A DNA stretch of 64,000 nt, taken from positions 678,501-742,500 of the forward strand of contig NZ_CP050313.1 of assembly GCF_011765625.1 (NCBI RefSeq), given 5' to 3'. Of this stretch, positions 1 through 64,000 are shown in pieces (position 1 is the stretch's first letter; every line of letters starts with the position of its first letter). The DNA comes from Shewanella aestuarii (GTDB lineage: Bacteria > Pseudomonadota > Gammaproteobacteria > Enterobacterales > Shewanellaceae). Position numbers and translations under genes: made by a program. Under the pieces are notes generated by a model. It saw only the letters and a program-made list of their open reading frames with translations, had not been told where the DNA came from and did no database searches.

Positions 1-32
1 GTTTTGTTTTTTTAGATTTCTGGAGGGTATAA

Positions 33-662
33 ATGGCTGTTGCTGCCAACAAACGCTCTATCATGACACTGTTTTCTGGTGCCGATGATTTATATAGCCA
101 TCAAGTGCGTATCGTATTGGCTGAGAAAGGGGTTACCGTTGATGTTTTACAGGTAGACCCAAGTGAAATGCCAGAAGAACTACTTGAAGTGAATCCGTAC
201 AATTCAGTGCCAACCTTAGTTGACCGTGAATTGGTGTTGTATGAGTCTCGTATCATCATGGAATATTTAGATGAACGTTTCCCTCATCCACCTTTGATGC
301 CTGTTTATCCTGTGTCTCGTGGTCAAAGCCGCTTGATGATGCATCGCATTGATACTGATTGGTACGCTTTAGTTGATCGTATCCGTAAGGGCGATAAAGC
401 TGATGCAGCTCGTAAAGAGTTAACTGAAAGTTTAGTTGCACTCGCCCCCGTGTTTGCCGAAATGCCATTCTTCATGAGTGAAGAATTTGGTTTAGTTGAT
501 TGCTACTTAGGGCCATTATTGTGGCGTTTACCTGTATTGGGAATTAATTTAGATCCTCGTACAGGAAAAGAAATCAATGCTTATATGACTCGCATTTTTG
601 AGCGTGACTCATTTAAAGCATCATTGACAGAGGCTGAGCGCGAAATGCGCATGGGCATGTAA
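33..662 (+). CDS. sspA: Stringent starvation protein A
   Basis: SspA is an RNA-polymerase-associated protein with a glutathione-S-transferase fold that acts in stationary-phase and acid-stress transcription. The 209-residue product is close to the usual family length. Its N-terminal thioredoxin-like part contains the VPTLVDRELVLYESRIIMEY segment typical of GST-fold proteins, and an all-helical domain follows. A strong Shine-Dalgarno, GGAGGG at 22-27, fixes the ATG at 33. The stop overlaps the next start by one base (TAATG), so sspA and sspB are translationally coupled, as in other gammaproteobacteria. The promoter lies outside or at the very left edge of the window. Confidence 0.97.
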   Translation: MAVAANKRSIMTLFSGADDLYSHQVRIVLAEKGVTVDVLQVDPSEMPEELLEVNPYNSVPTLVDRELVLYESRIIMEYLDERFPHPPLMPVYPVSRGQSRLMMHRIDTDWYALVDRIRKGDKADAARKELTESLVALAPVFAEMPFFMSEEFGLVDCYLGPLLWRLPVLGINLDPRTGKEINAYMTRIFERDSFKASLTEAEREMRMGM

Positions 663-1120
663 TGAAAACTATTACTCCCAATCGTCCTTATTTATTGCGT
701 GCTTACTATGAGTGGTTAATGGATAACCACTTTACGCCGCACGTGGTCGTCGATGCATTTGTTAAAGGTACTCAGGTTCCGCAGCAATTTGTAAAAGATG
801 GACAAATTGTATTGAACATTGCCACTGGCGCTGTTGTTAATTTACAGATGAATAATGATGCGGTTGAGTTTAGCGCTCGTTTTGGTGGTGTTCCACAACA
901 AGTTTATTTGCCTATGGCGTCTATTATCGCGATTTATGCGCGTGAAAATGGTGCTGGAACGGTATTTGATATGGAAGATGCATATGCGATTGATGATGAA
1001 GATACCGATGTATTTTCACCTAGCCTAGCTTCTGTTGATTCACAGTCAAATGAGACCAAACAACCTGAACCAAATGTTCTTAAGTCAAAACGCAGAAGCC
1101 ATTTGACCGTGATTAAGTAA
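662..1120 (+). CDS. sspB: ClpXP protease specificity-enhancing factor SspB
   Basis: SspB is the adaptor that delivers ssrA-tagged and other substrates to ClpXP. The N-terminal half (RPYLLRAYYEWLMDNHFTPH at residues ~8-27) is the conserved substrate-binding domain. It is followed by an acidic, poorly conserved linker (about residues 100-135) and a short basic and hydrophobic tail (RRSHLTVIK) that matches the ClpX-docking module of the family. The gene is coupled to sspA by a one-base overlap and followed by a terminator, so the pair ends its transcript here. Confidence 0.97.
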   Translation: MKTITPNRPYLLRAYYEWLMDNHFTPHVVVDAFVKGTQVPQQFVKDGQIVLNIATGAVVNLQMNNDAVEFSARFGGVPQQVYLPMASIIAIYARENGAGTVFDMEDAYAIDDEDTDVFSPSLASVDSQSNETKQPEPNVLKSKRRSHLTVIK

Positions 1121-1140
1121 ACTGGTTTAGTTTTACAAAG

Positions 1141-1165
1141 AACCAGCCATCAGGCTGGTTTTTTT
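1141..1165 (+). terminator. Rho-independent terminator of sspAB
   Basis: The stem AACCAGCC / GGCTGGTT (1141-1148 and 1153-1160) has an ATCA loop and is followed by a run of Ts. It lies 20 bases after the sspB stop. Confidence 0.9.
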
Positions 1166-1205
1166 AATGATATATCTATGGTGCGCAATACAGGCAGACT
1201 ACAGC

Positions 1206-1775
1206 ATGCTGTTAATGATCGATAATTACGATTCCTTTACCTTTAATCTAGTGCAGTATTTTCAAACGCTAGGGCAAGAGATTGTGGTTAAGCGTAATGA
1301 TGATATTACTGTTGCTGATATTGAATTGTTAGCTCCTAGCCATCTTATTATTTCACCTGGTCCTTGCTCACCCAATGAAGCAGGTATTTCATTGGAAGCT
1401 ATTAAGCACTTTGCAGGAAAAATCCCAATATTAGGCGTGTGTTTAGGGCATCAAGCCATTGCGCAGGTTTTTGGTGCAAAGGTCATCAGGGCCAAACGAG
1501 TTATGCATGGCAAAATCAGTAAGATTGAGCATAATGGCAAAGGTTTATTTGAGAACTTAAATAACCCGCTAACGGTTGCGCGTTACCATTCTCTGTTGAT
1601 TGATCAGGTCCCTAAGTATTTTCAATTAGATGCATGGTTTGACGATCCTGTTCATGGCCGCGAAATTATGGCGATGAGTCATGAATCCTTACCTATTTAT
1701 AGCGTTCAATTTCATCCTGAAGCGATATTAACCGAGCAAGGGCATGATTTATTAGCAAATTTTTTAAAGAAATAA
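1206..1775 (+). CDS. pabA: Aminodeoxychorismate/anthranilate synthase component II (glutamine amidotransferase)
   Basis: Class I glutamine amidotransferase subunit that supplies ammonia to chorismate-using synthases for p-aminobenzoate (folate) and possibly anthranilate. It shows the family start MLLMIDNYDSFTFNLVQY, the nucleophile motif GVCLGHQ (Cys79 counted from this start) and the His-Glu pair in VQFHPEAI near the end. The reading frame is open from 1167, but the homologous N-terminus (MxLLIDNYDSF) puts the start at ATG 1206. The gene stands alone after the sspAB terminator, away from trp genes, which favours the PabA role. A dual PabA/TrpG function cannot be excluded from sequence. Confidence 0.88.
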   Translation: MLLMIDNYDSFTFNLVQYFQTLGQEIVVKRNDDITVADIELLAPSHLIISPGPCSPNEAGISLEAIKHFAGKIPILGVCLGHQAIAQVFGAKVIRAKRVMHGKISKIEHNGKGLFENLNNPLTVARYHSLLIDQVPKYFQLDAWFDDPVHGREIMAMSHESLPIYSVQFHPEAILTEQGHDLLANFLKK

Positions 1776-1922
1776 ACTGCTTCATGCGTAAAATTGATGT
1801 TTTATTTGTCATCATGATAGTCATCTTGTTACAACTTTCAGCATAATTGTGCAGGAATAATTGTATGTAATTGTGATATAAAGTCTCCCTAGAATAATAA
1901 TATCGTTTATACAGGGATAAAC

Positions 1923-4430
1923 ATGACTGTTTTTGTGAACAAAAATCCACTTCTACGTCGCTTTGCTTTAAGCGCCCTCACTATCGCCTTCATGAGTGGC
2001 TGTTCCGCAACTACCGAAACGCCAAAGCAAATAGAAAGTGTCACTAATGTAAATTCGGTGCAAGTACCATTAGCACAGCCGCCTAGAGTGGCACAACCAT
2101 TAACACTGAACCAAATTATGGCAAACCCCGACTGGATGGGGGTTTTTGCTCAAAATGGTTATTGGGCTGACGATGGTCAATCAATTTATTTTAGCCGTCA
2201 GGCTCATCAAGCACCGGTGCGTGATTATTATCAGCAAGATATTAAGCAAACCACAGCTCAGAAATTATCGCTAGAACAGCTACATCTTGCTGATCAAAAA
2301 CATGCCGTAACCAATTTAGACAAGACTAAAAAAGCTTATATTTACCAAGGCAATTTATTTATAAAGCATTTGCCTGATGGGGATATCAAACAAATTACTA
2401 AGCAAAATGAAGCGATTAGTGGTGTCAGATTTTTAGCTAATGGCGACTTAGCATATTGGCAAGGTAATAACATTTTCCGTTTGCATAACACTACGGGGCT
2501 GATTGAACAAATCGCCAATATTCAAATGGCCAATGAGCCTAAACTCATTCAAGATCCCCAATCCTACATTGCTAAACAGCAACACAGGCTGATTAATTAT
2601 GTGGCGATGCAGCACAATAATGCCAAAGCGAAACAAGATTATCAGCAACAATTAATTAAAGTGGATCCAAGTATAGCCGCTAAAACTTGGTATCTTGGTG
2701 ATAATGAAGTTGTTTCTGAACTCAGTCTATCTGCTGATGGTCGTTATGTCTTAATTGCACTAACCGATAAAAATTATTCATGGCGTGCAGAGCATGACAT
2801 TATGCCTAATTACCTTGGAAAAGACGGTTATGTTGATGCTGTACCATCACGCGCCCGCGTTGCTGAGGATAAATTTCCAGGTCAGCGTTTAGTGCTGTTA
2901 GATCTTACAAAGCAAATTAAAAAAGATATCACTATTGAAGGCTTAACCGGTTTCGATGAAGATGTATTAGCAGATGTTAAAGCAGAAAATGCCAATGCAA
3001 AAGGTGAAACTTACCAGTCGGAAAAATCGCCACGATTAATTCAGCTTATGCAAGATTGGGGTTGGGATCAAAGTGCGATCAAGTGGCATCCAACCGAAAA
3101 CAAGCTGTTAGTGATGATTGAAGCGGTCGATAATAAAGATCGCTGGATTGCATCAGTAGATTTAGATAAAGGGTCGTTAACCACTGAGCATCGTTTACAT
3201 GATAAAGCTTGGGTTAACTATAATTTTAATGAATTTGGTTGGATACCCAATTCAAATGATTTTTACTTTTTATCTGAAGAGTCGGGTTACTCTCACCTTT
3301 ATGTAAAAACCTTAGCAGGTAAAACTCGCGCGTTAACCCAAGGTAAGTTTGTCGTTGACGAAGTCACTTTATCACCTGATGGTAAGCATCTTATTTATCG
3401 TGCCAACCCTGATCATCCTGGTAGTTATAATGTTTACCGAGTGGCAATTGATGATGGTAGCATTGAGCAGCTAACCAATTGGTTTGGAACATTAACTTAT
3501 GAGTTAAGTCCAGATGGAAATGCATTATTGCTTGATGCGTCATCAGTCATTAGCCCAAGTGAATTATATGTTCAACCAATTGGTGGCGAAATTAAGCAAC
3601 TCACCAACTACACTAGCAATGCATTCAAAGAATATGCTTGGCAAGCTCCAAAAGTGGTTGCTGTGCCTTCGAGCCATGGTGCGAATAATATTTATGCTAG
3701 AGTCTATCTACCAGACGGCTTTGACCCAGAAAATGCAGATAAATATCCAGCGGTGATTTTTAATCATGGTGCCGGTTATTTACAAAATGCGCACTATGGT
3801 TTTTCCGTTTACTTCCGTGAATTTATGTTCCACAACATGCTTGCTCAGCAAGGTTATGTGGTGATGGATATGGATTACCGAGGCTCTAAGGGGTACGGTC
3901 GCGATTGGCGAACTGCGATTTATCGCAACATGGGCCATCCTGAAGTTGAAGATTTAAAAGACGGCGTAGCCTGGATGGCAAAGCATGCCAATGTTGATAT
4001 TGCCAAAGTGGGCACCTATGGGGGCTCTTACGGCGGCTTCTTAACCTTCATGGCATTATTTAATGAGCCTGAGTTATTCCAAGCAGGCGCAGCACTGCGT
4101 CCTGTCACAGATTGGGCACATTATAATGCGCCTTACACTTCAAACATTCTGAATACGCCTGATGTTGACCCTATTGCTTATGAGCGCAGTTCACCAATAG
4201 AGCATGCTCAGGGTTTGCAAAAACCATTATTGATCATGAGTGGCGTGTTAGATGACAATGTTTTCTTTCAAGACAGCGTACGTTTAGTACAGCGCTTGAT
4301 TGAGCTTGAAAAGCCAATGTTTGAAACCGCCATTTATCCTGTTGAACCACATGGCTTTAAGCAGCCCTCTAGCTGGCTAGATGAATATCGACGAATTTAT
4401 AAGCTATTTGAACAAGAGTTAAAGAAATAA
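1923..4430 (+). CDS. S9 family prolyl oligopeptidase-type peptidase, predicted lipoprotein
   Basis: Large serine peptidase of the dipeptidyl-peptidase IV/acylaminoacyl-peptidase group. The N-terminus (basic start, hydrophobic stretch, then FMSGC) is a lipoprotein signal with Cys at about residue 27, so an envelope location is likely. Residues ~60-600 look like a beta-propeller, with repeated YLSPDGK-like blades. The C-terminal alpha/beta hydrolase has the nucleophile in YGGSYGGF (Ser702), Asp777 or Asp778 in LDDN and His810 in EPHGF, so the triad is complete. The gene is monocistronic, with a hairpin terminator after it. Peptide scavenging is the likely role; the exact substrate cannot be read from sequence. 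Confidence 0.9.
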   Translation: MTVFVNKNPLLRRFALSALTIAFMSGCSATTETPKQIESVTNVNSVQVPLAQPPRVAQPLTLNQIMANPDWMGVFAQNGYWADDGQSIYFSRQAHQAPVRDYYQQDIKQTTAQKLSLEQLHLADQKHAVTNLDKTKKAYIYQGNLFIKHLPDGDIKQITKQNEAISGVRFLANGDLAYWQGNNIFRLHNTTGLIEQIANIQMANEPKLIQDPQSYIAKQQHRLINYVAMQHNNAKAKQDYQQQLIKVDPSIAAKTWYLGDNEVVSELSLSADGRYVLIALTDKNYSWRAEHDIMPNYLGKDGYVDAVPSRARVAEDKFPGQRLVLLDLTKQIKKDITIEGLTGFDEDVLADVKAENANAKGETYQSEKSPRLIQLMQDWGWDQSAIKWHPTENKLLVMIEAVDNKDRWIASVDLDKGSLTTEHRLHDKAWVNYNFNEFGWIPNSNDFYFLSEESGYSHLYVKTLAGKTRALTQGKFVVDEVTLSPDGKHLIYRANPDHPGSYNVYRVAIDDGSIEQLTNWFGTLTYELSPDGNALLLDASSVISPSELYVQPIGGEIKQLTNYTSNAFKEYAWQAPKVVAVPSSHGANNIYARVYLPDGFDPENADKYPAVIFNHGAGYLQNAHYGFSVYFREFMFHNMLAQQGYVVMDMDYRGSKGYGRDWRTAIYRNMGHPEVEDLKDGVAWMAKHANVDIAKVGTYGGSYGGFLTFMALFNEPELFQAGAALRPVTDWAHYNAPYTSNILNTPDVDPIAYERSSPIEHAQGLQKPLLIMSGVLDDNVFFQDSVRLVQRLIELEKPMFETAIYPVEPHGFKQPSSWLDEYRRIYKLFEQELKK

Positions 4431-4444
4431 CGTATTGATAAGTT

Positions 4445-4478
4445 AATTAAGGCTTCCTTTAGGGGGCCTTAATTTTTA
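4445..4478 (+). terminator. Rho-independent terminator after the S9 peptidase gene
   Basis: The stem AATTAAGGC / GCCTTAATT (4445-4453 and 4466-4474) is followed by Ts. It starts 15 bases after the peptidase stop. Confidence 0.8.
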
Positions 4479-4520
4479 TGATATTCCTATATTTAATACT
4501 AACAATAAGAGAACTATTGC

Positions 4521-5663
4521 GTGGCTGTATCGATAGCGGGTGGTGTGCGCCCAGGTAAATTAATTGAGCTAGAGAAGCGCCTATATCAGCATTTAATTGT
4601 TGGTAAGCATAAAGCTGCTGCAATGGATGATGTTGCTAATCAAAAACTTGAAGATGATGCTAATAAACTGGAAATTGAACGGTTAGCGATTCAAGCAAGA
4701 TTAGAGAAACAGGCAAAGGCACAAGCAGTTTTTGAGGCCGTATCTAAGCAGTTAATTGATACCGTTAGCAATGATATCGAACACCAATTAGCTTCACCTG
4801 ATTTACTCCTGAAAAGCACAGGTTTGCAAGAAAATCACATTTTGTTGCTTGATTTACTCCTTGATAAAGATCCTGATATTAGTCGGATCAGGCCGATTAT
4901 TAGTAATATATCTTGGCTAAAACACGATTTAGTCACGCTCATTAATAGCCCCGCTTCAAGACATCGTCGACCTAAATCATCCGATGTGCAAGTGACTGAT
5001 ATAAAACTAGTATTAAACTATATTGGTTTAGAAAACTTGCGTTTGTTAATCCCCTATTTTTGTCTGCGCAATTGGTTACCCAGTGGCCATACTAATTTGG
5101 TTTGGACCTCGCGTAAGCTTTGGCGCTATAGCATGATCACCGCCATTGCAGCTCAAGCATTAGCCGTGTTACATAATCGGCCCCTTGGGGTAAGTTATAC
5201 CTGTGCATTGTTATATCAAATGGGAACGTCATTTATCTTGGGCAGCAGTGCTAAAATTTATGAAAAACACTGGGGTAATTGGCTTAGAGAGTCTAGCCAT
5301 AGTCGTGATAAAGAAGTTTATGATGCGGTAATGGCGACTGAATTTCCTGCTGAGCAAGTGCTTAAGCATGTTATTAGCTCTGGCCATAATTTAAATTGGC
5401 AGTTATTGTCGCATTTAGGTTTTGATGACAGTTCGATTACTCAAGTGCTAAAAGAGTTAGATCATGATTATCACTATAATGAGCTATCTATCGATGCCTC
5501 CATCGTTGCTAAAGCTAGCTGCTTTGCCAAAATTCTACTATTAGAAGAGCACCAATTACTTGAGCCACAAGAGAGAAGAGTAATGCTCGACTACTACGAA
5601 TTCAGTCAGCAAGAAATCATTCGATTAAAAGCACAAAACTATCGCAAACTCGACTTGGCTTAA
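4521..5663 (+). CDS. HDOD domain-containing signalling protein
   Basis: Protein of 380 residues. An N-terminal charged region (about residues 1-80) contains a likely coiled coil (KLEIERLAIQARLEKQAKAQ). A helical HDOD domain follows (about 95-300), recognised by the pattern LLDLLLDKDPDISRIRPIIS, then VLNYIGLENLRLLIPYF and the later TCALLYQMG. HDOD proteins are HD-related but usually lack the metal-binding HD pair; they act in signalling, often with c-di-GMP pathways. The start is GTG at 4521, with AAGAGAA upstream. The gene is flanked by terminators on both sides and appears to be a single transcription unit. Confidence 0.8.
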   Translation: MAVSIAGGVRPGKLIELEKRLYQHLIVGKHKAAAMDDVANQKLEDDANKLEIERLAIQARLEKQAKAQAVFEAVSKQLIDTVSNDIEHQLASPDLLLKSTGLQENHILLLDLLLDKDPDISRIRPIISNISWLKHDLVTLINSPASRHRRPKSSDVQVTDIKLVLNYIGLENLRLLIPYFCLRNWLPSGHTNLVWTSRKLWRYSMITAIAAQALAVLHNRPLGVSYTCALLYQMGTSFILGSSAKIYEKHWGNWLRESSHSRDKEVYDAVMATEFPAEQVLKHVISSGHNLNWQLLSHLGFDDSSITQVLKELDHDYHYNELSIDASIVAKASCFAKILLLEEHQLLEPQERRVMLDYYEFSQQEIIRLKAQNYRKLDLA

Positions 5664-5686
5664 GCCGATATCAAATTAATCAAGTA

Positions 5687-5727
5687 ATGCATAACTAGAT
5701 GTTAATTCTGTGTAGTTATGCATTTTT
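5687..5727 (+). terminator. Rho-independent terminator after the HDOD gene
   Basis: The stem ATGCATAACTA / TAGTTATGCAT (5687-5697 and 5713-5723) is followed immediately by TTTT. Confidence 0.85.
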
Positions 5728-7225
<1,498 letters not shown>

Positions 7226-7335
7226 TTCAAAAAAGATTGCTGCTGTTAGCTGCACTTTTTTGTTTGGGTAAGTGTTGAATATTGGCGTTAATCAATTTGT
7301 TTAGCGCTGATGTTTAATGCAATGAGGAGAGTTAG

Positions 7336-8355
7336 ATGTTAATCATACGTCCGATCCGTGCCAGTGATTATGAGGCTTTGTATAGCATAGCTGTTGAATC
7401 AGGACATGGATTTACTTCTTTACCAGTTAATGAAGAATTACTAAGGTCAAAGATTGCCAGGGCTGAAGCATCTTTTACTAAGCAAGTCGATAAACCTTTT
7501 GATGAAGGGTATTTGATGGTGCTTGAAGATACCACAACCGAAGAAGTCGTGGGGACTTGTGGTATTGAAGCCGCCGTAGGCATGGTTGATGCGTTTTATC
7601 ATTACCGCTTAGGAACGGAAGTTTATCATTCACAGCAAATCGCGGTTCGCAATGAGGTTGAAACCTTAACACTTTGTCACGATTACACAGGAGCTGCCGA
7701 GGTGTGCACTTTATTTTTAAAAAGTGCTTATCGAAAAGGCAATAATGGTCGTATGTTGTCGCGTTCACGCTTTTTGTTATTAGCTCAGCATCCTCAGCGC
7801 TTTGGTGAAACAGTGATTGCTGAAATGCGTGGTGTGAGTGATGAACATGGCGAATCACCCTTTTATGAATGGTTGCAACAACATTTTTTGGGAATTGATT
7901 TTGTCGAGGCGGATTACTTATCAGGTTTAGGCAAAAAAGCCTTTATGGCTGAAATGATGCCTCGCAACCCCGTATACGTTTGTATGCTACCTAAAAAAGC
8001 CCAAAAAGTGATTGGTGAAGTCCACAAAAATACCAAGCCAGCATTGCGCTTATTACAATCTGAAGGTTTTAGATTCCGTAATTACGTCGACATTTTTGAT
8101 GGTGGTCCAACGGTTGAGTGCCGCTTATCAGATATTAAGTCAGTTAAGCGAAGTCGTTTATTGACGGTGCAAATTGGCAAAATTCATCATGCAGATCATC
8201 AATATATTATTTCCAATACCAAGCTGGCCGATTACCGGGCTACATCTGCCAGACTTTCGGTTTCAGCAGATCACGATAATGTTGTGCTATCACCCGAACT
8301 AGCCAGTGGCTTACTGGTTGAAGAAGGTCAGCAAATTCGTGTACTTGAACTATAG
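7336..8355 (+). CDS. astA: Arginine N-succinyltransferase
   Basis: First enzyme of the arginine succinyltransferase (AST) catabolic pathway; it transfers succinyl from succinyl-CoA to arginine. The 339-residue product matches the family length and starts with the typical MLIIRPIRASDYEALYSIA. The conserved ESGHGFTSLP segment and the central CTLFLKSAYRKGNNGRMLSR region of the AstA family are present. An upstream GGAGAG (7325-7330) supports the ATG at 7336. astD follows after 9 bases, so the two are co-transcribed, probably with argD 110 bases upstream. Confidence 0.95.
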   Translation: MLIIRPIRASDYEALYSIAVESGHGFTSLPVNEELLRSKIARAEASFTKQVDKPFDEGYLMVLEDTTTEEVVGTCGIEAAVGMVDAFYHYRLGTEVYHSQQIAVRNEVETLTLCHDYTGAAEVCTLFLKSAYRKGNNGRMLSRSRFLLLAQHPQRFGETVIAEMRGVSDEHGESPFYEWLQQHFLGIDFVEADYLSGLGKKAFMAEMMPRNPVYVCMLPKKAQKVIGEVHKNTKPALRLLQSEGFRFRNYVDIFDGGPTVECRLSDIKSVKRSRLLTVQIGKIHHADHQYIISNTKLADYRATSARLSVSADHDNVVLSPELASGLLVEEGQQIRVLEL

Positions 8356-8361
8356 GAATAA

Positions 8362-9825
<1,464 letters not shown>

Positions 9826-9910
9826 CGCTGTTATCAATAAAAATAGCCTTTAGAATGCACCTTGCTATGGGGCGCTGATGTAATGGTTATTTTATATTAG
9901 AAGAAAAATC

Positions 9911-9941
9911 GATAGCGCTGAATGTATTCAGCGCTATCTTT
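9911..9941 (+). terminator. Perfect 12-bp hairpin after astD, probable terminator
   Basis: GATAGCGCTGAA (9911-9922), loop TGTA, then TTCAGCGCTATC (9927-9938) followed by TTT and AAAAG. It lies 85 bases after astD and only 19 before the next ATG, so it could also act as a leader structure for the downstream gene. The U-tract is short. Confidence 0.6.
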
Positions 9942-9959
9942 AAAAGAAGGATTTTAACC

Positions 9960-10757
9960 ATGCATACTGACGTTAACGCTCTATTTGCTGCCATGTGGCA
10001 AGACTATATCCAAATGACCCCCTCTGCACAGGCAATTCATCAACTACTAGGTAAGGGGGCGCCTATCATTAATGATCATATTGCGCTGCGTACCTTTAAT
10101 ATTGCTAAAGTCAATTTAAGCGTGTTAGCCAAGCATTTTACCTCTATTGGGTATGTTGCATGCGGTGATTATAAGTTTGAACAGAAAAAACTGGTAGCCA
10201 AGCATTTTGAGCATCCTGATCCAACTCAGCCTAAAGTGTTTATTTCAGAGTTATTAGTCGAAGCGTTTAGCCCTGAGTTGCAGCAAACGGTTAAAGGGTT
10301 GATTGAGCAAATGGATGATCAAGCGACGACTGCGGATAACTTTATTTACTCAGGTCGCCATTGGCAGATCGACCAAGCGACTTATAAAGCCTTAATGGCA
10401 GAAAGTGAATATGCTGCATGGGTTGCAGCAATCGGTTATCGAGCCAATCACTTCACAGTGTCAATTAACGATCTACCAGAGTTTGAGCGTATAGAAGATG
10501 TCAATCAGGCCCTTAAAGATGCTGGCTACGTATTAAATGCATCAGGTGGTGAAATTAAGGGCTCACCAGAGGTGCTACTGGAGCAATCATCAACAATGGC
10601 AGATAAAGTTACCGTGCAATTTAGTGATGGCGAAGCTGAAATTCCAAGCTGTTTTTATGAGTTTGCTCGTCGTTACCCTATGGCTGATGGCAAATTATAT
10701 ACAGGCTTTGTGGCCGCTTCTGCGGATAAGATTTTTGAAAGCACTAATGCTATGTAA
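9960..10757 (+). CDS. DUF1338 family protein (2-oxoadipate dioxygenase/decarboxylase-like)
   Basis: Member of the DUF1338 family, which in Pseudomonas was shown to include an Fe(II) enzyme (HglS) that converts 2-oxoadipate to 2-hydroxyglutarate in lysine breakdown. Three conserved spots that would supply metal ligands are visible: His in NDHIALRTF (near residue 40), His in RANHFTVS (near 163) and Glu in CFYEFARR (near 225). The Shine-Dalgarno AGAAGG precedes the ATG at 9960. It follows the arginine-degradation genes, consistent with a role in amino-acid catabolism, but this paralogue's substrate is not proven. A terminator follows. Confidence 0.8.
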   Translation: MHTDVNALFAAMWQDYIQMTPSAQAIHQLLGKGAPIINDHIALRTFNIAKVNLSVLAKHFTSIGYVACGDYKFEQKKLVAKHFEHPDPTQPKVFISELLVEAFSPELQQTVKGLIEQMDDQATTADNFIYSGRHWQIDQATYKALMAESEYAAWVAAIGYRANHFTVSINDLPEFERIEDVNQALKDAGYVLNASGGEIKGSPEVLLEQSSTMADKVTVQFSDGEAEIPSCFYEFARRYPMADGKLYTGFVAASADKIFESTNAM

Positions 10758-10794
10758 CTGGTGCAACAGAGTAAGTACTATTTTATGTTCCAAC

Positions 10795-10820
10795 AAAAAG
10801 CCTCTATTGAGGCTTTTTTT
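10795..10820. terminator. Bidirectional terminator between converging genes
   Basis: AAAAAGCCTC-TATT-GAGGCTTTTTTT has A and T tracts on the two sides, so it can stop transcripts from both the DUF1338 gene (+) and the histidine kinase operon (-). Confidence 0.9.
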
Positions 10821-10836
10821 AATGTCGAATTGATAG

Positions 10837-12186
10837 TTAAAGGGTTGGTTTACTCAGTGGAATGACGATGGTAACGGCTAAGCCTGACATTGATTGACTA
10901 GCAGTAAATTGCAGTTCGAAGCCATATTGTTCACAGATTTCTTTAACAATCGATAAGCCGAGACCATGCCCCATCACTTCTTCGTCTAATCGGGTTCCTC
11001 TAGAGGTTAACATGGTTAACTGTTCGGGCTGCACACCTGGGCCATCATCTTCAATGGTTAGCCAAATTTGCTTCGAGTCAGGCGTTGTTAATGTTACGGT
11101 TATATGAGCATCAGCCCATTTAAAAGCGTTATCTAATAAGTTTCCGAAGAGTTCCATGCCATCTTCACGATGAACAGGAATGCGAGAGAGTGAAGAATGG
11201 TTATGGATATCGTAGGTGATGGTTTTATGGCGGTACACTTTGGTTAGGGTGGTCAATAAACTATCAAAGTCTTTTGGTACTGTCATTTGTGCCGCAGGCA
11301 ACATATCACCAGTGACTCTAGCTGCAGCCAATTTACGTTCAATCATTTTACGAATTAAATCTAGCTGTTGCTGCATGGCAGTGGCAGCTTGAGGGTCGCT
11401 TAAGCCCAAGGCTTCGACCTGTTGCTGCATAACCGCCAGTGGGGTTTTTAAGCCATGACTTAAATTACCTAAATTGTTTCGGCTGCGTTCAATCTGCTTG
11501 GCTGTGTAATCCAATAATTGGTTGTAGGTATCGGCTAATGGCTTTATTTCTGTCGGAATTTGCTGGGTATCAAGTTGATTAATTTCGCCTTGGCGTAATT
11601 TAGCTAATGATTGTTGAATTTGTTTAACGGGTTTAAATGACTGGCGTAAAATGATAAAAATACCACCTATCATGGCTAATAACATACCAATATTGATGGC
11701 AAGTTTGGTTCCAAATACTTCACTAAATACGCGCCTGCCGATACTCAAATCTTGGGCTACCGTCAATGTGGCTGTTAGCGAGGTATTTTGTGCCCCAATG
11801 CCGATAGACAATAATTGCATATCGTTATTTTTAGGCCCCTTAGCCTGCCACACGCGTTTTTCTCCATCAGCTAACTGCTGGATCTCTAATTCAACATCCC
11901 ATAATGAACGTGAGCGGATGACTTGGTCGGGTAAATTTAATTGGTAATAACGACCAGAGTAGGCGGGCTTATAAAAACTCGAGAGCTGTTTTTGATCAAT
12001 GCTAATTTGGCCATATTGCAACTGAGTTGCCAAAATAACATGTTCGAGATCTTCTTCTAAGCGATTAATGATTGAATCATGAAAGGCTTCACGCAACATA
12101 GATTCGAATAAAATTAAGCCTATGACAGTGGCAATAATAATTAAACCACTGAGCCATAGACTTAGTTTTGAACGGATTGAAATCAT
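10837..12186 (-). CDS. Membrane sensor histidine kinase, PhoQ-like
   Basis: Protein of 449 residues with an N-terminal membrane segment (about 10-28), a periplasmic domain of about 130 residues, and a second membrane segment near 162-180 followed by a HAMP-like region. The dimerisation/phosphoacceptor box is NLSHGLKTPLAVM (His about 244). The ATPase domain has N box FGNLLDNAFKWA, G1 DDGPGV and G2 GHGLGLSIV. All catalytic parts are present. The start overlaps the response-regulator stop by four bases, so the pair is translationally coupled. Organisation and regulator similarity suggest a PhoQ-type Mg2+/envelope sensor, but the signal is inferred. Confidence 0.88.
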   Translation of the reverse strand: MISIRSKLSLWLSGLIIIATVIGLILFESMLREAFHDSIINRLEEDLEHVILATQLQYGQISIDQKQLSSFYKPAYSGRYYQLNLPDQVIRSRSLWDVELEIQQLADGEKRVWQAKGPKNNDMQLLSIGIGAQNTSLTATLTVAQDLSIGRRVFSEVFGTKLAINIGMLLAMIGGIFIILRQSFKPVKQIQQSLAKLRQGEINQLDTQQIPTEIKPLADTYNQLLDYTAKQIERSRNNLGNLSHGLKTPLAVMQQQVEALGLSDPQAATAMQQQLDLIRKMIERKLAAARVTGDMLPAAQMTVPKDFDSLLTTLTKVYRHKTITYDIHNHSSLSRIPVHREDGMELFGNLLDNAFKWADAHITVTLTTPDSKQIWLTIEDDGPGVQPEQLTMLTSRGTRLDEEVMGHGLGLSIVKEICEQYGFELQFTASQSMSGLAVTIVIPLSKPTL

Positions 12187-12857
12187 TCAGTTAAACCGTG
12201 GAAGATATATCCTTGGCCACGTCGCGTTTCGATCGTGGTTTTACCGAGTTTTTTACGAAGGTGGGTAACGTACACTTCAACAACATTACTTTCTTTTTCG
12301 TCATCAAATTGATAGAGCTTATCGGTCAACTGCGCCTTAGAGAGTAATTTTTTAGGCGACATTAAAAATATTTTTAATAACCTAAATTCCATTGCTGTCA
12401 GTTCAAATTCATTATCAGCCACAATGACTTTTTGTTCAGCTTCATCCAGTGTGATACCGGCATAAACCAGTTGCTTAGATGAGGTATTTGCTCGACCATG
12501 AGCACGATTTATTAATGCTTGAATACGTGCGAGTAACTCTTGAGCATGAAATGGTTTACCTAAGTAATCATCTGCGCCAGCATTAAAGCCTTCTACTTTT
12601 TCATGCCATTGCGAACGTGCAGTTAGCATGATAACTGGCGTTTCAATGCCCTTTTCACGCCAGCTGGTGACTAAGTTCAAGCCATTACCATCGGGCAAAC
12701 CAATATCTAGGATGACGCAATCGTATTGAGTTTCCTTTATCAGGTAGTCTGCTTCTAAAGCTTTATCGGTAACATCGGTGACATAGCCAGCTTGCTTAAG
12801 CTGTTTTTCTAATTCAGCCACTAAAAGTGGATTATCTTCAACGAGTAACAGTTTCAT
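12183..12857 (-). CDS. OmpR/PhoP-type response regulator
   Basis: DNA-binding response regulator. The receiver domain (residues 1-115) begins MKLLLVEDNPLL, with phosphoacceptor Asp51 in VILDIGLPDGNG, the conserved Thr in MLTARSQW and Lys in YLGKPF. A C-terminal winged helix (about 130-220) contains ELTAMEFRLLKIFL and VEVYVTHLRKKLG. The frame can also be opened from a GTG at 12872, but the family N-terminus favours ATG 12857. The start lies inside the preceding small-protein gene (20-base overlap) and the end overlaps the kinase start, giving a tightly coupled three-gene operon. Confidence 0.92.
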   Translation of the reverse strand: MKLLLVEDNPLLVAELEKQLKQAGYVTDVTDKALEADYLIKETQYDCVILDIGLPDGNGLNLVTSWREKGIETPVIMLTARSQWHEKVEGFNAGADDYLGKPFHAQELLARIQALINRAHGRANTSSKQLVYAGITLDEAEQKVIVADNEFELTAMEFRLLKIFLMSPKKLLSKAQLTDKLYQFDDEKESNVVEVYVTHLRKKLGKTTIETRRGQGYIFHGLTE

Positions 12858-13185
12858 GTTGCGTGCATTCACTTGGTAATTGAGTTAACGAGTTTAGCGT
12901 ACCACTTTGGGCGTCAAATTGCAGATTAACTACATGCCCTTGGCGTACTTTTAATTGCAGATCATAACGCCAAGTATCATTAAGTTGAAATAGTTGTGCA
13001 TCAACTAATTGAACATCGCAATATTGTGCTAACCAATTTAAACAATCATCGAGTGAACGAATATCACCATTACTAACTAATTGTTGGACATTGTCATGAT
13101 CAACTTCGACCATTTCTACGGTATCAATCGCATAGGCATTTAATGTGCTAAGGCTGAATAATCCCATAGTTAATAGCGGGGTCAT
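12838..13185 (-). CDS. Small secreted protein, PepSY-like, first gene of the two-component operon
   Basis: A protein of about 115 residues that begins with a cleavable signal peptide (MTPLLTMGLFSLSTLNAYA, then IDTVE). The mature part has a PepSY-like pattern (VDHDNVQQLVSNGDIRSLDD and later VNLQFDAQSGTLNSL). The ATG at 13185 is chosen because GGAG lies just upstream; a longer reading frame from 13230 would cross the crp terminator. Small PepSY proteins next to two-component genes are often periplasmic modulators or targets of the sensor; that role here is inference from position. Confidence 0.7.
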   Translation of the reverse strand: MTPLLTMGLFSLSTLNAYAIDTVEMVEVDHDNVQQLVSNGDIRSLDDCLNWLAQYCDVQLVDAQLFQLNDTWRYDLQLKVRQGHVVNLQFDAQSGTLNSLTQLPSECTQHETVTR

Positions 13186-13194
13186 GCAAACTCC

Positions 13195-13233
13195 AAGAAA
13201 AAAAGTGGTGTCCAGGTTTCTGAGCACCACTTT
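13195..13233 (-). terminator. Terminator hairpin after crp, immediately upstream of the PepSY-like gene
   Basis: On the minus strand, AAAGTGGTG (13233-13225) pairs with CACCACTTT (13210-13202), followed by more Ts. It ends about 10 bases before the Shine-Dalgarno/ATG of the next gene on the same strand, leaving little room for a separate promoter. Confidence 0.75.
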
Positions 13234-13284
13234 AATAATCTTGGCTTAAATTAAGCTGAACCTTAACTTAAGTAGTGACTTTAC

Positions 13285-13920
13285 TTAACGAGTACCATAT
13301 ACCACGATAGTTTTACCGTGTGCTTGGATAAGGTTTTGCTCTTCAAGCATTTTTAAAATGCGACCAACCGTTTCACGAGAACAACCAACAATTTGGCCGA
13401 TTTCTTGGCGGGTGATTTTGATTTGCATTCCGTCAGGGTGAGTCATTGCATCAGGCTGCTTGGCAAGGTGCAATAAGGTTTGTGCAATTCGACCTGCAAC
13501 ATCTAAGAAAGCTAAATCACCTACTTTTTGGCTTGTGCTTTGTAAGCGATAAGCCATTTGAGCAGAAAGCTTCATTAAGATCTCAGGATTAACTTGAATT
13601 AATTGCTTGAATTTCTTGTAAGAAATTTCAGCTATTTCACAAGCTTGTTTTGCTCGAACCCATGCGGTACGTTCAGCCTGCTCTTCAAATAAGCCGAGTT
13701 CTCCGATGAAGTCACCTTGGTTCAGGTAAGAAAGGATCATTTCTTTACCTTCTTCATCTTTAATCAATACGGCAACTGAACCCTTAACAATGTAGTAAAG
13801 CGTGTCAGAATCTTCACCAGCATGGATAAGCGTACTTTTTGCTGGATATTTGTGAATGTGACAATGTGAAAGAAACCATTCCAACGTTGGGTCTGGTTTT
13901 GGCTTACCAATCAGAGCCAT
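13285..13920 (-). CDS. crp: cAMP receptor protein
   Basis: Global transcription regulator CRP, 211 residues. The cyclic-nucleotide-binding beta roll (residues ~20-120) contains [12 protein letters not shown] and [17 protein letters not shown], with the Arg-Ala elements that contact cAMP. After the long dimer helix, the helix-turn-helix is [19 protein letters not shown] (near 169-187). Shine-Dalgarno GAGGAA precedes the ATG. In Shewanella, CRP controls anaerobic respiration as well as carbon use. The gene is divergent from a Sel1 protein gene across 342 bases. Confidence 0.98.
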
Positions 13921-14262
13921 GTGATATTCCTCGATTGATTAAAAATTAAGTAAGTAATCTCTAATTAAGCACTTTACGCTATTTGTAAATGCAAAACATT
14001 GATAGAGATCGAATTTAGCGAGTCGCTATTCTATATTAACTCGTTCAATTTTAGGTTTATTTGCTCAGATTTGAGAGTTAAGTCAATTAAAATGTCATAG
14101 TTGCATATAAATCACAAGCGAGATTCGTTTGTTTACGCTAGTTTTAAATTTAAAGTTCACCTTTACGTGCTTTTAAATTAAAAAATAATCATCTCAGCTC
14201 AGTTGTAATGCAGACCTGACATGGTTAATGTTAGCTAAGCGCATTTTTTATTTGAGGTTGTA
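13921..14262. promoter_or_regulatory. Divergent promoter region of crp and the Sel1 gene
   Basis: A 342-base AT-rich spacer with no coding potential that I can support. A weak CRP-like half site (TTGCATATAAATCACA, 14101-14116) is present, which would fit autoregulation, but only the TCACA half is good. No terminators or repeats stand out. Confidence 0.4.
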
Positions 14263-15042
14263 GTGAATAAATTTTTGTCTTTAAGCTTGAGTTGTCTATT
14301 GGCAAGTAGTGTTTTTTTACCTAAAGCACAGGCCTTTTCTATCCCGCAATCAGCACAATCTCAGGCGCAGTCTAAAATCATTAATATTCAGCTTAAAGCT
14401 GCCCAAGGCGAACCTGATGCGCAGTTTTTATTGGGCTTAATGTATTTATCCGGGCGCTTTGTTGACCAAGATGTTACTCAAGGATTTATGTGGGTTGAGC
14501 AGGCCGCCTATCAACACCATTTTAAAGCTCAGCAAACCTTAGCGGATTTATCTTTTGAGGGTAAATTAGTGCCACGCAATCTTCTTAAAGCTGAAAAGTG
14601 GTATTTAGCAATGAGTGAACAAGGTGATAAATGGGCTAATTTCAGATTAGGTTTTATTTATGCCGCTGGTGGCGACGGTGTAGAGCGTAATTGTGGTAAA
14701 GCATTGGTTCAATTTGGCAGTGTGGGCGACACTGTATCGTTAGGTAATGTGGCATGGATTTTAGCAACGTGCCCAGAAGCTGAGTATCGCGATGGTTCTA
14801 AAGCGGTCAATTTGTCATTAAAATTGCTTGAGACAAATGAAAATGATCCGACAATTTTAGATAACCTGGCGGCGGGGTATGCTGAAATGGGCGATTTTAC
14901 TCAAGCGGTGAATATCCAAAAAAAAGCTATTGATGCTCTGAAATATACACCTGAACTGGTAAAAAGCGATGAGTTTAACTTGCGGTTACAGCAGTATGAA
15001 AACAATCAAGCGTACCGCGAAGTGATCCCGATATTAGATTAA
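14263..15042 (+). CDS. Secreted Sel1-repeat/TPR-like protein
   Basis: Protein of 259 residues starting at GTG 14263, with a clear signal peptide (LSLSLSCLLASSVFLPKAQA). Residues ~40-150 hold Sel1-like repeats (AAQGEPDAQFLLGLMYLSGR, then MWVEQAAYQHHFKAQQTLADL and MSEQGDKWANFRLGFIYAAG). A further helical segment (LDNLAAGYAEMGDFTQAVNI) looks like a TPR. Such proteins act as periplasmic scaffolds; no partner is evident here. Nothing indicates enzymatic activity. Confidence 0.8.
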   Translation: MNKFLSLSLSCLLASSVFLPKAQAFSIPQSAQSQAQSKIINIQLKAAQGEPDAQFLLGLMYLSGRFVDQDVTQGFMWVEQAAYQHHFKAQQTLADLSFEGKLVPRNLLKAEKWYLAMSEQGDKWANFRLGFIYAAGGDGVERNCGKALVQFGSVGDTVSLGNVAWILATCPEAEYRDGSKAVNLSLKLLETNENDPTILDNLAAGYAEMGDFTQAVNIQKKAIDALKYTPELVKSDEFNLRLQQYENNQAYREVIPILD

Positions 15043-15141
15043 TGTGCCATTATCATCGCATCATCGAGCAGGGAATATGATAAGGAAGGAGCCGCTGACA
15101 TGCTCAAGGAGCTAACAGATCTAAATTGGGGGAATTAACAC

Positions 15142-15204
15142 CTGAGCATATCAACTATCGTTCTTTCGCCTGAAATCCCGACGCCACAATCTTAATATGC
15201 TCAG
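15142..15204. repeat. Inverted repeat between the Sel1 gene and prkB
   Basis: CTGAGCATAT (15142-15151) and ATATGCTCAG (15195-15204) are perfect 10-base inverted copies enclosing 43 bases. It lies between converging genes and could form a long-loop hairpin; there is no T tract typical of a terminator. Just upstream, a 12-codon reading frame (ATG 15100, stop 15136-15138) has a strong AAGGAAGGAG in front of it. Confidence 0.5.
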
Positions 15205-15216
15205 CTTAAAGTAAGC

Positions 15217-16098
15217 TTAATCTTGTTTTTGCAGCTCGATTCGCTTGTTCATTAAGTCACGAATGAGCGGGGTTAATATGAGCTCCATTGCGAATGACAT
15301 CTTGCCACCAGGTACAACCAAGGTGTTAACTCGAGACATAAACGAGCCTTGGATCATTCTTAACAGATATGGGAAATCAACATCGCTCATCCCTCTAAAC
15401 CTAATCACTACAAAGCTTTCATCTAAGCTAGGAATATCTTTAGCACTGAATGGATTTGAGGTGTCAACCGTTGGCACTCGTTGAAAATTAATGTGAGTAC
15501 GCGAGAACTGAGGCGTCATATGATTAATGTAATCGTCCATGCTTCGAACAATCGAGCCCATGACTTTTTCACGGCTATGACCACGATCTTTGGTGTCACG
15601 AACAATTTTTTGAATCCACTCTAGGTTGACGATAGGTACCATGCCAATTAGCAAATCAACATGTTTAGCGACATCAGCCTCCTCCGTCACTACACCACCA
15701 TGTAAACCTTCGTAATAAAGCATATCGGTATTCGGTGGTAAATCGCGCCATTGGGTGAAGGTGCCTGGCATTTGGTTAAATGGCACCGCCTCATCAAAGG
15801 TGTGTAAATAACTTCGTGTTTTACCTGTGCCTGTTTCGCTATAGCTGGCAAAGCATTCTTCTAGTTTTACAAAGTTGTTTGCCTCTGGGCCAAAATAACT
15901 AATATTGCGATTTTCAGCTTGCGATTTACGAATTAAAACTTCCATTTCTGCGCGGGTAAAATTATGAAAACTGTCCCCTTCCACAAAGGCTGCATTAATA
16001 CCTAATTGGCGAAAAATATGCGTAAAAGCCGTGGTCGTCGTTGTTGTGCCGGCGCCTGAGGAGCCAGTCACCGCAATAATGGGATGTTTTGCTGACAT
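15217..16098 (-). CDS. prkB: Phosphoribulokinase-like protein
   Basis: P-loop kinase of the phosphoribulokinase/uridine kinase group, 293 residues. The Walker A region is AVTGSSGAGTTTTT at residues ~9-22; later conserved pieces are VEGDSFHNFTRAEM and YYEGLHGGVV. In organisms without a Calvin cycle, such as this one appears to be, the natural substrate of PrkB is unknown. Gene order yheT-yheU-prkB near crp matches E. coli. The start at 16098 gives the expected N-terminus (MSAKHPIIAVTG). Confidence 0.93.
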   Translation of the reverse strand: MSAKHPIIAVTGSSGAGTTTTTTAFTHIFRQLGINAAFVEGDSFHNFTRAEMEVLIRKSQAENRNISYFGPEANNFVKLEECFASYSETGTGKTRSYLHTFDEAVPFNQMPGTFTQWRDLPPNTDMLYYEGLHGGVVTEEADVAKHVDLLIGMVPIVNLEWIQKIVRDTKDRGHSREKVMGSIVRSMDDYINHMTPQFSRTHINFQRVPTVDTSNPFSAKDIPSLDESFVVIRFRGMSDVDFPYLLRMIQGSFMSRVNTLVVPGGKMSFAMELILTPLIRDLMNKRIELQKQD

Positions 16099-16248
16099 TT
16101 TACCTGCCTAAAAGTCTTGGTTTTTTGGGGACTTGGTGTAATTTAGTGTTCGCTGCAACACTAAACTCACATCGGACTCACATTTATACGGTAAATAGGG
16201 GTATTGGGTCAAACTTGAAGCCAGTTAAATTACTTTGTTTATCGATCA

Positions 16249-16494
16249 CTAAGTTTGCAAATTGACTATATTTTTATGATGGCGGATTGCGATGGACTCA
16301 TCTTCTTCACTGTATTCTACTAGCAATTCACCTTGTTTTAATGCTTGTTTACATTGCTGGATCATGGCCAATATTTGCTGCTGATTTAACTCACTGAAAC
16401 TGCCATCTTCAACTTGAGAAAAAAGATACTCTTTGATCAAGTTATTTAAGGTGTCAGTGTCAAGTGATTGTAGTGCGTGGTATGGAATAATCAT
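16249..16494 (-). CDS. yheU: YheU family protein (UPF0270)
   Basis: Small acidic protein of 81 residues beginning MIIPYHALQSLDTDTLNNLI, the hallmark of the UPF0270/YheU family. Function is unknown. It follows yheT after 15 bases and precedes prkB, the same order as in E. coli. Confidence 0.9.
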   Translation of the reverse strand: MIIPYHALQSLDTDTLNNLIKEYLFSQVEDGSFSELNQQQILAMIQQCKQALKQGELLVEYSEEDESIAIRHHKNIVNLQT

Positions 16495-16509
16495 AAGCTT
16501 TTATCTAAC

Positions 16510-17490
16510 TCAATTAGGATTGTTTGATTGACTAAATATAAAATCCAGCACTCGCTTCTCAATATAAAACTGAGGTTTCCAAGGCCAACCACCTTTAATA
16601 AAACCAACATGGCCACCTTTGGTGTGCAGCTCGTATTCCACTGCCGTTGATAACTCGTCTTTGGTTGGGATAACCGCATCGGTCATGAAGGGGTCGTCTT
16701 GAGCATGAATAATTAAGGTCGGTTTAGTAATGTGCTTTAATAGTTTTAAGCCGCTGGCGCGATCATAATAATCATCAACACCATCGAACCCATGTAGCGG
16801 AGCCGTCACTTGGTCGTCAAACAAATAAAACGTGGTTAACTTTTTCAGATCTTCTTTGCCTATTGGCATTTGATCAACCAAATCGACATTATTAACTTTC
16901 CCAAGCATTTTTTTCTGTAAGCGTTTGATAAGGTGGCTTTGGTAGACTTTAGAAAATCCATGCTCGAGTTTTTTAGCACAAGCGCTTAATGTAAGTGGCG
17001 CTGAAATCACTACGGCTTTAGATAATAAGCTATTATTTTTCAGCGTTCCTTGATACTTCGCCAGCACATTTCCGCCTAAACTATAACCAACAGCATATAA
17101 TTCTGAGTCAGGGTAATACTGTTTTAGTTGCTGTAAAGTGAACGCTAAGTCATTAATATCACCACTATGATAGCTTCTTGCCAAGCGATTAGGTTCACCT
17201 GAGCAGCCGCGATGGTGGTGCACGACTGCACACAATTTGGCTTTTTTGGCTTCAATCAGCATTCTGCGAGCATAGTGAGATTCTACATTGCCTTCAAGGC
17301 CATGTACGATCACCAGAATAGGTTCACCATTTTGTGGGTTGCCTAGCCAATCTAAGTCAATAAAGTCGCCATCATCTAGCTCTTGTCGTTGACGAAAGGT
17401 ATCTGGTTTCGCCACTTTAAAAACGAACGGCAATATAGTTTGAATATGTGGGTTTGATGCCCACCACGGTGGAGTAAAAAGATCTGCCAT
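16510..17490 (-). CDS. yheT: YheT-type alpha/beta hydrolase
   Basis: Hydrolase of the YheT/EMB8 family, 326 residues. The start (WWASNPHIQTILP) is characteristic. The nucleophile elbow is AVGYSLGGNVLAKY (Ser near residue 143). Downstream, HAQDDPFM carries the acidic residue, and HVGFIKG near the C-terminus provides the His. The natural substrate is not established; related proteins act on esters or lipids. It is the first gene of the yheT-yheU-prkB group. Confidence 0.92.
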   Translation of the reverse strand: MADLFTPPWWASNPHIQTILPFVFKVAKPDTFRQRQELDDGDFIDLDWLGNPQNGEPILVIVHGLEGNVESHYARRMLIEAKKAKLCAVVHHHRGCSGEPNRLARSYHSGDINDLAFTLQQLKQYYPDSELYAVGYSLGGNVLAKYQGTLKNNSLLSKAVVISAPLTLSACAKKLEHGFSKVYQSHLIKRLQKKMLGKVNNVDLVDQMPIGKEDLKKLTTFYLFDDQVTAPLHGFDGVDDYYDRASGLKLLKHITKPTLIIHAQDDPFMTDAVIPTKDELSTAVEYELHTKGGHVGFIKGGWPWKPQFYIEKRVLDFIFSQSNNPN

Positions 17491-17601
17491 AAGGTTGATT
17501 TTGTTTTACGTATTTGAGAAGACTTAAACGTATGTTTAAATGTGATTGACATCACTGTAACACATTCAAAATGCCGACAACAAAAATAATAGGGGAAGCC
17601 A

Positions 17602-18105
17602 ATGAGACGACGTACCTTTCTCACCGCTGCATTTGCTGGCACCGCAGCATTAGCTTTAGGGGTGAACTTGTATACCTCTGGCCCTGATGAGGTTGAAGAT
17701 ATTCATCACCGCGTGCTATTTAGCGTACTGATCCCTGTATTTTTAGATGGCGCATTGCCTGAGGTTGTTAGCCAGCGGCGGGCAGTCATTGAGGCAACAT
17801 TAGATGCTATCGCACAATCCATTGCGGTATTACCACAAGAGCAACAAAATGAACTGACAGAGTTGCTAGCAATGCTTGAAGGGCGTTTAGGGTTATTAAT
17901 ATTAACCGGCGAAATGACACCATTGATGATGCGCTCACCTGCAGAATTGGTGACAATGCTTGAGGGTTGGCGACATCATTTTTTGACTCTGTTACAAACG
18001 GCTTATCATGGGTTACGCGAGCTAGTGCTAGCCAGTTATTACTCCTCTCCCGAACATTGGGAAAACCTTGGTTATGCCAAGCCAACATTCATTATTAATA
18101 CTTAA
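17602..18105 (+). CDS. Twin-arginine-signal small subunit, gluconate-dehydrogenase subunit 3-like
   Basis: Protein of 167 residues with a twin-arginine leader (MRRRTFLTAAFAGTAALALG), predicting export by Tat. The remainder resembles the small gamma subunit (subunit 3) of membrane gluconate 2-dehydrogenase-type flavoprotein complexes. It directly precedes a GMC flavoprotein gene that lacks a signal peptide, so the small subunit probably carries the folded partner across the membrane. Family assignment rests on size, leader and neighbour rather than on a strong motif. Shine-Dalgarno GGGGAAG lies upstream. Confidence 0.72.
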   Translation: MRRRTFLTAAFAGTAALALGVNLYTSGPDEVEDIHHRVLFSVLIPVFLDGALPEVVSQRRAVIEATLDAIAQSIAVLPQEQQNELTELLAMLEGRLGLLILTGEMTPLMMRSPAELVTMLEGWRHHFLTLLQTAYHGLRELVLASYYSSPEHWENLGYAKPTFIINT

Positions 18106-18140
18106 TCTTTCATTCAGTGGCTGTATAAGGAGTAGCGCAA

Positions 18141-19721
18141 TTGGCGATTATCGATCCTATTGAAACAGGGCTAGCTTCAGGTTGGCAACATATTGATGCC
18201 AGCACCTTAAGCCAAAATAGACACTTTGAAGCTGATGTGGTGATTGTTGGTACTGGTGCCGGTGGTGGCACGGCTGCAGAGATTTTAGCAGAGGCCGGAT
18301 TAAGTGTGATTATGATTGAGGGCGGCTCACTCAAGTCATCCAAAGACTTCGATATGGAAGAGCGACAAGCTTACCCTAATCTCTATCAACAGGCGGCAGC
18401 CATGAAAACGGCTGATAAGGGCATCGGTATTTTTCAGGGGCGAACGGTTGGCGGCTCAACAACCATTAACTGGACGACCTCTATCAGAACACCTGAGCCT
18501 ACGTTAGATTACTGGGCCGCAGAGCGTTCGGTGATTAACACCGCCAGTGCTGACATGTTGCCATGGTTTGAAAAAATGGAGCAGCGCTTACATATTGCCC
18601 AGTGGCAATATGAGCCTAATCGAAATAACAGTGCGCTGCGTGACGGCTGTAAAAAGTTAGGTTGGGATTACACAGTGATCAAACGTAACGTGATGGGCTG
18701 CTGGAATACTGGTTATTGCGGCATGGGATGTCCAGTGAATGCTAAGCAATCTATGTTAGTCACTACCATTCCTGCGGCATTAAATAAGGGAGCATTGCTT
18801 ATCTCTCGGGCCAAGGTTACTCATGTGGAACACAGTGCAGATAAAGTGAGTGGCCTAAAAGCACAAGCTTTAACAGCGGGATTTTCGCCGACTAATATTG
18901 AGTTAACGTTTAGCGCCAAGCATTATATTTTGAGTGCTGGAGCGGTTCATTCGCCAACAATTTTAATGCGTTCAAAAGTACCTGATCCTTACAAATTACT
19001 TGGCAAAACTTTTTTGCATCCTTCTTTGCTATCTGGCGCAATTTTTCCTGAGCAGATAAATGGTCACAGTGGTGCACCGCAATCGATTTATTCGGATGAA
19101 TTTGTCTGGCGAGACGGTGTAACTGGTGACTTGGGTTATAAACTCGAGGTTGCGCCAATTCATCCTGTGCTAATTGCATCTAAAACCATAGGTTATGGAA
19201 TGAGTCATGCGAAATTAATGACAGATTTCAATCACATACAAGTGACAATTGCTTTAATGCGCGATGGTTTTAATGATCAAAGCCAAGGCGGGCAAGTGCA
19301 TTTAACTGACAAAGGTTTTGCGCTAGATTACCCATTAACGGACACTTTTTGGCAGGCTGCTAGAAAGGCGTTTTTGAGCATGGCAGAATTGCAATTTGCA
19401 GCGGGGGCCAAAAAAGTGTTGCCCATGAATGATGGCATGAACTATTTAACTTCATGGCAACAGGCAAAGGCGTCAATTAGCGCAATGGATATAGGACTCA
19501 TTAAAACCATCGTGGCATCGGCACATGTAATGGGGGGCTGCCCAATGGGTGAAGATAAAGCCAAAGCAGTTATCGACAGCTATGGGCGCTCACATTATCT
19601 CGAAAACTTGTCAGTTTTTGATGGTTCTATGTTTCAAACCAGTCTAGGCGCTAATCCGCAGTTATCGATTTATGGCATAGTAGCGCGCAATGCAACGAGA
19701 TTAGCGCAAGAGTTAACTTAG
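18141..19721 (+). CDS. GMC-family FAD-dependent oxidoreductase
   Basis: Flavoprotein of 526 residues from the glucose-methanol-choline family. The FAD-binding motif is VVIVGTGAGGGTAAEILAEA (near residues 32-51); GRTVGGSTTINW is the second cofactor signature. A cysteine-rich CWNTGYCGMGCPVNA segment is typical of the long-chain alcohol oxidase and gluconate-dehydrogenase branch. Catalytic His and Asn fit in HVMGGCPMG and ANPQLSIYG. The start is TTG 18141, supported by AAGGAG 9-14 bases upstream. No signal peptide is visible. The small Tat subunit 36 bases upstream is the likely export partner. The substrate is unknown. Confidence 0.85.
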   Translation: MAIIDPIETGLASGWQHIDASTLSQNRHFEADVVIVGTGAGGGTAAEILAEAGLSVIMIEGGSLKSSKDFDMEERQAYPNLYQQAAAMKTADKGIGIFQGRTVGGSTTINWTTSIRTPEPTLDYWAAERSVINTASADMLPWFEKMEQRLHIAQWQYEPNRNNSALRDGCKKLGWDYTVIKRNVMGCWNTGYCGMGCPVNAKQSMLVTTIPAALNKGALLISRAKVTHVEHSADKVSGLKAQALTAGFSPTNIELTFSAKHYILSAGAVHSPTILMRSKVPDPYKLLGKTFLHPSLLSGAIFPEQINGHSGAPQSIYSDEFVWRDGVTGDLGYKLEVAPIHPVLIASKTIGYGMSHAKLMTDFNHIQVTIALMRDGFNDQSQGGQVHLTDKGFALDYPLTDTFWQAARKAFLSMAELQFAAGAKKVLPMNDGMNYLTSWQQAKASISAMDIGLIKTIVASAHVMGGCPMGEDKAKAVIDSYGRSHYLENLSVFDGSMFQTSLGANPQLSIYGIVARNATRLAQELT

Positions 19722-19801
19722 CCTAACAAGTTCAAGGCAGAGTAGAGAGAAGTTTATTGGTGGAATCATGCAGCAACACTATGAATGTTTGAGCAAGATA
19801 T

Positions 19802-20260
19802 TCATAAAATGAGGTTTTCTTGGGTTAAGCCAAATAAACCTAAATACCCTTGTGTGTTGTTGGTGTTAGATAGTGTCGATAACGGGATGTTTGCTGGCAT
19901 ATTATTGAGATGTCGCAACAGCATTTTTTGCGACTTACGCTCCATGATCAGTTCCACTTCGAGCATTTTTTGATATTCATCCTCAGTTAAATGGGCCTTG
20001 GCTAATCGTCGCAACCCACGAAATGGTTTTAATATCGTTTGCTCCCATTGCTCAATAACTTGGGCCATTTGTTGCCATTGCTCAGCACTTAATACGTAAT
20101 TTTGTTGGTCTAAGTATTGGGCCAAAAGTAACAGGTTGACGTTAACTTGGTGACTATCTTGCAGCGCAATATACCCTTTGGGCGCAGACAAATAGCGCTG
20201 TTCGCATTCTTGCCAGACTTTATCGCAAAACTTTCCTTTAGATAGTGGCTTAGCAGTCAT
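19802..20260 (-). CDS. TIGR02444/DUF2390 family protein
   Basis: Helical protein of 152 residues; the N-terminal part (KFCDKVWQECEQRYLSAPKG, then VNVNLLLLAQYLDQQ) matches the TIGR02444 family found next to the ABC-F gene yheS in many gammaproteobacteria. Function is unknown. It lies 51 bases downstream of yheS on the same strand and is probably co-transcribed. Confidence 0.75.
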   Translation of the reverse strand: MTAKPLSKGKFCDKVWQECEQRYLSAPKGYIALQDSHQVNVNLLLLAQYLDQQNYVLSAEQWQQMAQVIEQWEQTILKPFRGLRRLAKAHLTEDEYQKMLEVELIMERKSQKMLLRHLNNMPANIPLSTLSNTNNTQGYLGLFGLTQENLIL

Positions 20261-20311
20261 ATTGTCGGCCCAACTCTGGATTAAAGGTTAATGTGATGCC
20301 ACTTGGCAGGC

Positions 20312-22234
20312 TTAATCAAGTTTGAATTCCTGCTCAATCACTTCAATTTGCTCTTGCAGTTCAAGCCAGGTCATTTCACTTTCGTCCATCGCTTGAGTCA
20401 ATGCGGTTCTTTCATTGAGCACTTGAGTCATCTTGGCTTTATTTTCAGCATCATACAAACTGCCATCTGCAAGTTCAACTTCTAACTCTGCTAATCTAGT
20501 GCTAATTTTTTGCTGTTCAGTTTCAAGCTTGATCTGCTGCTTTCGAAGTGGTGATACTTTTTGCCTTAGTTCCGCTTCTAAACGTTTTTGCAGCTTCTTA
20601 TCAACCTGAGGTGTTGTGGTTTGAGCCTCTTCATTGCCAGCTTTTGACGTTGATTGTGCTGCTTTTGCGGCATCTAAAAGCCATTGATGGTAATCATCTA
20701 AATCACCATCGAATGGACGCACTTCACCTTGGTCAACTAAGTAGTAATCACTGCAGCTTAAACGCAGTAAATGTCGGTCATGCGATACGATAACCATTGC
20801 GCCTTCAAAGGTTTGCAGTGCCATGGTTAAGGCATGACGCATTTCTAAATCTAAATGGTTGGTCGGTTCATCTAATAATAGTAAGTTAGGGCGCTGCCAG
20901 ACTAATAACGCGAGTACTAAGCGTGCTTTTTCACCGCCTGAAAAAGGCTTTACCGGTGATAAGGCCATATCGCCATTGAAGCCAAAACCGCCTAAAAAGT
21001 TGCGCAACTCTTGTTCACGCGCATTGGGCGCTAACCGCGTTAAATGCTGCAGAGGGGTATCATCTAGGCGTAAAAATTCTATTTGATGCTGAGCAAAGTA
21101 ACCAATGTTTAATCCTGGGTTGGGCTCATACTTGCCTGTTTTCGCTTGTAATTGACCTGACAATAATTTAATCAAAGTCGACTTACCTGCACCATTTCGA
21201 CCTAATAAACCAATGCGAGCACCGGGTACAAGGTTTAGTTTTACTTGACTTAAAATGGTTTTATCATCGTAACCAATTGACACTTTTTCCATGGTCACTA
21301 ATGGGTTTGGTAATGCTTCAGGATCTCTAAATGCCATTTGAAAAGGGCTTTCAGCATGTGACGGTAAAAGTTCTGTCATCCGCTCTAATGCCTTTAAGCG
21401 ACTTTGTGCTTGTTTGGCTTTGCTGGCTTTGTAGCGAAAACGGTCAACGAAACTTTGCATGTGAGCGCGTTCTTTTTGTTGGCGTTCAAAGGCGACTTGC
21501 TGTTGTGCCATTCTTTCTGCACGGATCCGCTCAAATGAGGTGTAATTACCCTTGTAGAAGTTTAATTTGTGATTTTCCACATGCACAATTTCATCAACAA
21601 TCTCATCGATAAAGTCTCGGTCATGGGAGATTAAAATTAGCGTGCCTTGGTAAGCTTTAATCCAACCTTCTAGCCAGTACATGGTATCTAAATCTAAATG
21701 GTTGGTCGGTTCATCGAGTAACAATAAATCTGAGCGGCATAATAATGCTTGGGCTAGATTTAAGCGCATCCGCCAGCCACCAGAGAAGCTTTTAACCGGG
21801 TTGCTTTGTTCTGCCTCGCTAAAGCCTAATCCTGCAAGTAACGAGCCTGCGCGAGCACGAATGGAATAACCACCAATGGCATCAATTTTTCCGTGGATTA
21901 GCGCAATGGCGTTACCGTCATCTTCATGCTGGGCTTGTAATAATTCGGCTTCAAGCTGACGAAATTCTAGATCGCCATCAAGAACATACTCTAAAGCTGA
22001 CGTTTCCAATGCTGGTGTTTCTTGCGCTACGGTGGCGATTTGCCAGCCTGCTGGTATTGAAAACTCACCTTTATCTAGGTGTAAATGACCCAAAATTAAT
22101 GCTAATAATGATGATTTACCTGTGCCATTCGCGCCCACAAGACCTACTTTGTGGCCTGGGTATATGGTTAATGACGTATCATCGAGTAAGGTTTTACTGC
22201 CGCGAATTAATTGGGCCTGGCTAATATTGATCAT
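20312..22234 (-). CDS. yheS: ABC-F family ATPase YheS
   Basis: Soluble ABC-F protein with two nucleotide-binding domains and no membrane domain, a class that acts on ribosomes. First domain: Walker A GANGTGKSS and signature SFSGGWRMRL with LLLDEPTNHLD. A charged linker with MQSFVDRFRYKASKAKQAQ follows, then a second domain with GRNGAGKSTLI, FSGGEKARL and LLLDEPTNHLD. The C-terminal coiled coil (about 560-640) is rich in Glu, Lys and Gln. The frame is open from 22300, but the conserved N-terminus (MINISQAQLIRGSK) starts at ATG 22234, giving 640 residues. A hairpin AATACCG-TATT-CGGTATT lies in its upstream region (22271-22288). Confidence 0.93.
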   Translation of the reverse strand: MINISQAQLIRGSKTLLDDTSLTIYPGHKVGLVGANGTGKSSLLALILGHLHLDKGEFSIPAGWQIATVAQETPALETSALEYVLDGDLEFRQLEAELLQAQHEDDGNAIALIHGKIDAIGGYSIRARAGSLLAGLGFSEAEQSNPVKSFSGGWRMRLNLAQALLCRSDLLLLDEPTNHLDLDTMYWLEGWIKAYQGTLILISHDRDFIDEIVDEIVHVENHKLNFYKGNYTSFERIRAERMAQQQVAFERQQKERAHMQSFVDRFRYKASKAKQAQSRLKALERMTELLPSHAESPFQMAFRDPEALPNPLVTMEKVSIGYDDKTILSQVKLNLVPGARIGLLGRNGAGKSTLIKLLSGQLQAKTGKYEPNPGLNIGYFAQHQIEFLRLDDTPLQHLTRLAPNAREQELRNFLGGFGFNGDMALSPVKPFSGGEKARLVLALLVWQRPNLLLLDEPTNHLDLEMRHALTMALQTFEGAMVIVSHDRHLLRLSCSDYYLVDQGEVRPFDGDLDDYHQWLLDAAKAAQSTSKAGNEEAQTTTPQVDKKLQKRLEAELRQKVSPLRKQQIKLETEQQKISTRLAELEVELADGSLYDAENKAKMTQVLNERTALTQAMDESEMTWLELQEQIEVIEQEFKLD

Positions 22235-22370
22235 TGATACAACTTGAAGCGTAAAATAAAGTGCAGCGATAATACCGTATTCGGTATTTTTTTCCCACAT
22301 TCAATGGGTGCTAGAGTCGGTTTCGTGGCAAAATATGCCGATTGGATGGAAAGGTTAAATTGAGAGTCTC

Positions 22371-22568
22371 ATGACAAAAATAAAAAAGCGCTTTGTCGCT
22401 GGTGCTAAGTGCCCTAAGTGTGGTGCTCAAGATAGCATTTTGCTGTTTAAAGAAAATAATATTGAAACCGTAGAATGTACAGATTGTGACTACCGCGAAC
22501 AACAAACAGATATTGCGGTGCCTAAAAAAGTCACAGGTAATATGATAGGGGTGTTTAAACCTGAATAG
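22371..22568 (+). CDS. yheV: YheV family zinc-ribbon protein
   Basis: Small protein of 65 residues with two CxxC pairs (CPKCG and CTDCD) forming a predicted zinc ribbon, plus the conserved end VTGNMIGVFKPE. It belongs to the YheV family, found beside yheS in E. coli and relatives. Function is unknown. It is divergent from yheS. Confidence 0.88.
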   Translation: MTKIKKRFVAGAKCPKCGAQDSILLFKENNIETVECTDCDYREQQTDIAVPKKVTGNMIGVFKPE

Positions 22569-22619
22569 TTACTAATTTATAAATGAAATTTTGGGCAATG
22601 AGTCGAGGCTGTTTACTTG

Positions 22620-23150
22620 CTACTTGCTCATTTTTTCATCTTCTTCAGGGGCGGACTCGGCAATTATTTTTAACTTATGTTGTTTTAGCATTTCCATGAC
22701 CGAGGCGTTATTTTGTATTAGATCATCAAACCGTTGATTAATCTCTTTTAACTCGACTCCGTAACTTGGATCATCAACCGATTTGGTTTGCCAAAAACGT
22801 TTCCTATCGAGTTTTTGCACCTCACTGGCACGTAAAATCTCAAAATAACTATTTTCTTGCTTTAATCGGTAAATCTCAGCATCTAATAACTGTAATAGCT
22901 TTTCTTTTGAAATAGTTTGTTTTTTAAGTAGGGCTTGGAGAGGGTCGTGTTTTATTTCGCGTTTATCGGAATCAACTTCAGTGGTAACGCCTAAACCATA
23001 TTCAATTTTATGCTGACGAAACTCTTGTGGGCATACGCTATGGCTAAAAACAACTTTGTTATCTTTCATGCACTTATAGATAGCATTGGTGTTGGCTAGC
23101 GTAAAAAATGGGCTAGCTAGTAATGCAATAATGCATAAAAATTTTGCCAT
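22620..23150 (-). CDS. Secreted DUF4124-like protein
   Basis: Protein of 176 residues with an N-terminal signal peptide (MAKFLCIIALLASPFFTLA). The mature N-terminus, IYKCMKDNKVVFSHSVCP, is the DUF4124 pattern of a short beta unit with paired cysteines. The rest is highly charged and helical and probably forms a coiled coil (about 75-170). Role unknown; an envelope location is inferred from the leader. Confidence 0.7.
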   Translation of the reverse strand: MAKFLCIIALLASPFFTLANTNAIYKCMKDNKVVFSHSVCPQEFRQHKIEYGLGVTTEVDSDKREIKHDPLQALLKKQTISKEKLLQLLDAEIYRLKQENSYFEILRASEVQKLDRKRFWQTKSVDDPSYGVELKEINQRFDDLIQNNASVMEMLKQHKLKIIAESAPEEDEKMSK

Positions 23151-23321
23151 GCGGTCACATATCCTTTTGTAAAACTATGAACTACCTCTAAAAATAGCAC
23201 AGCTTTACCGCATAAATAAGTTGAGTGTGTATAAATATTAGGTGTTTCAATTCTAGCGATAAAAGTAAGCTGATGACAATTTATTTTTTACTCACACCTG
23301 TATCCATTTGTAACTGTGGGT

Positions 23322-23356
23322 ATTTTGGAGGCAAAGTGCTCACTTTGCTCCAAAAT
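23322..23356 (-). terminator. Long hairpin downstream of panC
   Basis: ATTTTGGAGGCAAAGTG (23322-23338) pairs with CACTTTGCTCCAAAAT (23341-23356) with one bulged G. It ends 18 bases from the panC stop. The T tract on the minus strand is poor, so it may act as an RNA-stabilising hairpin rather than a strict terminator. Confidence 0.6.
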
Positions 23357-23373
23357 GTCTGGGATTTGAATGA

Positions 23374-24219
23374 TTAGCGGGTAAAAGTGAGGTTATCGAT
23401 TAATCTTGCTTTACCCATGTAAGCCGCTGCCACGATAACCAGTTTTTTATCTGAATCGAGTGGTTGTTTTAGTGTAGTAGCGCTGCGCACCTCAAGATAA
23501 TCTGGTGTAAAACCTGCTGCTTGTAATGCTTGATTTGCCACTTGAGTGACACTGGTGACAGATTGACCTTGTTGGATCCCTAATGCCATTGTATCAAGGG
23601 CTTTTTTAAGTGCCGCCGCCCGATTTTTTTCATCAGCCGTTAGATAGCCATTTCGTGAGCTCATTGCTAATCCTGAGGCTTCGCGGATGGTATCTACGCC
23701 AATGATGTCAATTGGTAATGATAGATCTTCAACCATGGTTTTAATGACCAATAGTTGCTGAAAATCCTTGTTGCCAAAGAATGCCATATCGGGTTGAACG
23801 ATATTAAACAGCTTGTTAACTATGGTGGCGACACCCCTAAAATGCCCGGGGCGGCTGGCGCCACAAAGCTCATCACCAATTTCAGGTACTTCAACATAAG
23901 TTTGTTGTTCTAGCCCTTTAGGGTAGATGATTTCTGGTGTTGGTGTGAAGAGTAAATCTGCACCGGCCGCAATTAATGCATTACTGTCAGCTGTTAATGT
24001 ACGAGGGTAAGCATCTAAATCTTCATTTTTACCAAATTGCATTGGGTTTACAAAAATTGAGACCACAATACGATCGGCTTTTAACTTTGCTTGTTCTACT
24101 AAGGTGATATGACCTAGATGCAAATTGCCCATTGTAGGAACAAATGCGACTGTTTCACCATTTTTACGCCAATTACGGACTTGGGCGCGAATATCACTAA
24201 TAGCAGCAGATGTGATCAT
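23374..24219 (-). CDS. panC: Pantothenate synthetase
   Basis: Joins pantoate and beta-alanine with ATP to make pantothenate, the last step before coenzyme A assembly. The 281-residue product has the HIGH-type motif in [14 protein letters not shown] (residues ~29-42), the ATP-binding MSSRNGYL (KMSKS-equivalent, near 186) and [10 protein letters not shown]. It follows panB after 23 bases in the same transcript. Nothing is missing relative to the family. Confidence 0.97.
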
Positions 24220-24242
24220 GTTGAGCTAAACCTGATAATAGA

Positions 24243-25037
24243 TTAATTAAATGTATGTTCTTCAGCTGGAAAAGTACCATTGGCGACTTCGTCAATATAG
24301 GCACGTACAGCACTGCGGATTTCACCTGTTTGTTTTAAATAATTTTTCGAAAAACGGGGGATATAACCGCTTGAAATGCCAAGTACATCATGCATTACTA
24401 AAATTTGACCGTCGGTATCCGCCCCTGCGCCAATACCGATTACAGGGATGGCTAGTGCTTCGGTGATGGTTTTGGCTAATGGTGCAGGAATACATTCTAA
24501 AACAAGAAGTTGTGCGCCAGCAGCTTGTAAGGCTTTAGCTTCATCTAAAATACGTTGAGCGTTATCTGCATCACGGCCTTGTACTTTGAACCCGCCAAAC
24601 ACATGCACAGACTGAGGCGTTAAACCCAGATGAGCACAGACAGGAATACCACGCTCGGTCAGCATTTTAACGCTTTCTAATAACCAATGGCCGCCTTCAA
24701 CTTTTACCATATTTGCGCCTGCTTGCATTAATATAGCGGCATTTTGCATGGTTTGTTCTGGGGTGGCATAACTCATAAATGGCATGTCAGCCATTAATAA
24801 TGCCCGTTTAATGCCACGACGAACACAAGCGGTATGATAGGCAATGTCTTCAATGGTGACGGGTAAGGTGTCATCATGGCCTTGCAATACCATTCCTAAA
24901 GAGTCTCCGACTAATAAGACATCAATCCCTTCATTATCAAATGCGCCGGCAAAACTGGCGTCGTAAGCGGTAAGCGCTGTAAACTTTTTGCCTTCTTGTT
25001 TAAATTTCATCAGGGTTGAACTGGTTACTTTTGACAT
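24243..25037 (-). CDS. panB: 3-methyl-2-oxobutanoate hydroxymethyltransferase
   Basis: Makes ketopantoate from alpha-ketoisovalerate and methylene-tetrahydrofolate. Length is 264 residues. The TIM-barrel start [19 protein letters not shown], the metal-binding [20 protein letters not shown] and the catalytic region VKVEGG are all present, with the C-terminal [17 protein letters not shown]. The gene lies between folK and panC, a standard folate/pantothenate arrangement. Confidence 0.97.
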
Positions 25038-25145
25038 AATGGACTCTACAATTATTTAAATCTTATTGCGTTTAGGTTTGGCTAAATTAGCATACGAACT
25101 AAACTAGCACATTGACCAATGGGGCAACATTAACTGTTTTTCAAT

Positions 25146-25631
25146 TTATGGGTTACTAATTTTGTGTAAAGAAAGCGACATATCTTCGGTTACTAAATCG
25201 TTTAGGGGCTCACCTGTGGGGAGCACCAAATTAGTCGCTATTTCGGCAAGAGGAACTAAGACAAAGTCTCGTTGCTTCATGCCATAGTGGGGAACCGTTA
25301 ATCTTGGCGTATTAATCATTTGATTGCCATAGAGCAATAAATCAAGATCTAAGGTGCGCGGCCCCCAACGCTGTTCTCTCACTCGTCCTTGTCGGTTTTC
25401 AATCGCTTGCAATGCATCTAATAAATCAAGCGGGGTAAGCTCAGTTTGAAAGCCTGCGACGGCATTTACATAATCTGGTTGGATGATATCGCCCATGGGT
25501 GTCGAGCTATAATAGCTCGACACTATCACCTGATCTTTGCCTGCTAAATGTCCAAGTTCAACGACAGCTTGGTTAAGTTGTTTGATTGGATCAGCAAGGT
25601 TTGCACCTAACGCAACGTAAACTTGGGCCAT
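25146..25631 (-). CDS. folK: 2-amino-4-hydroxy-6-hydroxymethyldihydropteridine pyrophosphokinase
   Basis: HPPK of folate synthesis; it transfers pyrophosphate from ATP to hydroxymethyl-dihydropterin. The 161-residue protein starts VYVALGANLADPIKQLNQAV and carries the signature RWGPRTLDLDLLLYG and the PHYGMKQRDFVLVPL segment. Its ATG overlaps the pcnB stop by one base. It contains an unusual 25-base perfect palindrome (25499-25523) in the codons for VSSYYSST. Confidence 0.96.
   Translation of the reverse strand: MAQVYVALGANLADPIKQLNQAVVELGHLAGKDQVIVSSYYSSTPMGDIIQPDYVNAVAGFQTELTPLDLLDALQAIENRQGRVREQRWGPRTLDLDLLLYGNQMINTPRLTVPHYGMKQRDFVLVPLAEIATNLVLPTGEPLNDLVTEDMSLSLHKISNP
25499..25523. repeat. 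Perfect 25-bp palindrome inside folK
   Basis: GTGTCGAGCTAT, one central A, then ATAGCTCGACAC. It encodes VSSYYSST on the minus strand. It could form a hairpin in the folK message. Confidence 0.9.
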
Positions 25632-27049
25632 TACTCCGCCGTGTTTCCCTTGATTTTGGCTGCAGGCTTGCGACGTCTTTTACGTTGGCTTGCATTACGA
25701 TTGCGGTTGCCACCGGCTTTGCCTGAACTTTTGGCTATCACAATACGTTGAGGTTCATCGGCTTCAACAAATGAGCGCCACCAATTGGCTTGCTTAGCTA
25801 CATTGCCACCCTCTGCTTCACCACGAAGGAGTAATAAGTCATAGGCTGCGCGAAATTTAGGGTGCTCTAACAGCTTAAATGCACGTGTACCTTGGCTTCG
25901 TTCAAAACGTAATTGTAACTGCCAGATGTCTTTTGCTGGTGTGCTAAAGCGGCGCGGTATGCTGACAGTTCGACACTGTTCTTCCATCACATCGCCCATG
26001 GCTGCAACATTGGCATCATAGATAGGTAAACCACTTTCAACGGCAATATCGTCTGCACGCTGTATTAATGGATACCATAATAATGCAGCATAAAAGAAAG
26101 CCGGTGTGACAGGTTTGTCTTGATTGACTCTGTCATCGGTACTCTTCATGACGGCATCAAGCATTTTTGCAGTGTTGCCTTTCGGGTCTTCAGCAATTAA
26201 GCGACTAATTTGTGGAAATAACGGTGCGAATAAACCGTATTCTTGCATCATTTTATAGGTTGCTTGCGCTTTACCTGAAAAGAACAGTTTAATCACTTCT
26301 TCATACATTCTTGCTGCCGGAATATCAGCAAGTAATGGTGCAAGTTGTTTTATTGGGCTAGCCGTAACCGAGTCGATTTGCATATCTAACTTGGTGGCGA
26401 AGCGAATCGCTCGCAGCATACGCACAGGATCTTCACGATAGCGGGTTTCTGGATCGCCAATTAGCCTAATTTTCCGCGCATTGAGATCGCTTATGCCGCC
26501 GCCATAGCTTCTGATCGAGAAATCACTAATGTCGTAATAAAGTGCATTGATTGTGAAGTCACGGCGCTCAGCATCTTCATCAATTTCTCCGTAGACGTTA
26601 TCTCTAAGCAAGCGTCCTTGAGCATTCGATTTAGAAATGTTATCGCTGTTCTCACCATGGTGACCACGGAAGGTAGCAACTTCAATCACATCTCGACCAA
26701 ATACAATGTGAGCTAAGCGAAAGCGTCGTCCGACAAGGCGGCAGTTACGGAATAGTTTTTTGATTTCTTCTGGGGTTGCATTGGTGACAACATCAAAATC
26801 TTTGGGCTGCAGTCCCAATAAAATATCACGTACGCCACCACCGACTAAATAGGCTTTAAAGCCTGATTTATGCAGACGATATAAGACTTTTAGCGCATTT
26901 TCACTGATTTGACGGCGCGAAATATCGTGGCCATCACGTGAAATGATATCCAATCGTAATCCATCTTGCTCTGATGGTGTTTCGTGCTCTGATGCTGCAG
27001 AATTATCATTAAATAATTGTTTGCAGAACTGGGTAATACGGCGAAAAAT
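25631..27049 (-). CDS. pcnB: Poly(A) polymerase I, with probable AUU start codon
   Basis: Adds poly(A) tails to RNA 3' ends and so promotes RNA decay. The N-terminal nucleotidyltransferase has AYLVGGGVRDILLGLQPKDFD and the RNA-binding signature KLFRNCRLVGRRFRLAH; the C-terminal tail is very basic (RNRNASQRKRRRKP). The first ATG, GTG or TTG in frame is the TTG at 26953. However, homology (FRRITQFCKQLF, matching the E. coli N-terminus) continues upstream to a pair of ATT codons at 27052 and 27049, with GAGG 6 bases before the second. In-frame TAA at 27080-27082 bounds it. An AUU start is reported for E. coli pcnB. With it the protein has 472 residues. Confidence 0.88.
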   Translation of the reverse strand: MFRRITQFCKQLFNDNSAASEHETPSEQDGLRLDIISRDGHDISRRQISENALKVLYRLHKSGFKAYLVGGGVRDILLGLQPKDFDVVTNATPEEIKKLFRNCRLVGRRFRLAHIVFGRDVIEVATFRGHHGENSDNISKSNAQGRLLRDNVYGEIDEDAERRDFTINALYYDISDFSIRSYGGGISDLNARKIRLIGDPETRYREDPVRMLRAIRFATKLDMQIDSVTASPIKQLAPLLADIPAARMYEEVIKLFFSGKAQATYKMMQEYGLFAPLFPQISRLIAEDPKGNTAKMLDAVMKSTDDRVNQDKPVTPAFFYAALLWYPLIQRADDIAVESGLPIYDANVAAMGDVMEEQCRTVSIPRRFSTPAKDIWQLQLRFERSQGTRAFKLLEHPKFRAAYDLLLLRGEAEGGNVAKQANWWRSFVEADEPQRIVIAKSSGKAGGNRNRNASQRKRRRKPAAKIKGNTAE

Positions 27050-27170
27050 AATACACCTCGTCGTTGATAAAATAGTTGATTAAAAATCTGGCGGCTATGA
27101 TATACCAAATGTGGTCGAATGAGTAGAAAAGCTGTTTGATAAGTCGCGCTAGATCAAATCCGCGAAAACC

Positions 27171-28045
27171 CTATTGGGGTGGGCAATTGGGTAAAATAAT
27201 TTCAGTTTGTTTTGGAATGCGTTGCAATGAAAATTGTTCAACAGCTTGTTTTAACATGATATCGACATCATCAATATCGACTGCTGGTTGATTTAAAAAG
27301 CTTAAAGCCGCGAGCAAGCTTTGCTGTGGTGCTTTGATATCAATCGCTGGAGCATGGTTTTGCTTGGACAGCTTTAATCCTTTTTTCTCGCAGGCCAAGG
27401 GCAGGTGAAGCCATTGTGGGTTAGGTAAATTGAGCATGTTATACAAACTAATTTGACGACAGCTTGCCTCGAGTAAGTCACTTCCTCTAACGACTTCTGT
27501 TATGCCTTGAAAGGCATCATCCAGTACCACGGCAAGTTGATAAGCATACAAGCCATCACTTCGCTTAATAATGAAGTCTTCTGCAGCAAAGGAGGCGGAT
27601 ACTGTTACTTTTCCGTGATTCAAATCGATAAACTGGTCAATTTTGGCGTGGTTTCTCATCCTAATTGCACCCTGTTGATGAGGTATGGCTAACCGACCAC
27701 AGTACCCATTATATATTCCGCCTGTTGTTTGGATCATTTTGCGAGTGCACTGGCAGTAATAAGCCTGCTGATGAGTTAATAGTTGTTCAATGCAGTCTTG
27801 GTAGGCTTGATAACGTTGGCTTTGGTACAGCACTTTACCATGCCAATGAAGACCATAGGCGGCTAAGGTTTTAAGGATGTCATCGCTAGCGCCTTTGACT
27901 TCTCTAGGGGGATCGAGATCTTCCATTCGCACCAACCATTGGCCGTTTTGACTATGAGCACGTAAATAACTGCCTAAAGCAGCAATCAGTGAACCAAAAT
28001 GAAGTGGACCAGAGGGGAGGGAGCAAAACGTCCAATGTATGACAT
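27171..28045 (-). pseudogene. gluQ: Glutamyl-Q tRNA(Asp) synthetase, frameshifted in this sequence
   Basis: Truncated glutamyl-tRNA synthetase paralogue that attaches glutamate to queuosine in tRNA(Asp). The HIGH-type motif LHFGSLIAALGSYL, RMEDLDPPREV and a C4-type zinc site (CQC and YCG) are present; length would be about 290 residues. The natural ATG at 28045 reads MSYIGRFAPSP, but the frame then breaks; SGPLHFGSL continues in another frame. Adding one base near 28011-28017 (CCCCTCTGG to CCCCTTCTGG on the coding strand) restores the family sequence. A long reading frame from a TTG at 28079 exists, but its N-terminus is not homologous. Sequencing error is likely. The gene is between dksA and pcnB, the usual place. 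Confidence 0.87.
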
Positions 28046-28091
28046 AGTCGACGTAATATTCTTTAATTGAAGTGAACAAAGTAAAACGCTG

Positions 28092-28122
28092 TAAAACAAA
28101 AAGGGCGAGGGTTAACTCGCCC
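28092..28122 (-). terminator. Rho-independent terminator after dksA
   Basis: On the minus strand GGGCGAG-TTAACC-CTCGCCC (28122-28103) is followed by TTTTTGTTTTAC. It separates dksA from gluQ, so downstream genes need read-through or another promoter. Confidence 0.85.
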
Positions 28123-28129
28123 TGAATGA

Positions 28130-28573
28130 TTAACCCGCCATTTGCTTTTCTTTAATTTCAGCAAGGGTTTTGCAATCAATACATTGATCTGCAGTAGGGC
28201 GAGCCTCAAGACGACGGATACCAATTTCGATACCGCAAGAGTCACAGAACCCAAAATCATCTTCTTCGATTTTTTGTAATGTTTTCTCGATCTTCTTGAT
28301 TAGTTTACGTTCTCTATCACGAGCGCGAAGTTCTAAACTGAACTCTTCTTCCTGAGCAGCACGGTCGACAGGATCAGGGAAATTAGCTGCTTCATCCTGC
28401 ATGTGAGTCAGGGTACGGTCAACTTCTTCACGCAATTGGTTACGCCATGCTTCGAGGATCAACTTAAAGTGACCACGTTGCTTGGTATTCATATACTCCT
28501 CGCCAGTTTGTTCCTGGTAAGGACTTACACCTGCGATAGCGAGTACGCCAAGTTTTTTAGTGCCTTCAGGCAT
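28130..28573 (-). CDS. dksA: RNA polymerase-binding transcription factor DksA
   Basis: Binds the RNA polymerase secondary channel and works with ppGpp in the stringent response. The 147-residue protein has a coiled coil (about 35-105) with the tip [11 protein letters not shown], including the acidic residues needed for function, and a zinc finger CDSCG...CIDC near the C-terminus. It is the first gene of the dksA-gluQ-pcnB-folK-panBC region. Confidence 0.97.
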
Positions 28574-28690
28574 AACGCATCTCCTGTAATCGTTTGCGTT
28601 TAAATTGCGTCTTAAATTTACGGCCGCTATCTATAGCAGAATCTTCATAGCGTAGCAAACTTTTTGCTGGGTAAATCGTGATTTTTTGAT

Positions 28691-29395
28691 TTACACAGCG
28701 ACTTTGCATGGGGCGGTTATCTTACTCGTACTGGGTGTCATTAAGGTTTTGTATGCCAGCACTTCAACGCCTTGTTCAACGGCTTGTTTTAATAAGTCTG
28801 CGTATTCTGAATCTATATGCTCTGCAGGTTTTACGAGTGATATACCACTGTGTTGTACCACAAACATTAATACAGCACGGTGACCCTGTTGTACCATTTG
28901 CATTAGCTCTCTGAGGTGCTTTTGTCCCCGCGTGGTAACCGCATCTGGAAAGTAACCAATGCCATCTTCTAATAAGGTACAGCTTTTAACTTCAATATAA
29001 CACTTAGGCCTGTCTTGGCTAGTTAAAAGAATGTCTATGCGGCTATTTTCTTCACCGTATTTTACTTCACGTTGTAAAGTGTCATAACCACTTAGTTCAT
29101 TAATTAAGCCATTGTTGATGGCTTCTTCGGCTAACGCATTGGCGCGCCCTGTGTTAATGCCAATAAAATGTCCATCGTCGGTTTGCATGAGTTCAAAGGT
29201 GTGTGGGTATTTTCGTTTAGCATTGTCAGAGGTTGAAAACCAAACTGTTTCTCCGGGGTATAGGCAATTTTTCATCGAGCCAGTATTGGCGCAGTGGATG
29301 GTGATTTCAGTGCCATCATCTAAAGTGATATCGGTTAAAAATCGCTTGTAGCGTTTGATCAAGCGACCGTGTTTTAGTTGTGGAGAAAATTCCAT
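28691..29395 (-). CDS. sfsA: DNA/RNA nuclease SfsA
   Basis: SfsA family protein, 234 residues, originally linked to sugar fermentation and later described as a nuclease-like, nucleic-acid-binding protein. Conserved parts: [20 protein letters not shown] motif (here [13 protein letters not shown]), [14 protein letters not shown], and [20 protein letters not shown], which resembles a PD-(D/E)xK nuclease core. It lies upstream of dksA, as in E. coli. Confidence 0.95.
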
Positions 29396-29572
29396 TCAGT
29401 ATCCGTGGAGGCTAGTTATGGTGTTGACACCTTACCTCATTCAGCAAAAGAATGTGACTACTGTATTGTGCAATATTGATTGAGTATATACTGTTGGCCA
29501 TATGTAATATGCGTAATATTAAGGTTATGAATAATCTAATTACGTATCAACGCTGTAAACAGGGAATTTATT

Positions 29573-30846
29573 ATGCAAATAATGACAGTCATTTTAACGG
29601 AGCAAGCACCTGCTGCTCATTGGGGCAAAGCGGATGTGACTTTTGAGGGGGCAAGTGCGTTTATTCATTTAAATGCCAGTGACTCTTTACGCCAAGTACA
29701 AATGGCTGCAAGAAAAATACGCAATCAAGGTGTGAATCAAGTGCAGTTGCAAGGCGAGTTATGGACCCTTGATTTACAGTGGGCGTTTGCGCAAGGTTTT
29801 GCTACCGCGAAAGTGGGTTATGAAGTTTTATGGTGCGGTGATACTCAAGTTCAGCAAACACTCAAGCATCGATCAGAAGTTGCAACTTTTGCACGTCAAC
29901 TCATTAATGATACGCCTGAAGATTTGTCGCCAATGTCGTTGGCGAACCAAGCGGCTAAATGGATAAAACACATTGGTGGCGACAAGGTGAGTTATCAGAT
30001 CATTGAAGGCCAAGAGTTATTGGTTAATAAATGGGTAGGTATTCACGCTGTAGGTCGTGGAAGTGAGCGTCCACCTGCATTACTTGAGTTAGACTTTAAC
30101 CCGCTAACATCAGATGCGCCGGTTGACGTGGCATTGGTAGGTAAAGGCATTACCTTTGACTCTGGTGGTTATAGCTTAAAGTCATCTGAAGGCATGTTAA
30201 CCATGAAGTGTGATATGGGCGGCGCTGCAACTGTGACGGCGGCGTTAGGATTAGCAATGAAAGCTGGACTGAACAAGCGAGTTAAACTGTATTTGTGTTG
30301 CGCTGAAAACTTAGTCAGTGGTCGGGCATTTAAGTTAGGTGATATTTTAACTTATAAAAATGGTACGACGGTTGAAATTGTGAATACCGATGCTGAGGGA
30401 CGTTTAGTCTTAGCCGATGGCTTACAAGCTGCATCAGAGTCAGGTGCTCGATTGATTATCGATGCAGCAACGTTAACAGGGGCTGCTGTGATGGCCGTTA
30501 GCAATCAATACAATGCAATTTTCTCGCCACAAGCCGATACCATACAGTTTGCGCAGCAGTGTGCAGCTGCGGTAGCGGAAAACGTATGGCCTTTACCGTT
30601 AGACCCTTGGCATAAAGATGCTTGCCCTTCCGCCTATGCAGATACGGCAAACAGCCGACCTGTAAAAGGAGGCGGCGCGGGGGCGCATCTAATGCGGCTG
30701 GTTTTTTATGGCGTTTTGTTAGCCCAAAAGCGAAATGGATACACATTGATTTAGCGGCAGCATTTGAATCAAATGCGTCAGCTATGTGGGGTGCGGGTGC
30801 AACAACTCATGGTGTATTAACCATTGCCGAAATGCTCAAGCGTTAA
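29573..30846 (+). pseudogene. pepB: Aminopeptidase B (M17 leucyl aminopeptidase family), frameshifted in this sequence
   Basis: Two-metal M17 aminopeptidase. The metal- and substrate-binding segments are complete: VGKGITFDSGGYSLKS, MKCDMGGAATV and NTDAEGRLVLADGL. The frame goes out at NSRPVKGGGAG (about 30683) and ends at 30754; the true C-terminus (GGASNAAGFLWRF through TIAEMLKR) continues in another frame to a stop at 30846. One extra G in the run at 30679-30683 would repair it to about 424 residues. The Shine-Dalgarno AGGGAA supports the ATG at 29573. Divergent from sfsA. Confidence 0.88.
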
Positions 30847-30875
30847 GCTTGATGGTAACAGGATTAGTGAGTTTG

Positions 30876-30902
30876 AAGCCATCGTCATGATGGCTTTTTT
30901 AG
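30876..30902. terminator. Terminator between pepB and thpR
   Basis: AAGCCATC-GTCAT-GATGGCTT followed by TTTT on the plus strand, 30 bases after the pepB stop, between converging genes. Confidence 0.85.
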
Positions 30903-30937
30903 TGATAACTTCTAGGCAGCTTCTACTTGAATAAGGG

Positions 30938-31495
30938 TTATAACGTCCAACTGTGGATTATTTGATAGTGAACCCCGTAAGCCGTGTTTACTGAGCTATA
31001 TAAGTGTAAATCTATCGGGCAGATGTTAATGGGTAATCTGTTATTTAGGCTGTTGATATTGGTTGCAAGTGTTAAATTTGTCGCTTTTCTAAATAAAGTT
31101 ACATGGGGTTGATACGGATATTGGCTTTGATGTAACGCAAGTTGCTGGGCAATGTCTTGTACTGCTTGCGCCATAATGGATAAGTTTGCGTGAGCAAGAC
31201 CACTAATACAGATAATGCTCGGCTTCTGCCAAAATTGCAGCTCAGATAAGCAGAGCTCAAATTGATACTTTTGCATCTTTGTGATGCGATCGATTAATAG
31301 AGGAATAAAAGATTGACCAACTTGACCTAAAAAACCTAATGTAATATGAAAGTTAGTTTGGTTAACTTGAGTCGCTTCTGTATTAATGTAGCCACTAAGC
31401 TTTTGCTGGATATCACAAAAAATACTGCTTTGCGTTTTATTTATACTAAATCCTAAAAATAATCGCTGATTGTTGATTTGAGTTATATTAGACAT
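30938..31495 (-). CDS. thpR: RNA 2',3'-cyclic phosphodiesterase / 2'-5' RNA ligase
   Basis: Member of the 2H phosphoesterase family, 185 residues. Both catalytic HxTx motifs are present: HITL (His50) and HVTL (His131). The N-terminus RLFLGFSINKTQ is typical. The family hydrolyses cyclic phosphates and can ligate tRNA halves in vitro. It is a single gene, converging with pepB. Confidence 0.85.
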   Translation of the reverse strand: MSNITQINNQRLFLGFSINKTQSSIFCDIQQKLSGYINTEATQVNQTNFHITLGFLGQVGQSFIPLLIDRITKMQKYQFELCLSELQFWQKPSIICISGLAHANLSIMAQAVQDIAQQLALHQSQYPYQPHVTLFRKATNLTLATNINSLNNRLPINICPIDLHLYSSVNTAYGVHYQIIHSWTL

Positions 31496-31758
31496 AAATT
31501 ACCTGTAAGATCTCCAGCGATACGGACATGTTTTTAAACGTTTTTGCTAAATTATCATGATGCAATACAGACGGAAAGACTGATATAAACTATGCTTTTT
31601 GTTATGAAGAGATAACTGTGTATATCAATTTTGAAAGCAACCTCTTTATGCTGCGTAAAGTATGTTGGTTATAACAATGGAATTGAATATTGCAGCAAGG
31701 ACGAGTTTGCATATGAGCAAGCATTGAGATGGCAAGCTAACTTAATTTGAGTCGACTC

Positions 31759-34026
31759 ATGGTAAATACTACCCAACAGTTATTAATACAAGCGTTAACG
31801 CAAGATCATATAGAAGGGGATGCACATACCTCTAATATGGTGATAGACGATGTGCTTGCCCTTTTGTGCAAGCAACTCGGTTGTGATGCCGCTTTTGTGA
31901 TTAAGAGTTGCCATAATAATCAATTTGCCCCCGATATCGATATTGTCGACATCTCAGTAAAAACAGTTATTAGCCACTTTTGTCATCATCTGTCACTGCA
32001 AGCTTGTTTTACCCAGGGTATCGAAAATAACGCCGAATTATTAGATAGCTTACTGAGCTTAGAGCACAGTATTCATCGCCATCAGGCTCAAGTGTCTCCA
32101 GATGAACAAGCGGAATCTATTATATCTGAGCTGGAATCATTATTAGGTAGTAATGATCCTATCGAACATATTGATATTAATCCTGTTGTTATTGTCGGGA
32201 ACGTCAAAGTTGTCATTGCTGCGATACAATTTCGAGCCTTAAATGAGCAAGCTGCTCACCGGCAAGAGCAAGGTTGTAGGCTGTTTTGGCAAACCGTTTT
32301 AGCTGATCATGCATTTCAATTAGCTACGTCATATGAACTGCTTCGTCTAGCAACATTATTAACGAATAAAGAAAAACAATATCACGAGTTGTTTAGTCAT
32401 TTACCGATGGCATGTGCACTGATAGACACCAATAATTGCGTCGTGATGCAAAACCAGGTATCTGAAAACATGCTCAGATTCCAAATAGGTCAAAGCTTAT
32501 TTGATAGTTTACGTCCCGATGATTATCCATTATTGCAAGATACGCTGCATATTGTTCGTCAAGGTGTACTCCGACAGGCTTGGTGTGAAATCCCTTTACG
32601 TTCAGGCATTGCAACTCACTGGTATAAAATGAGTTTTTGTGATGCATTGAATGAGCAAAAACAACTCTTGTTAATGATTGAAGATATTACAGAACGCTAT
32701 CGACTTGCTGATGAGCTAAGCTTTCATTCTAATCACGATGCATTAACAGGTTTACCAAACCGATTGCAGTTTGAAGATATGCTAGATGAGTTGCTTAATA
32801 GTGATGAGCATATTCCTGCTTGTGTGGCGTTTTTAGATTTAGATCAATTTCAAGTGGTAAATGATTTAAGCGGACACCAAGCCGGTGATGAGTTATTACA
32901 ACAAATTGCTAAAAGACTGAAGCAGCTAGTGCGCAAGGGGGATGTGGTTGCTCGTTTAGGCGGGGATGAGTTTGGTATTTTGATGTATCACTCTGAGGAA
33001 AAATCTGCCCAACAAGTCGCTAAACGGATCTGTTTACAGTTAAGTGAACATGAGTTTATGTGGCAAAAAATGAAGCACAATGTCAGTGTGAGTATTGGCA
33101 TAGCTACTTTTGAACAAGATGCAAAAGATATTTATGAAGTGATGAGTCAAGCTGATGCCGCTTGTCGCTTAGCCAAAGAAGAGGGGCGTAATCGTTGGCA
33201 TTATTTTAACCCCGACGATCCGCAAATCCATACGCTTTACACTCAAATGGTCGCCTCAGTCGATATCATTGGTGCATTAGCGCTTAATCAATTTGAATTG
33301 TTTTATCAATTAATTGAACCGTTAGAACACGATGAAACTGGCTTGCACATGGAAATATTATTGCGCATGGTGCTTGAGGATGGCACCTATATGTCGCCAG
33401 CCATTTTTTTACCTGCAGCAGAGCGCTACAATTTAGCATCGCGGATTGATCGCTGGGTGATCGACAACCTTCTAAAGTGGGGCGCAGATAACCTTGATAT
33501 ATGGCAAGAATTAGCAATGGTGTCAGTTAACTTATCTGCTATGTCTTTAGCTGACCAAAAATTTATGTCTTGGTTAGAAATGCGCTTAATGGTAGAGCCT
33601 GAACTGGTCAGTAAATTATGTTTTGAAATCACTGAAACTGCAGCCGTGAGCCAATTAAACCAAGCCACCGCCTTAATTGACTTATTAAAACCAATGGGTT
33701 GTAAGCTGGCTTTAGATGATTTTGGCTCGGGTTTTTCAAGCTTTGCTTATTTAAAAACCTTAGATGTTGACTTTGTAAAAATTGACGGTCAGTTTGTTGT
33801 CAATCTTTGTGATGATAAAAAAGATACCGCCATTGTGTCAGCTATTTGCCAATTAGGGCATGATATGGCGTTTGACGTGATTGCAGAGTTTGTTGAAAAT
33901 GTCGAGATTGGTCATAAGCTTAAGCGATTGGGCGTTGATTATGCTCAAGGCTACGCAATTAATAAGCCTAGTCCGCTGAGTGCGTTAAAAAGTGGCATTC
34001 GCACGCCATGGTTCGATGTTCGCTAA
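31759..34026 (+). CDS. PAS-GGDEF-EAL cyclic-di-GMP signalling protein
   Basis: Cytoplasmic protein of about 755 residues without membrane segments. The N-terminal part (about 1-200) is a poorly recognised sensor region, followed by a PAS domain (HELFSHLPMACALIDTNN). GGDEF: the active site is intact (RLGGDEFGIL), with an RxxD inhibitory site (RKGD) five residues before it. EAL: catalytic residues are in place (MEILLRM, VNLSAM, FEITETA, LALDDFGSGFSS, VKIDGQFV, AQGY). Both cyclase and phosphodiesterase activities are therefore possible. The start is uncertain: ATG 31759 is chosen, and an in-frame TTG at 31747 is an alternative. Confidence 0.85.
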   Translation: MVNTTQQLLIQALTQDHIEGDAHTSNMVIDDVLALLCKQLGCDAAFVIKSCHNNQFAPDIDIVDISVKTVISHFCHHLSLQACFTQGIENNAELLDSLLSLEHSIHRHQAQVSPDEQAESIISELESLLGSNDPIEHIDINPVVIVGNVKVVIAAIQFRALNEQAAHRQEQGCRLFWQTVLADHAFQLATSYELLRLATLLTNKEKQYHELFSHLPMACALIDTNNCVVMQNQVSENMLRFQIGQSLFDSLRPDDYPLLQDTLHIVRQGVLRQAWCEIPLRSGIATHWYKMSFCDALNEQKQLLLMIEDITERYRLADELSFHSNHDALTGLPNRLQFEDMLDELLNSDEHIPACVAFLDLDQFQVVNDLSGHQAGDELLQQIAKRLKQLVRKGDVVARLGGDEFGILMYHSEEKSAQQVAKRICLQLSEHEFMWQKMKHNVSVSIGIATFEQDAKDIYEVMSQADAACRLAKEEGRNRWHYFNPDDPQIHTLYTQMVASVDIIGALALNQFELFYQLIEPLEHDETGLHMEILLRMVLEDGTYMSPAIFLPAAERYNLASRIDRWVIDNLLKWGADNLDIWQELAMVSVNLSAMSLADQKFMSWLEMRLMVEPELVSKLCFEITETAAVSQLNQATALIDLLKPMGCKLALDDFGSGFSSFAYLKTLDVDFVKIDGQFVVNLCDDKKDTAIVSAICQLGHDMAFDVIAEFVENVEIGHKLKRLGVDYAQGYAINKPSPLSALKSGIRTPWFDVR

Positions 34027-34152
34027 CCTACAAATCTCTGCACTGGTGTGTGTTTTTAAGCAAATTTAATCATTTATGTTATTGGCCGAGTTGCAACTGC
34101 GCACTAGCAGAGTAAACTTGGCCCACAATACTTTAATCTTTACAGTTGTATT

Positions 34153-36762
34153 TTGAGCGCGAACCCATCTCCCAGCCAAGCTACTTCAGCAGTAAACGAA
34201 CTTGAGTCGCAAGATGTGCCGATCCAAGTTGTGTTGAGTGACATTCTTGACGCATGTACCAAAACCAATCAAATAATTTTGCAAGCACCAACCGGTGCGG
34301 GTAAATCGACTGCATTACCTTTAGCCTTGCTGAAATCAGGCATTATCAAAGGTAAAATTTTGATGTTAGAGCCGCGTCGGGTCGCAACTCGCAATGTTGC
34401 TGGCTTTATTGCCAATCAACTTAACCAAGTCGTTGGGCAGCAGGTGGGATATCGGGTGCGAGGTGACAGTAAGGTCAGCGCACAAACTCAACTTGAGGTG
34501 GTAACCGAAGGTATTTTAACCCGAATGATCCAACAAGACCCTGAATTAACAGGGGTGGATATGATCATTTTTGATGAAATTCATGAGCGCCATTTGACTA
34601 CCGATATCGGTCTAGCGTTGGCCATTGAAGTTCAGCAATCGCTTCGCGAAGAGTTAATCATTGTAGCCATGTCTGCCACGCTAGCCAGTTTACCCTTAGA
34701 GCAGTTAATGCCCGAGGCAACGACCATTTACAGTGATGGCAGAAGTTTTCCTGTTGAGGTTGTTTATCAGCCTGTGGGGGCGCAGCAAGATTGGCTAGCA
34801 CACATGGCAAACGTGATTGCCGATTTGATGCTAACCAATACCGATAACACCACTGCTGATTATTATCATGGTTCATTGCTCGCTTTTTTACCCGGAAAAG
34901 GGGAAATCAATCGGTTAGCGCAATTATTGCTCCCCAAACTTGGGGCTAATATCATTCTTTGTCCTATGTATGGTGAACTGAGTACAACAGAGCAAGACCG
35001 AGCTATCAAACCACCTAAACCAGGACAGAGAAAAGTCGTGTTAGCCACCAATGTGGCAGAATCGAGTCTCACCATTGAAGGTATCACTATGGTGGTTGAT
35101 AGTGGTTATCAACGCAGCGCCAGTTTTAATCCTAAAACGGGCGTGTCCCGTCTAAGTTTAAAGCGTATTAGTCAGGCCTCGGCGATTCAAAGAAGCGGTC
35201 GAGCGGGTCGATTATCATCTGGATTATCCGTGCGGCTATGGAGCCTTGAAGAGCAAGGACGGCTATTAACCGTTTCACCACCTGAAATCAGCCAAACTGA
35301 ATTAACCGCCGTTGCCTTAGATTGCGCTTGCTGGGGAGCAAAACAGTTCAGCGAATTAGCGTTACTTACCCCAGCGCCGATTATCCATGAGCAATTAGCA
35401 TGGCAATTATTGCAGCAATTGGAGCTCGTAGATAAGGATCATAAACTGACCGCGATGGGGCGAGACGCTCACAACTTAGGTTGCCACCCTCGATTGGCAC
35501 ACATGCTTTTAGCAGCTAAAGATCTAAGTGAACTCAATGAGAATCCCCATTTGGCATTACTGGCTTGTTTGGTCGCAGGTGTTATTGAGGCCAGAGGGCT
35601 CCCTAAAAAAGGTGCTGATATCAGCCGTTATTTAGCTATTGCTAATCAGGGAGCGCAGGCGCAACAAGTAAAACAATGGCAGACAAAACTGGCGATAAAA
35701 GGCGATTTAAAAACCGCTCTAGCACAAGCCAATGATTATGATATAAGCCATTTATTGGCCTTGGCTTTTCCTGACCGGATTGCCAAAGCCCGCGGTCAAT
35801 TAGGTTTTGTGTTAAGTAATGGAACGGGGGTCACCCTTGATCATGACGACCCTTTAGCTAATGCAAATTGGTTAGTTGTGGCAGACTTTCAAGAAACGCA
35901 GGGGCGTAATGCTGGCCGCGTTTATCTTGCTTGTGCCTTAGATGAACGCTTGTTAAAGAATGAGCTTTCACATTTAGTGTCTGAACAGCGCGTGAGTGGT
36001 TGGGATGACACTAAAGGCCGATTTTACGCGCAAAAGCAAACCAGAATCGGTGAAATTGTTTTATCGTCGGTTGTTGATCATCAAGTGACTGATGCTGATA
36101 TTCGTGAAGCGTTACTATTACAGCTTAACCAAAAGGGATTAAGTCTGGTTAACTTTGATGATGCTGCCGCGCAGATACAAATGCGAGTAATGTTGGCCTG
36201 CGCGTTAGATGATAATGCCAAAGTTTTTTGGCCAGATTACAGCTCCCAAAGTTTACAGCAAACCATGTCATCTTGGTTAAGTCCGTATTTAACTAATATT
36301 AAGAATCTAACTCAGTTAGCCAAATTGAATATTGCGAGTTTATTAGTTAACAACCTCACATGGGAGCAACAACAGAGGTTAGACAAACTTGCTCCCCAAC
36401 ACTGGAAAATGGCCACAGGTACCCATGCGCCCATACGCTACCAATTACCGATAGATGAGTTTGGGCAGGTTTATGTTGCCAAAGGCCAAGCAAGAGCCTT
36501 GCTCAGTGTTCGCTTGCAAGAAGCCTTAGGAATGTCGGCTAGCCCTGTGATATTTAATGGTAAACTCATGGTGACAATGGAATTATTGTCACCCGCACAG
36601 CGACCATTAGCCACAACGGCTGATTTAGCCAGTTTTTGGCAAGGGCCTTACATTGAGGTGAAAAAAGAGATGCGTGGCCGTTATCCGAAACATTTATGGC
36701 CTGATGACCCTGCGAATACCATAGCAACCAAATTTACTAAAAAGAAAACGCCAGGCTTATAG
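34153..36762 (+). CDS. hrpB: ATP-dependent RNA helicase-like protein HrpB
   Basis: DEAH-box family helicase of about 869 residues. Walker A is APTGAGKSTALPL; the DEAH equivalent is DEIHERH; motif III is MSATL; motif VI is QRSGRAGRLSSG. The C-terminal HrpB-specific domain ends YPKHLWPDDP. The role is unclear in most bacteria (mRNA processing is suggested for homologues). The annotated start is a TTG at 34153; a shorter start such as GTG 34216 would also fit because no good Shine-Dalgarno is visible. mrcB follows after 46 bases, as in E. coli. Confidence 0.9.
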   Translation: MSANPSPSQATSAVNELESQDVPIQVVLSDILDACTKTNQIILQAPTGAGKSTALPLALLKSGIIKGKILMLEPRRVATRNVAGFIANQLNQVVGQQVGYRVRGDSKVSAQTQLEVVTEGILTRMIQQDPELTGVDMIIFDEIHERHLTTDIGLALAIEVQQSLREELIIVAMSATLASLPLEQLMPEATTIYSDGRSFPVEVVYQPVGAQQDWLAHMANVIADLMLTNTDNTTADYYHGSLLAFLPGKGEINRLAQLLLPKLGANIILCPMYGELSTTEQDRAIKPPKPGQRKVVLATNVAESSLTIEGITMVVDSGYQRSASFNPKTGVSRLSLKRISQASAIQRSGRAGRLSSGLSVRLWSLEEQGRLLTVSPPEISQTELTAVALDCACWGAKQFSELALLTPAPIIHEQLAWQLLQQLELVDKDHKLTAMGRDAHNLGCHPRLAHMLLAAKDLSELNENPHLALLACLVAGVIEARGLPKKGADISRYLAIANQGAQAQQVKQWQTKLAIKGDLKTALAQANDYDISHLLALAFPDRIAKARGQLGFVLSNGTGVTLDHDDPLANANWLVVADFQETQGRNAGRVYLACALDERLLKNELSHLVSEQRVSGWDDTKGRFYAQKQTRIGEIVLSSVVDHQVTDADIREALLLQLNQKGLSLVNFDDAAAQIQMRVMLACALDDNAKVFWPDYSSQSLQQTMSSWLSPYLTNIKNLTQLAKLNIASLLVNNLTWEQQQRLDKLAPQHWKMATGTHAPIRYQLPIDEFGQVYVAKGQARALLSVRLQEALGMSASPVIFNGKLMVTMELLSPAQRPLATTADLASFWQGPYIEVKKEMRGRYPKHLWPDDPANTIATKFTKKKTPGL

Positions 36763-36808
36763 CCTTGCTGAATTTATTACACCATGACCACAAGTTGTAA
36801 AAATATCC

Positions 36809-39118
36809 ATGGCAAACAAAAAAACGTCAACGAAAACAAGTAAAAAAAAGATTAAAAACAATAACCGCAGCTGGCTGAAAAGTCTCTGGTCAATCACGTG
36901 GAAGCTAACCTTAATCGGTATTGCTTTTGTGACTTTTTACGCCATTTATTTAGACCAAATTATCGCGCAAAAGTTTGAAGGTCAAAAATGGCATTTACCT
37001 GCTCAGGTATTTAGTCGTTCAATGGCGTTGTACCCAGGGGCTGCGGTGAACCACCCTCAGTTGATGGCAGAGCTAAAATTATTAGGTTATCGCAAGGTGG
37101 CTAATCCACGTCAGGTGGGTGAGTTTTCAGCATCAAGTACCAAAATTGAGTTATGGCGTAGACCCTTTTTACATCCAGAGGGCAACCAAGCCGAGCAACG
37201 GGTAATGATAACCTTTGATGATCTAGGCGTGAGTTCAGTAAAACGTATGAGCGATATGCGCGAATTAGCTGTGTTTCATTTAGAGCCAGTGTTACTTGAT
37301 CGTATTATTGCAGGCGATGGTGAAGATCGTTTATTTGTGCCTACGGCAGAAATTCCCTCTATGGTGGTTGAGTCGTTATTGCTGGTGGAAGATCGCAGTT
37401 TTTATGACCATCATGGGGTGAATCCGTTTGCTATTGCTCGTGCAGCTTTGGTTAACTTAACTGCTGGTAGGGCGGTGCAGGGTGGGTCAACCTTAACGCA
37501 GCAGTTGGCCAAAAATTTCTTTTTAACTAGCGAGCGCTCACTAATACGTAAAGTTCGTGAAGCTTTGATGGCAATCATTATTGATTTTAGATACAGCAAA
37601 GATGAGATCCTTGAGGCGTATTTAAACGAAGTGTACATGGGGCAAGATAAAGCCCGTGGTGTTCATGGCATGGGGTTAGCTTCACAATTTTATTTTGGGC
37701 GCCCAATTGCAGAACTGACTATCGCTCAACAAGCTTTTCTGGTGGCGGTGATCAAAGGGCCTTCTTATTACAACCCTTGGCGCTACCCTGAGCGGGCGCA
37801 AGAACGACGCGACTTAGTGCTGCGCATTTTAATGGAAAATGACAAGCTATCAGTGGAGCAATATAAAGCTGCGGCAGAATCCCCCTTAGGTTTGCGTGAT
37901 GGTAAAAAGTCTGTTCATCAAAAATTACCAGCATTCTTTGCGGTGGTTAAAAATGAATTACGCCAACGTTATGGCGACAGCTTACTGAATCAATCTGGAG
38001 TGAAGGTATACACCACTCTTGATCCTATGGCGCAAGATGCGGCTGAAAAAGCCGTGGTATCAACATTAAAGTCATTAGATAAACAAGTTAAAAATGTGCA
38101 AGTGGGCATGGTCGTAACAGATAAATACACTGGTGGCATTGCCGCTATGGTGGGAGATAGGCAGCCTAGCTATGAAGGTTTTAACCGCGCGGTTGAAATA
38201 CGCCGACCAATTGGGTCGCTGATTAAACCTTTTGTGTATGCCACCGCCTTATCACAACCGGATAAATTCAGTTTAGCCAGCCCCATCGCCGATAAGCCTA
38301 TTACCTTGAAAAACGAGCAAGGAAAAACGTGGTCACCGCAAAACGTTAACAAGCAATTTAATGGTGAAGTATCATTACTTGAAGCCTTTAAAGATTCGAT
38401 GAACGTGCCCACAGTAAATGCCGGCTTAACTGTGGGCGTTGATAGCGTAGCGAATACCCTTAAGCAAGCAGGGTGGAGTGATAACATACCGACTTATCCA
38501 TCAATGTTATTAGGGGCAGTGAATGGCTCGCCGTTGATGGTGGCGCAGGTGTATCAAACATTGGCTGATCAGGGGCGTTATCGTCAATTAAGTTCAATTA
38601 CTGCGGTGTTAGATAGTCATAATCAACCATTAGTAGTTAATCGCTCAGCAAGTCAAATGGCGATTGATCCTGCTACAGACTACTTAGTGCAATATGCTAT
38701 GCATCAAGTTGTAAGAACGGGCACAGCAAAGCGTTTAGGTGCCGCGTTTGCAAATGTCAAATTAGCCGGTAAAACCGGTACCAGTAACGATAGTCGAGAC
38801 TCATGGTTTGCCGGATTTGATGAGCGCAATGTAGCGGCAATTTGGGTGGGTCAAGACGATAATAGTAAAACCGGCTTATATGGAAGCAGTGGTGCGATGG
38901 CTGTGTATCAAGCCTTTTTAGCTCAGCGCCCACCATTAAGCCTGCGGATGTCACCAGTAAATGGTATTGTAAATGGCTATTTTGACCGCACAACGGGCGC
39001 GGCAATGCAGTCAAAGTGTAAAAATATTATTAATTTACCGGCTCATGAAAACAGTTATAAACCCGCTGCAAATTGCGGTGAACCGTTGTCTTGGTGGCAA
39101 AAGTTATTAGGTGAGTAA
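36809..39118 (+). CDS. mrcB: Penicillin-binding protein 1B
   Basis: Bifunctional peptidoglycan synthase anchored in the inner membrane. A basic cytoplasmic tail (KKTSTKTSKKKIKNNN) precedes one membrane segment (about 30-50). The glycosyltransferase has EDRSFYDHHG (Glu near 194) and GGSTLTQQLAKNFFL. The transpeptidase has SxxK in GSLIKPF (Ser near 469), the SMN motif and KTGTSND (near 653). Length is 769 residues. It follows hrpB as in other gammaproteobacteria. Activation usually requires the outer-membrane lipoprotein LpoB, not seen here. Confidence 0.96.
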   Translation: MANKKTSTKTSKKKIKNNNRSWLKSLWSITWKLTLIGIAFVTFYAIYLDQIIAQKFEGQKWHLPAQVFSRSMALYPGAAVNHPQLMAELKLLGYRKVANPRQVGEFSASSTKIELWRRPFLHPEGNQAEQRVMITFDDLGVSSVKRMSDMRELAVFHLEPVLLDRIIAGDGEDRLFVPTAEIPSMVVESLLLVEDRSFYDHHGVNPFAIARAALVNLTAGRAVQGGSTLTQQLAKNFFLTSERSLIRKVREALMAIIIDFRYSKDEILEAYLNEVYMGQDKARGVHGMGLASQFYFGRPIAELTIAQQAFLVAVIKGPSYYNPWRYPERAQERRDLVLRILMENDKLSVEQYKAAAESPLGLRDGKKSVHQKLPAFFAVVKNELRQRYGDSLLNQSGVKVYTTLDPMAQDAAEKAVVSTLKSLDKQVKNVQVGMVVTDKYTGGIAAMVGDRQPSYEGFNRAVEIRRPIGSLIKPFVYATALSQPDKFSLASPIADKPITLKNEQGKTWSPQNVNKQFNGEVSLLEAFKDSMNVPTVNAGLTVGVDSVANTLKQAGWSDNIPTYPSMLLGAVNGSPLMVAQVYQTLADQGRYRQLSSITAVLDSHNQPLVVNRSASQMAIDPATDYLVQYAMHQVVRTGTAKRLGAAFANVKLAGKTGTSNDSRDSWFAGFDERNVAAIWVGQDDNSKTGLYGSSGAMAVYQAFLAQRPPLSLRMSPVNGIVNGYFDRTTGAAMQSKCKNIINLPAHENSYKPAANCGEPLSWWQKLLGE

Positions 39119-39135
39119 TTCCTAAAATGTTACAT

Positions 39136-39273
39136 AAAAGGTGCTGATTTTACTGAGGTAATACCAATACTGAGGTAATACCAATCACGATAAGTAAGTG
39201 ATCAAAAATAGCGTTTTAATAAGCTAGAGTGATCAGTTATTTATTACGATTAATGGTATAAGCAGCACCTTTT
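39136..39273. repeat. Large palindromic intergenic repeat (MITE-like) with an internal 17-bp tandem duplication
   Basis: The outer arms AAAAGGTGCTG (39136-39146) and CAGCACCTTTT (39263-39273) are perfect inverted copies. Inside, ATACCAATCACG...GTGATCA (left) and TGATCA...CGATTAATGGTAT (right) form an imperfect inverted repeat. In the left arm, ACTGAGGTAATACCAAT occurs twice in tandem (39152-39168 and 39169-39185). A related half copy is at about 55826-55864. It codes for nothing and lies between converging mrcB and the K+ channel gene. Confidence 0.75.
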
Positions 39274-39320
39274 GTTAACGTCTGCATTTAATATGTCAAA
39301 CGAGTAAGCACCTGGTGAGC

Positions 39321-40130
39321 TTACTTTTTAGCTAATTGATCTTTCAGCTCGGCAATTTCGTTGAGCATTTCAGTTTGATTTTTTTCCATTTGTCGTTGAT
39401 TAGCTTCCATGCGAGTTAGCACTTGCTCTAACTCATTTTTAATCATTTCTTGTTGTGACTCTTTTCGTTCTTGCTCATCAGGTGCGACAAATACTGATGC
39501 CATGTAGCCTGAAATTACCCCAAAAAAGCTAACACCGCTGATAATCACAATGCCGCCGATCAAATGTCCAAGGGTGCTCACAGGATAAAAATCACCATAA
39601 CCAACAGTAGAAATGGTCACTAATGCCCACCAAATGGCTTGTTCGGCAGTATGGATGTTAGCCCCTTCAACGCCGGACTCAACTAACAGGATTAACACTG
39701 AGGCGTTAGCCAAAATTAAAACTGTAGCCAACAATAAGCTGGCCAGAGTCGTTTGTTTACGTTGTCTTAGTAGCGGCCAAATAATTGCACGGCTCATTCT
39801 TATTAATCGAATAACGCGAAGGATTTGAAACACCCTTGCGATACGTAATGCTTCAATAGCGGGGATACTGGCAATAAAATCAATCCAGTGATGGCGCAAG
39901 TAGTACTTTTTATCCCGTGCTTTCGTTAAGCCGATAAAAAAGCGCGTCATAAAGATCACACAAATTGTCGTATCTACATATAAGAGGACCCGATAAGTCT
40001 CTTTATCTAGCTTAGCGAAGGCTAAAATGAGTACAATGACCACCGAAAAAAACGATAAGATCATCATGACAAACTCAAACGGGTCAAGCATGGTTTTGGT
40101 TTTTGCTGACCAGCGTTTTGGGTTAAGCAT
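39321..40130 (-). CDS. Voltage-gated-type potassium channel
   Basis: Six-segment cation channel of 269 residues. Hydrophobic segments begin near residue 20; the S4-like voltage sensor RIARVFQILRVIRLIRMSR carries regularly spaced arginines; the pore has the K+ filter STVGYGDFYP. A cytoplasmic C-terminal coiled coil (about 215-269) contains repeats such as MEANQRQMEKNQTEM and could drive tetramerisation. It lies just downstream of the polyamine/PspA cluster on the same strand; a terminator separates them, so the link is proximity only. Published comparative work on YjfC-type clusters also reports channel genes nearby, from memory. Confidence 0.88.
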   Translation of the reverse strand: MLNPKRWSAKTKTMLDPFEFVMMILSFFSVVIVLILAFAKLDKETYRVLLYVDTTICVIFMTRFFIGLTKARDKKYYLRHHWIDFIASIPAIEALRIARVFQILRVIRLIRMSRAIIWPLLRQRKQTTLASLLLATVLILANASVLILLVESGVEGANIHTAEQAIWWALVTISTVGYGDFYPVSTLGHLIGGIVIISGVSFFGVISGYMASVFVAPDEQERKESQQEMIKNELEQVLTRMEANQRQMEKNQTEMLNEIAELKDQLAKK

Positions 40131-40181
40131 TCTGGAAGTCCATTTAAGTTGAGTTTACTTTTGTTGATACAGGCATAATAA

Positions 40182-40213
40182 AAAACGCACTAGGACAAAG
40201 TCTAGTGCGTTTT
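40182..40213 (-). terminator. Terminator of the DUF2170-PspA-DUF2491-RHH operon
   Basis: Stem AAAACGCACTAG / CTAGTGCGTTTT; on the minus strand it is followed by a T-rich tract (TTATTATG). It starts 11 bases after the stop at 40224. Confidence 0.88.
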
Positions 40214-40223
40214 AACAGAAAGC

Positions 40224-40550
40224 TTATTTAGAATCGACAAAGTGAACTAAATCATCTAAAACGCGCTTTTTAATTTCAAGTTGCGCTTCGGGTGTAAGAC
40301 CATACTTTTCAGCCAAAATAACGTAGTCTTCACCGCTTAGTGATACTGTCAGCCTTGGCCTTTTAGGGCGTTTGGATACCGATAAACCAAGAATCGTTCT
40401 AATTTGGTCCGAAGGACTAACGCCCCTGTCTAATGCCGCTTTACGGATGGAATATTGGAACTTTTCATCTATGTCAAAAGCCACTTGAGTGGCTTTGGCG
40501 GCTTGTTGGTTCTTCAACCACTTATCAGGTAATGGCTTGCCTGTTGACAT
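40224..40550 (-). CDS. Small protein with two predicted ribbon-helix-helix units, candidate repressor
   Basis: Protein of 108 residues. Two successive segments each have the strand-helix-turn-helix layout of ribbon-helix-helix DNA-binding domains: ATQVAFDIDEKFQYSIRKAA (then GVSPSDQIRTILGL) and RPRLTVSLSGEDYVILAEKYG (then LTPEAQLEIKKRVLDDL). A very basic linker (SKRPKRPR) joins them. Shine-Dalgarno AAGGAGAG fixes the ATG. It is the last gene of the DUF2170 operon. I infer that it binds the 13-bp palindromes in front of this operon and of the upstream operon; no known regulator name can be assigned. Confidence 0.6.
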   Translation of the reverse strand: MSTGKPLPDKWLKNQQAAKATQVAFDIDEKFQYSIRKAALDRGVSPSDQIRTILGLSVSKRPKRPRLTVSLSGEDYVILAEKYGLTPEAQLEIKKRVLDDLVHFVDSK

Positions 40551-40568
40551 ATGGGCAGCTCTCCTTAA

Positions 40569-41222
40569 TTAGCTTGCAGGCCAATAATCTCGAATATCAC
40601 TTAATGGGCGATATAAGGTTAACATGACTTCTGTGTCACCAGATTCATAAACTTCAATGTCTAAAGCATGGGTTTCATGTGCGTTGACCAGAGAATAGCT
40701 TTCAAAGGCTTCACCACGTTGACCATTATCGTCCTGAGGGGGAGTTAAGTTTCGATAATCTTCACGATGAAAATAACCAAAACCAGCATATTCGACTTGA
40801 TGATAATCATCAGCTACCCATTGCCCCAGCTCTTCGCTAAGTTCTGGCGATAAAGCCTGCGGTGTGAGATTTGCTTGTCCGGGTTCTTCGAAAATGTCGG
40901 CAAACTGGTCTAAATCAAATAACTGTTCGACCACAGCACGGCTGATTTTGTAAGAAAAGCTGAGATAGGCTTCATCTTCGACTACGTAGGCCATAAAAAT
41001 TGACTTACCACTATGACCACGAAGCATAAATTCACATTGCTGCGAACGTTGATATTCGTAGGTATGGATAGCTTCCACTTTTAGCTGTTGCCCACGAAGT
41101 TGTGCGGGCAAAGCAAAGCTGTCATCAAGGGTGATCATGTCACCCTTGAGCAGCTTGTTTGGGTGGTCAAGCACACGCTTTGGGGCTTCTTTCTTGCCAA
41201 ATAGGCCACGTAGAAATCCCAT
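40569..41222 (-). CDS. yjfK: DUF2491 family protein (YjfK-like)
   Basis: Acidic protein of about 217 residues starting MGFLRGLFGKKEAPKRVLDH, with the pattern of the DUF2491/YjfK family that always accompanies a PspA-like gene. There is no signal peptide. Function unknown. The ATG at 41222 is preferred over an upstream TTG because AAAGG lies at a suitable distance. It follows the PspA-like gene directly. Confidence 0.8.
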   Translation of the reverse strand: MGFLRGLFGKKEAPKRVLDHPNKLLKGDMITLDDSFALPAQLRGQQLKVEAIHTYEYQRSQQCEFMLRGHSGKSIFMAYVVEDEAYLSFSYKISRAVVEQLFDLDQFADIFEEPGQANLTPQALSPELSEELGQWVADDYHQVEYAGFGYFHREDYRNLTPPQDDNGQRGEAFESYSLVNAHETHALDIEVYESGDTEVMLTLYRPLSDIRDYWPAS

Positions 41223-41228
41223 AGTCAA

Positions 41229-41918
41229 TTAACCTTTACGTGCTTTAATGCGTTCAAGGACCGCATTGGCGTTTGATTTTTGCTCACCAATCCCAGCTTC
41301 TGCTAGCTTAGCCTGTAGCGACTTATCGCTGTTTTCTTCTGCTAAGGCTTCAGACGCTTTCAAACGGTCATCAAACTGTTGTTGACGCGCTTTAATACGC
41401 TCAAGTGAGTCTTTAGCGTTAAGTAGCTTAGAGTTACTAGATGCAAATGAATCAGTAATCGTTGCGGTTGCTTTTTGTACGCTTTCGGTGGTTTTAACCA
41501 TGCTTAGCTGACGTTGGTAATCAGATAACTGGCGTTCAGTTTTCTTCACCAAATCTTTTAAGCGAACAGCGTGTGAGCTAAAGCTATCATTTGCCGTTTG
41601 TTGTTCGGCAAGTTCTTGATCTAATTGAGCGATTTTTTCTGCAACTTCAATAGCTAATGCTTCATTACCTTTGTCTAAGGCTTGAGTTGCATAGCCTTCA
41701 TGTTCAGCAATGCTGCGCTTTAAGCGGTCAACTTCACGGCTGGCTTGCATTTCTTTAGCCATTACATCTGTGAGTTCACGCTTAGCTTTAGTCAGGTGTT
41801 TTTCCGCATCACGAATTTCTTGTTCGAAAATGCGCGTTGAGTTGGCGTCAACAATGCTTTGGCCTACTTCATTTGCGCCACCACGAAATGCGGTTAGGAT
41901 TTTGTTTAAAATGCCCAT
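41229..41918 (-). CDS. yjfJ: PspA/IM30 family protein (YjfJ-like)
   Basis: Coiled-coil protein of 229 residues related to phage shock protein A, which forms membrane-protective assemblies. The N-terminal amphipathic helix (MGILNKILTAFRGGANEVG) is suited to membrane binding; helices run through residues ~25-200. Two similar short blocks, LERIKARQQ (near 180) and LERIKARKG (the C-terminus), are present. A strong AAGGAG precedes the ATG. There is no PspF or PspB/C here, so its stress signal must come from elsewhere. Confidence 0.9.
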   Translation of the reverse strand: MGILNKILTAFRGGANEVGQSIVDANSTRIFEQEIRDAEKHLTKAKRELTDVMAKEMQASREVDRLKRSIAEHEGYATQALDKGNEALAIEVAEKIAQLDQELAEQQTANDSFSSHAVRLKDLVKKTERQLSDYQRQLSMVKTTESVQKATATITDSFASSNSKLLNAKDSLERIKARQQQFDDRLKASEALAEENSDKSLQAKLAEAGIGEQKSNANAVLERIKARKG

Positions 41919-41928
41919 AGTTGACTCC

Positions 41929-42342
41929 TTAAATTAAAAACTCTGCGAGTTCGTCAATAACTTCCAAACAGTTGTCTGAAAGGACAGCTAATTCTTGTTC
42001 AATTTCTTCCATGCTAGAAGCCAGTGCCAGTGCACCATAAACTACGTATTTGTCATCAATTTTGGCAAATGATGACAATGGCATTGGAATGTTTAGCTCT
42101 AACATGGTTTCAAACATTTCAGCGCGGCGAGCTTGGTTTACTTCAGTTTCGCCCCACAAATAACTAATACACAAAATTTGATTGTCAGTGACAGAGACAA
42201 ACACTGGGATCTCTTCACGGCCGACTACGTTGACTTGTAAGACTTCAACGTCGCCATCAATGGGATAACAATCAAATTGAAAGCCGGTAAGGCTGTTGTC
42301 ACAAAGACCATTTAAATGGTTAGCAATAGTGTGGATATTCAT
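41929..42342 (-). CDS. yjfI: DUF2170 family protein (YjfI-like)
   Basis: Protein of about 137 residues of the DUF2170 family, always linked to YjfJ-type PspA genes. Typical parts are FQFDCYPIDGDVEVLQVNV, SYLWGETEVNQARRAEMFE and MPLSSFAKIDDKYVVYGALA. The start is ATG 42342 with AAGGAC in front; a longer reading frame from 42420 would run through the promoter and operators. First gene of a four-gene operon (DUF2170, PspA, DUF2491, RHH). Function unknown; a role in membrane stress is inferred. Confidence 0.85.
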   Translation of the reverse strand: MNIHTIANHLNGLCDNSLTGFQFDCYPIDGDVEVLQVNVVGREEIPVFVSVTDNQILCISYLWGETEVNQARRAEMFETMLELNIPMPLSSFAKIDDKYVVYGALALASSMEEIEQELAVLSDNCLEVIDELAEFLI

Positions 42343-42355
42343 ATTTGTCCTTATT

Positions 42356-42368
42356 GACATATTATGTC
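42356..42368. promoter_or_regulatory. Palindromic operator O2 of the DUF2170 operon
   Basis: GACATATTATGTC, a perfect 13-bp palindrome around one base. It ends 14 bases before the DUF2170 ATG, near the expected transcription start. Its twin O1 lies 34 bases away, centre to centre. Confidence 0.8.
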
Positions 42369-42376
42369 TGCGAATA

Positions 42377-42404
42377 AAGATAGCACCTAGACATAATATG
42401 TCAA
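42377..42404 (-). promoter_or_regulatory. Promoter of the DUF2170 operon with overlapping operator O1
   Basis: Minus strand: -35 TTGACA (42404-42399, perfect consensus), 16 bases, then TATCTT (42382-42377) as a possible -10. The palindrome GACATAATATGTC (plus strand, 42390-42402) covers the -35 box. Operator over -35 plus O2 downstream is the layout of a repressed promoter. Confidence 0.7.
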
Positions 42405-42419
42405 GCGCTATCTGGTCCA

Positions 42420-44195
42420 TTAAAAAAGATTCATCACTTCATTGTCTGACCAAGCGGCTAAATGATAGTGATATAACTGCAGTGAACCTATGGTGTTCAC
42501 ATTAATATTTTGTTTATCATCATAAAAATTTGCCGGAAATTCAAAGGCGCCTTTGATTAAGCCCAGTGTTAGCCAATCATCTTGTATTGGCATCTTGTCG
42601 AGCTTTGTTAATCGTTGAGCAGGGCTTGCGCCATGTTTACTGGCAATACTCCAGCCCCATTCGCCAAAGCTTGGTACGTTATGGTGATATTGATCGACAT
42701 TAAAACCTGCAGCTTGCAAGGTTTTTCCGATCGAAATAAACGCCTTTGGTGCATGATATGGAGAGGTTGATTGTACCGTGACAACGCCATCGGCGCTGAG
42801 GAGTTCATTGAGTTTTCGATAAAATAAATCAGAATAAAGCTTATTTAAATCCGGATGGCTTGGGTCAGGCAAATCAACAATGATGGCATCAAAATGTTGA
42901 CCTGACTGGATCAGTTTGTCGACACCATTAAAAGCATCATCATGGATTAACGTCAGCCTAGGGTCATTCAAACTATTGTCATTAAGCGCTAACAAGACTT
43001 GGCTTAAAAAGGCAGGCATATCATCAGGAGGCGCTTTGAAAAGGCTAACCAAGTCTTTGTCTAAATCCATTAATGTGACGCTTTTAGGCTGCCATGCAAG
43101 CACCTGTTTTAAGCCTAGGCCATCTCCACCACCAATAATTAATACCTTATCGTGTCGGGCGCTGGCAGCTAAGGTTGGGTGAACTAAAAAGCTATGATAG
43201 ATATGCTCGTCACTACTTGAGAACTGCAAGCGGCCGTTAATATACAAATTGTAAACGGGGGCTAAACCATTACCCCGTAAACGCTCAGTAAATGTGAGTT
43301 GCTGAAAACGAGTGGCTTTGGCATAAACCACCTTATCTTTGTATAGCAGATTATTAAAATGTTGTTCCCACTGTGGCCCTTTGGAGGCCAGTACGCCAAT
43401 ACAAACACTGGCAACGATATGACCCAATAGCAATAATTTTGCATGGTTAATCTTGTGCCAAAAACGCACAATAAAGATAAATCCTGCAATTAAATTCACA
43501 CTGGCGGTGAGTGCCGCGGCCAGTTGAATATCAATGGCCAGCATAAAGCCAACCCAAATAGCGGCACCTACCCCTGCGCCAATATAATCTGCGCCGTAAA
43601 TTGTACCAGCATTATGAAGTAAATGAGCTTCTGAAAGAGACTGGCGGACTCTGGCGATCAGTGGAATTTCCATGCCGATCATTAAGCCAAGTAACACTCC
43701 CCAAGCATAAGGTAGGTATTCGCTGAGTGCTTGCAGCGTGGCAATAAAGCCACCATTTGGTAAGGTATCAGCAGGTAGGCCCAAGTTATTGGCAATAGCC
43801 AGTGGTAATTGTTGGCCAAAACCAATGACAGCAGCGGTAATGATAATGGCAAATGAGCCGCATAAGGCTACGGTCAGCTCTAATATGGCAAAGCCGGTAA
43901 AGGCGCATTTTATTTTACGGGCGGCGAATGCCCCAACTCCCATAGAAACAATCATTAAGCCAATCATGGTGTAAATGGCGGCTTCTAAGGCGCCTAAAAT
44001 ACGCCCAGCGTAATGAGAGAGTAAGTACTCATATATCAGACCGCAGCCAGCTAGTAGCGCCATAATGCCAAGTAACAAGGCATCATCAAACCAAGCGAGC
44101 CTTTTTTGTGCAGGATGAGAGGAGGCTTCAGTACTTTGCTTGAAGCCCCCTTTTACAGGCTGAGTTGGATCAGCTTCAAGCAAAGTGTCAGACAT
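42420..44195 (-). CDS. Membrane-anchored spermidine synthase-like aminopropyltransferase
   Basis: Protein of 591 residues. The N-terminal half (about 25-255) has seven or so hydrophobic membrane segments; the C-terminal half is a polyamine synthase domain with VLIIGGGDGLGLKQVLAW (SAM-type nucleotide site), LMDLDKD and the catalytic-region VDLPDPSHPDLNKLYS. Substrates would be decarboxylated S-adenosylmethionine and a diamine, but the replacement of the usual DSTDP by DLPDP and the membrane part leave the product open. It is the last gene of the lipoprotein-DUF350 operon; its stop lies next to the DUF2170 promoter. Confidence 0.85.
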   Translation of the reverse strand: MSDTLLEADPTQPVKGGFKQSTEASSHPAQKRLAWFDDALLLGIMALLAGCGLIYEYLLSHYAGRILGALEAAIYTMIGLMIVSMGVGAFAARKIKCAFTGFAILELTVALCGSFAIIITAAVIGFGQQLPLAIANNLGLPADTLPNGGFIATLQALSEYLPYAWGVLLGLMIGMEIPLIARVRQSLSEAHLLHNAGTIYGADYIGAGVGAAIWVGFMLAIDIQLAAALTASVNLIAGFIFIVRFWHKINHAKLLLLGHIVASVCIGVLASKGPQWEQHFNNLLYKDKVVYAKATRFQQLTFTERLRGNGLAPVYNLYINGRLQFSSSDEHIYHSFLVHPTLAASARHDKVLIIGGGDGLGLKQVLAWQPKSVTLMDLDKDLVSLFKAPPDDMPAFLSQVLLALNDNSLNDPRLTLIHDDAFNGVDKLIQSGQHFDAIIVDLPDPSHPDLNKLYSDLFYRKLNELLSADGVVTVQSTSPYHAPKAFISIGKTLQAAGFNVDQYHHNVPSFGEWGWSIASKHGASPAQRLTKLDKMPIQDDWLTLGLIKGAFEFPANFYDDKQNINVNTIGSLQLYHYHLAAWSDNEVMNLF

Positions 44196-44199
44196 AAGG

Positions 44200-45099
44200 T
44201 TACGCCATTAACGCCGTTAAAATAAGGGCGACGGCAATGCTTATGGCCATTTCAACCGCAGCAATACCAATGTTATGTTGCAGTTCAACTTCTTGAGCTA
44301 AGTTAATGCCTGCTAGTACTAGCTTTTTAACGATGGCAATCACTATGGTCATTAGGACTAACATGATAATCGAGAATACTAACCAGCCAATAATATTGCT
44401 GACATAAGCGGTTGGAATGTAGTGAATAAAGTGGCTTGCGGCATTAAAGCTTAATGCCATGGCAATCATATAACCACTGTGGCGCAGGGCTAATGCTGTT
44501 TGCCCTTGTTTTAAGGCTTCTTGCATTGAGGCATTTTGATTACGCTTGGCGTAGCGGTTTTCACGAAAACGAGTTAACAGTACTAAAATTAACTGCGAGA
44601 CAATAAAGGCACTGAAAATAGCAATAAAGGTATCAATAGTTATATCTTCAGCCCACATGAGTACGGCGCGAATAATAATTGCAGTGGCAATCGCAGCAGC
44701 GGCATCAACTACGGCAACCGAAATATTGCCCTTTAAAATTTCATCATTTTTAGCAAATTCATTTAAAGCCACTTTGTCATGTAAAAAGCGTCCAAGCTTA
44801 ATGAGCACTAAGCCAAAAATACCATATGCACTCATGCCAATCGCTTCGGTAACATAAGAGCTGGCAGCTTCACCTGTGATAGCGCCTGTGAGCACTATAC
44901 CTAACGCGGCTACGGCACCTGCGGTACTTATCCCAAAGGCAAAGTTATCACGTTCAGCGAGCTCTTTACTGCTGTTGACATTGACGGTCCATCCTTGCAG
45001 ATAACGCATTAAGGCTAGTAGGACAATTGCGATAGCCAAGTCAATGGCAAGAATAATTAAAAGTGGCTGGGTAATGCCATATTGTTCAAGAAATGTCAT
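44200..45099 (-). CDS. yjfL: DUF350 family membrane protein (YjfL-like)
   Basis: Integral membrane protein of 299 residues with about eight hydrophobic segments, arranged as two DUF350-like halves (LEQYGITQPLLIILAIDLAI... and the second starting near residue 160). YjfL in E. coli has one such unit, so this is a duplicated form. It is placed between the lipoprotein gene and the aminopropyltransferase gene; stop and next start are 4 bases apart. Function unknown; transport or ion-related roles have been suggested for the family, and the linkage with polyamine genes is notable. Confidence 0.83.
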   Translation of the reverse strand: MTFLEQYGITQPLLIILAIDLAIAIVLLALMRYLQGWTVNVNSSKELAERDNFAFGISTAGAVAALGIVLTGAITGEAASSYVTEAIGMSAYGIFGLVLIKLGRFLHDKVALNEFAKNDEILKGNISVAVVDAAAAIATAIIIRAVLMWAEDITIDTFIAIFSAFIVSQLILVLLTRFRENRYAKRNQNASMQEALKQGQTALALRHSGYMIAMALSFNAASHFIHYIPTAYVSNIIGWLVFSIIMLVLMTIVIAIVKKLVLAGINLAQEVELQHNIGIAAVEMAISIAVALILTALMA

Positions 45100-45115
45100 G
45101 GTTAATCCTACCTAT

Positions 45116-46084
45116 TTACTTGCCGCGACTAATACCGCGAGTGGTGCGGCTAGTTGAATTACGGAAACTGCTAGTTTTAGAGTAATTTGAGCGAAATTTG
45201 CTACTGCTGGCCGTACGCGTTGTGGTACTTGCCTTGGGCGCGCTGGTACTTTGGCGCGATAGACTGGTTGAGCCTGTGCGGGTTTTGGCATACGGGCTGT
45301 TGAATCGTTTGCCTTGTGAGTCAAAACGCTTTTTAGTTTGAGCAAAGGTTTTCTCTTGCGCCGTAGCTTGTTTGGGTGATGTATAACGATAGCGGCCAAC
45401 GTCGTTGTAATAGCTGTAACCACGGCGATTAGACCAGTTATCGTAGGCTATAGGGCGATTAAAGATGTTCGAGAACATCGAATACATGCCATACCACGCC
45501 CAAAAAGACATACCATTTGAGCCAGTTTGCCAACTCCCATAATTAGGATTGCCTACCAGTTGACTACCAGGGCCAAAATCATCTTCACTATTTGCCAGTG
45601 CAGCCGCCTCGCGGCTGATAGCATTAACTCGGGCTAATTTGCCCTGAGACATATCGGCAATGACATTCAATGGATCTGACAACATATCATTAAATAATGC
45701 GCTATCAGCCGCTTGATACACATTTTCTGCTTCAGCAAGTTGTTGGTCTAAATCCATATAGTTGGCAGCGTTTGATAGCTCAGCATTGCGACGCTTAAGC
45801 GACAAAAACATCGGTCCACTTGCCGTCGCATCTAATGCTAATTCATTTAATAATGGGGCTAAATCGCTGCGCTGTTGGCTTAAAATTTGGCTGTATTGTT
45901 TCAGCAATGTCGCATTACGTAACTGACCATTTTCGAGCCCGTTTTGAAGCTGATTGAGTCGCTGTTCTGTCAATTGTTGATATTTTGCGATTTGCTCAGG
46001 TCGATCATCACCACAACCGCTTAGACTCAATCCGATTAATAAGGTGAAAATTAACGTGAATACACGGGGGAACTTGCCAGCCAT
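45116..46084 (-). CDS. Lipoprotein of the polyamine/PspA cluster
   Basis: Predicted outer-membrane lipoprotein of about 322 residues: basic start, hydrophobic stretch and lipobox LSLSGC. The mature region is helical (about 30-170), followed by an aromatic-rich part (GMSFWAWYGMYSMFSNIF) and a tail rich in Ser, Thr and Arg ending SRTTRGISRGK. It is not recognisably DUF1190, but its composition resembles the lipoprotein (YjfM) found in the E. coli yjf cluster. ATG 46084 is preferred, with GGAG upstream; the frame is open from 46147. First gene of its operon, under the GACATATTATGTC operator. Confidence 0.68.
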   Translation of the reverse strand: MAGKFPRVFTLIFTLLIGLSLSGCGDDRPEQIAKYQQLTEQRLNQLQNGLENGQLRNATLLKQYSQILSQQRSDLAPLLNELALDATASGPMFLSLKRRNAELSNAANYMDLDQQLAEAENVYQAADSALFNDMLSDPLNVIADMSQGKLARVNAISREAAALANSEDDFGPGSQLVGNPNYGSWQTGSNGMSFWAWYGMYSMFSNIFNRPIAYDNWSNRRGYSYYNDVGRYRYTSPKQATAQEKTFAQTKKRFDSQGKRFNSPYAKTRTGSTSLSRQSTSAPKASTTTRTASSSKFRSNYSKTSSFRNSTSRTTRGISRGK

Positions 46085-46167
46085 GTTTTCTCCAAGTGTT
46101 ATAAAATTCATGTGCGTTCGTCGCAGGTTATAGTAATCTGGAAACAATTTTATAGATATCTGCGATC

Positions 46168-46198
46168 AATATATCAGTAGCAAGACATATTATGTCAA
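46168..46198 (-). promoter_or_regulatory. Promoter and operator of the lipoprotein-DUF350-aminopropyltransferase operon
   Basis: Minus strand: -35 TTGACA (46198-46193), then TATATT (46173-46168) 19 bases on, or GATATA 17 bases on. The 13-bp palindrome GACATATTATGTC (46184-46196) overlaps the -35 box exactly as at the DUF2170 promoter; the shared stretch is CTTGACATAWTATGTCT. Confidence 0.7.
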
Positions 46199-46229
46199 GT
46201 TAATAATCGATTAAAGGAACATTATCGCC

Positions 46230-49085
46230 ATGCCATCTCAAAGTAACAAGGTTTTATCTGCACAAATCCAACACACCGCAGAAAGTTACTGGTCAAGATT
46301 AGTCGACCTCTGGCCTGAGGCCGTTCACGTATTAACTGCGGTGCAACAAGCTGAGTTAAAAACCATAATGGGGTTAAGCGATTACATCGCTGAACAGCTT
46401 TGTCGTCATCCTCAGTGGATTGTTGAGTTATTTTCTGGCTTATTAAATGAAGTGGTCCGCACTGACTTTGACAAAGAACTGCATGAAATATTGATGGATT
46501 TAACCAGCGAAGATGCAGTGAAATCAGCACTTAGGCAATACCGTAACAAGCAAATGGTGCGTTTAGCATGGCGAGATTTTGCCAATTACTCCAAGCTTGA
46601 AGAAGCCTTGATTGATTTATCGTCTTTGGCTGAAGCCTTGGTTATTGCAGGCCGAGATTGGCTATATCAAGATGCCTGTAAGCAATTGGGTACCCCAACT
46701 GATGCTGAAGGCAAACCGCAGCCTTTATTAATTTTAGGTATGGGTAAGTTAGGCGGTCGTGAACTTAACTTTTCATCGGATATTGATTTAATTTTTACCT
46801 TTCCTGAGCATGGTGAAACTGTTGGCGGCCGCCGTGCTATTGATAACCAGCAGTTTTTTATTCGCATGGGACAACGTTTAGTTAACCTGCTTGACCAAGT
46901 GACTGTCGATGGTTTTGTTTTTCGGGTGGATATGCGTTTACGTCCCTATGGCGAAAGCGGACCGTTAGTTGTCAGTTTTGCCGGTCTTGAAGATTATTAC
47001 CAAGAACAAGGTCGTGACTGGGAGCGATATGCCATGGTCAAAGCGCGTGTGTTAGGGCCATGGACTCAACACTGTGATGACTTGCACGATTTATTGCGCC
47101 CTTTTGTTTACCGTCGTTATATCGATTTTTCTGCCATCGAATCATTGCGTAAAATGAAGCAAATGATCGCGCAAGAAGTACGTCGCCGCCAACTAACCGA
47201 CAATATCAAACTGGGTGCTGGTGGTATTCGCGAGGTTGAGTTCGTTGTGCAAAGTTTTCAGCTTATTCGTGGTGGGCGCGAGCCTGCATTACGTCAGCAG
47301 AGTTTATTTGGTGCTATCGATACCTTATACAGCTTAGGTCAATTAGAGTATTTGGCGGTCGATGAGCTAAAGCACTCTTATGTGCTGTTGCGCCGAGTTG
47401 AAAACTTATTGCAAGCCATTGCTGACAAGCAAACTCAAACGCTGCCTTCGGCTGATTTAGACTGGCAGCGCTTATGTTACAGCTTAAATATGGCCAATGA
47501 GACTGATTTACGAACTCATATTGAAGCGGCAATGGCCAAGATTCATGCGCACTTTAATGCCACTGTCGGTGGTGGAGATTCCCATGAGCATAGCGATCAC
47601 TGGACAAGTTTATTTTGGAATCTGCAACAAGATGAGCATGCGGATAGTCTATTGCAAGAGCAGCAAATAGAAGATACCGAGCTATGGCCGCTAATTAGCG
47701 AGTGGCGAGCGACGGTTGCTAAGCGCTCCATTGGCCCGCGTGGGCGTGAAACCCTCGATAAACTGATGCCTAAGCTACTTGAAGAGTTAATGACTCAAGC
47801 TAAGCCAAGTGCCGCATTTAAGCCTGTGTCAAAGGTGTTAGACAAAATATTAACCCGCACAACCTACCTTGAATTACTGTGTGAAAACCCAGGTGCACGT
47901 CAGCAATTAGTGAGCCTATGTTGTGCCAGCCCGTGGATTGCCAAAGAACTGGCTAACTTCCCGATGTTACTCGATGAGCTAATTGATCCTGCTCAGCTTT
48001 ATGACATTACCTCCATTGATGATTACCCCAGTGAGCTGCGTCAATATTTACTGCGGGTGCCTGAAGATGATATGGAGCAGCAAATGGAAGCTTTGCGGCA
48101 GTTTAAACTGTCGCAGCAGCTTAAAATTGCCGCAGCCGATGTCACTGGGGTATTGCCTGTTATGCAGGTGAGTGATCATTTAACCTTTTTAGCGGAAGCC
48201 ATTATTGAGCAAGTGGTGTTGCAGGCATGGCATCAAATTGCACAACGCCATGGCGTGCCCCAAGGCACTAGCACTAGCAATATGGGCTTTGCAGTGATTG
48301 GTTACGGTAAACTTGGCGGAATAGAGTTAGGTTATGGCTCTGACTTAGACTTAGTTTTTTTACATGGTAGTCAGCAAACCGGTGTCACAGATGGCGATCG
48401 TCCTATTGATGCTGGTCACTTCTATTTGAAACTAGCGCAGCGAATTGTGCATTTATTTGCCACTCGGACAACCTCAGGTGAGTTATATGAAGTGGATATG
48501 CGCCTAAGACCTTCCGGGGCATCAGGCTTATTAGTCAGTGAAATTGAACGTTTTGGTGAGTATCAATTGACTGAGGCCTGGACATGGGAACATCAGGCGT
48601 TGGTGCGTGCTCGTTTTGTGTTTGGCGATCACGAGTTAGCTCATCGATTTAGTGAATTGCGCGCTCAAATTTTACAGGTGGAACGTGACAAGAATGAACT
48701 TGCAAAAGCGGTGCGAGACATGCGGATTAAAATGCGTGACCACTTACTGAAGGTGGGGGAAGGCATATTTGATCTTAAGCAAAGCGCTGGTGGCATTGCC
48801 GATATTGAATTTATTGCTCAGTTTATGGTGCTGGCCTATGCCAATGAGCATCAAGAACTGACAATTTGGTCTGACAATGTTCGTATTTTTGAGGTGTTAG
48901 CCGATTTAGAGATCTTGCCGGTAATGGAAGCGCAGCATCTAACACAAACCTATTGTTGGCTTAGAGATCAAAATCATGAGTTAACTTTACAACAACTAAG
49001 TGGTCAATTAAGTTTTGATATTGTTAAAGATAAAACCGATTCTGTGATTGAAATTTATCGACATATACTTGAAGTTGAGTATTAA
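46230..49085 (+). CDS. glnE: Bifunctional glutamine synthetase adenylyltransferase/deadenylase
   Basis: Adds and removes AMP on glutamine synthetase in response to PII. Both nucleotidyltransferase domains are present: [20 protein letters not shown] (near residue 168) and [20 protein letters not shown] (near 690), with the PII-binding linker between. Length is 951 residues, the usual size. The Shine-Dalgarno AAAGGAA precedes ATG 46230. It is divergent from the lipoprotein operon, so the operator at 46184-46196 could also influence glnE. Confidence 0.97.
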
Positions 49086-49182
49086 ACTCTTTTCGTTGGT
49101 CTAGCGCTTTAATCCTTTTTGAGGGTGGACAATTGCAAAAGTGCTGCTTTAATTAAAGAAAAAGAACAGGTAAAAATTACTT

Positions 49183-50148
49183 ATGCTGTGCGCGCCCACT
49201 CCTGACAATGAAGAAAGTCGCTTACAAACATTACATAATTTAAGCATATTAGATACGCCCGCCGAAGAGCGGTTTGACAGAATCACTCGTTTAGCGAAAC
49301 GTTTGTTTAATGTGCCTATTTGTTTGGTGAGCTTAATTGATCGTGATCGGCAGTGGTTTAAGTCTTGCCAAGGCTTAGGTGTTCAAGAAACTGGTCGTGA
49401 TATTTCGTTTTGTGGTCATGCTATTTTGCAATCAGATGTCTTTGTGGTGGAAGACACTTTTACTGATCCGCGTTTTGCTGATAATCCGCTAGTTGTTCAA
49501 GCCCCTCATATTCGTTTTTATGCTGGTTTTCCGTTATCCATGCCTAATGGAGAAAGGCTAGGTACGCTTTGTATTATTGATGAAGCCCCCAGAGTTTTTT
49601 CCGAACAAGATAGATTGTCATTAACTGATTTTGGTCGCTTGGTTGAAAATGAGTTATTAGTGATTCAACAAATATCACTTGATTCATTAACCAATCTTTC
49701 TAATCGCCGTGGTTTTGAAATGTTGGCCACGCAAACTATCGCCAATAGCGATCGTTTAGGGTTGAACACCAGTTTGATGGTTTTTGATCTAGATTACTTT
49801 AAAGACATTAACGATCAATATGGTCACAGTGAGGGTGATAAAGCTTTGCAAGCATTTGCAGCACTTTTACTTGATGGGTTTCGTGAGTCGGATGTTATCG
49901 CCCGCTTTGCTGGTGATGAGTTTATCGTGTTACTCAGTCATGAGTCTGAACTTGATGCAGCGCCAGTTGTGGCGCGCTTTACGGATTTGGTTAATCGCTA
50001 TAATCAGCAAAGTGATGCTGACTACGATATTGCTTTTAGTACCGGTGTTGCGACCCGTGAGGCAAATAGCGATTTATCTTTAAATGAGTTCTTTGCGCGG
50101 GCTGACAAGGCCATGTTTCTTGTAAAAGCTGAGCATCATAAGTCTTAA
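49183..50148 (+). CDS. GAF-GGDEF diguanylate cyclase
   Basis: Protein of 321 residues without membrane segments. The GAF domain (about 15-155) contains FNVPICLVSLIDRDRQWFKS and DISFCGHAIL. The GGDEF domain (about 160-321) has the variant site RFAGDEFIVL; AGDEF cyclases can be active. An RxxD inhibitory site (RESD) is five residues upstream. It likely makes c-di-GMP in response to a small ligand or redox signal bound by the GAF domain. It is a single gene 97 bases after glnE. Confidence 0.87.
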   Translation: MLCAPTPDNEESRLQTLHNLSILDTPAEERFDRITRLAKRLFNVPICLVSLIDRDRQWFKSCQGLGVQETGRDISFCGHAILQSDVFVVEDTFTDPRFADNPLVVQAPHIRFYAGFPLSMPNGERLGTLCIIDEAPRVFSEQDRLSLTDFGRLVENELLVIQQISLDSLTNLSNRRGFEMLATQTIANSDRLGLNTSLMVFDLDYFKDINDQYGHSEGDKALQAFAALLLDGFRESDVIARFAGDEFIVLLSHESELDAAPVVARFTDLVNRYNQQSDADYDIAFSTGVATREANSDLSLNEFFARADKAMFLVKAEHHKS

Positions 50149-50334
50149 TCATTGTCATTTGTCACTTCCAATTATATCGTCACTTGTGGTCCACAAGAGA
50201 CAGAATATCAATTCGAGTAAATAGTGAGCCTAACTGGTCATGTCTTCGTAAATATTGGCCTAGTTGTTTAATTTTTGTCGCACCATCTATATGAGTTGCC
50301 ACATGTGCATAGTATAAAAATCAAATGAGGCACT

Positions 50335-50619
50335 ATGAAAAACGAAATAGATATCCATCGAGCGTTAAACGTATTTAATAGCATTACCTCATTAGGGGAA
50401 AAACAAACCAATCACTATAGTGCCAGTTATCAGTTGTGTGGGATTGAAGCGGAAACAGATTTTGATGGTTATACCATCACATTGAGGGATGCCCAAGTTA
50501 CCTTAACGATTTATTTTCATAACAAATATCAATTTGATTATCCTAATAATGACGCTTTAGATAATTTTTTGCGTCGTTTTGCTGATGTAGAAAATGTTGC
50601 CAAGAAGCGTAAAGCCTAA
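50335..50619 (+). CDS. DUF3081 family protein
   Basis: Small protein of 94 residues with the start KNEIDIHRALNVFNSITSLG and the segment DGYTITLRDAQVTLTIYFHN, recognised as the DUF3081 family of marine gammaproteobacteria. There are no signal peptide or membrane segments. GAGG precedes the ATG. Function unknown. Confidence 0.72.
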   Translation: MKNEIDIHRALNVFNSITSLGEKQTNHYSASYQLCGIEAETDFDGYTITLRDAQVTLTIYFHNKYQFDYPNNDALDNFLRRFADVENVAKKRKA

Positions 50620-50802
50620 CAAGTCTCTCTATCATTTCGCTAGGGTTTATTGTTCTGAGACATGATAAATCCTCTGTGAGCTTTTTAGCTAAGCCGCTAA
50701 CTATAAAGATTAAATTGGTTAACTGCTTTATAACTCATGTTATTTGTTTTAAGCTTTGATGAAGATTAGTAACCCCAAAAAACCTCCGTCAGGGATATAA
50801 AA

Positions 50803-51687
50803 ATGAATAATAAAACCAAGGGTATAACCTATATTGGCGCTGAAATGGCATTGAGTGGTGAAATGACTATTCATGCACCTGCTAGCATTGCAGGTAAAGT
50901 GCAAGGGGTTATTCGTTCAAGCGATCAGGTAAAAATTGAACTTGGTGGTGAAATCGATGGTGAAGTTTATTGCCAAGAGTTACGGGTTAGCGGCACTCTA
51001 AAAGGTAAGCTGTTTTGTAATAAGTTGGTTATTGTAAGCTCTGGTGTGGTTGAGGCCGATGTGTCCAGTCACGATATGGAGATTTATGATGGCGGCCAAT
51101 TTATTGGTATGCGCACAAAAGGCCCAGATGCATCAGTATTACCTGCTGCAAGCGCTGCGTTGATAGCAAAAGAGCATCAACAAGTTGCCAGGGTGTCGAC
51201 CACTTCTGGTGTTGAGCAATCAGCTCAAGCCGCTAGAAATGCTAAGGTTCAGTCCTCGTCTGTGGCAACTCAGCCACCATCAAATAATGCCAAAGGCACT
51301 GCAAATAAAATGATTTATGCAGTAGCGGGTGTTGCTGTTGCTGTAGGGGTGATTTGGCAATCAGGTGTATTAAGTGACACGTCTTCTGCGAAAGTATCAA
51401 GCAGTGAACCGGCACTTTTTTCTCAGGAACGTCAATTTGAACCAACCCCAAGTGTCACTGAGAAAAATGCGGCTAAATTACTCAAGGATGTTCAAGATGA
51501 GCACTATTTACTCGAACAACAAGAAGAGCTAACCAATGCCGGTTTAGCTGATGTTGATACCGCTATGGAAGATTTACATTCTATGGAAGCATCTCATGAG
51601 TTATTAGCGGAAACCGATATTGTTAGCGAGGCTATCGCTGAGCCCTCTGATGAAGCAACAGTATCACAAACCAATAATCTGGATTAA
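50803..51687 (+). CDS. Bactofilin-family polymer-forming protein with a C-terminal membrane segment
   Basis: Protein of 294 residues. Residues ~5-115 are a bactofilin beta-helix (ITYIGAEMALSGEMTIHAPA, then the repeated GxVxGxI/V pattern). A linker rich in Ala, Ser and Gln follows, then a likely transmembrane helix (MIYAVAGVAVAVGVIWQSG, near 171-189) and an acidic C-terminal tail. Most bactofilins are shorter and lack such a tail, so this one may tether a filament to the inner membrane. It converges with the M16 genes. Confidence 0.85.
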   Translation: MNNKTKGITYIGAEMALSGEMTIHAPASIAGKVQGVIRSSDQVKIELGGEIDGEVYCQELRVSGTLKGKLFCNKLVIVSSGVVEADVSSHDMEIYDGGQFIGMRTKGPDASVLPAASAALIAKEHQQVARVSTTSGVEQSAQAARNAKVQSSSVATQPPSNNAKGTANKMIYAVAGVAVAVGVIWQSGVLSDTSSAKVSSSEPALFSQERQFEPTPSVTEKNAAKLLKDVQDEHYLLEQQEELTNAGLADVDTAMEDLHSMEASHELLAETDIVSEAIAEPSDEATVSQTNNLD

Positions 51688-51708
51688 CTCTCAATCTATA
51701 ACCTTAGG

Positions 51709-53301
51709 CTATCTTTCAGCTGAAATGGTGGCTAAGGTCCAGTTTGGAAGTTTTTGCAAGATGTCGCTTTCAATTAACGCTTTATCGCCTCTGATCACAA
51801 TCACTGGATTTGCAGACAAGACATGATCGGCGATGTTAGTGATATCTTGCGCGGATAACTTCTCTATTTGTGCTAGAAACTGTTGATTAGCGTTAATGGG
51901 TTTGTTGAGTAGTTGATTGTTTAAAAAGGTATTTTCTTTGCCGTTTTGGCTGTCATTTAACAAGGTTTGTTGGCCAATTAAATAAGTTTTTAGCGCATTA
52001 AGTTCACCGTCAGATATGGCTTGAGTCTGGATAAGCGACATATGAGCTAATATGCCTTCAATAAACGCCCCACTATGTTGTAAGGCGCTACTTCCATAAA
52101 ACGTAAGGTATTGAGCCAGTGGCGCATCGTTACATTGGCCATAAATGCCGTAGGTTAGTCCACGAACTTCGCGTAAATCATAAAATAATCGACCACTAAA
52201 ACTTCGCCCTAATAGGGCTGCTAATACCTTACAGCTTAGGCTGTTATTCATGGTGTTATTTTGGTCGCGGCTGTTTATATTACTGTTGCCGTCAATGTTG
52301 CTAGGTGACTGTTCATTCAGGCTGTAGCCTAATCTAACTTGTATTTGTACTGTGCCGGGAGCGTCAATCATGTGCAGAGTTAATGGGCGGTCTTTAGCTT
52401 TTGTTGAGTGGCTTTGGGCATGACTTGTTGGCGCTGTTCCAGTCTGCTGGAGGTTAGCAATGGTTAAGTTGCGGGTTATATATTGATTGACCTTAGTCGT
52501 TAACTGAGTGTCTGACGATGGTTTAGCTATCTGTTGATCTGTAAATACATGCCAAAAAGCATTATTGGTGGTGCGCTTGAGTAAAGCATGAATGGCTTCG
52601 GGAGAGAGCTTTTCTACCACAGCATTATTATTCAAATTGTCATAATAAGGGTGAGTTTTACCTAGTAGCTGACCAAGATAAACCTGGTTGATTTCACTGC
52701 CAGTAAATGCGCCAATATGCTTGTTGAGTTTAAGGCTATGACTCAATTTATCTATGTTGATAACGGCATTTGCTGACGTTAACCAATCACCCTGTAACAG
52801 CTCATTGATGGTAAAAAGTTGTTGCCCGATAGTTTGCTGACAATAACTTTCGATACTCAAACTGTGCATTGATGCGCTGATTTTTAGATTATCCAAACAG
52901 CTTGCTTGTTCGTCTTGGCTATTGATGGCCAACAGTTGAACATATTCATTCATGGCTTGCACTAACACATCGGGGCTATTTATTGCCTGTTGCGGGGTTA
53001 GGGCGATCACTCGCACACGGTTTAGACTGTTAAGACGAGTCTGATCTGGTTGCCATTGATGCCAATACAAATTAGCGCTGAATTTATTGGATTGAGGTAG
53101 GCTGATTGGCTTTACATCTAGGTTAACTTTAGGGGCATAACTTTGTTGGTTAAAGTTGGGTAAGCTGGGTGGGCTAATCGCAGTAAATTGAGTTGGTGCA
53201 TGCTGGCATGACATTAATAAAAATACGCTAATTGCTGCGCTGATCCCTTTTTGTAATCGCTGGAATAATTGTAGTGCTTCTATCGATCGAGTTTGATCCA
53301 T
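51709..53301 (-). CDS. M16 family peptidase-like subunit, predicted non-catalytic
   Basis: Protein of 530 residues of the insulinase/pitrilysin-like M16 fold, with a hydrophobic N-terminal stretch ending LLMSC that looks like a lipoprotein signal. No HxxEH zinc motif is visible, but the R-Y pair motif of the partner subunit is (REVRGLTYGIYG). Such proteins act with a zinc-bearing partner, here the adjacent upstream gene, whose stop directly touches this start (TAAATG). The pair is a common Shewanella arrangement; substrate unknown. Confidence 0.83.
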   Translation of the reverse strand: MDQTRSIEALQLFQRLQKGISAAISVFLLMSCQHAPTQFTAISPPSLPNFNQQSYAPKVNLDVKPISLPQSNKFSANLYWHQWQPDQTRLNSLNRVRVIALTPQQAINSPDVLVQAMNEYVQLLAINSQDEQASCLDNLKISASMHSLSIESYCQQTIGQQLFTINELLQGDWLTSANAVINIDKLSHSLKLNKHIGAFTGSEINQVYLGQLLGKTHPYYDNLNNNAVVEKLSPEAIHALLKRTTNNAFWHVFTDQQIAKPSSDTQLTTKVNQYITRNLTIANLQQTGTAPTSHAQSHSTKAKDRPLTLHMIDAPGTVQIQVRLGYSLNEQSPSNIDGNSNINSRDQNNTMNNSLSCKVLAALLGRSFSGRLFYDLREVRGLTYGIYGQCNDAPLAQYLTFYGSSALQHSGAFIEGILAHMSLIQTQAISDGELNALKTYLIGQQTLLNDSQNGKENTFLNNQLLNKPINANQQFLAQIEKLSAQDITNIADHVLSANPVIVIRGDKALIESDILQKLPNWTLATISAER

Positions 53302-54741
53302 TTAGAGTACAGCTCCTTCTAGCGAGTCGGTCCATGATTGCGGCAACCATTCTAATAGGGTTTTAGTGAAACGAATATACCAAGGTGGTAATAGATCTAA
53401 CCGTATCTGCTTATTCAATAAATATTGCTTGGCGACTCGTTGGATATCTTGCGGTGATACTTGATTTACTCTTTGCCATGGTGCAGTTAATGGCGTGAGT
53501 GTATCTCTTGCTTGGCTATTAGATAAATAAATGGCTAAGTTTTGATGATTGCTTAGTTCAGATAAATGCTTATTAATGGCTGAGGTTTTCAAGCGGCATA
53601 ATGTGTCTGCCGGAATGCCTTGCTCTGCTACTTGATTAATGAGTTGAGTGATCATTTGGGTTAATGAATCAAGGGACTCATTGGCTCTGGGAACAAGCAC
53701 GATATTGGTGACTCCATGCATCTCCATGGTTAATGGAATACTGTAATCAAGCAAGCTTGTACTATGTGTTTGTTGGCTTTTAGCCAGTAAACTCGCTCGA
53801 TATTGGAATAAATACTGGCTTAGTAAGCTGAGTGCTTCAGCATCAATATGCTGCCGTCCAACCGTATGCCAAGCGAGCAACACCGCAGGCCATGGGCCAC
53901 GGCTATCGACAATTTCTCCGTGCTGAGCCGAAGCAGAAATGGTTAAGGGGGAAAAGTTTGCTATTGAAGCTGTTGGCTTTGGCCATTGACCAAAATAGTG
54001 CTCAATGAGTTCAGCTGTGTTGGATGCTAACTGACCCACTAAAGATAATTGCATTGCATCAGGGCGATAGAATGTTTGGTGAAATTGCTGCAAGCTTTGT
54101 GCAGTTGCGGCCTTCACGTCTTGTGCACTGCCAATAATGGCGTGATCGTAAGGGGTATTGTTTACTTGCTTAAGTAAAAATTCCATCGCTTTACGAATAT
54201 AAGGTTGGTTATCTATGCTGCCCGCCATCTCCTCTAATACCGCACCTTGTTGGTTGGTCACGCTGTTGGGGCTGATGATTGGCCTGATAAAGCGGTCTGA
54301 CTCCAGAAAAAGATTTAATTCAATAGCTTGGCTAGGATAGGTGGCATAATAATTGGTGTAATCAAAATGAGTAGACGCATTAAAACGTGCTCCAACTGCG
54401 CTCATCTGCTGGGGGTAGGTTGCAATACTGGCTTGTTCACTGCCTTTAAATAACAGATGTTCAAATAGGTGGGCGTAGCCAGTTTGCCCCTGCTGTTCAT
54501 TGCGAGAGCCAACCGCAAACTGGCTGGCAATACTGACACTTTGGCTATCAACTTGTTGCAGCAAACGCACTTGTATGCCGTTTTCGAGTTGATAATAATC
54601 TATTTGCTGCTCAATTTGGCTTAATGCGGTTAATTGTGGCGTCATGTCGCATAGGTTTGTCGCATAAGCGGTTTGTCCGGCTCCCAGCAATAGCAATCCT
54701 GCAAGGATTTTGTATATCAACTCACTGTTTATTATTGCCAT
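53302..54741 (-). CDS. M16 family zinc peptidase, catalytic subunit
   Basis: Protein of about 479 residues with a signal peptide (KILAGLLLLGAGQTAYA). The inverted zinc motif HLFEH (residues 91-95) is intact, and AVLEEMAG further on supplies the third ligand Glu. The start is taken at ATG 54741 because it gives a normal leader; the frame is open from 54792. Translationally linked to the non-catalytic partner downstream. Periplasmic peptide breakdown or signal-peptide processing is likely. Confidence 0.88.
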   Translation of the reverse strand: MAIINSELIYKILAGLLLLGAGQTAYATNLCDMTPQLTALSQIEQQIDYYQLENGIQVRLLQQVDSQSVSIASQFAVGSRNEQQGQTGYAHLFEHLLFKGSEQASIATYPQQMSAVGARFNASTHFDYTNYYATYPSQAIELNLFLESDRFIRPIISPNSVTNQQGAVLEEMAGSIDNQPYIRKAMEFLLKQVNNTPYDHAIIGSAQDVKAATAQSLQQFHQTFYRPDAMQLSLVGQLASNTAELIEHYFGQWPKPTASIANFSPLTISASAQHGEIVDSRGPWPAVLLAWHTVGRQHIDAEALSLLSQYLFQYRASLLAKSQQTHSTSLLDYSIPLTMEMHGVTNIVLVPRANESLDSLTQMITQLINQVAEQGIPADTLCRLKTSAINKHLSELSNHQNLAIYLSNSQARDTLTPLTAPWQRVNQVSPQDIQRVAKQYLLNKQIRLDLLPPWYIRFTKTLLEWLPQSWTDSLEGAVL

Positions 54742-54860
54742 TTTAACATCAGTTATTTTGTCATTATCTTTAAAATAGCTTAACTGAAACAAAAACGGCT
54801 TGCATCAATTGCAAGCCGAATAAGTTATTTATGAACTATTTGATAGTCAGTAATAAAGCG

Positions 54861-55778
54861 TTAAGGATTAATCCGAGTCGGAATGCCGTTGCGCTGCTCT
54901 AACAAACGTTTTAATACAAATGAATCGGTATCAGGATGCGCAAGAAAACGTGTAATGGTTTTATCCAATGTTAAGGACACGGGCTCGTTAGATTCAAATT
55001 CATCTTGGGTGCGTGATAGGGGTTGGTGCACTTCAAGGTAGCGATTACCGTCGAGTTCTTCGGTGGCCTTGATCGGTTGATTGATAAACTCCACCCGGGT
55101 GCCTACGGGCACGCTACTGAATAAATGCTCGATGTCTTCATTGCGTAAGCGCACGCAGCCTTGACTGACACGCAGCCCAATACCAAAGGTGGCATTGGTG
55201 CCATGAATCGCATATAAATTACCTACATATAGCGCAAATAAACCCATTGGGTTATCAGGACCCGCTGGCCATACGTCAGGTAATATAATGCCATTGGCAG
55301 CGTATTCTTTACGCATACGGGCGGTTGGAGTCCAAGTGGGATTTGCGCGTTTACGTTGCACTTTGGTGACCCAGTTTTCAGGGGTGTCTTTGCCAATTTG
55401 TCCTATACCAATAGGTAACACTTCGACAATGTTTTTACCCTTAGGATAATAATACAGTCGCATTTCGGCTGAGTTGATGACAATCCCTTCACGCTTAGTG
55501 TCAGGTAAAATCAGTTGGTGAGGGATCACCAGCGTGCTGCCAGGTTTAGGTAAAAAAGGGTCTACCCCAGGGTTGGCTTCAAGTAAGTTAGTTAACCCAA
55601 GTTGAAATTGCGCCGCAATATCTTCAAGCGTGAGTTTCCCTTCCGGTACAACATAATATTGGTTTTCACCAACGAGGCGATTGCCTTTTGCTGGCAAACG
55701 GTACTCGATAGCAAAGCTATTCAAGCTTATCACCGCAGCAGTTGCAGCTATAAAAATGGTTTTTACAAGATTTAACAT
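54861..55778 (-). CDS. L,D-transpeptidase (YkuD/ErfK family) with LysM-like domain
   Basis: Periplasmic enzyme of 305 residues with a signal peptide ([17 protein letters not shown]). A LysM-like region (about 40-90) binds peptidoglycan. The YkuD catalytic domain (about 95-235) ends with AIHGTN and the nucleophile motif [12 protein letters not shown]. These enzymes attach Braun lipoprotein or form 3-3 crosslinks in peptidoglycan. No obvious operon partner. Confidence 0.92.
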
Positions 55779-56150
55779 AGCGCTTGGGGGTTCCTATGTA
55801 TCGTTCAGTCGAAATAGGGCGTGTATATACCAATCGTAATAAACAACGGCTCATTCTAGCTTAAGACATCATCTGTTAACGGGGTTAGATTTTTTGATTA
55901 TAGAATAACTACTTATCGAAAAATCTGCCTTATTATCAAAGGGGGTTCCTAAACTATTTTTGTTCACTTATTTACTGTGATTGTATTTGCACATAAAAGT
56001 TGGCGGATCGTCACTTATTCAGGGTTAAATTTCAACCCTTTTCCCTATGATGTACTTTTTTTAATGTCGCAATCGCCATTGATTAAGATGTTGGTTTTCA
56101 AGTTTTATCTTTTCTCTACGAACATAACTTAGTTAGTAAGTCCTTTTGAC
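55779..56150. repeat. Gene-free region with a partial Shewanella-type intergenic repeat
   Basis: About 370 bases, AT-rich, no supportable gene. TATACCAATCGTAATAAA...CATTCTAGCTTAA (about 55826-55864) is closely similar to the reverse complement of the right arm of the palindromic repeat at 39136-39273, with a 3-base gap. A short inverted repeat AGATTTTT (55887-55894) / AAAAATCT (55919-55926) follows. Confidence 0.65.
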
Positions 56151-56180
56151 ATTTAAAACACCTGCTAGTGGCAGGTGTTT
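56151..56180 (-). terminator. Terminator of the lpxL-like gene
   Basis: AAACACCTGC-TAGTG-GCAGGTGTTT; on the minus strand the stem is followed by TTAAAT. It lies 8 bases after the lpxL stop. Confidence 0.82.
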
Positions 56181-56187
56181 CAGTGGG

Positions 56188-57114
56188 TTATTTATATAGC
56201 GATGGGGTGCTTTTATCGGGGCGGGTTTTAAAGCGACGGTGTAACCACATATATTGCGATGGATTGCGGCTGATGATTTGCTCAACAATTTGATTGCCGC
56301 GCAATGCATCTTCAAGCTCATTTTCACCGGGAAAGTTATCCAATGGCGGCATAATTTCAATCTTGTAACCTTTGTCGTCTGCGGTCCGTTCAACAAAAAA
56401 TGGCAGAACATTAGCTTTGCCTAATTTTGCCAGTGACGTTGCTCCGGTAATAGTGGCAGCATCTGGTACGGCAAAAAATGGAATAAACACGGCACTTGAA
56501 CGGCCAAAATCTTGGTCGGCCGTATACCAAATGACATCCGGCGCCCGTAAGCTGCGGATCATCTGGCGCACATCTCTTTTGGGCACTAACCCTTTGTTGG
56601 AGCGTAATCGACCTTTTACCTGCAGATATTCCATTACCGGATTATTGTGTGGTCGATATACACCAATACCCGGTTGAAATTGGCCAAAAATTCGCGCGCC
56701 CATTTCTAAGGGTAAACAATGCACTGCAAATAGAATGACCCCTTTACCATTGTCTAAGCTATTTCTGACATGCTCTTGGCCGGATATTGTCATATGTTGC
56801 TGAATTTTTTCATCAGACCACCACCACGCATTGATAGTATCAAACAGGGCTTTACCGGTTTCTTCAAAGTTTTTGGTCAGCAGTTTTTGTTGTTCATCTT
56901 TAGGCATGTCAGGAAAACATAATTCAAGATTACGTTGAGCTGTATGTTTACGGCTGCTAGCAACCGCCATAACAAGTCGCCCCAATCCTTTGCCAAGTTT
57001 CATTTGAACAGATAAAGGCAGCAATTGAGTTGCCCGCATTAAGATGACACCTAGCCACAGTAACCAATATTTAGGGTGATACAATTTGCTAGTAAATTCG
57101 GCTTTTTCGACCAC
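56188..57114 (-). CDS. lpxL: Lipid A biosynthesis acyltransferase (LpxL/HtrB type)
   Basis: Inner-membrane acyltransferase that adds a secondary acyl chain to Kdo2-lipid IVA. The 308-residue protein has a membrane anchor near residues 17-37, the HX4E catalytic motif in AVHCLPLE (His near 129) and the conserved QDFG and MWLHRRFKTRP segments. It is divergent from hldE, which makes a core-LPS sugar, so the two LPS genes share one promoter region. The exact acyl specificity (LpxL, LpxM or LpxP) cannot be read from sequence alone. Confidence 0.87.
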   Translation of the reverse strand: MVEKAEFTSKLYHPKYWLLWLGVILMRATQLLPLSVQMKLGKGLGRLVMAVASSRKHTAQRNLELCFPDMPKDEQQKLLTKNFEETGKALFDTINAWWWSDEKIQQHMTISGQEHVRNSLDNGKGVILFAVHCLPLEMGARIFGQFQPGIGVYRPHNNPVMEYLQVKGRLRSNKGLVPKRDVRQMIRSLRAPDVIWYTADQDFGRSSAVFIPFFAVPDAATITGATSLAKLGKANVLPFFVERTADDKGYKIEIMPPLDNFPGENELEDALRGNQIVEQIISRNPSQYMWLHRRFKTRPDKSTPSLYK

Positions 57115-57218
57115 AAATCACTCGTCTTTATAACTAAAAATATTTCATATTCTAACTCATTTCTTGCTGAAAATTAGGTACAATCTGGGTAATTTTTGCA
57201 ACAAACAGTGAAAACATT

Positions 57219-58649
57219 ATGAAGGTTTCTCTTCCTGCTTTTGAAAATGCCCGCGTTTTAGTGCTTGGCGATGTGATGCTTGACCGTTATTGGGTTGGGC
57301 CAACGGGTCGCATTTCTCCTGAAGCGCCAGTTGCGGTGGTTAAGATTAACCAGATTGAAGATCGCCCTGGTGGCGCGGCTAACGTTGCATTAAACGTGGC
57401 GACTTTAGGAGGGCAAGTTAAGCTTGCTGGAATTGTGGGTGATGACGACAATGCGCAGGCATTAACCTTAGGCGTGCAAACTTTAGGGGTGCAACCACAA
57501 TGGTTAACGGTTGAAGATAAGCCAACGATTACCAAGTTAAGAGTGTTATCACGCAATCAGCAGTTAATTCGTTTAGATTTTGAAGAGCCCTTTGCCGCCC
57601 AAGATAGCCAAGCCTTATTTGCCCAAGCTGAGACATTACTTGATGATGTGGATGTATTGGTGTTATCTGATTATGCTAAAGGCGCAATTAATAATCCTCA
57701 AGCCTTTATTGCTAAAGCTCGTGCCAAAGGCGTGACCGTATTAGTTGACCCTAAAGGTAGCGATTTTGGTAAGTATCATGGCGCATCATTAATTACGCCG
57801 AACATGAGTGAGTTTGAAGCCGTTGTTGGTACGGTAACTTGTGAAGATGACTTAATCGAAAAAGCTCAGGCATTAATTAAACAACATGATTTTAAGGCTA
57901 TATTGGTCACGCGTTCTGAGAAAGGCATGACCTTGATCAGTAAAGACGAACCAGAATTGCACATACCTACCGTGGCCCGTGAAGTGTTTGATGTGACGGG
58001 AGCTGGTGATACGGTGATTTCTGCGCTAGCAACCTCTATTGCAGCAGGTTCCACACTTGCTCAAGCCTGTGCCATTGCCAATACTGCCGCTGGTGTGGTG
58101 GTGGGCAAGCTAGGCACCTCAACTGTTAGCCGCATTGAGTTGATTAACGCGCTTAATATTCGTGATGGCGAGTCAGGCTTTGGTGTGCTCAGTGAAGACC
58201 AACTGGCCTATGCCATCGAGCAGGCCAAACTTCGCGGCGAAAAAGTGGTCATGACCAATGGCTGCTTTGATATTTTACATGCAGGGCATGTGAGTTATTT
58301 AAAGCAAGCTAAAGCCTTAGGTGACAGGCTGATTGTTGCTGTTAATGACGATGCTTCTGTTAAGCGTTTAAAAGGAGAAGGCAGACCTGTTAATCAGGTT
58401 GATCGCCGTATGGCTGTACTGGCAGGTTTGGCGTCTGTTGATTGGGTTGTCCCTTTTAGCGAAGATACCCCGCAGCGAATTATCTCAAGATTATTACCTG
58501 ACTCATTAGTTAAAGGTGGCGACTATAAGGTTGAAGAGATCGCTGGTGGTGCGGAAGTGATCGCCAATGGCGGTTGTGTAGAAGTGCTTGGTTTTGAAGA
58601 TGGCGTGTCTACTACAGCGATTATTCAAAATATTATGGCGAATAAGTAG
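57219..58649 (+). CDS. hldE: Bifunctional heptose-7-phosphate kinase/heptose-1-phosphate adenylyltransferase
   Basis: Makes ADP-heptose for LPS core, two steps in one protein. The N-terminal ribokinase-like domain (about 1-320) has [25 protein letters not shown] and the catalytic [13 protein letters not shown]. The C-terminal nucleotidyltransferase (from about 345) has [16 protein letters not shown]. Length is 476 residues, as in E. coli. The adjoining HEXXH-protein gene begins just after its stop. Confidence 0.97.
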
Positions 58650-58650
58650 T

Positions 58651-59622
58651 TTGTTGCTGGCCAGTGGCAGCATTAAACAAACAAGTCAGCGCCAATTGCT
58701 GATTTGTTTGTTTATATTGATGATGGCATTGCTGAGCGGTTTTGTATCCGCTACACCATCAAAAGGTGTCGCTAAAGACCGCTCTGCTTCACTCGATCCG
58801 CTAAACATTCACTCTGCTGAGTGGGTGAGTATATTCAATAAGAAAGCACTTATCTGTCAGCTACAACAACTCGATAGTTGCTTAACATCCCTACCTATTC
58901 ATTTACAGCAACAAGCAGCTTTGTCTTCGCAAGCAATACGTTTGGCTATGGGGTTTAAAAACGCCATGGTATTAAGTGTTTCTCATGCCACAATTGCAGG
59001 GGTTATCGTGATTCAGCCTGAGCGTGAGCCAGTCAATCAGTCTGGTTTGTTAGGGGTAACTACCTATGCTATTGGCTTAAAGGATCAAGCTAGGCTGAGT
59101 TTGTGGCATGAAATAGGCCATTTACATAATATTAATTTGCAAGCCGATACTCTACCAGCGCAATTAAGTGCTTACCAACATGAGTGGTTAGCTGATGTGT
59201 ACTTATTGTGGCGAATAGCCCAAGAAGGCGTTGGGTTAGAGTTTGCTTGGCAACAATTGCATCGTCGTAATTTAGCCGTGATTCAAGACAGTGAAAATTT
59301 GTCTCATTGGAGTTCACCTCAATTACAGTTTTTACTGCAACGATTTGATAGTAAAGCTTTGCAGGAATATAGCGATTACGCTCACTTTATTGCTGATGTT
59401 TATCCACTTTTACCCAATTACACTTCGCGAGAGATTGCTGAGTATTCTAGTTTAATTCAGCGCACATTTGGCTCTGGAGTTGTACAGCCCTTACCTAATT
59501 ACATGTATTGGCGTCATTCCAGTTTAGCGCTGGTGTTGTCACCTACATTAACGAAATTAATGGGCGAATCTGCTGCTCAAAATTGGCTAAGTCAACATTT
59601 ACCCGCATTTGATAGCTTGTAA
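58651..59622 (+). CDS. Putative membrane-anchored HEXXH protein (metalloprotease-like)
   Basis: I do not recognise the family. The protein of about 320 residues has a hydrophobic N-terminal stretch (LLICLFILMMALLSGFVSA) suggesting export or a membrane anchor, and one HEIGH motif (SLWHEIGHLHN, in the middle), the zinc-binding pattern of metallopeptidases. A later YQHEWLADVYLLW could supply a third ligand. The start is unclear: TTG 58651, directly after the hldE stop, or ATG 58720; the reading frame also overlaps the end of hldE from 58588. Probably co-transcribed with hldE. Confidence 0.55.
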   Translation: MLLASGSIKQTSQRQLLICLFILMMALLSGFVSATPSKGVAKDRSASLDPLNIHSAEWVSIFNKKALICQLQQLDSCLTSLPIHLQQQAALSSQAIRLAMGFKNAMVLSVSHATIAGVIVIQPEREPVNQSGLLGVTTYAIGLKDQARLSLWHEIGHLHNINLQADTLPAQLSAYQHEWLADVYLLWRIAQEGVGLEFAWQQLHRRNLAVIQDSENLSHWSSPQLQFLLQRFDSKALQEYSDYAHFIADVYPLLPNYTSREIAEYSSLIQRTFGSGVVQPLPNYMYWRHSSLALVLSPTLTKLMGESAAQNWLSQHLPAFDSL

Positions 59623-59890
59623 GCGTTTTCAGCTTATTTATATGATTTTTGTTGGCATTAATAATTTTGTTAGCAAATATTATTTAGCATGGCGTACCAA
59701 TTAGATTGTTGAGTTTATACTCTTTGATTTTTAAGCGTAAAACTCCGGTTAATATCGATAATGTTCTGAATAGCACTGATACATAGGATAATGTATGGTT
59801 AAAAGTGTTGTTATTTTGCTTATTTTTAGCGGAATTTTCTAATTTGGTCTGGTAAGCTCATGCCCCAAATTATTAGAGAGACCTAGTTTT

Positions 59891-60370
59891 ATGGCCAAGC
59901 GTTCACGAGCTGAGACTGAGCAAACCATTATTCAAATCTTAGACGAAGCCCTTAAACAAATCCTCAGCATAGGTTTTGAGGCAATGTCTTATACTACATT
60001 ATCAAATGCGACCGGTATAAGCCGCACAGGTATTAGTCATCACTTCCCTAAAAAGACTGAATTCCTGATCCGATTAGATCACCGTATCGGCCAGTTTTTT
60101 ATTGATGCATTAGATTTCACATCAATCACTGCGCTTGAAAAATCTTGGAATCAGTCAATGCAGGTGACAGAGCATAAAGCTGTGCTTAAGCTGTTTTTTA
60201 GTTTGTGTGGGAATAATGATGACAGTGTAACTTTCTTCAAGGCCGTCAATACCGCAAGAGAGCTGGCATTTGAGAAGTTAGGTGAAGAGGGAGCCCGTTG
60301 TATTAATCATTTAATTGGTTACAGTGCGATTATGTTGTTGCAAAGCCCACCAGAGACACAGGCTGCGTAG
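59891..60370 (+). CDS. TetR-family transcriptional regulator
   Basis: Protein of 159 residues, shorter than the typical 190-220. The N-terminal helix-turn-helix is TTLSNATGISRTGISHHFPK (near residues 35-54). The ligand-binding domain is abbreviated. Flanking genes give no clear target. The ATG at 59891 follows a GAGAGACC-like stretch. Monocistronic, with a strong terminator behind. Confidence 0.78.
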   Translation: MAKRSRAETEQTIIQILDEALKQILSIGFEAMSYTTLSNATGISRTGISHHFPKKTEFLIRLDHRIGQFFIDALDFTSITALEKSWNQSMQVTEHKAVLKLFFSLCGNNDDSVTFFKAVNTARELAFEKLGEEGARCINHLIGYSAIMLLQSPPETQAA

Positions 60371-60385
60371 GATAGTGTTTACTAT

Positions 60386-60420
60386 AAAATAAAGCCATGT
60401 CATTGACATGGCTTTATTTT
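60386..60420. terminator. Bidirectional terminator between the TetR and glycine-zipper genes
   Basis: AAAATAAAGCCATGTCA (60386-60402) and TGACATGGCTTTATTTT (60404-60420) are perfect inverted copies with A and T ends on both sides, between converging genes. Confidence 0.9.
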
Positions 60421-60462
60421 CAATATGTTACTTAATGTCGCTTGTGGGTCTAAATTGTGTAA

Positions 60463-60852
60463 TTAGTTTAATACCCGATAGCCACGATCCGACATGCAGT
60501 TTTTAACTACTAGTTCTTTTTCTGCTTGGTAATTCGCTTCATTTTCTTTGCGATCTTTTGCTCCGCCCAATAAACCAAGAGCGACGCCAATACCAGCACC
60601 CTTTTTAGCGCCTTCAGAACCACTACCACCGCCAATAGCACTACCTATTGCACCGACTGCAGCGCCTTTGGCTGCACTGCCTAAAGCACTTCGAGACTCA
60701 TGACTTTTTTGTACTTGCTGAGAGAGTTCCTGACATTGATATTCATCATAGATAAAGTCTTTTTCATCAACGCCAGATTTGTCGTAAATGATATTCGCTT
60801 GGGCTGAAAAAACACAAAATGTAAGGGCCGCAATAAGTAACTTTTTCATCAT
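60463..60852 (-). CDS. Secreted glycine-zipper protein
   Basis: Protein of about 129 residues with a signal peptide (KKLLIAALTFCVFSAQA). The middle (GSAAKGAAVGAIGSAIGGG and GAGIGVALGLLGGA) is a glycine zipper, a motif for helix packing in membranes or the outer membrane. The Cys near QCQEL and the Cys near the C-terminus could form a disulfide. ATG 60852 has AAGGAC upstream; the frame is open from 60882. Function unknown. Confidence 0.78.
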   Translation of the reverse strand: MMKKLLIAALTFCVFSAQANIIYDKSGVDEKDFIYDEYQCQELSQQVQKSHESRSALGSAAKGAAVGAIGSAIGGGSGSEGAKKGAGIGVALGLLGGAKDRKENEANYQAEKELVVKNCMSDRGYRVLN

Positions 60853-60984
60853 CTTTGTCCTTATATCAATAAGACTGCCCATGTAAACCTAAAGGTATTA
60901 CATGGGCTAACTAAAATCAGTCTAACATTGTCAGGACGTAAAAAAAGAATAACACTTATTCCTATAGGAATATTGCTACTGTGT

Positions 60985-61686
60985 CTATATCACTAATTTA
61001 CGTGACTCATAATAATCACACATTTGCAGTGCTTGTTCTTCTACATAGGGTCTTAGGCCACTTAACACTAATGTTTTCTTACCCGTACCGATGCGTTTTC
61101 CCTGATGGCGAAGTTCAAATGCTAATGTAACATCACCACGTTTACCGTTGACCTCCATTTGTTGTTCAACCAAATGGAGGCTGACATCATCAAAGTCGAA
61201 ATGATCTAGATGGAATGCCATGCTTTCATAAATGACTAAAGGGCGTTCAGGATTTATCATCATGCCATATTGCTTCATCATTGGGATAAGTACATGCATG
61301 AAGTTAAGACCCGAAAATGCCACATAACTTTTGATAAATGCCGCAGTTTGTTTGTCGCATTGACACAACTCCCCTTGACGTGACACATGTAAATATTCTT
61401 TGCCCTTAGCATCGCTAATGGTGAATTTTTCACTCGGTGTCTCTGGTAATTGTAGGGTGACACCATCACCGACCATTCCAGCAAACTGAAATTGCATATC
61501 TTGACTTAAGCCAAACTCGGTTAACACCACTGAAAATAGCAAGTCGCCAGGCACACAAAAGCGTTTTGCGCCCACGTCATGAATTGGATTGAAGTCTTCT
61601 GCAACCTGCTTGGCGAAGTCACTTGCCTGTTGTGATGTAATGGTTACGTTTTGATTTTCTTTTGAATAGTAGGGTGATAGAAACAT
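60985..61686 (-). CDS. DUF3581 family protein
   Basis: Protein of about 233 residues; the parts QVAEDFNPIHDVGAKRFCVP and VPGDLLFSVVL match the DUF3581 family of gammaproteobacteria, and the F/NPIHxD-like pattern resembles hot-dog (MaoC-like) acyl-binding folds. Start taken at ATG 61686 (MFLSPYYSKEN); the frame is open to 61743. Function unknown; acyl-CoA-like chemistry is a guess from the fold resemblance. Confidence 0.65.
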   Translation of the reverse strand: MFLSPYYSKENQNVTITSQQASDFAKQVAEDFNPIHDVGAKRFCVPGDLLFSVVLTEFGLSQDMQFQFAGMVGDGVTLQLPETPSEKFTISDAKGKEYLHVSRQGELCQCDKQTAAFIKSYVAFSGLNFMHVLIPMMKQYGMMINPERPLVIYESMAFHLDHFDFDDVSLHLVEQQMEVNGKRGDVTLAFELRHQGKRIGTGKKTLVLSGLRPYVEEQALQMCDYYESRKLVI

Positions 61687-61994
61687 GTTAATTTTTTCTT
61701 TTATTGTTTGAGAACTCATTCTGTGTCGCAGTGTACTGCACAATGTCGCGAAAACTCACCCGATGACTGGATTCTTTTGTTTTTAATTTCCAAGTAAATA
61801 TTTTTAGCACACCTGTGGTCGATGTTCTGTGTCACATATTTGAGCTTCGATATAACAATTTGACTCGTTTTGTAAAAATATCGTATCGATTTGTTGATTT
61901 TGATGTTCACTTAAGTAAAATGCCTGCAACTACAAACGCAAATAGCAATTGTTCTTATTTGTATTAAATCAAAGGTTATATTGGGAGATAGAAG
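61687..61994. promoter_or_regulatory. Divergent promoter region of the TonB receptor, with possible Fur site
   Basis: About 308 bases without a supportable gene. AATAGCAATTGTTCTTATTT (61941-61960), 35-54 bases before the receptor ATG, is a fair but imperfect match to a Fur box. A Shine-Dalgarno-like GGGAG lies at 61983-61987. Nothing else stands out. Confidence 0.4.
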
Positions 61995-64000
61995 ATGAGC
62001 CAGTCAAACACCATACGTTTGAGTGTTTTAGCAAGTGCATTATTAATGTCTTTGGGCGCAAATGCCGCTGAAAAAGCTGCTCAAGATCCGCAAGTGGCTA
62101 CCACTAACATTGAACAAATTACTATTTTTGGTAGCCGTAACCCTGTTAACACAGTACCAGGTAGCGCACATGTTATTTCGGCCGCTGATATTGAGCAGTT
62201 TAAATATACCGATATCATGCGTACATTGGCCTCTATTCCTGGCGTTTATATTCAAGAAGAAGATGGTTACGGATTACGTCCAAATTTAGGTATGCGTGGT
62301 ACAGGACAAAATCGCTCTGAAAAAATCACCATAATGGAAGATGGTGTACTAGCCGCACCTGCGCCTTACGCATCTCCAGCTGCTTATTATTTCCCTACAT
62401 CAGGGCGTATGCAAAGTGTTGAAATTCTTAAGGGGAGCTCAACGGTTAAATATGGACCTCGTACAACGGGTGGCGTAATTAACATGTTATCTCGTCAAAT
62501 CCCTGAAACCGATCTGGCTGGTAAAGTTGAAATTGCTGCAGGGCAAGATGGTTTTGGTAAAGTGCACGCATTTGCTGGCGGTCAAGGTGAACGCATTGGC
62601 GCAGTTACTGAAATCTACCGTTATCAAGCTGATGGTTTCCGTGATATTAACGGTGTCGGTGGTGACACAGGTTTTGTGAAAAATGATGCGTTAGCAAAAG
62701 TGAGCATTAAAACTGACAAGACAGCTAAATATCAACAAATTGTAGAATTAAAACTGAAGTACGCTGATGAGGTTTCTAATGAAACTTACATGGGGTTAAC
62801 TGATGAAGATTATGCTGCAACGCCGTTTATGCGTTATTCGGCCTCACAAAAAGATAAGATGACCACTGAGCATAAACAAGTTCAGTTAAATCATGTGATT
62901 GAGTTTAATGATGACTTGTTATTAAGCACTACAGCCTACTATAACGACTTTCACCGTAATTGGTATAAAGCAGATAAAGTTGACGGTTCAAGTTTAAGCA
63001 GTGGTGGTGTACAAAACGCCGCTGATTTTGATAAAGGTGTAGTGACCGCGCCGATTGATGTTAGTGTGAAAGCGAATAACCGTAGCTATTTATCTCAAGG
63101 CATCCAAACTGAGCTAAATTACTTCGTGGGTAATCATGAGCTGGCATTTGGTGCGCGCTATCATGAAGATGAAATGGACCGTTATCAATGGGCGGACATT
63201 TATCAATTAGACACCAACCAAGTGATGAGTCGCACTCAAAGTGGTGTTCCAGGCACTGACTCAAACCGTATTGATAGTGCAGATGCTTGGGCGTTGTTTA
63301 TTCAAGATCGTATGACCATAGGCGATTTTGCTATTACTGCAGGTATTCGTTACGAAGATGTCACCACTAATCGTTTAGATTGGGGGAAAGCAAATCCTGG
63401 TCGCGATGGTCAACCAAGTAAAGATGTTGATAACAGTTTCAGTGCGGTTATGCCTTCTTTGTCGGCAACGTATCAGGTTAATGACGCGCTTATTTTATTA
63501 GCAGGTGTTCAAAAAGGTTTCTCTCCAGCAGCACCTGGTAATGCTGATGGTAAAGAGGAAGAGAGCTGGAACTATGAGGCTGGGTTACGTTATAACCAAG
63601 GTGCATTAACCTCAGAAGTGATTGCATTTTATGGTGATTACAGCAATATGCATGGTAACTGTACCGCGGCTCAAGGTTGTGACGATAACAAGATCGATAA
63701 CCAGTATAATGCGGGTGAAGTGGACGTCACAGGTGTTGAGCTAAGCTTAGGATATGAGTTTAATCAAAAAGGTGAATTCACGTTCCCAGTGAAAATGGCT
63801 TACACCTATACTAATGCGGAATTTGGATCTGATTTCTCATCTGATTTTGAAAGCTGGGACGATGTTAAAAAAGGCGACTCGTTAACTTACTTACCAGATA
63901 ACCAGATATTCATTTCTGCTGGTGTTGCGGCACAAAGCTGGCAAGTGACACTTGCTGGTCGATATACCGCAGATATGCGCACTAAAGCGGGCCAAGGTGA
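61995..64000 (+). CDS. TonB-dependent outer-membrane receptor (FecA-like), cut by the window end
   Basis: The reading frame is open from ATG 61995 to the end (668 codons so far). There is a signal peptide (VLASALLMSLGANAAE). A TonB-box-like segment (EQITIFGSR) precedes a plug domain with RTLASIPGVYIQEEDGYG, RPNLGMRGTGQNRSEKITIM and LKGSSTVKYGPRTTGGVINM, then beta-barrel strands. The pattern suits iron-siderophore or ferric-citrate uptake receptors, in line with the possible Fur box upstream. The C-terminus and ligand specificity lie outside this window. Confidence 0.92.
   Translation, partial: MSQSNTIRLSVLASALLMSLGANAAEKAAQDPQVATTNIEQITIFGSRNPVNTVPGSAHVISAADIEQFKYTDIMRTLASIPGVYIQEEDGYGLRPNLGMRGTGQNRSEKITIMEDGVLAAPAPYASPAAYYFPTSGRMQSVEILKGSSTVKYGPRTTGGVINMLSRQIPETDLAGKVEIAAGQDGFGKVHAFAGGQGERIGAVTEIYRYQADGFRDINGVGGDTGFVKNDALAKVSIKTDKTAKYQQIVELKLKYADEVSNETYMGLTDEDYAATPFMRYSASQKDKMTTEHKQVQLNHVIEFNDDLLLSTTAYYNDFHRNWYKADKVDGSSLSSGGVQNAADFDKGVVTAPIDVSVKANNRSYLSQGIQTELNYFVGNHELAFGARYHEDEMDRYQWADIYQLDTNQVMSRTQSGVPGTDSNRIDSADAWALFIQDRMTIGDFAITAGIRYEDVTTNRLDWGKANPGRDGQPSKDVDNSFSAVMPSLSATYQVNDALILLAGVQKGFSPAAPGNADGKEEESWNYEAGLRYNQGALTSEVIAFYGDYSNMHGNCTAAQGCDDNKIDNQYNAGEVDVTGVELSLGYEFNQKGEFTFPVKMAYTYTNAEFGSDFSSDFESWDDVKKGDSLTYLPDNQIFISAGVAAQSWQVTLAGRYTADMRTKAGQG

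Follow-up and report, generated by a model that had tools for sequence, protein, structure and literature searches.

What acts at the 13-bp palindrome GACATAWTATGTC, which marks the promoters of two neighbouring operons, one encoding a PspA protein and the other an aminopropyltransferase, and how far does its control extend? Within the window, that is, the whole 64-kb stretch of DNA analysed here, exact copies were found at the three places described in an earlier note on this DNA (O1, O2 and O3; Table 1) and nowhere else, and none of 300 dinucleotide-shuffled versions of the window contained an exact match. The arm of GACATAWTATGTC is the sole repeated arm among the 27 perfect 13-bp palindromes of the window. 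When up to three mismatches were allowed, 20 matches were counted against a chance mean of 17.2, and therefore only the exact sites in the window are considered meaningful. The half-sites of the operator are spaced 8 bp apart, an arrangement that we take to resemble adjacent MetJ boxes. Read toward the genes, O1 and O3 both give CTTGACATAWTATGTCT, in which the palindrome overlaps TTGACA, as had been claimed for the promoters of both operons.

Table 1. Operons, promoter elements and candidate operators in the window.
Feature	Position	Strand	Remarks
Terminator-like stem-loop	40182..40213	-	End of operon 1; inverted repeat AAAACGCACTAG / CTAGTGCGTTTT
108-aa regulator	40224..40550	-	Last gene of operon 1; N-terminal ribbon-helix-helix (RHH) unit
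DUF4178-like protein	40569..41228	-	Pfam DUF4178 E 0.0056, below Pfam cut-off
PspA/IM30 family protein	41229..41918	-	PF04012 E 4.8e-43
DUF2170 (YjfI/BacA-like)	41929..42342	-	PF09938 E 6.4e-37, scanned on 41929-42363; start set at ATG of MNIHTIA...
Operator O2	42356..42368	.	DUF2170 leader, just past -10 box; 13 bp before start at 42342
-10 hexamer TATCTT	42377..42382	-	DUF2170 promoter; same place in 69/80 loci; 16 bp from TTGACA
Operator O1	42390..42402	.	Overlaps -35 box
-35 hexamer TTGACA	42399..42404	-	GACA common to O1; TTGACA in 80/80 loci
Membrane-fused spermidine-synthase-like aminopropyltransferase	42420..44195	-	PF01564 E 5.7e-32; NF002956 above its cut-off
DUF350 (YjfL-like) membrane protein	44200..45099	-	PF03994 E 5.4e-38
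Lipoprotein	45116..46084	-	First gene of operon 2; lipobox LSGC in translation; no Pfam match above cut-off
Operator O3	46184..46196	.	Over TTGACA at lipoprotein-DUF350-aminopropyltransferase promoter

The gene for the 108-aa protein closes operon 1, with the stem-loop lying next to it, in agreement with its earlier placement as the last gene. The product of the third gene had been labelled DUF2491; no Pfam match to this family was found and the label was dropped, the weak DUF4178 match being retained as a description. DUF4178 is also the label of one protein of the PspA operon in the passages available from Ravi et al. (2024; PMC11237479), where this operon is described with a CesT/Tir-like chaperone and an aminopropyltransferase and, in some cases, a terminal gene for an RHH transcription factor. 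A CesT/Tir chaperone fold is attributed to DUF2170 in the literature, and BacA is reported as CesT/Tir-like in the part seen of PMC10948618. The operon studied here is the same as that of Ravi et al., whose account, as far as the passages seen extend, names no operator, set of targets or mode of action; our analysis adds to it the 13-bp operator and a candidate regulon spanning the genome.

The distribution of the palindrome across genomes points to the 108-aa protein. Among 146 Shewanellaceae genomes, 129 carry the exact site and the identical 129 carry the RHH gene; the other 17, one of which (G108) belongs to the same genus, have neither, and all 17 keep HtpX, none of them with an exact site. 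Since these 17 genomes also lack DUF2170, the gene and its operon are inseparable within the family, and only the order-wide counts set them apart. In 394 genomes of the order, 398 exact sites are held by the 116 genomes with the RHH gene, 11 by the 47 genomes with DUF2170 and no RHH gene (six of these sites in two fragmented assemblies), and 18 by the 231 genomes with neither, against 8 overall in the reversed control; the site therefore follows the RHH gene and not DUF2170, with the reservation that genomes are not independent and that the unit of evidence is closer to 11 of 27 families. A pattern consisting of the site and an htpX-like start matched 34 of the 394 genomes, all of them with the RHH gene. 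HtpX behind the site was confirmed for some, not all, of the pattern-matched genomes, with eight loci as examples, and in one of the 34 (G150) NfeD/SPFH and not htpX lies downstream. Additional PspA copies with sites were found at three loci. On these sequence comparisons, we consider the 108-aa protein to be the cognate transcription factor of GACATAWTATGTC, most likely an autoregulated repressor of a membrane-stress regulon, with a probability of roughly 0.8. The earlier proposal that it would act through the palindrome on both operons, and so on its own gene, gains strong support from the co-occurrence.

Absence of the palindrome where the RHH gene is retained had been named as evidence against such a role. 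The exact palindrome is missing from 24 of the 116 genomes with the gene; 22 of the 24 belong to family f11, the remaining two being G377 and G435. In f11 the DUF2170 promoter bears a spacer-shifted operator, GACATTWAATGTC, a sequence present in 24 of 24 genomes of this family, and the RHH protein is divergent (53-57% identity). The htpX promoters of this family have one-mismatch sites only (5/5 main copies viewed), and a second copy, at L226, has none. In G167, where the RHH gene and DUF2170 are on different contigs, the DUF2170 promoter is devoid of any operator; in favour of the proposed role, five sites occur elsewhere: before NhaA, before a second PspA (a pair), before HtpX, and between two divergent ORFs. 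Conversely, at least one site is present in 23 genomes without the RHH gene. Sites were inspected in 10 of these 23, and an eleventh genome, G419 (2 sites, 500 contigs, f11), was covered by a listing of places. In G250 (four sites), the 4394-bp contig that bears the paired operators breaks off within the DUF4178-like gene, stopping short of the position occupied by the RHH gene in relatives; the sites of four genomes (G242, G423, G456 and G477) all lie inside ORFs of at least 120 aa, as expected of chance sites; the G335 site (L167) lies within a longer palindrome of hairpin-like form; and the sites of G224 and G497 (two each), G479 and G500 (one each) are outside ORFs or ambiguous, with no known target.

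Co-occurrence alone cannot identify the binder, and the palindrome might instead be the operator of another factor encoded elsewhere, with the RHH gene as a passenger of the same lineages. We regard this as unlikely, given that site and gene are present or absent together in 146 of 146 Shewanellaceae genomes, that the f11 operator variant accompanies the divergent RHH protein, and that at six f7 loci, where only DUF2170, PspA and RHH were found of the eight genes sought, the RHH protein is the only predicted DNA binder of the three.

The N-terminal RHH unit of the 108-aa protein (beta-strand, helix A, helix B; residues about 19-57) aligns with Arc and CopG, and is preceded by an N-terminal arm with a conserved LPxxW and a nearly invariant W11 outside the RHH core. 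Two RHH units had been proposed in the earlier note: the N-terminal one is supported, whereas the C-terminal half is a helical unit whose fold comparison, made on a monomer prediction, tied with unrelated helical folds, and hhalign matched the two halves with a probability of 1.1% and out of register. In TraY-like proteins, which are tandem RHH proteins, the second unit is in the same chain. Against the proposed role it must be counted that, among 52 members, the best Pfam E-values for RHH-type families were no better than 0.04 for NikA-like (3 members), 0.077 for FitA-like (2) and 0.13 for RHH_1 (1), and the commonest weak match was to Phage_RB18_ORF43 (19 of 52 members, best E 0.00083). Searches with the 108-aa protein gave a best E of only 0.95 for a sequence-profile search of the PDB and of 0.026 against PHROGs, and the whole predicted model had no Foldseek match at E <= 0.001. 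Compared with repressors of the Arc, CopG and MetJ type, the N-terminal unit is alike, the extra N-terminal arm and the C-terminal helical unit are additional, and candidate control of a membrane-maintenance regulon is a further difference.

The promoter layout argues for repression, as the operators overlap core promoter elements in the way a repressor would need. Two exact operators are present at the DUF2170 promoter in 80 of 80 named loci, with the DUF2170 start located 12-14 bp past O2 in all 80. At the htpX promoter the site covers the likely -10, unlike the -35 placement at DUF2170. Single sites are often located at -35, a position bound by some activators, and the 108-aa protein could accordingly be imagined as an activator or dual regulator that aids transcription from -35 sites and acts otherwise at O2. 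This seems unlikely, because the overlapped -35 of DUF2170 is the consensus TTGACA in 80/80 loci and because O2, just downstream of -10, and the htpX site occupy polymerase-blocking positions.

The candidate regulon of the RHH repressor is wider than the two operons. The genome from which the window comes holds 8 exact sites against 0 in the reversed control, all 8 within about 100 bp upstream of genes, and 5 of the 8 are at genes unlinked to the window operons, namely before nfeD-SPFH, htpX, AIM24, a bPH_5 protein gene and the gene for a 117-aa membrane protein. With up to two mismatches, 121 sites were counted in this genome against 130 in the control, which is no excess. Six one-mismatch sites were also recorded, with a single standout upstream of an rpoH-like ORF. 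The self-contained two-operon module of the earlier note is not supported in view of the unlinked sites, nor is any specific polyamine signal. The lipoprotein-aminopropyltransferase operon does bear a site here and in several other genomes (an exact copy precedes the lipoprotein gene at six further loci), but many loci with the RHH gene, nine of them as examples, have no aminopropyltransferase in the fetched stretch while their DUF2170 operators persist or are shifted, so that a closed polyamine module appears quite improbable. Chance or a structural motif such as a terminator or repeat, suggested by the commonness of inverted repeats and by the hairpin-like G335 palindrome, is negligible in Shewanella given the reversed and shuffled controls, the conserved promoter position, and the chance-like placement within ORFs of the four RHH-less genomes.

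From the sites and their placement in promoters, from the genes lying closest to them and from the close co-occurrence with the RHH gene, we infer that the 108-aa protein binds these sites, represses the genes and is released when the membrane is stressed. The 108-aa protein would repress the DUF2170-PspA-DUF4178-like operon, its own, through O1 on the -35 and O2 past the -10, a pair flanking the -10 box, the lipoprotein-DUF350-aminopropyltransferase operon through O3, and, in trans, the five unlinked targets with their functions in inner-membrane maintenance. The grouping of DUF2170, DUF350, DUF4178-like, AIM24, bPH_5 and NfeD-SPFH with PspA, HtpX and NhaA suggests one inner-membrane repair programme. 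Under membrane stress the repressor would be released, and PspA and its helpers would rise together; the likeliest route would be removal of the repressor by the DUF2170 chaperone and/or PspA, perhaps by holding the LPxxW arm. A more speculative extension, which we put forward tentatively, is a three-part partner switch, made up of the RHH repressor, the DUF2170 chaperone and PspA, that would report membrane damage straight to DNA. PspA would leave the chaperone for the damaged membrane, the chaperone would then hold the LPxxW arm of the repressor, and the inner-membrane repair regulon (PspA, SPFH-NfeD, HtpX, NhaA, AIM24, YidC-like) would be freed. The switch is supported by the absence of any RHH gene without DUF2170 (0 of 116 genomes of the order), by the six three-gene f7 loci and by the near invariance of W11.

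In Escherichia coli, the regulator encoded in the PSP locus is PspF, a sigma-54 activator whose activity is inhibited by PspA. The likeness to the present system would be that PspA genes come with a dedicated regulator in the locus, PspA sharing here one operon with the candidate RHH regulator and its candidate operators; the difference is a sigma-70-type promoter with overlapping candidate operators. No sigma-54 activator was found among the 8 genes scanned, and the promoter core TTGACA-16-TATCTT is conserved. In Bacillus subtilis, the sigma-W regulon includes pspA-ydjGHI, floA and floT, according to the passages seen of PMC8581546, and as there, a single regulator would join PspA with SPFH/flotillin genes in a membrane-stress response. 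On the best reading of our comparison, the candidate regulon is similar in content to that of sigma-W. The regulators differ: in Bacillus it is an ECF sigma factor, here a small protein of RHH type whose candidate operator is palindromic. Perfect palindromes at promoters of the sigma-70 type, together with a co-occurring gene of RHH type, set the present system apart from sigma-W-type control. A DUF2170 gene together with a PspA-like gene is also found in E. coli yjfIJKL, raised in heat-adapted strains (PMC12492005), and in the Pseudomonas aeruginosa bac cluster (PMC10948618), as described in the parts seen of both papers; for comparison, the order sampled here includes the 47 genomes with DUF2170 and no RHH gene, with their 11 sites.

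No operator or regulon for the PspA/DUF2170-RHH operon, and no description of the control of a PspA/DUF2170 ('yjf') type system, was found in the literature searched, including the passages of PMC11237479. Searches for the 13-mer gave no relevant paper, and those combining RHH, phage shock protein, repressor and operator gave nothing; the passages matching the sought terms concern MetJ only in PMC5343134, and the sole one in PMC9239133 concerns a zinc ribbon. With the present findings, the PspA/DUF2170 membrane-stress system gains a candidate regulator, a candidate operator and a list of candidate targets, and the partner switch, if true, would add to PspF and sigma-W another way of controlling the PSP response.

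The 13-bp palindrome GACATAWTATGTC, which the earlier note had reported at three positions of the window, is confirmed there in exact copies, with no fourth in the whole window and none in any of 300 dinucleotide shuffles of it; among the 27 perfect 13-bp palindromes of the window, its arm is the sole one occurring more than once. The surrounding minus-strand genes run in the order lipoprotein, DUF350, membrane-fused aminopropyltransferase, DUF2170, PspA, DUF4178-like protein and a 108-aa protein with an N-terminal ribbon-helix-helix (RHH) unit. Since relatives share a common DUF2170 start, the longer ORF, which would span both operators, is probably not the real gene, and the automatic annotation may be wrong here. 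The ion-channel gene (Ion_trans) beyond the stem-loop, which also adjoins the RHH gene in four other loci (L119, L129, L133, L134), is preceded by no exact site in the window.

Coordinates of the operators, genes and single sites discussed in the text
Feature	Position	Strand	Remark
Ion-channel gene	39321-40130		after the RHH gene
Stem-loop	40182-40213		3' of the 108-aa gene
108-aa RHH gene	40224-40550	minus	last gene of its operon
DUF2170 start	42342	minus	common to relatives
Longest DUF2170 ORF, start	42420	minus	42343-42420 extra
Operator O2	42356-42368		DUF2170 promoter
Operator O1	42390-42402		DUF2170 promoter
Operator O3	46184-46196		lipoprotein operon
One-mismatch site GACATAAGATGTC	L014:1501-1513		own genome, C1:223341-223353
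Interrupted RHH gene	G192:C1:4263703-4264014		one TAG in matched frame

Promoter architecture was compared in named loci of Shewanella and Parashewanella, the best 80 of 336, all of which carry two exact operators upstream of DUF2170, spaced 34 bp apart in 68 (33 to 38 bp overall) and with the end of the second operator 12 to 14 bp from the DUF2170 start. TTGACA is found in 80/80 and TATCTT 16 bp onward in 69/80, which therefore places O1 over the -35 box and O2 directly past the -10. Exact pairs in the other fetched loci lie 30 to 39 bp apart, thus strict helical phasing is not maintained, and L108, L119 and L129 have a single exact site at this promoter. At the 12 htpX promoters viewed, the probable -10 is TATTAT, part of the site itself, and CTTGAAA or a less close match stands upstream of it. 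These positions agree with repression by blocking polymerase.

Within Shewanellaceae, the exact site is present in 129 of 146 genomes, with 3 to 10 copies each, and the RHH gene is found in an identical list of genomes; the reversed site sequence, counted as chance level, occurs three times across all 146. The remaining 17 genomes, including one of the window's own genus (G108), lack the gene, any exact site and also DUF2170, therefore gene and operon were lost as a unit in this family. HtpX is retained in all 17, with no exact site genome-wide (htpX promoters viewed in five).

Across the order, 394 genomes from 27 families were sampled, with the RHH gene in 116 and DUF2170 in 163, including all 116 of the former. 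RHH-bearing genomes hold 398 exact sites (at least one in 92 genomes). Where DUF2170 occurs without the RHH gene (47 genomes) there are 11, and where both are missing (231 genomes) 18, so the site tracks the RHH gene rather than DUF2170. The reversed control gives 8 overall, and outside the 11 RHH-bearing families no genome exceeds two sites. The Fisher value for this association (about 1e-44) is too strong because the genomes are kin and independence is overstated, the family level (11/27) being the fairer unit of evidence. Co-occurrence strongly supports the proposed tie between palindrome and 108-aa gene; it is complete in the family (129/129), with exceptions in the order.

The expectation that the palindrome persists wherever the RHH gene is kept was borne out exactly in those 92 of 116 genomes and not in the other 24, 22 of which belong to family f11. 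All 24 f11 genomes scanned contain GACATTWAATGTC, which at the ten DUF2170 promoters viewed is the downstream operator, with TTGACATATAATGNC over the -35. For the two other exceptions, the f7 promoter L127 (genome G435), like L112, has an operator pair reading GACATTTTATGTC, and the f25 promoter L124 (G377), like L123 and L125, a single GACTTATTATGTC. Genomes of f25 (e.g., G169, G226, G241) give two DUF2170 matches each, which suggests a second DUF2170 cluster per genome; the promoters with GACTTATTATGTC at L123-L125 are those of the RHH-linked DUF2170. Among the variants the half-sites GACAT/ATGTC are mostly kept and the three central bases change. All 52 aligned members share the same predicted recognition strand (A20, Q22, A24), so that protein contacts may lie in the half-sites. 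Conversely, 23 genomes have sites and no RHH match; among ten examined, one contig stops short of the RHH position (G250), four genomes have one site each, inside an ORF (G242, G423, G456, G477), one site is hairpin-like (G335), and the sites of G224, G497, G479 and G500 are without explanation. The interrupted RHH gene of G192, a genome retaining two sites, reflects either recent loss or a sequencing error.

The window holds just part of the system. Its own genome has eight exact sites, with none for the reversed control, and no excess of sites with up to two mismatches (121 vs 130 in the control). Five lie beyond the window, 24 to 67 bp upstream of ORFs. Assigned by Pfam, the products are a bPH_5-domain membrane protein, HtpX, AIM24, a 117-aa membrane protein and NfeD, whose gene has two SPFH-type ORFs behind it (the second of these named by resemblance); with 5/8 sites preceding other genes, the two-operon module of the earlier note is not supported. 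An inner-membrane function is known or likely for most of these families, AIM24 being less clear in bacteria.

In other families, exact sites precede HtpX (f1, f6, f12, f23, f25), the Na+/H+ antiporter NhaA (L028, L143 and L345 by Pfam; L032, L144, L147, L150 and L151 by eye), an additional PspA (L152, L346, L350), NfeD (several loci), YqiJ (L042), weakly SPFH-like proteins with 20-22% identity (L051, L141, L148), and YidC-like (L178), Tim44-like (L171), Yip1 (L179) and M16 peptidase (L157) proteins, among other candidate targets; no recognisable target follows the site at, e.g., L140, L161, L168 and L169. A site with an htpX-like start pattern occurs in 34/394 genomes, all RHH-bearing, that of G150 not being htpX. 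G167 offers a useful natural experiment on an unlinked RHH gene. There, this gene shares a contig with the DUF4178-like gene, and the DUF2170 operon sits on a different contig and has no operator. Of the five sites in G167, two, spaced 36 bp, precede a second PspA, one each precedes NhaA and HtpX, and one falls between a divergent pair of ORFs. In f6 (L140, L142, L145, L146, L149), a site stands upstream of a 94-113 aa ORF with a signal-peptide-like start and no Pfam match in L145, the one scanned, possibly a small secreted regulon member.

The same operon was described by Ravi et al. (2024), who note that its final gene sometimes encodes an RHH transcription factor (PMC11237479); the passages of that article on the operon give no operator or targets, both of which are proposed here. 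No earlier report of this operator or regulon was found in the searches of the open-licence literature. BacA, a relative of DUF2170, is reported to be CesT/Tir-like (PMC10948618), sigma-W to jointly control PspA and flotillins in B. subtilis (PMC8581546), and yjfIJKL to be up in heat-adapted E. coli strains (PMC12492005).

Judged from sequence, the 108-aa RHH protein is most likely an autoregulated repressor. Repressor supply would be coupled to the operon that the repressor itself shuts down, and membrane stress would lift repression across the whole target set. A partner switch among DUF2170, PspA and the RHH protein, offered as a proposal only, is suggested because DUF2170 is present in every RHH-bearing genome, some f7 loci show just these three among the genes sought, and W11, in the N-terminal arm beyond the RHH core, is nearly invariant. 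One-mismatch sites are near chance level, and one of them, GACATAAGATGTC, upstream of an RpoH-like ORF (translation judged by eye), would tie the regulon to heat shock.
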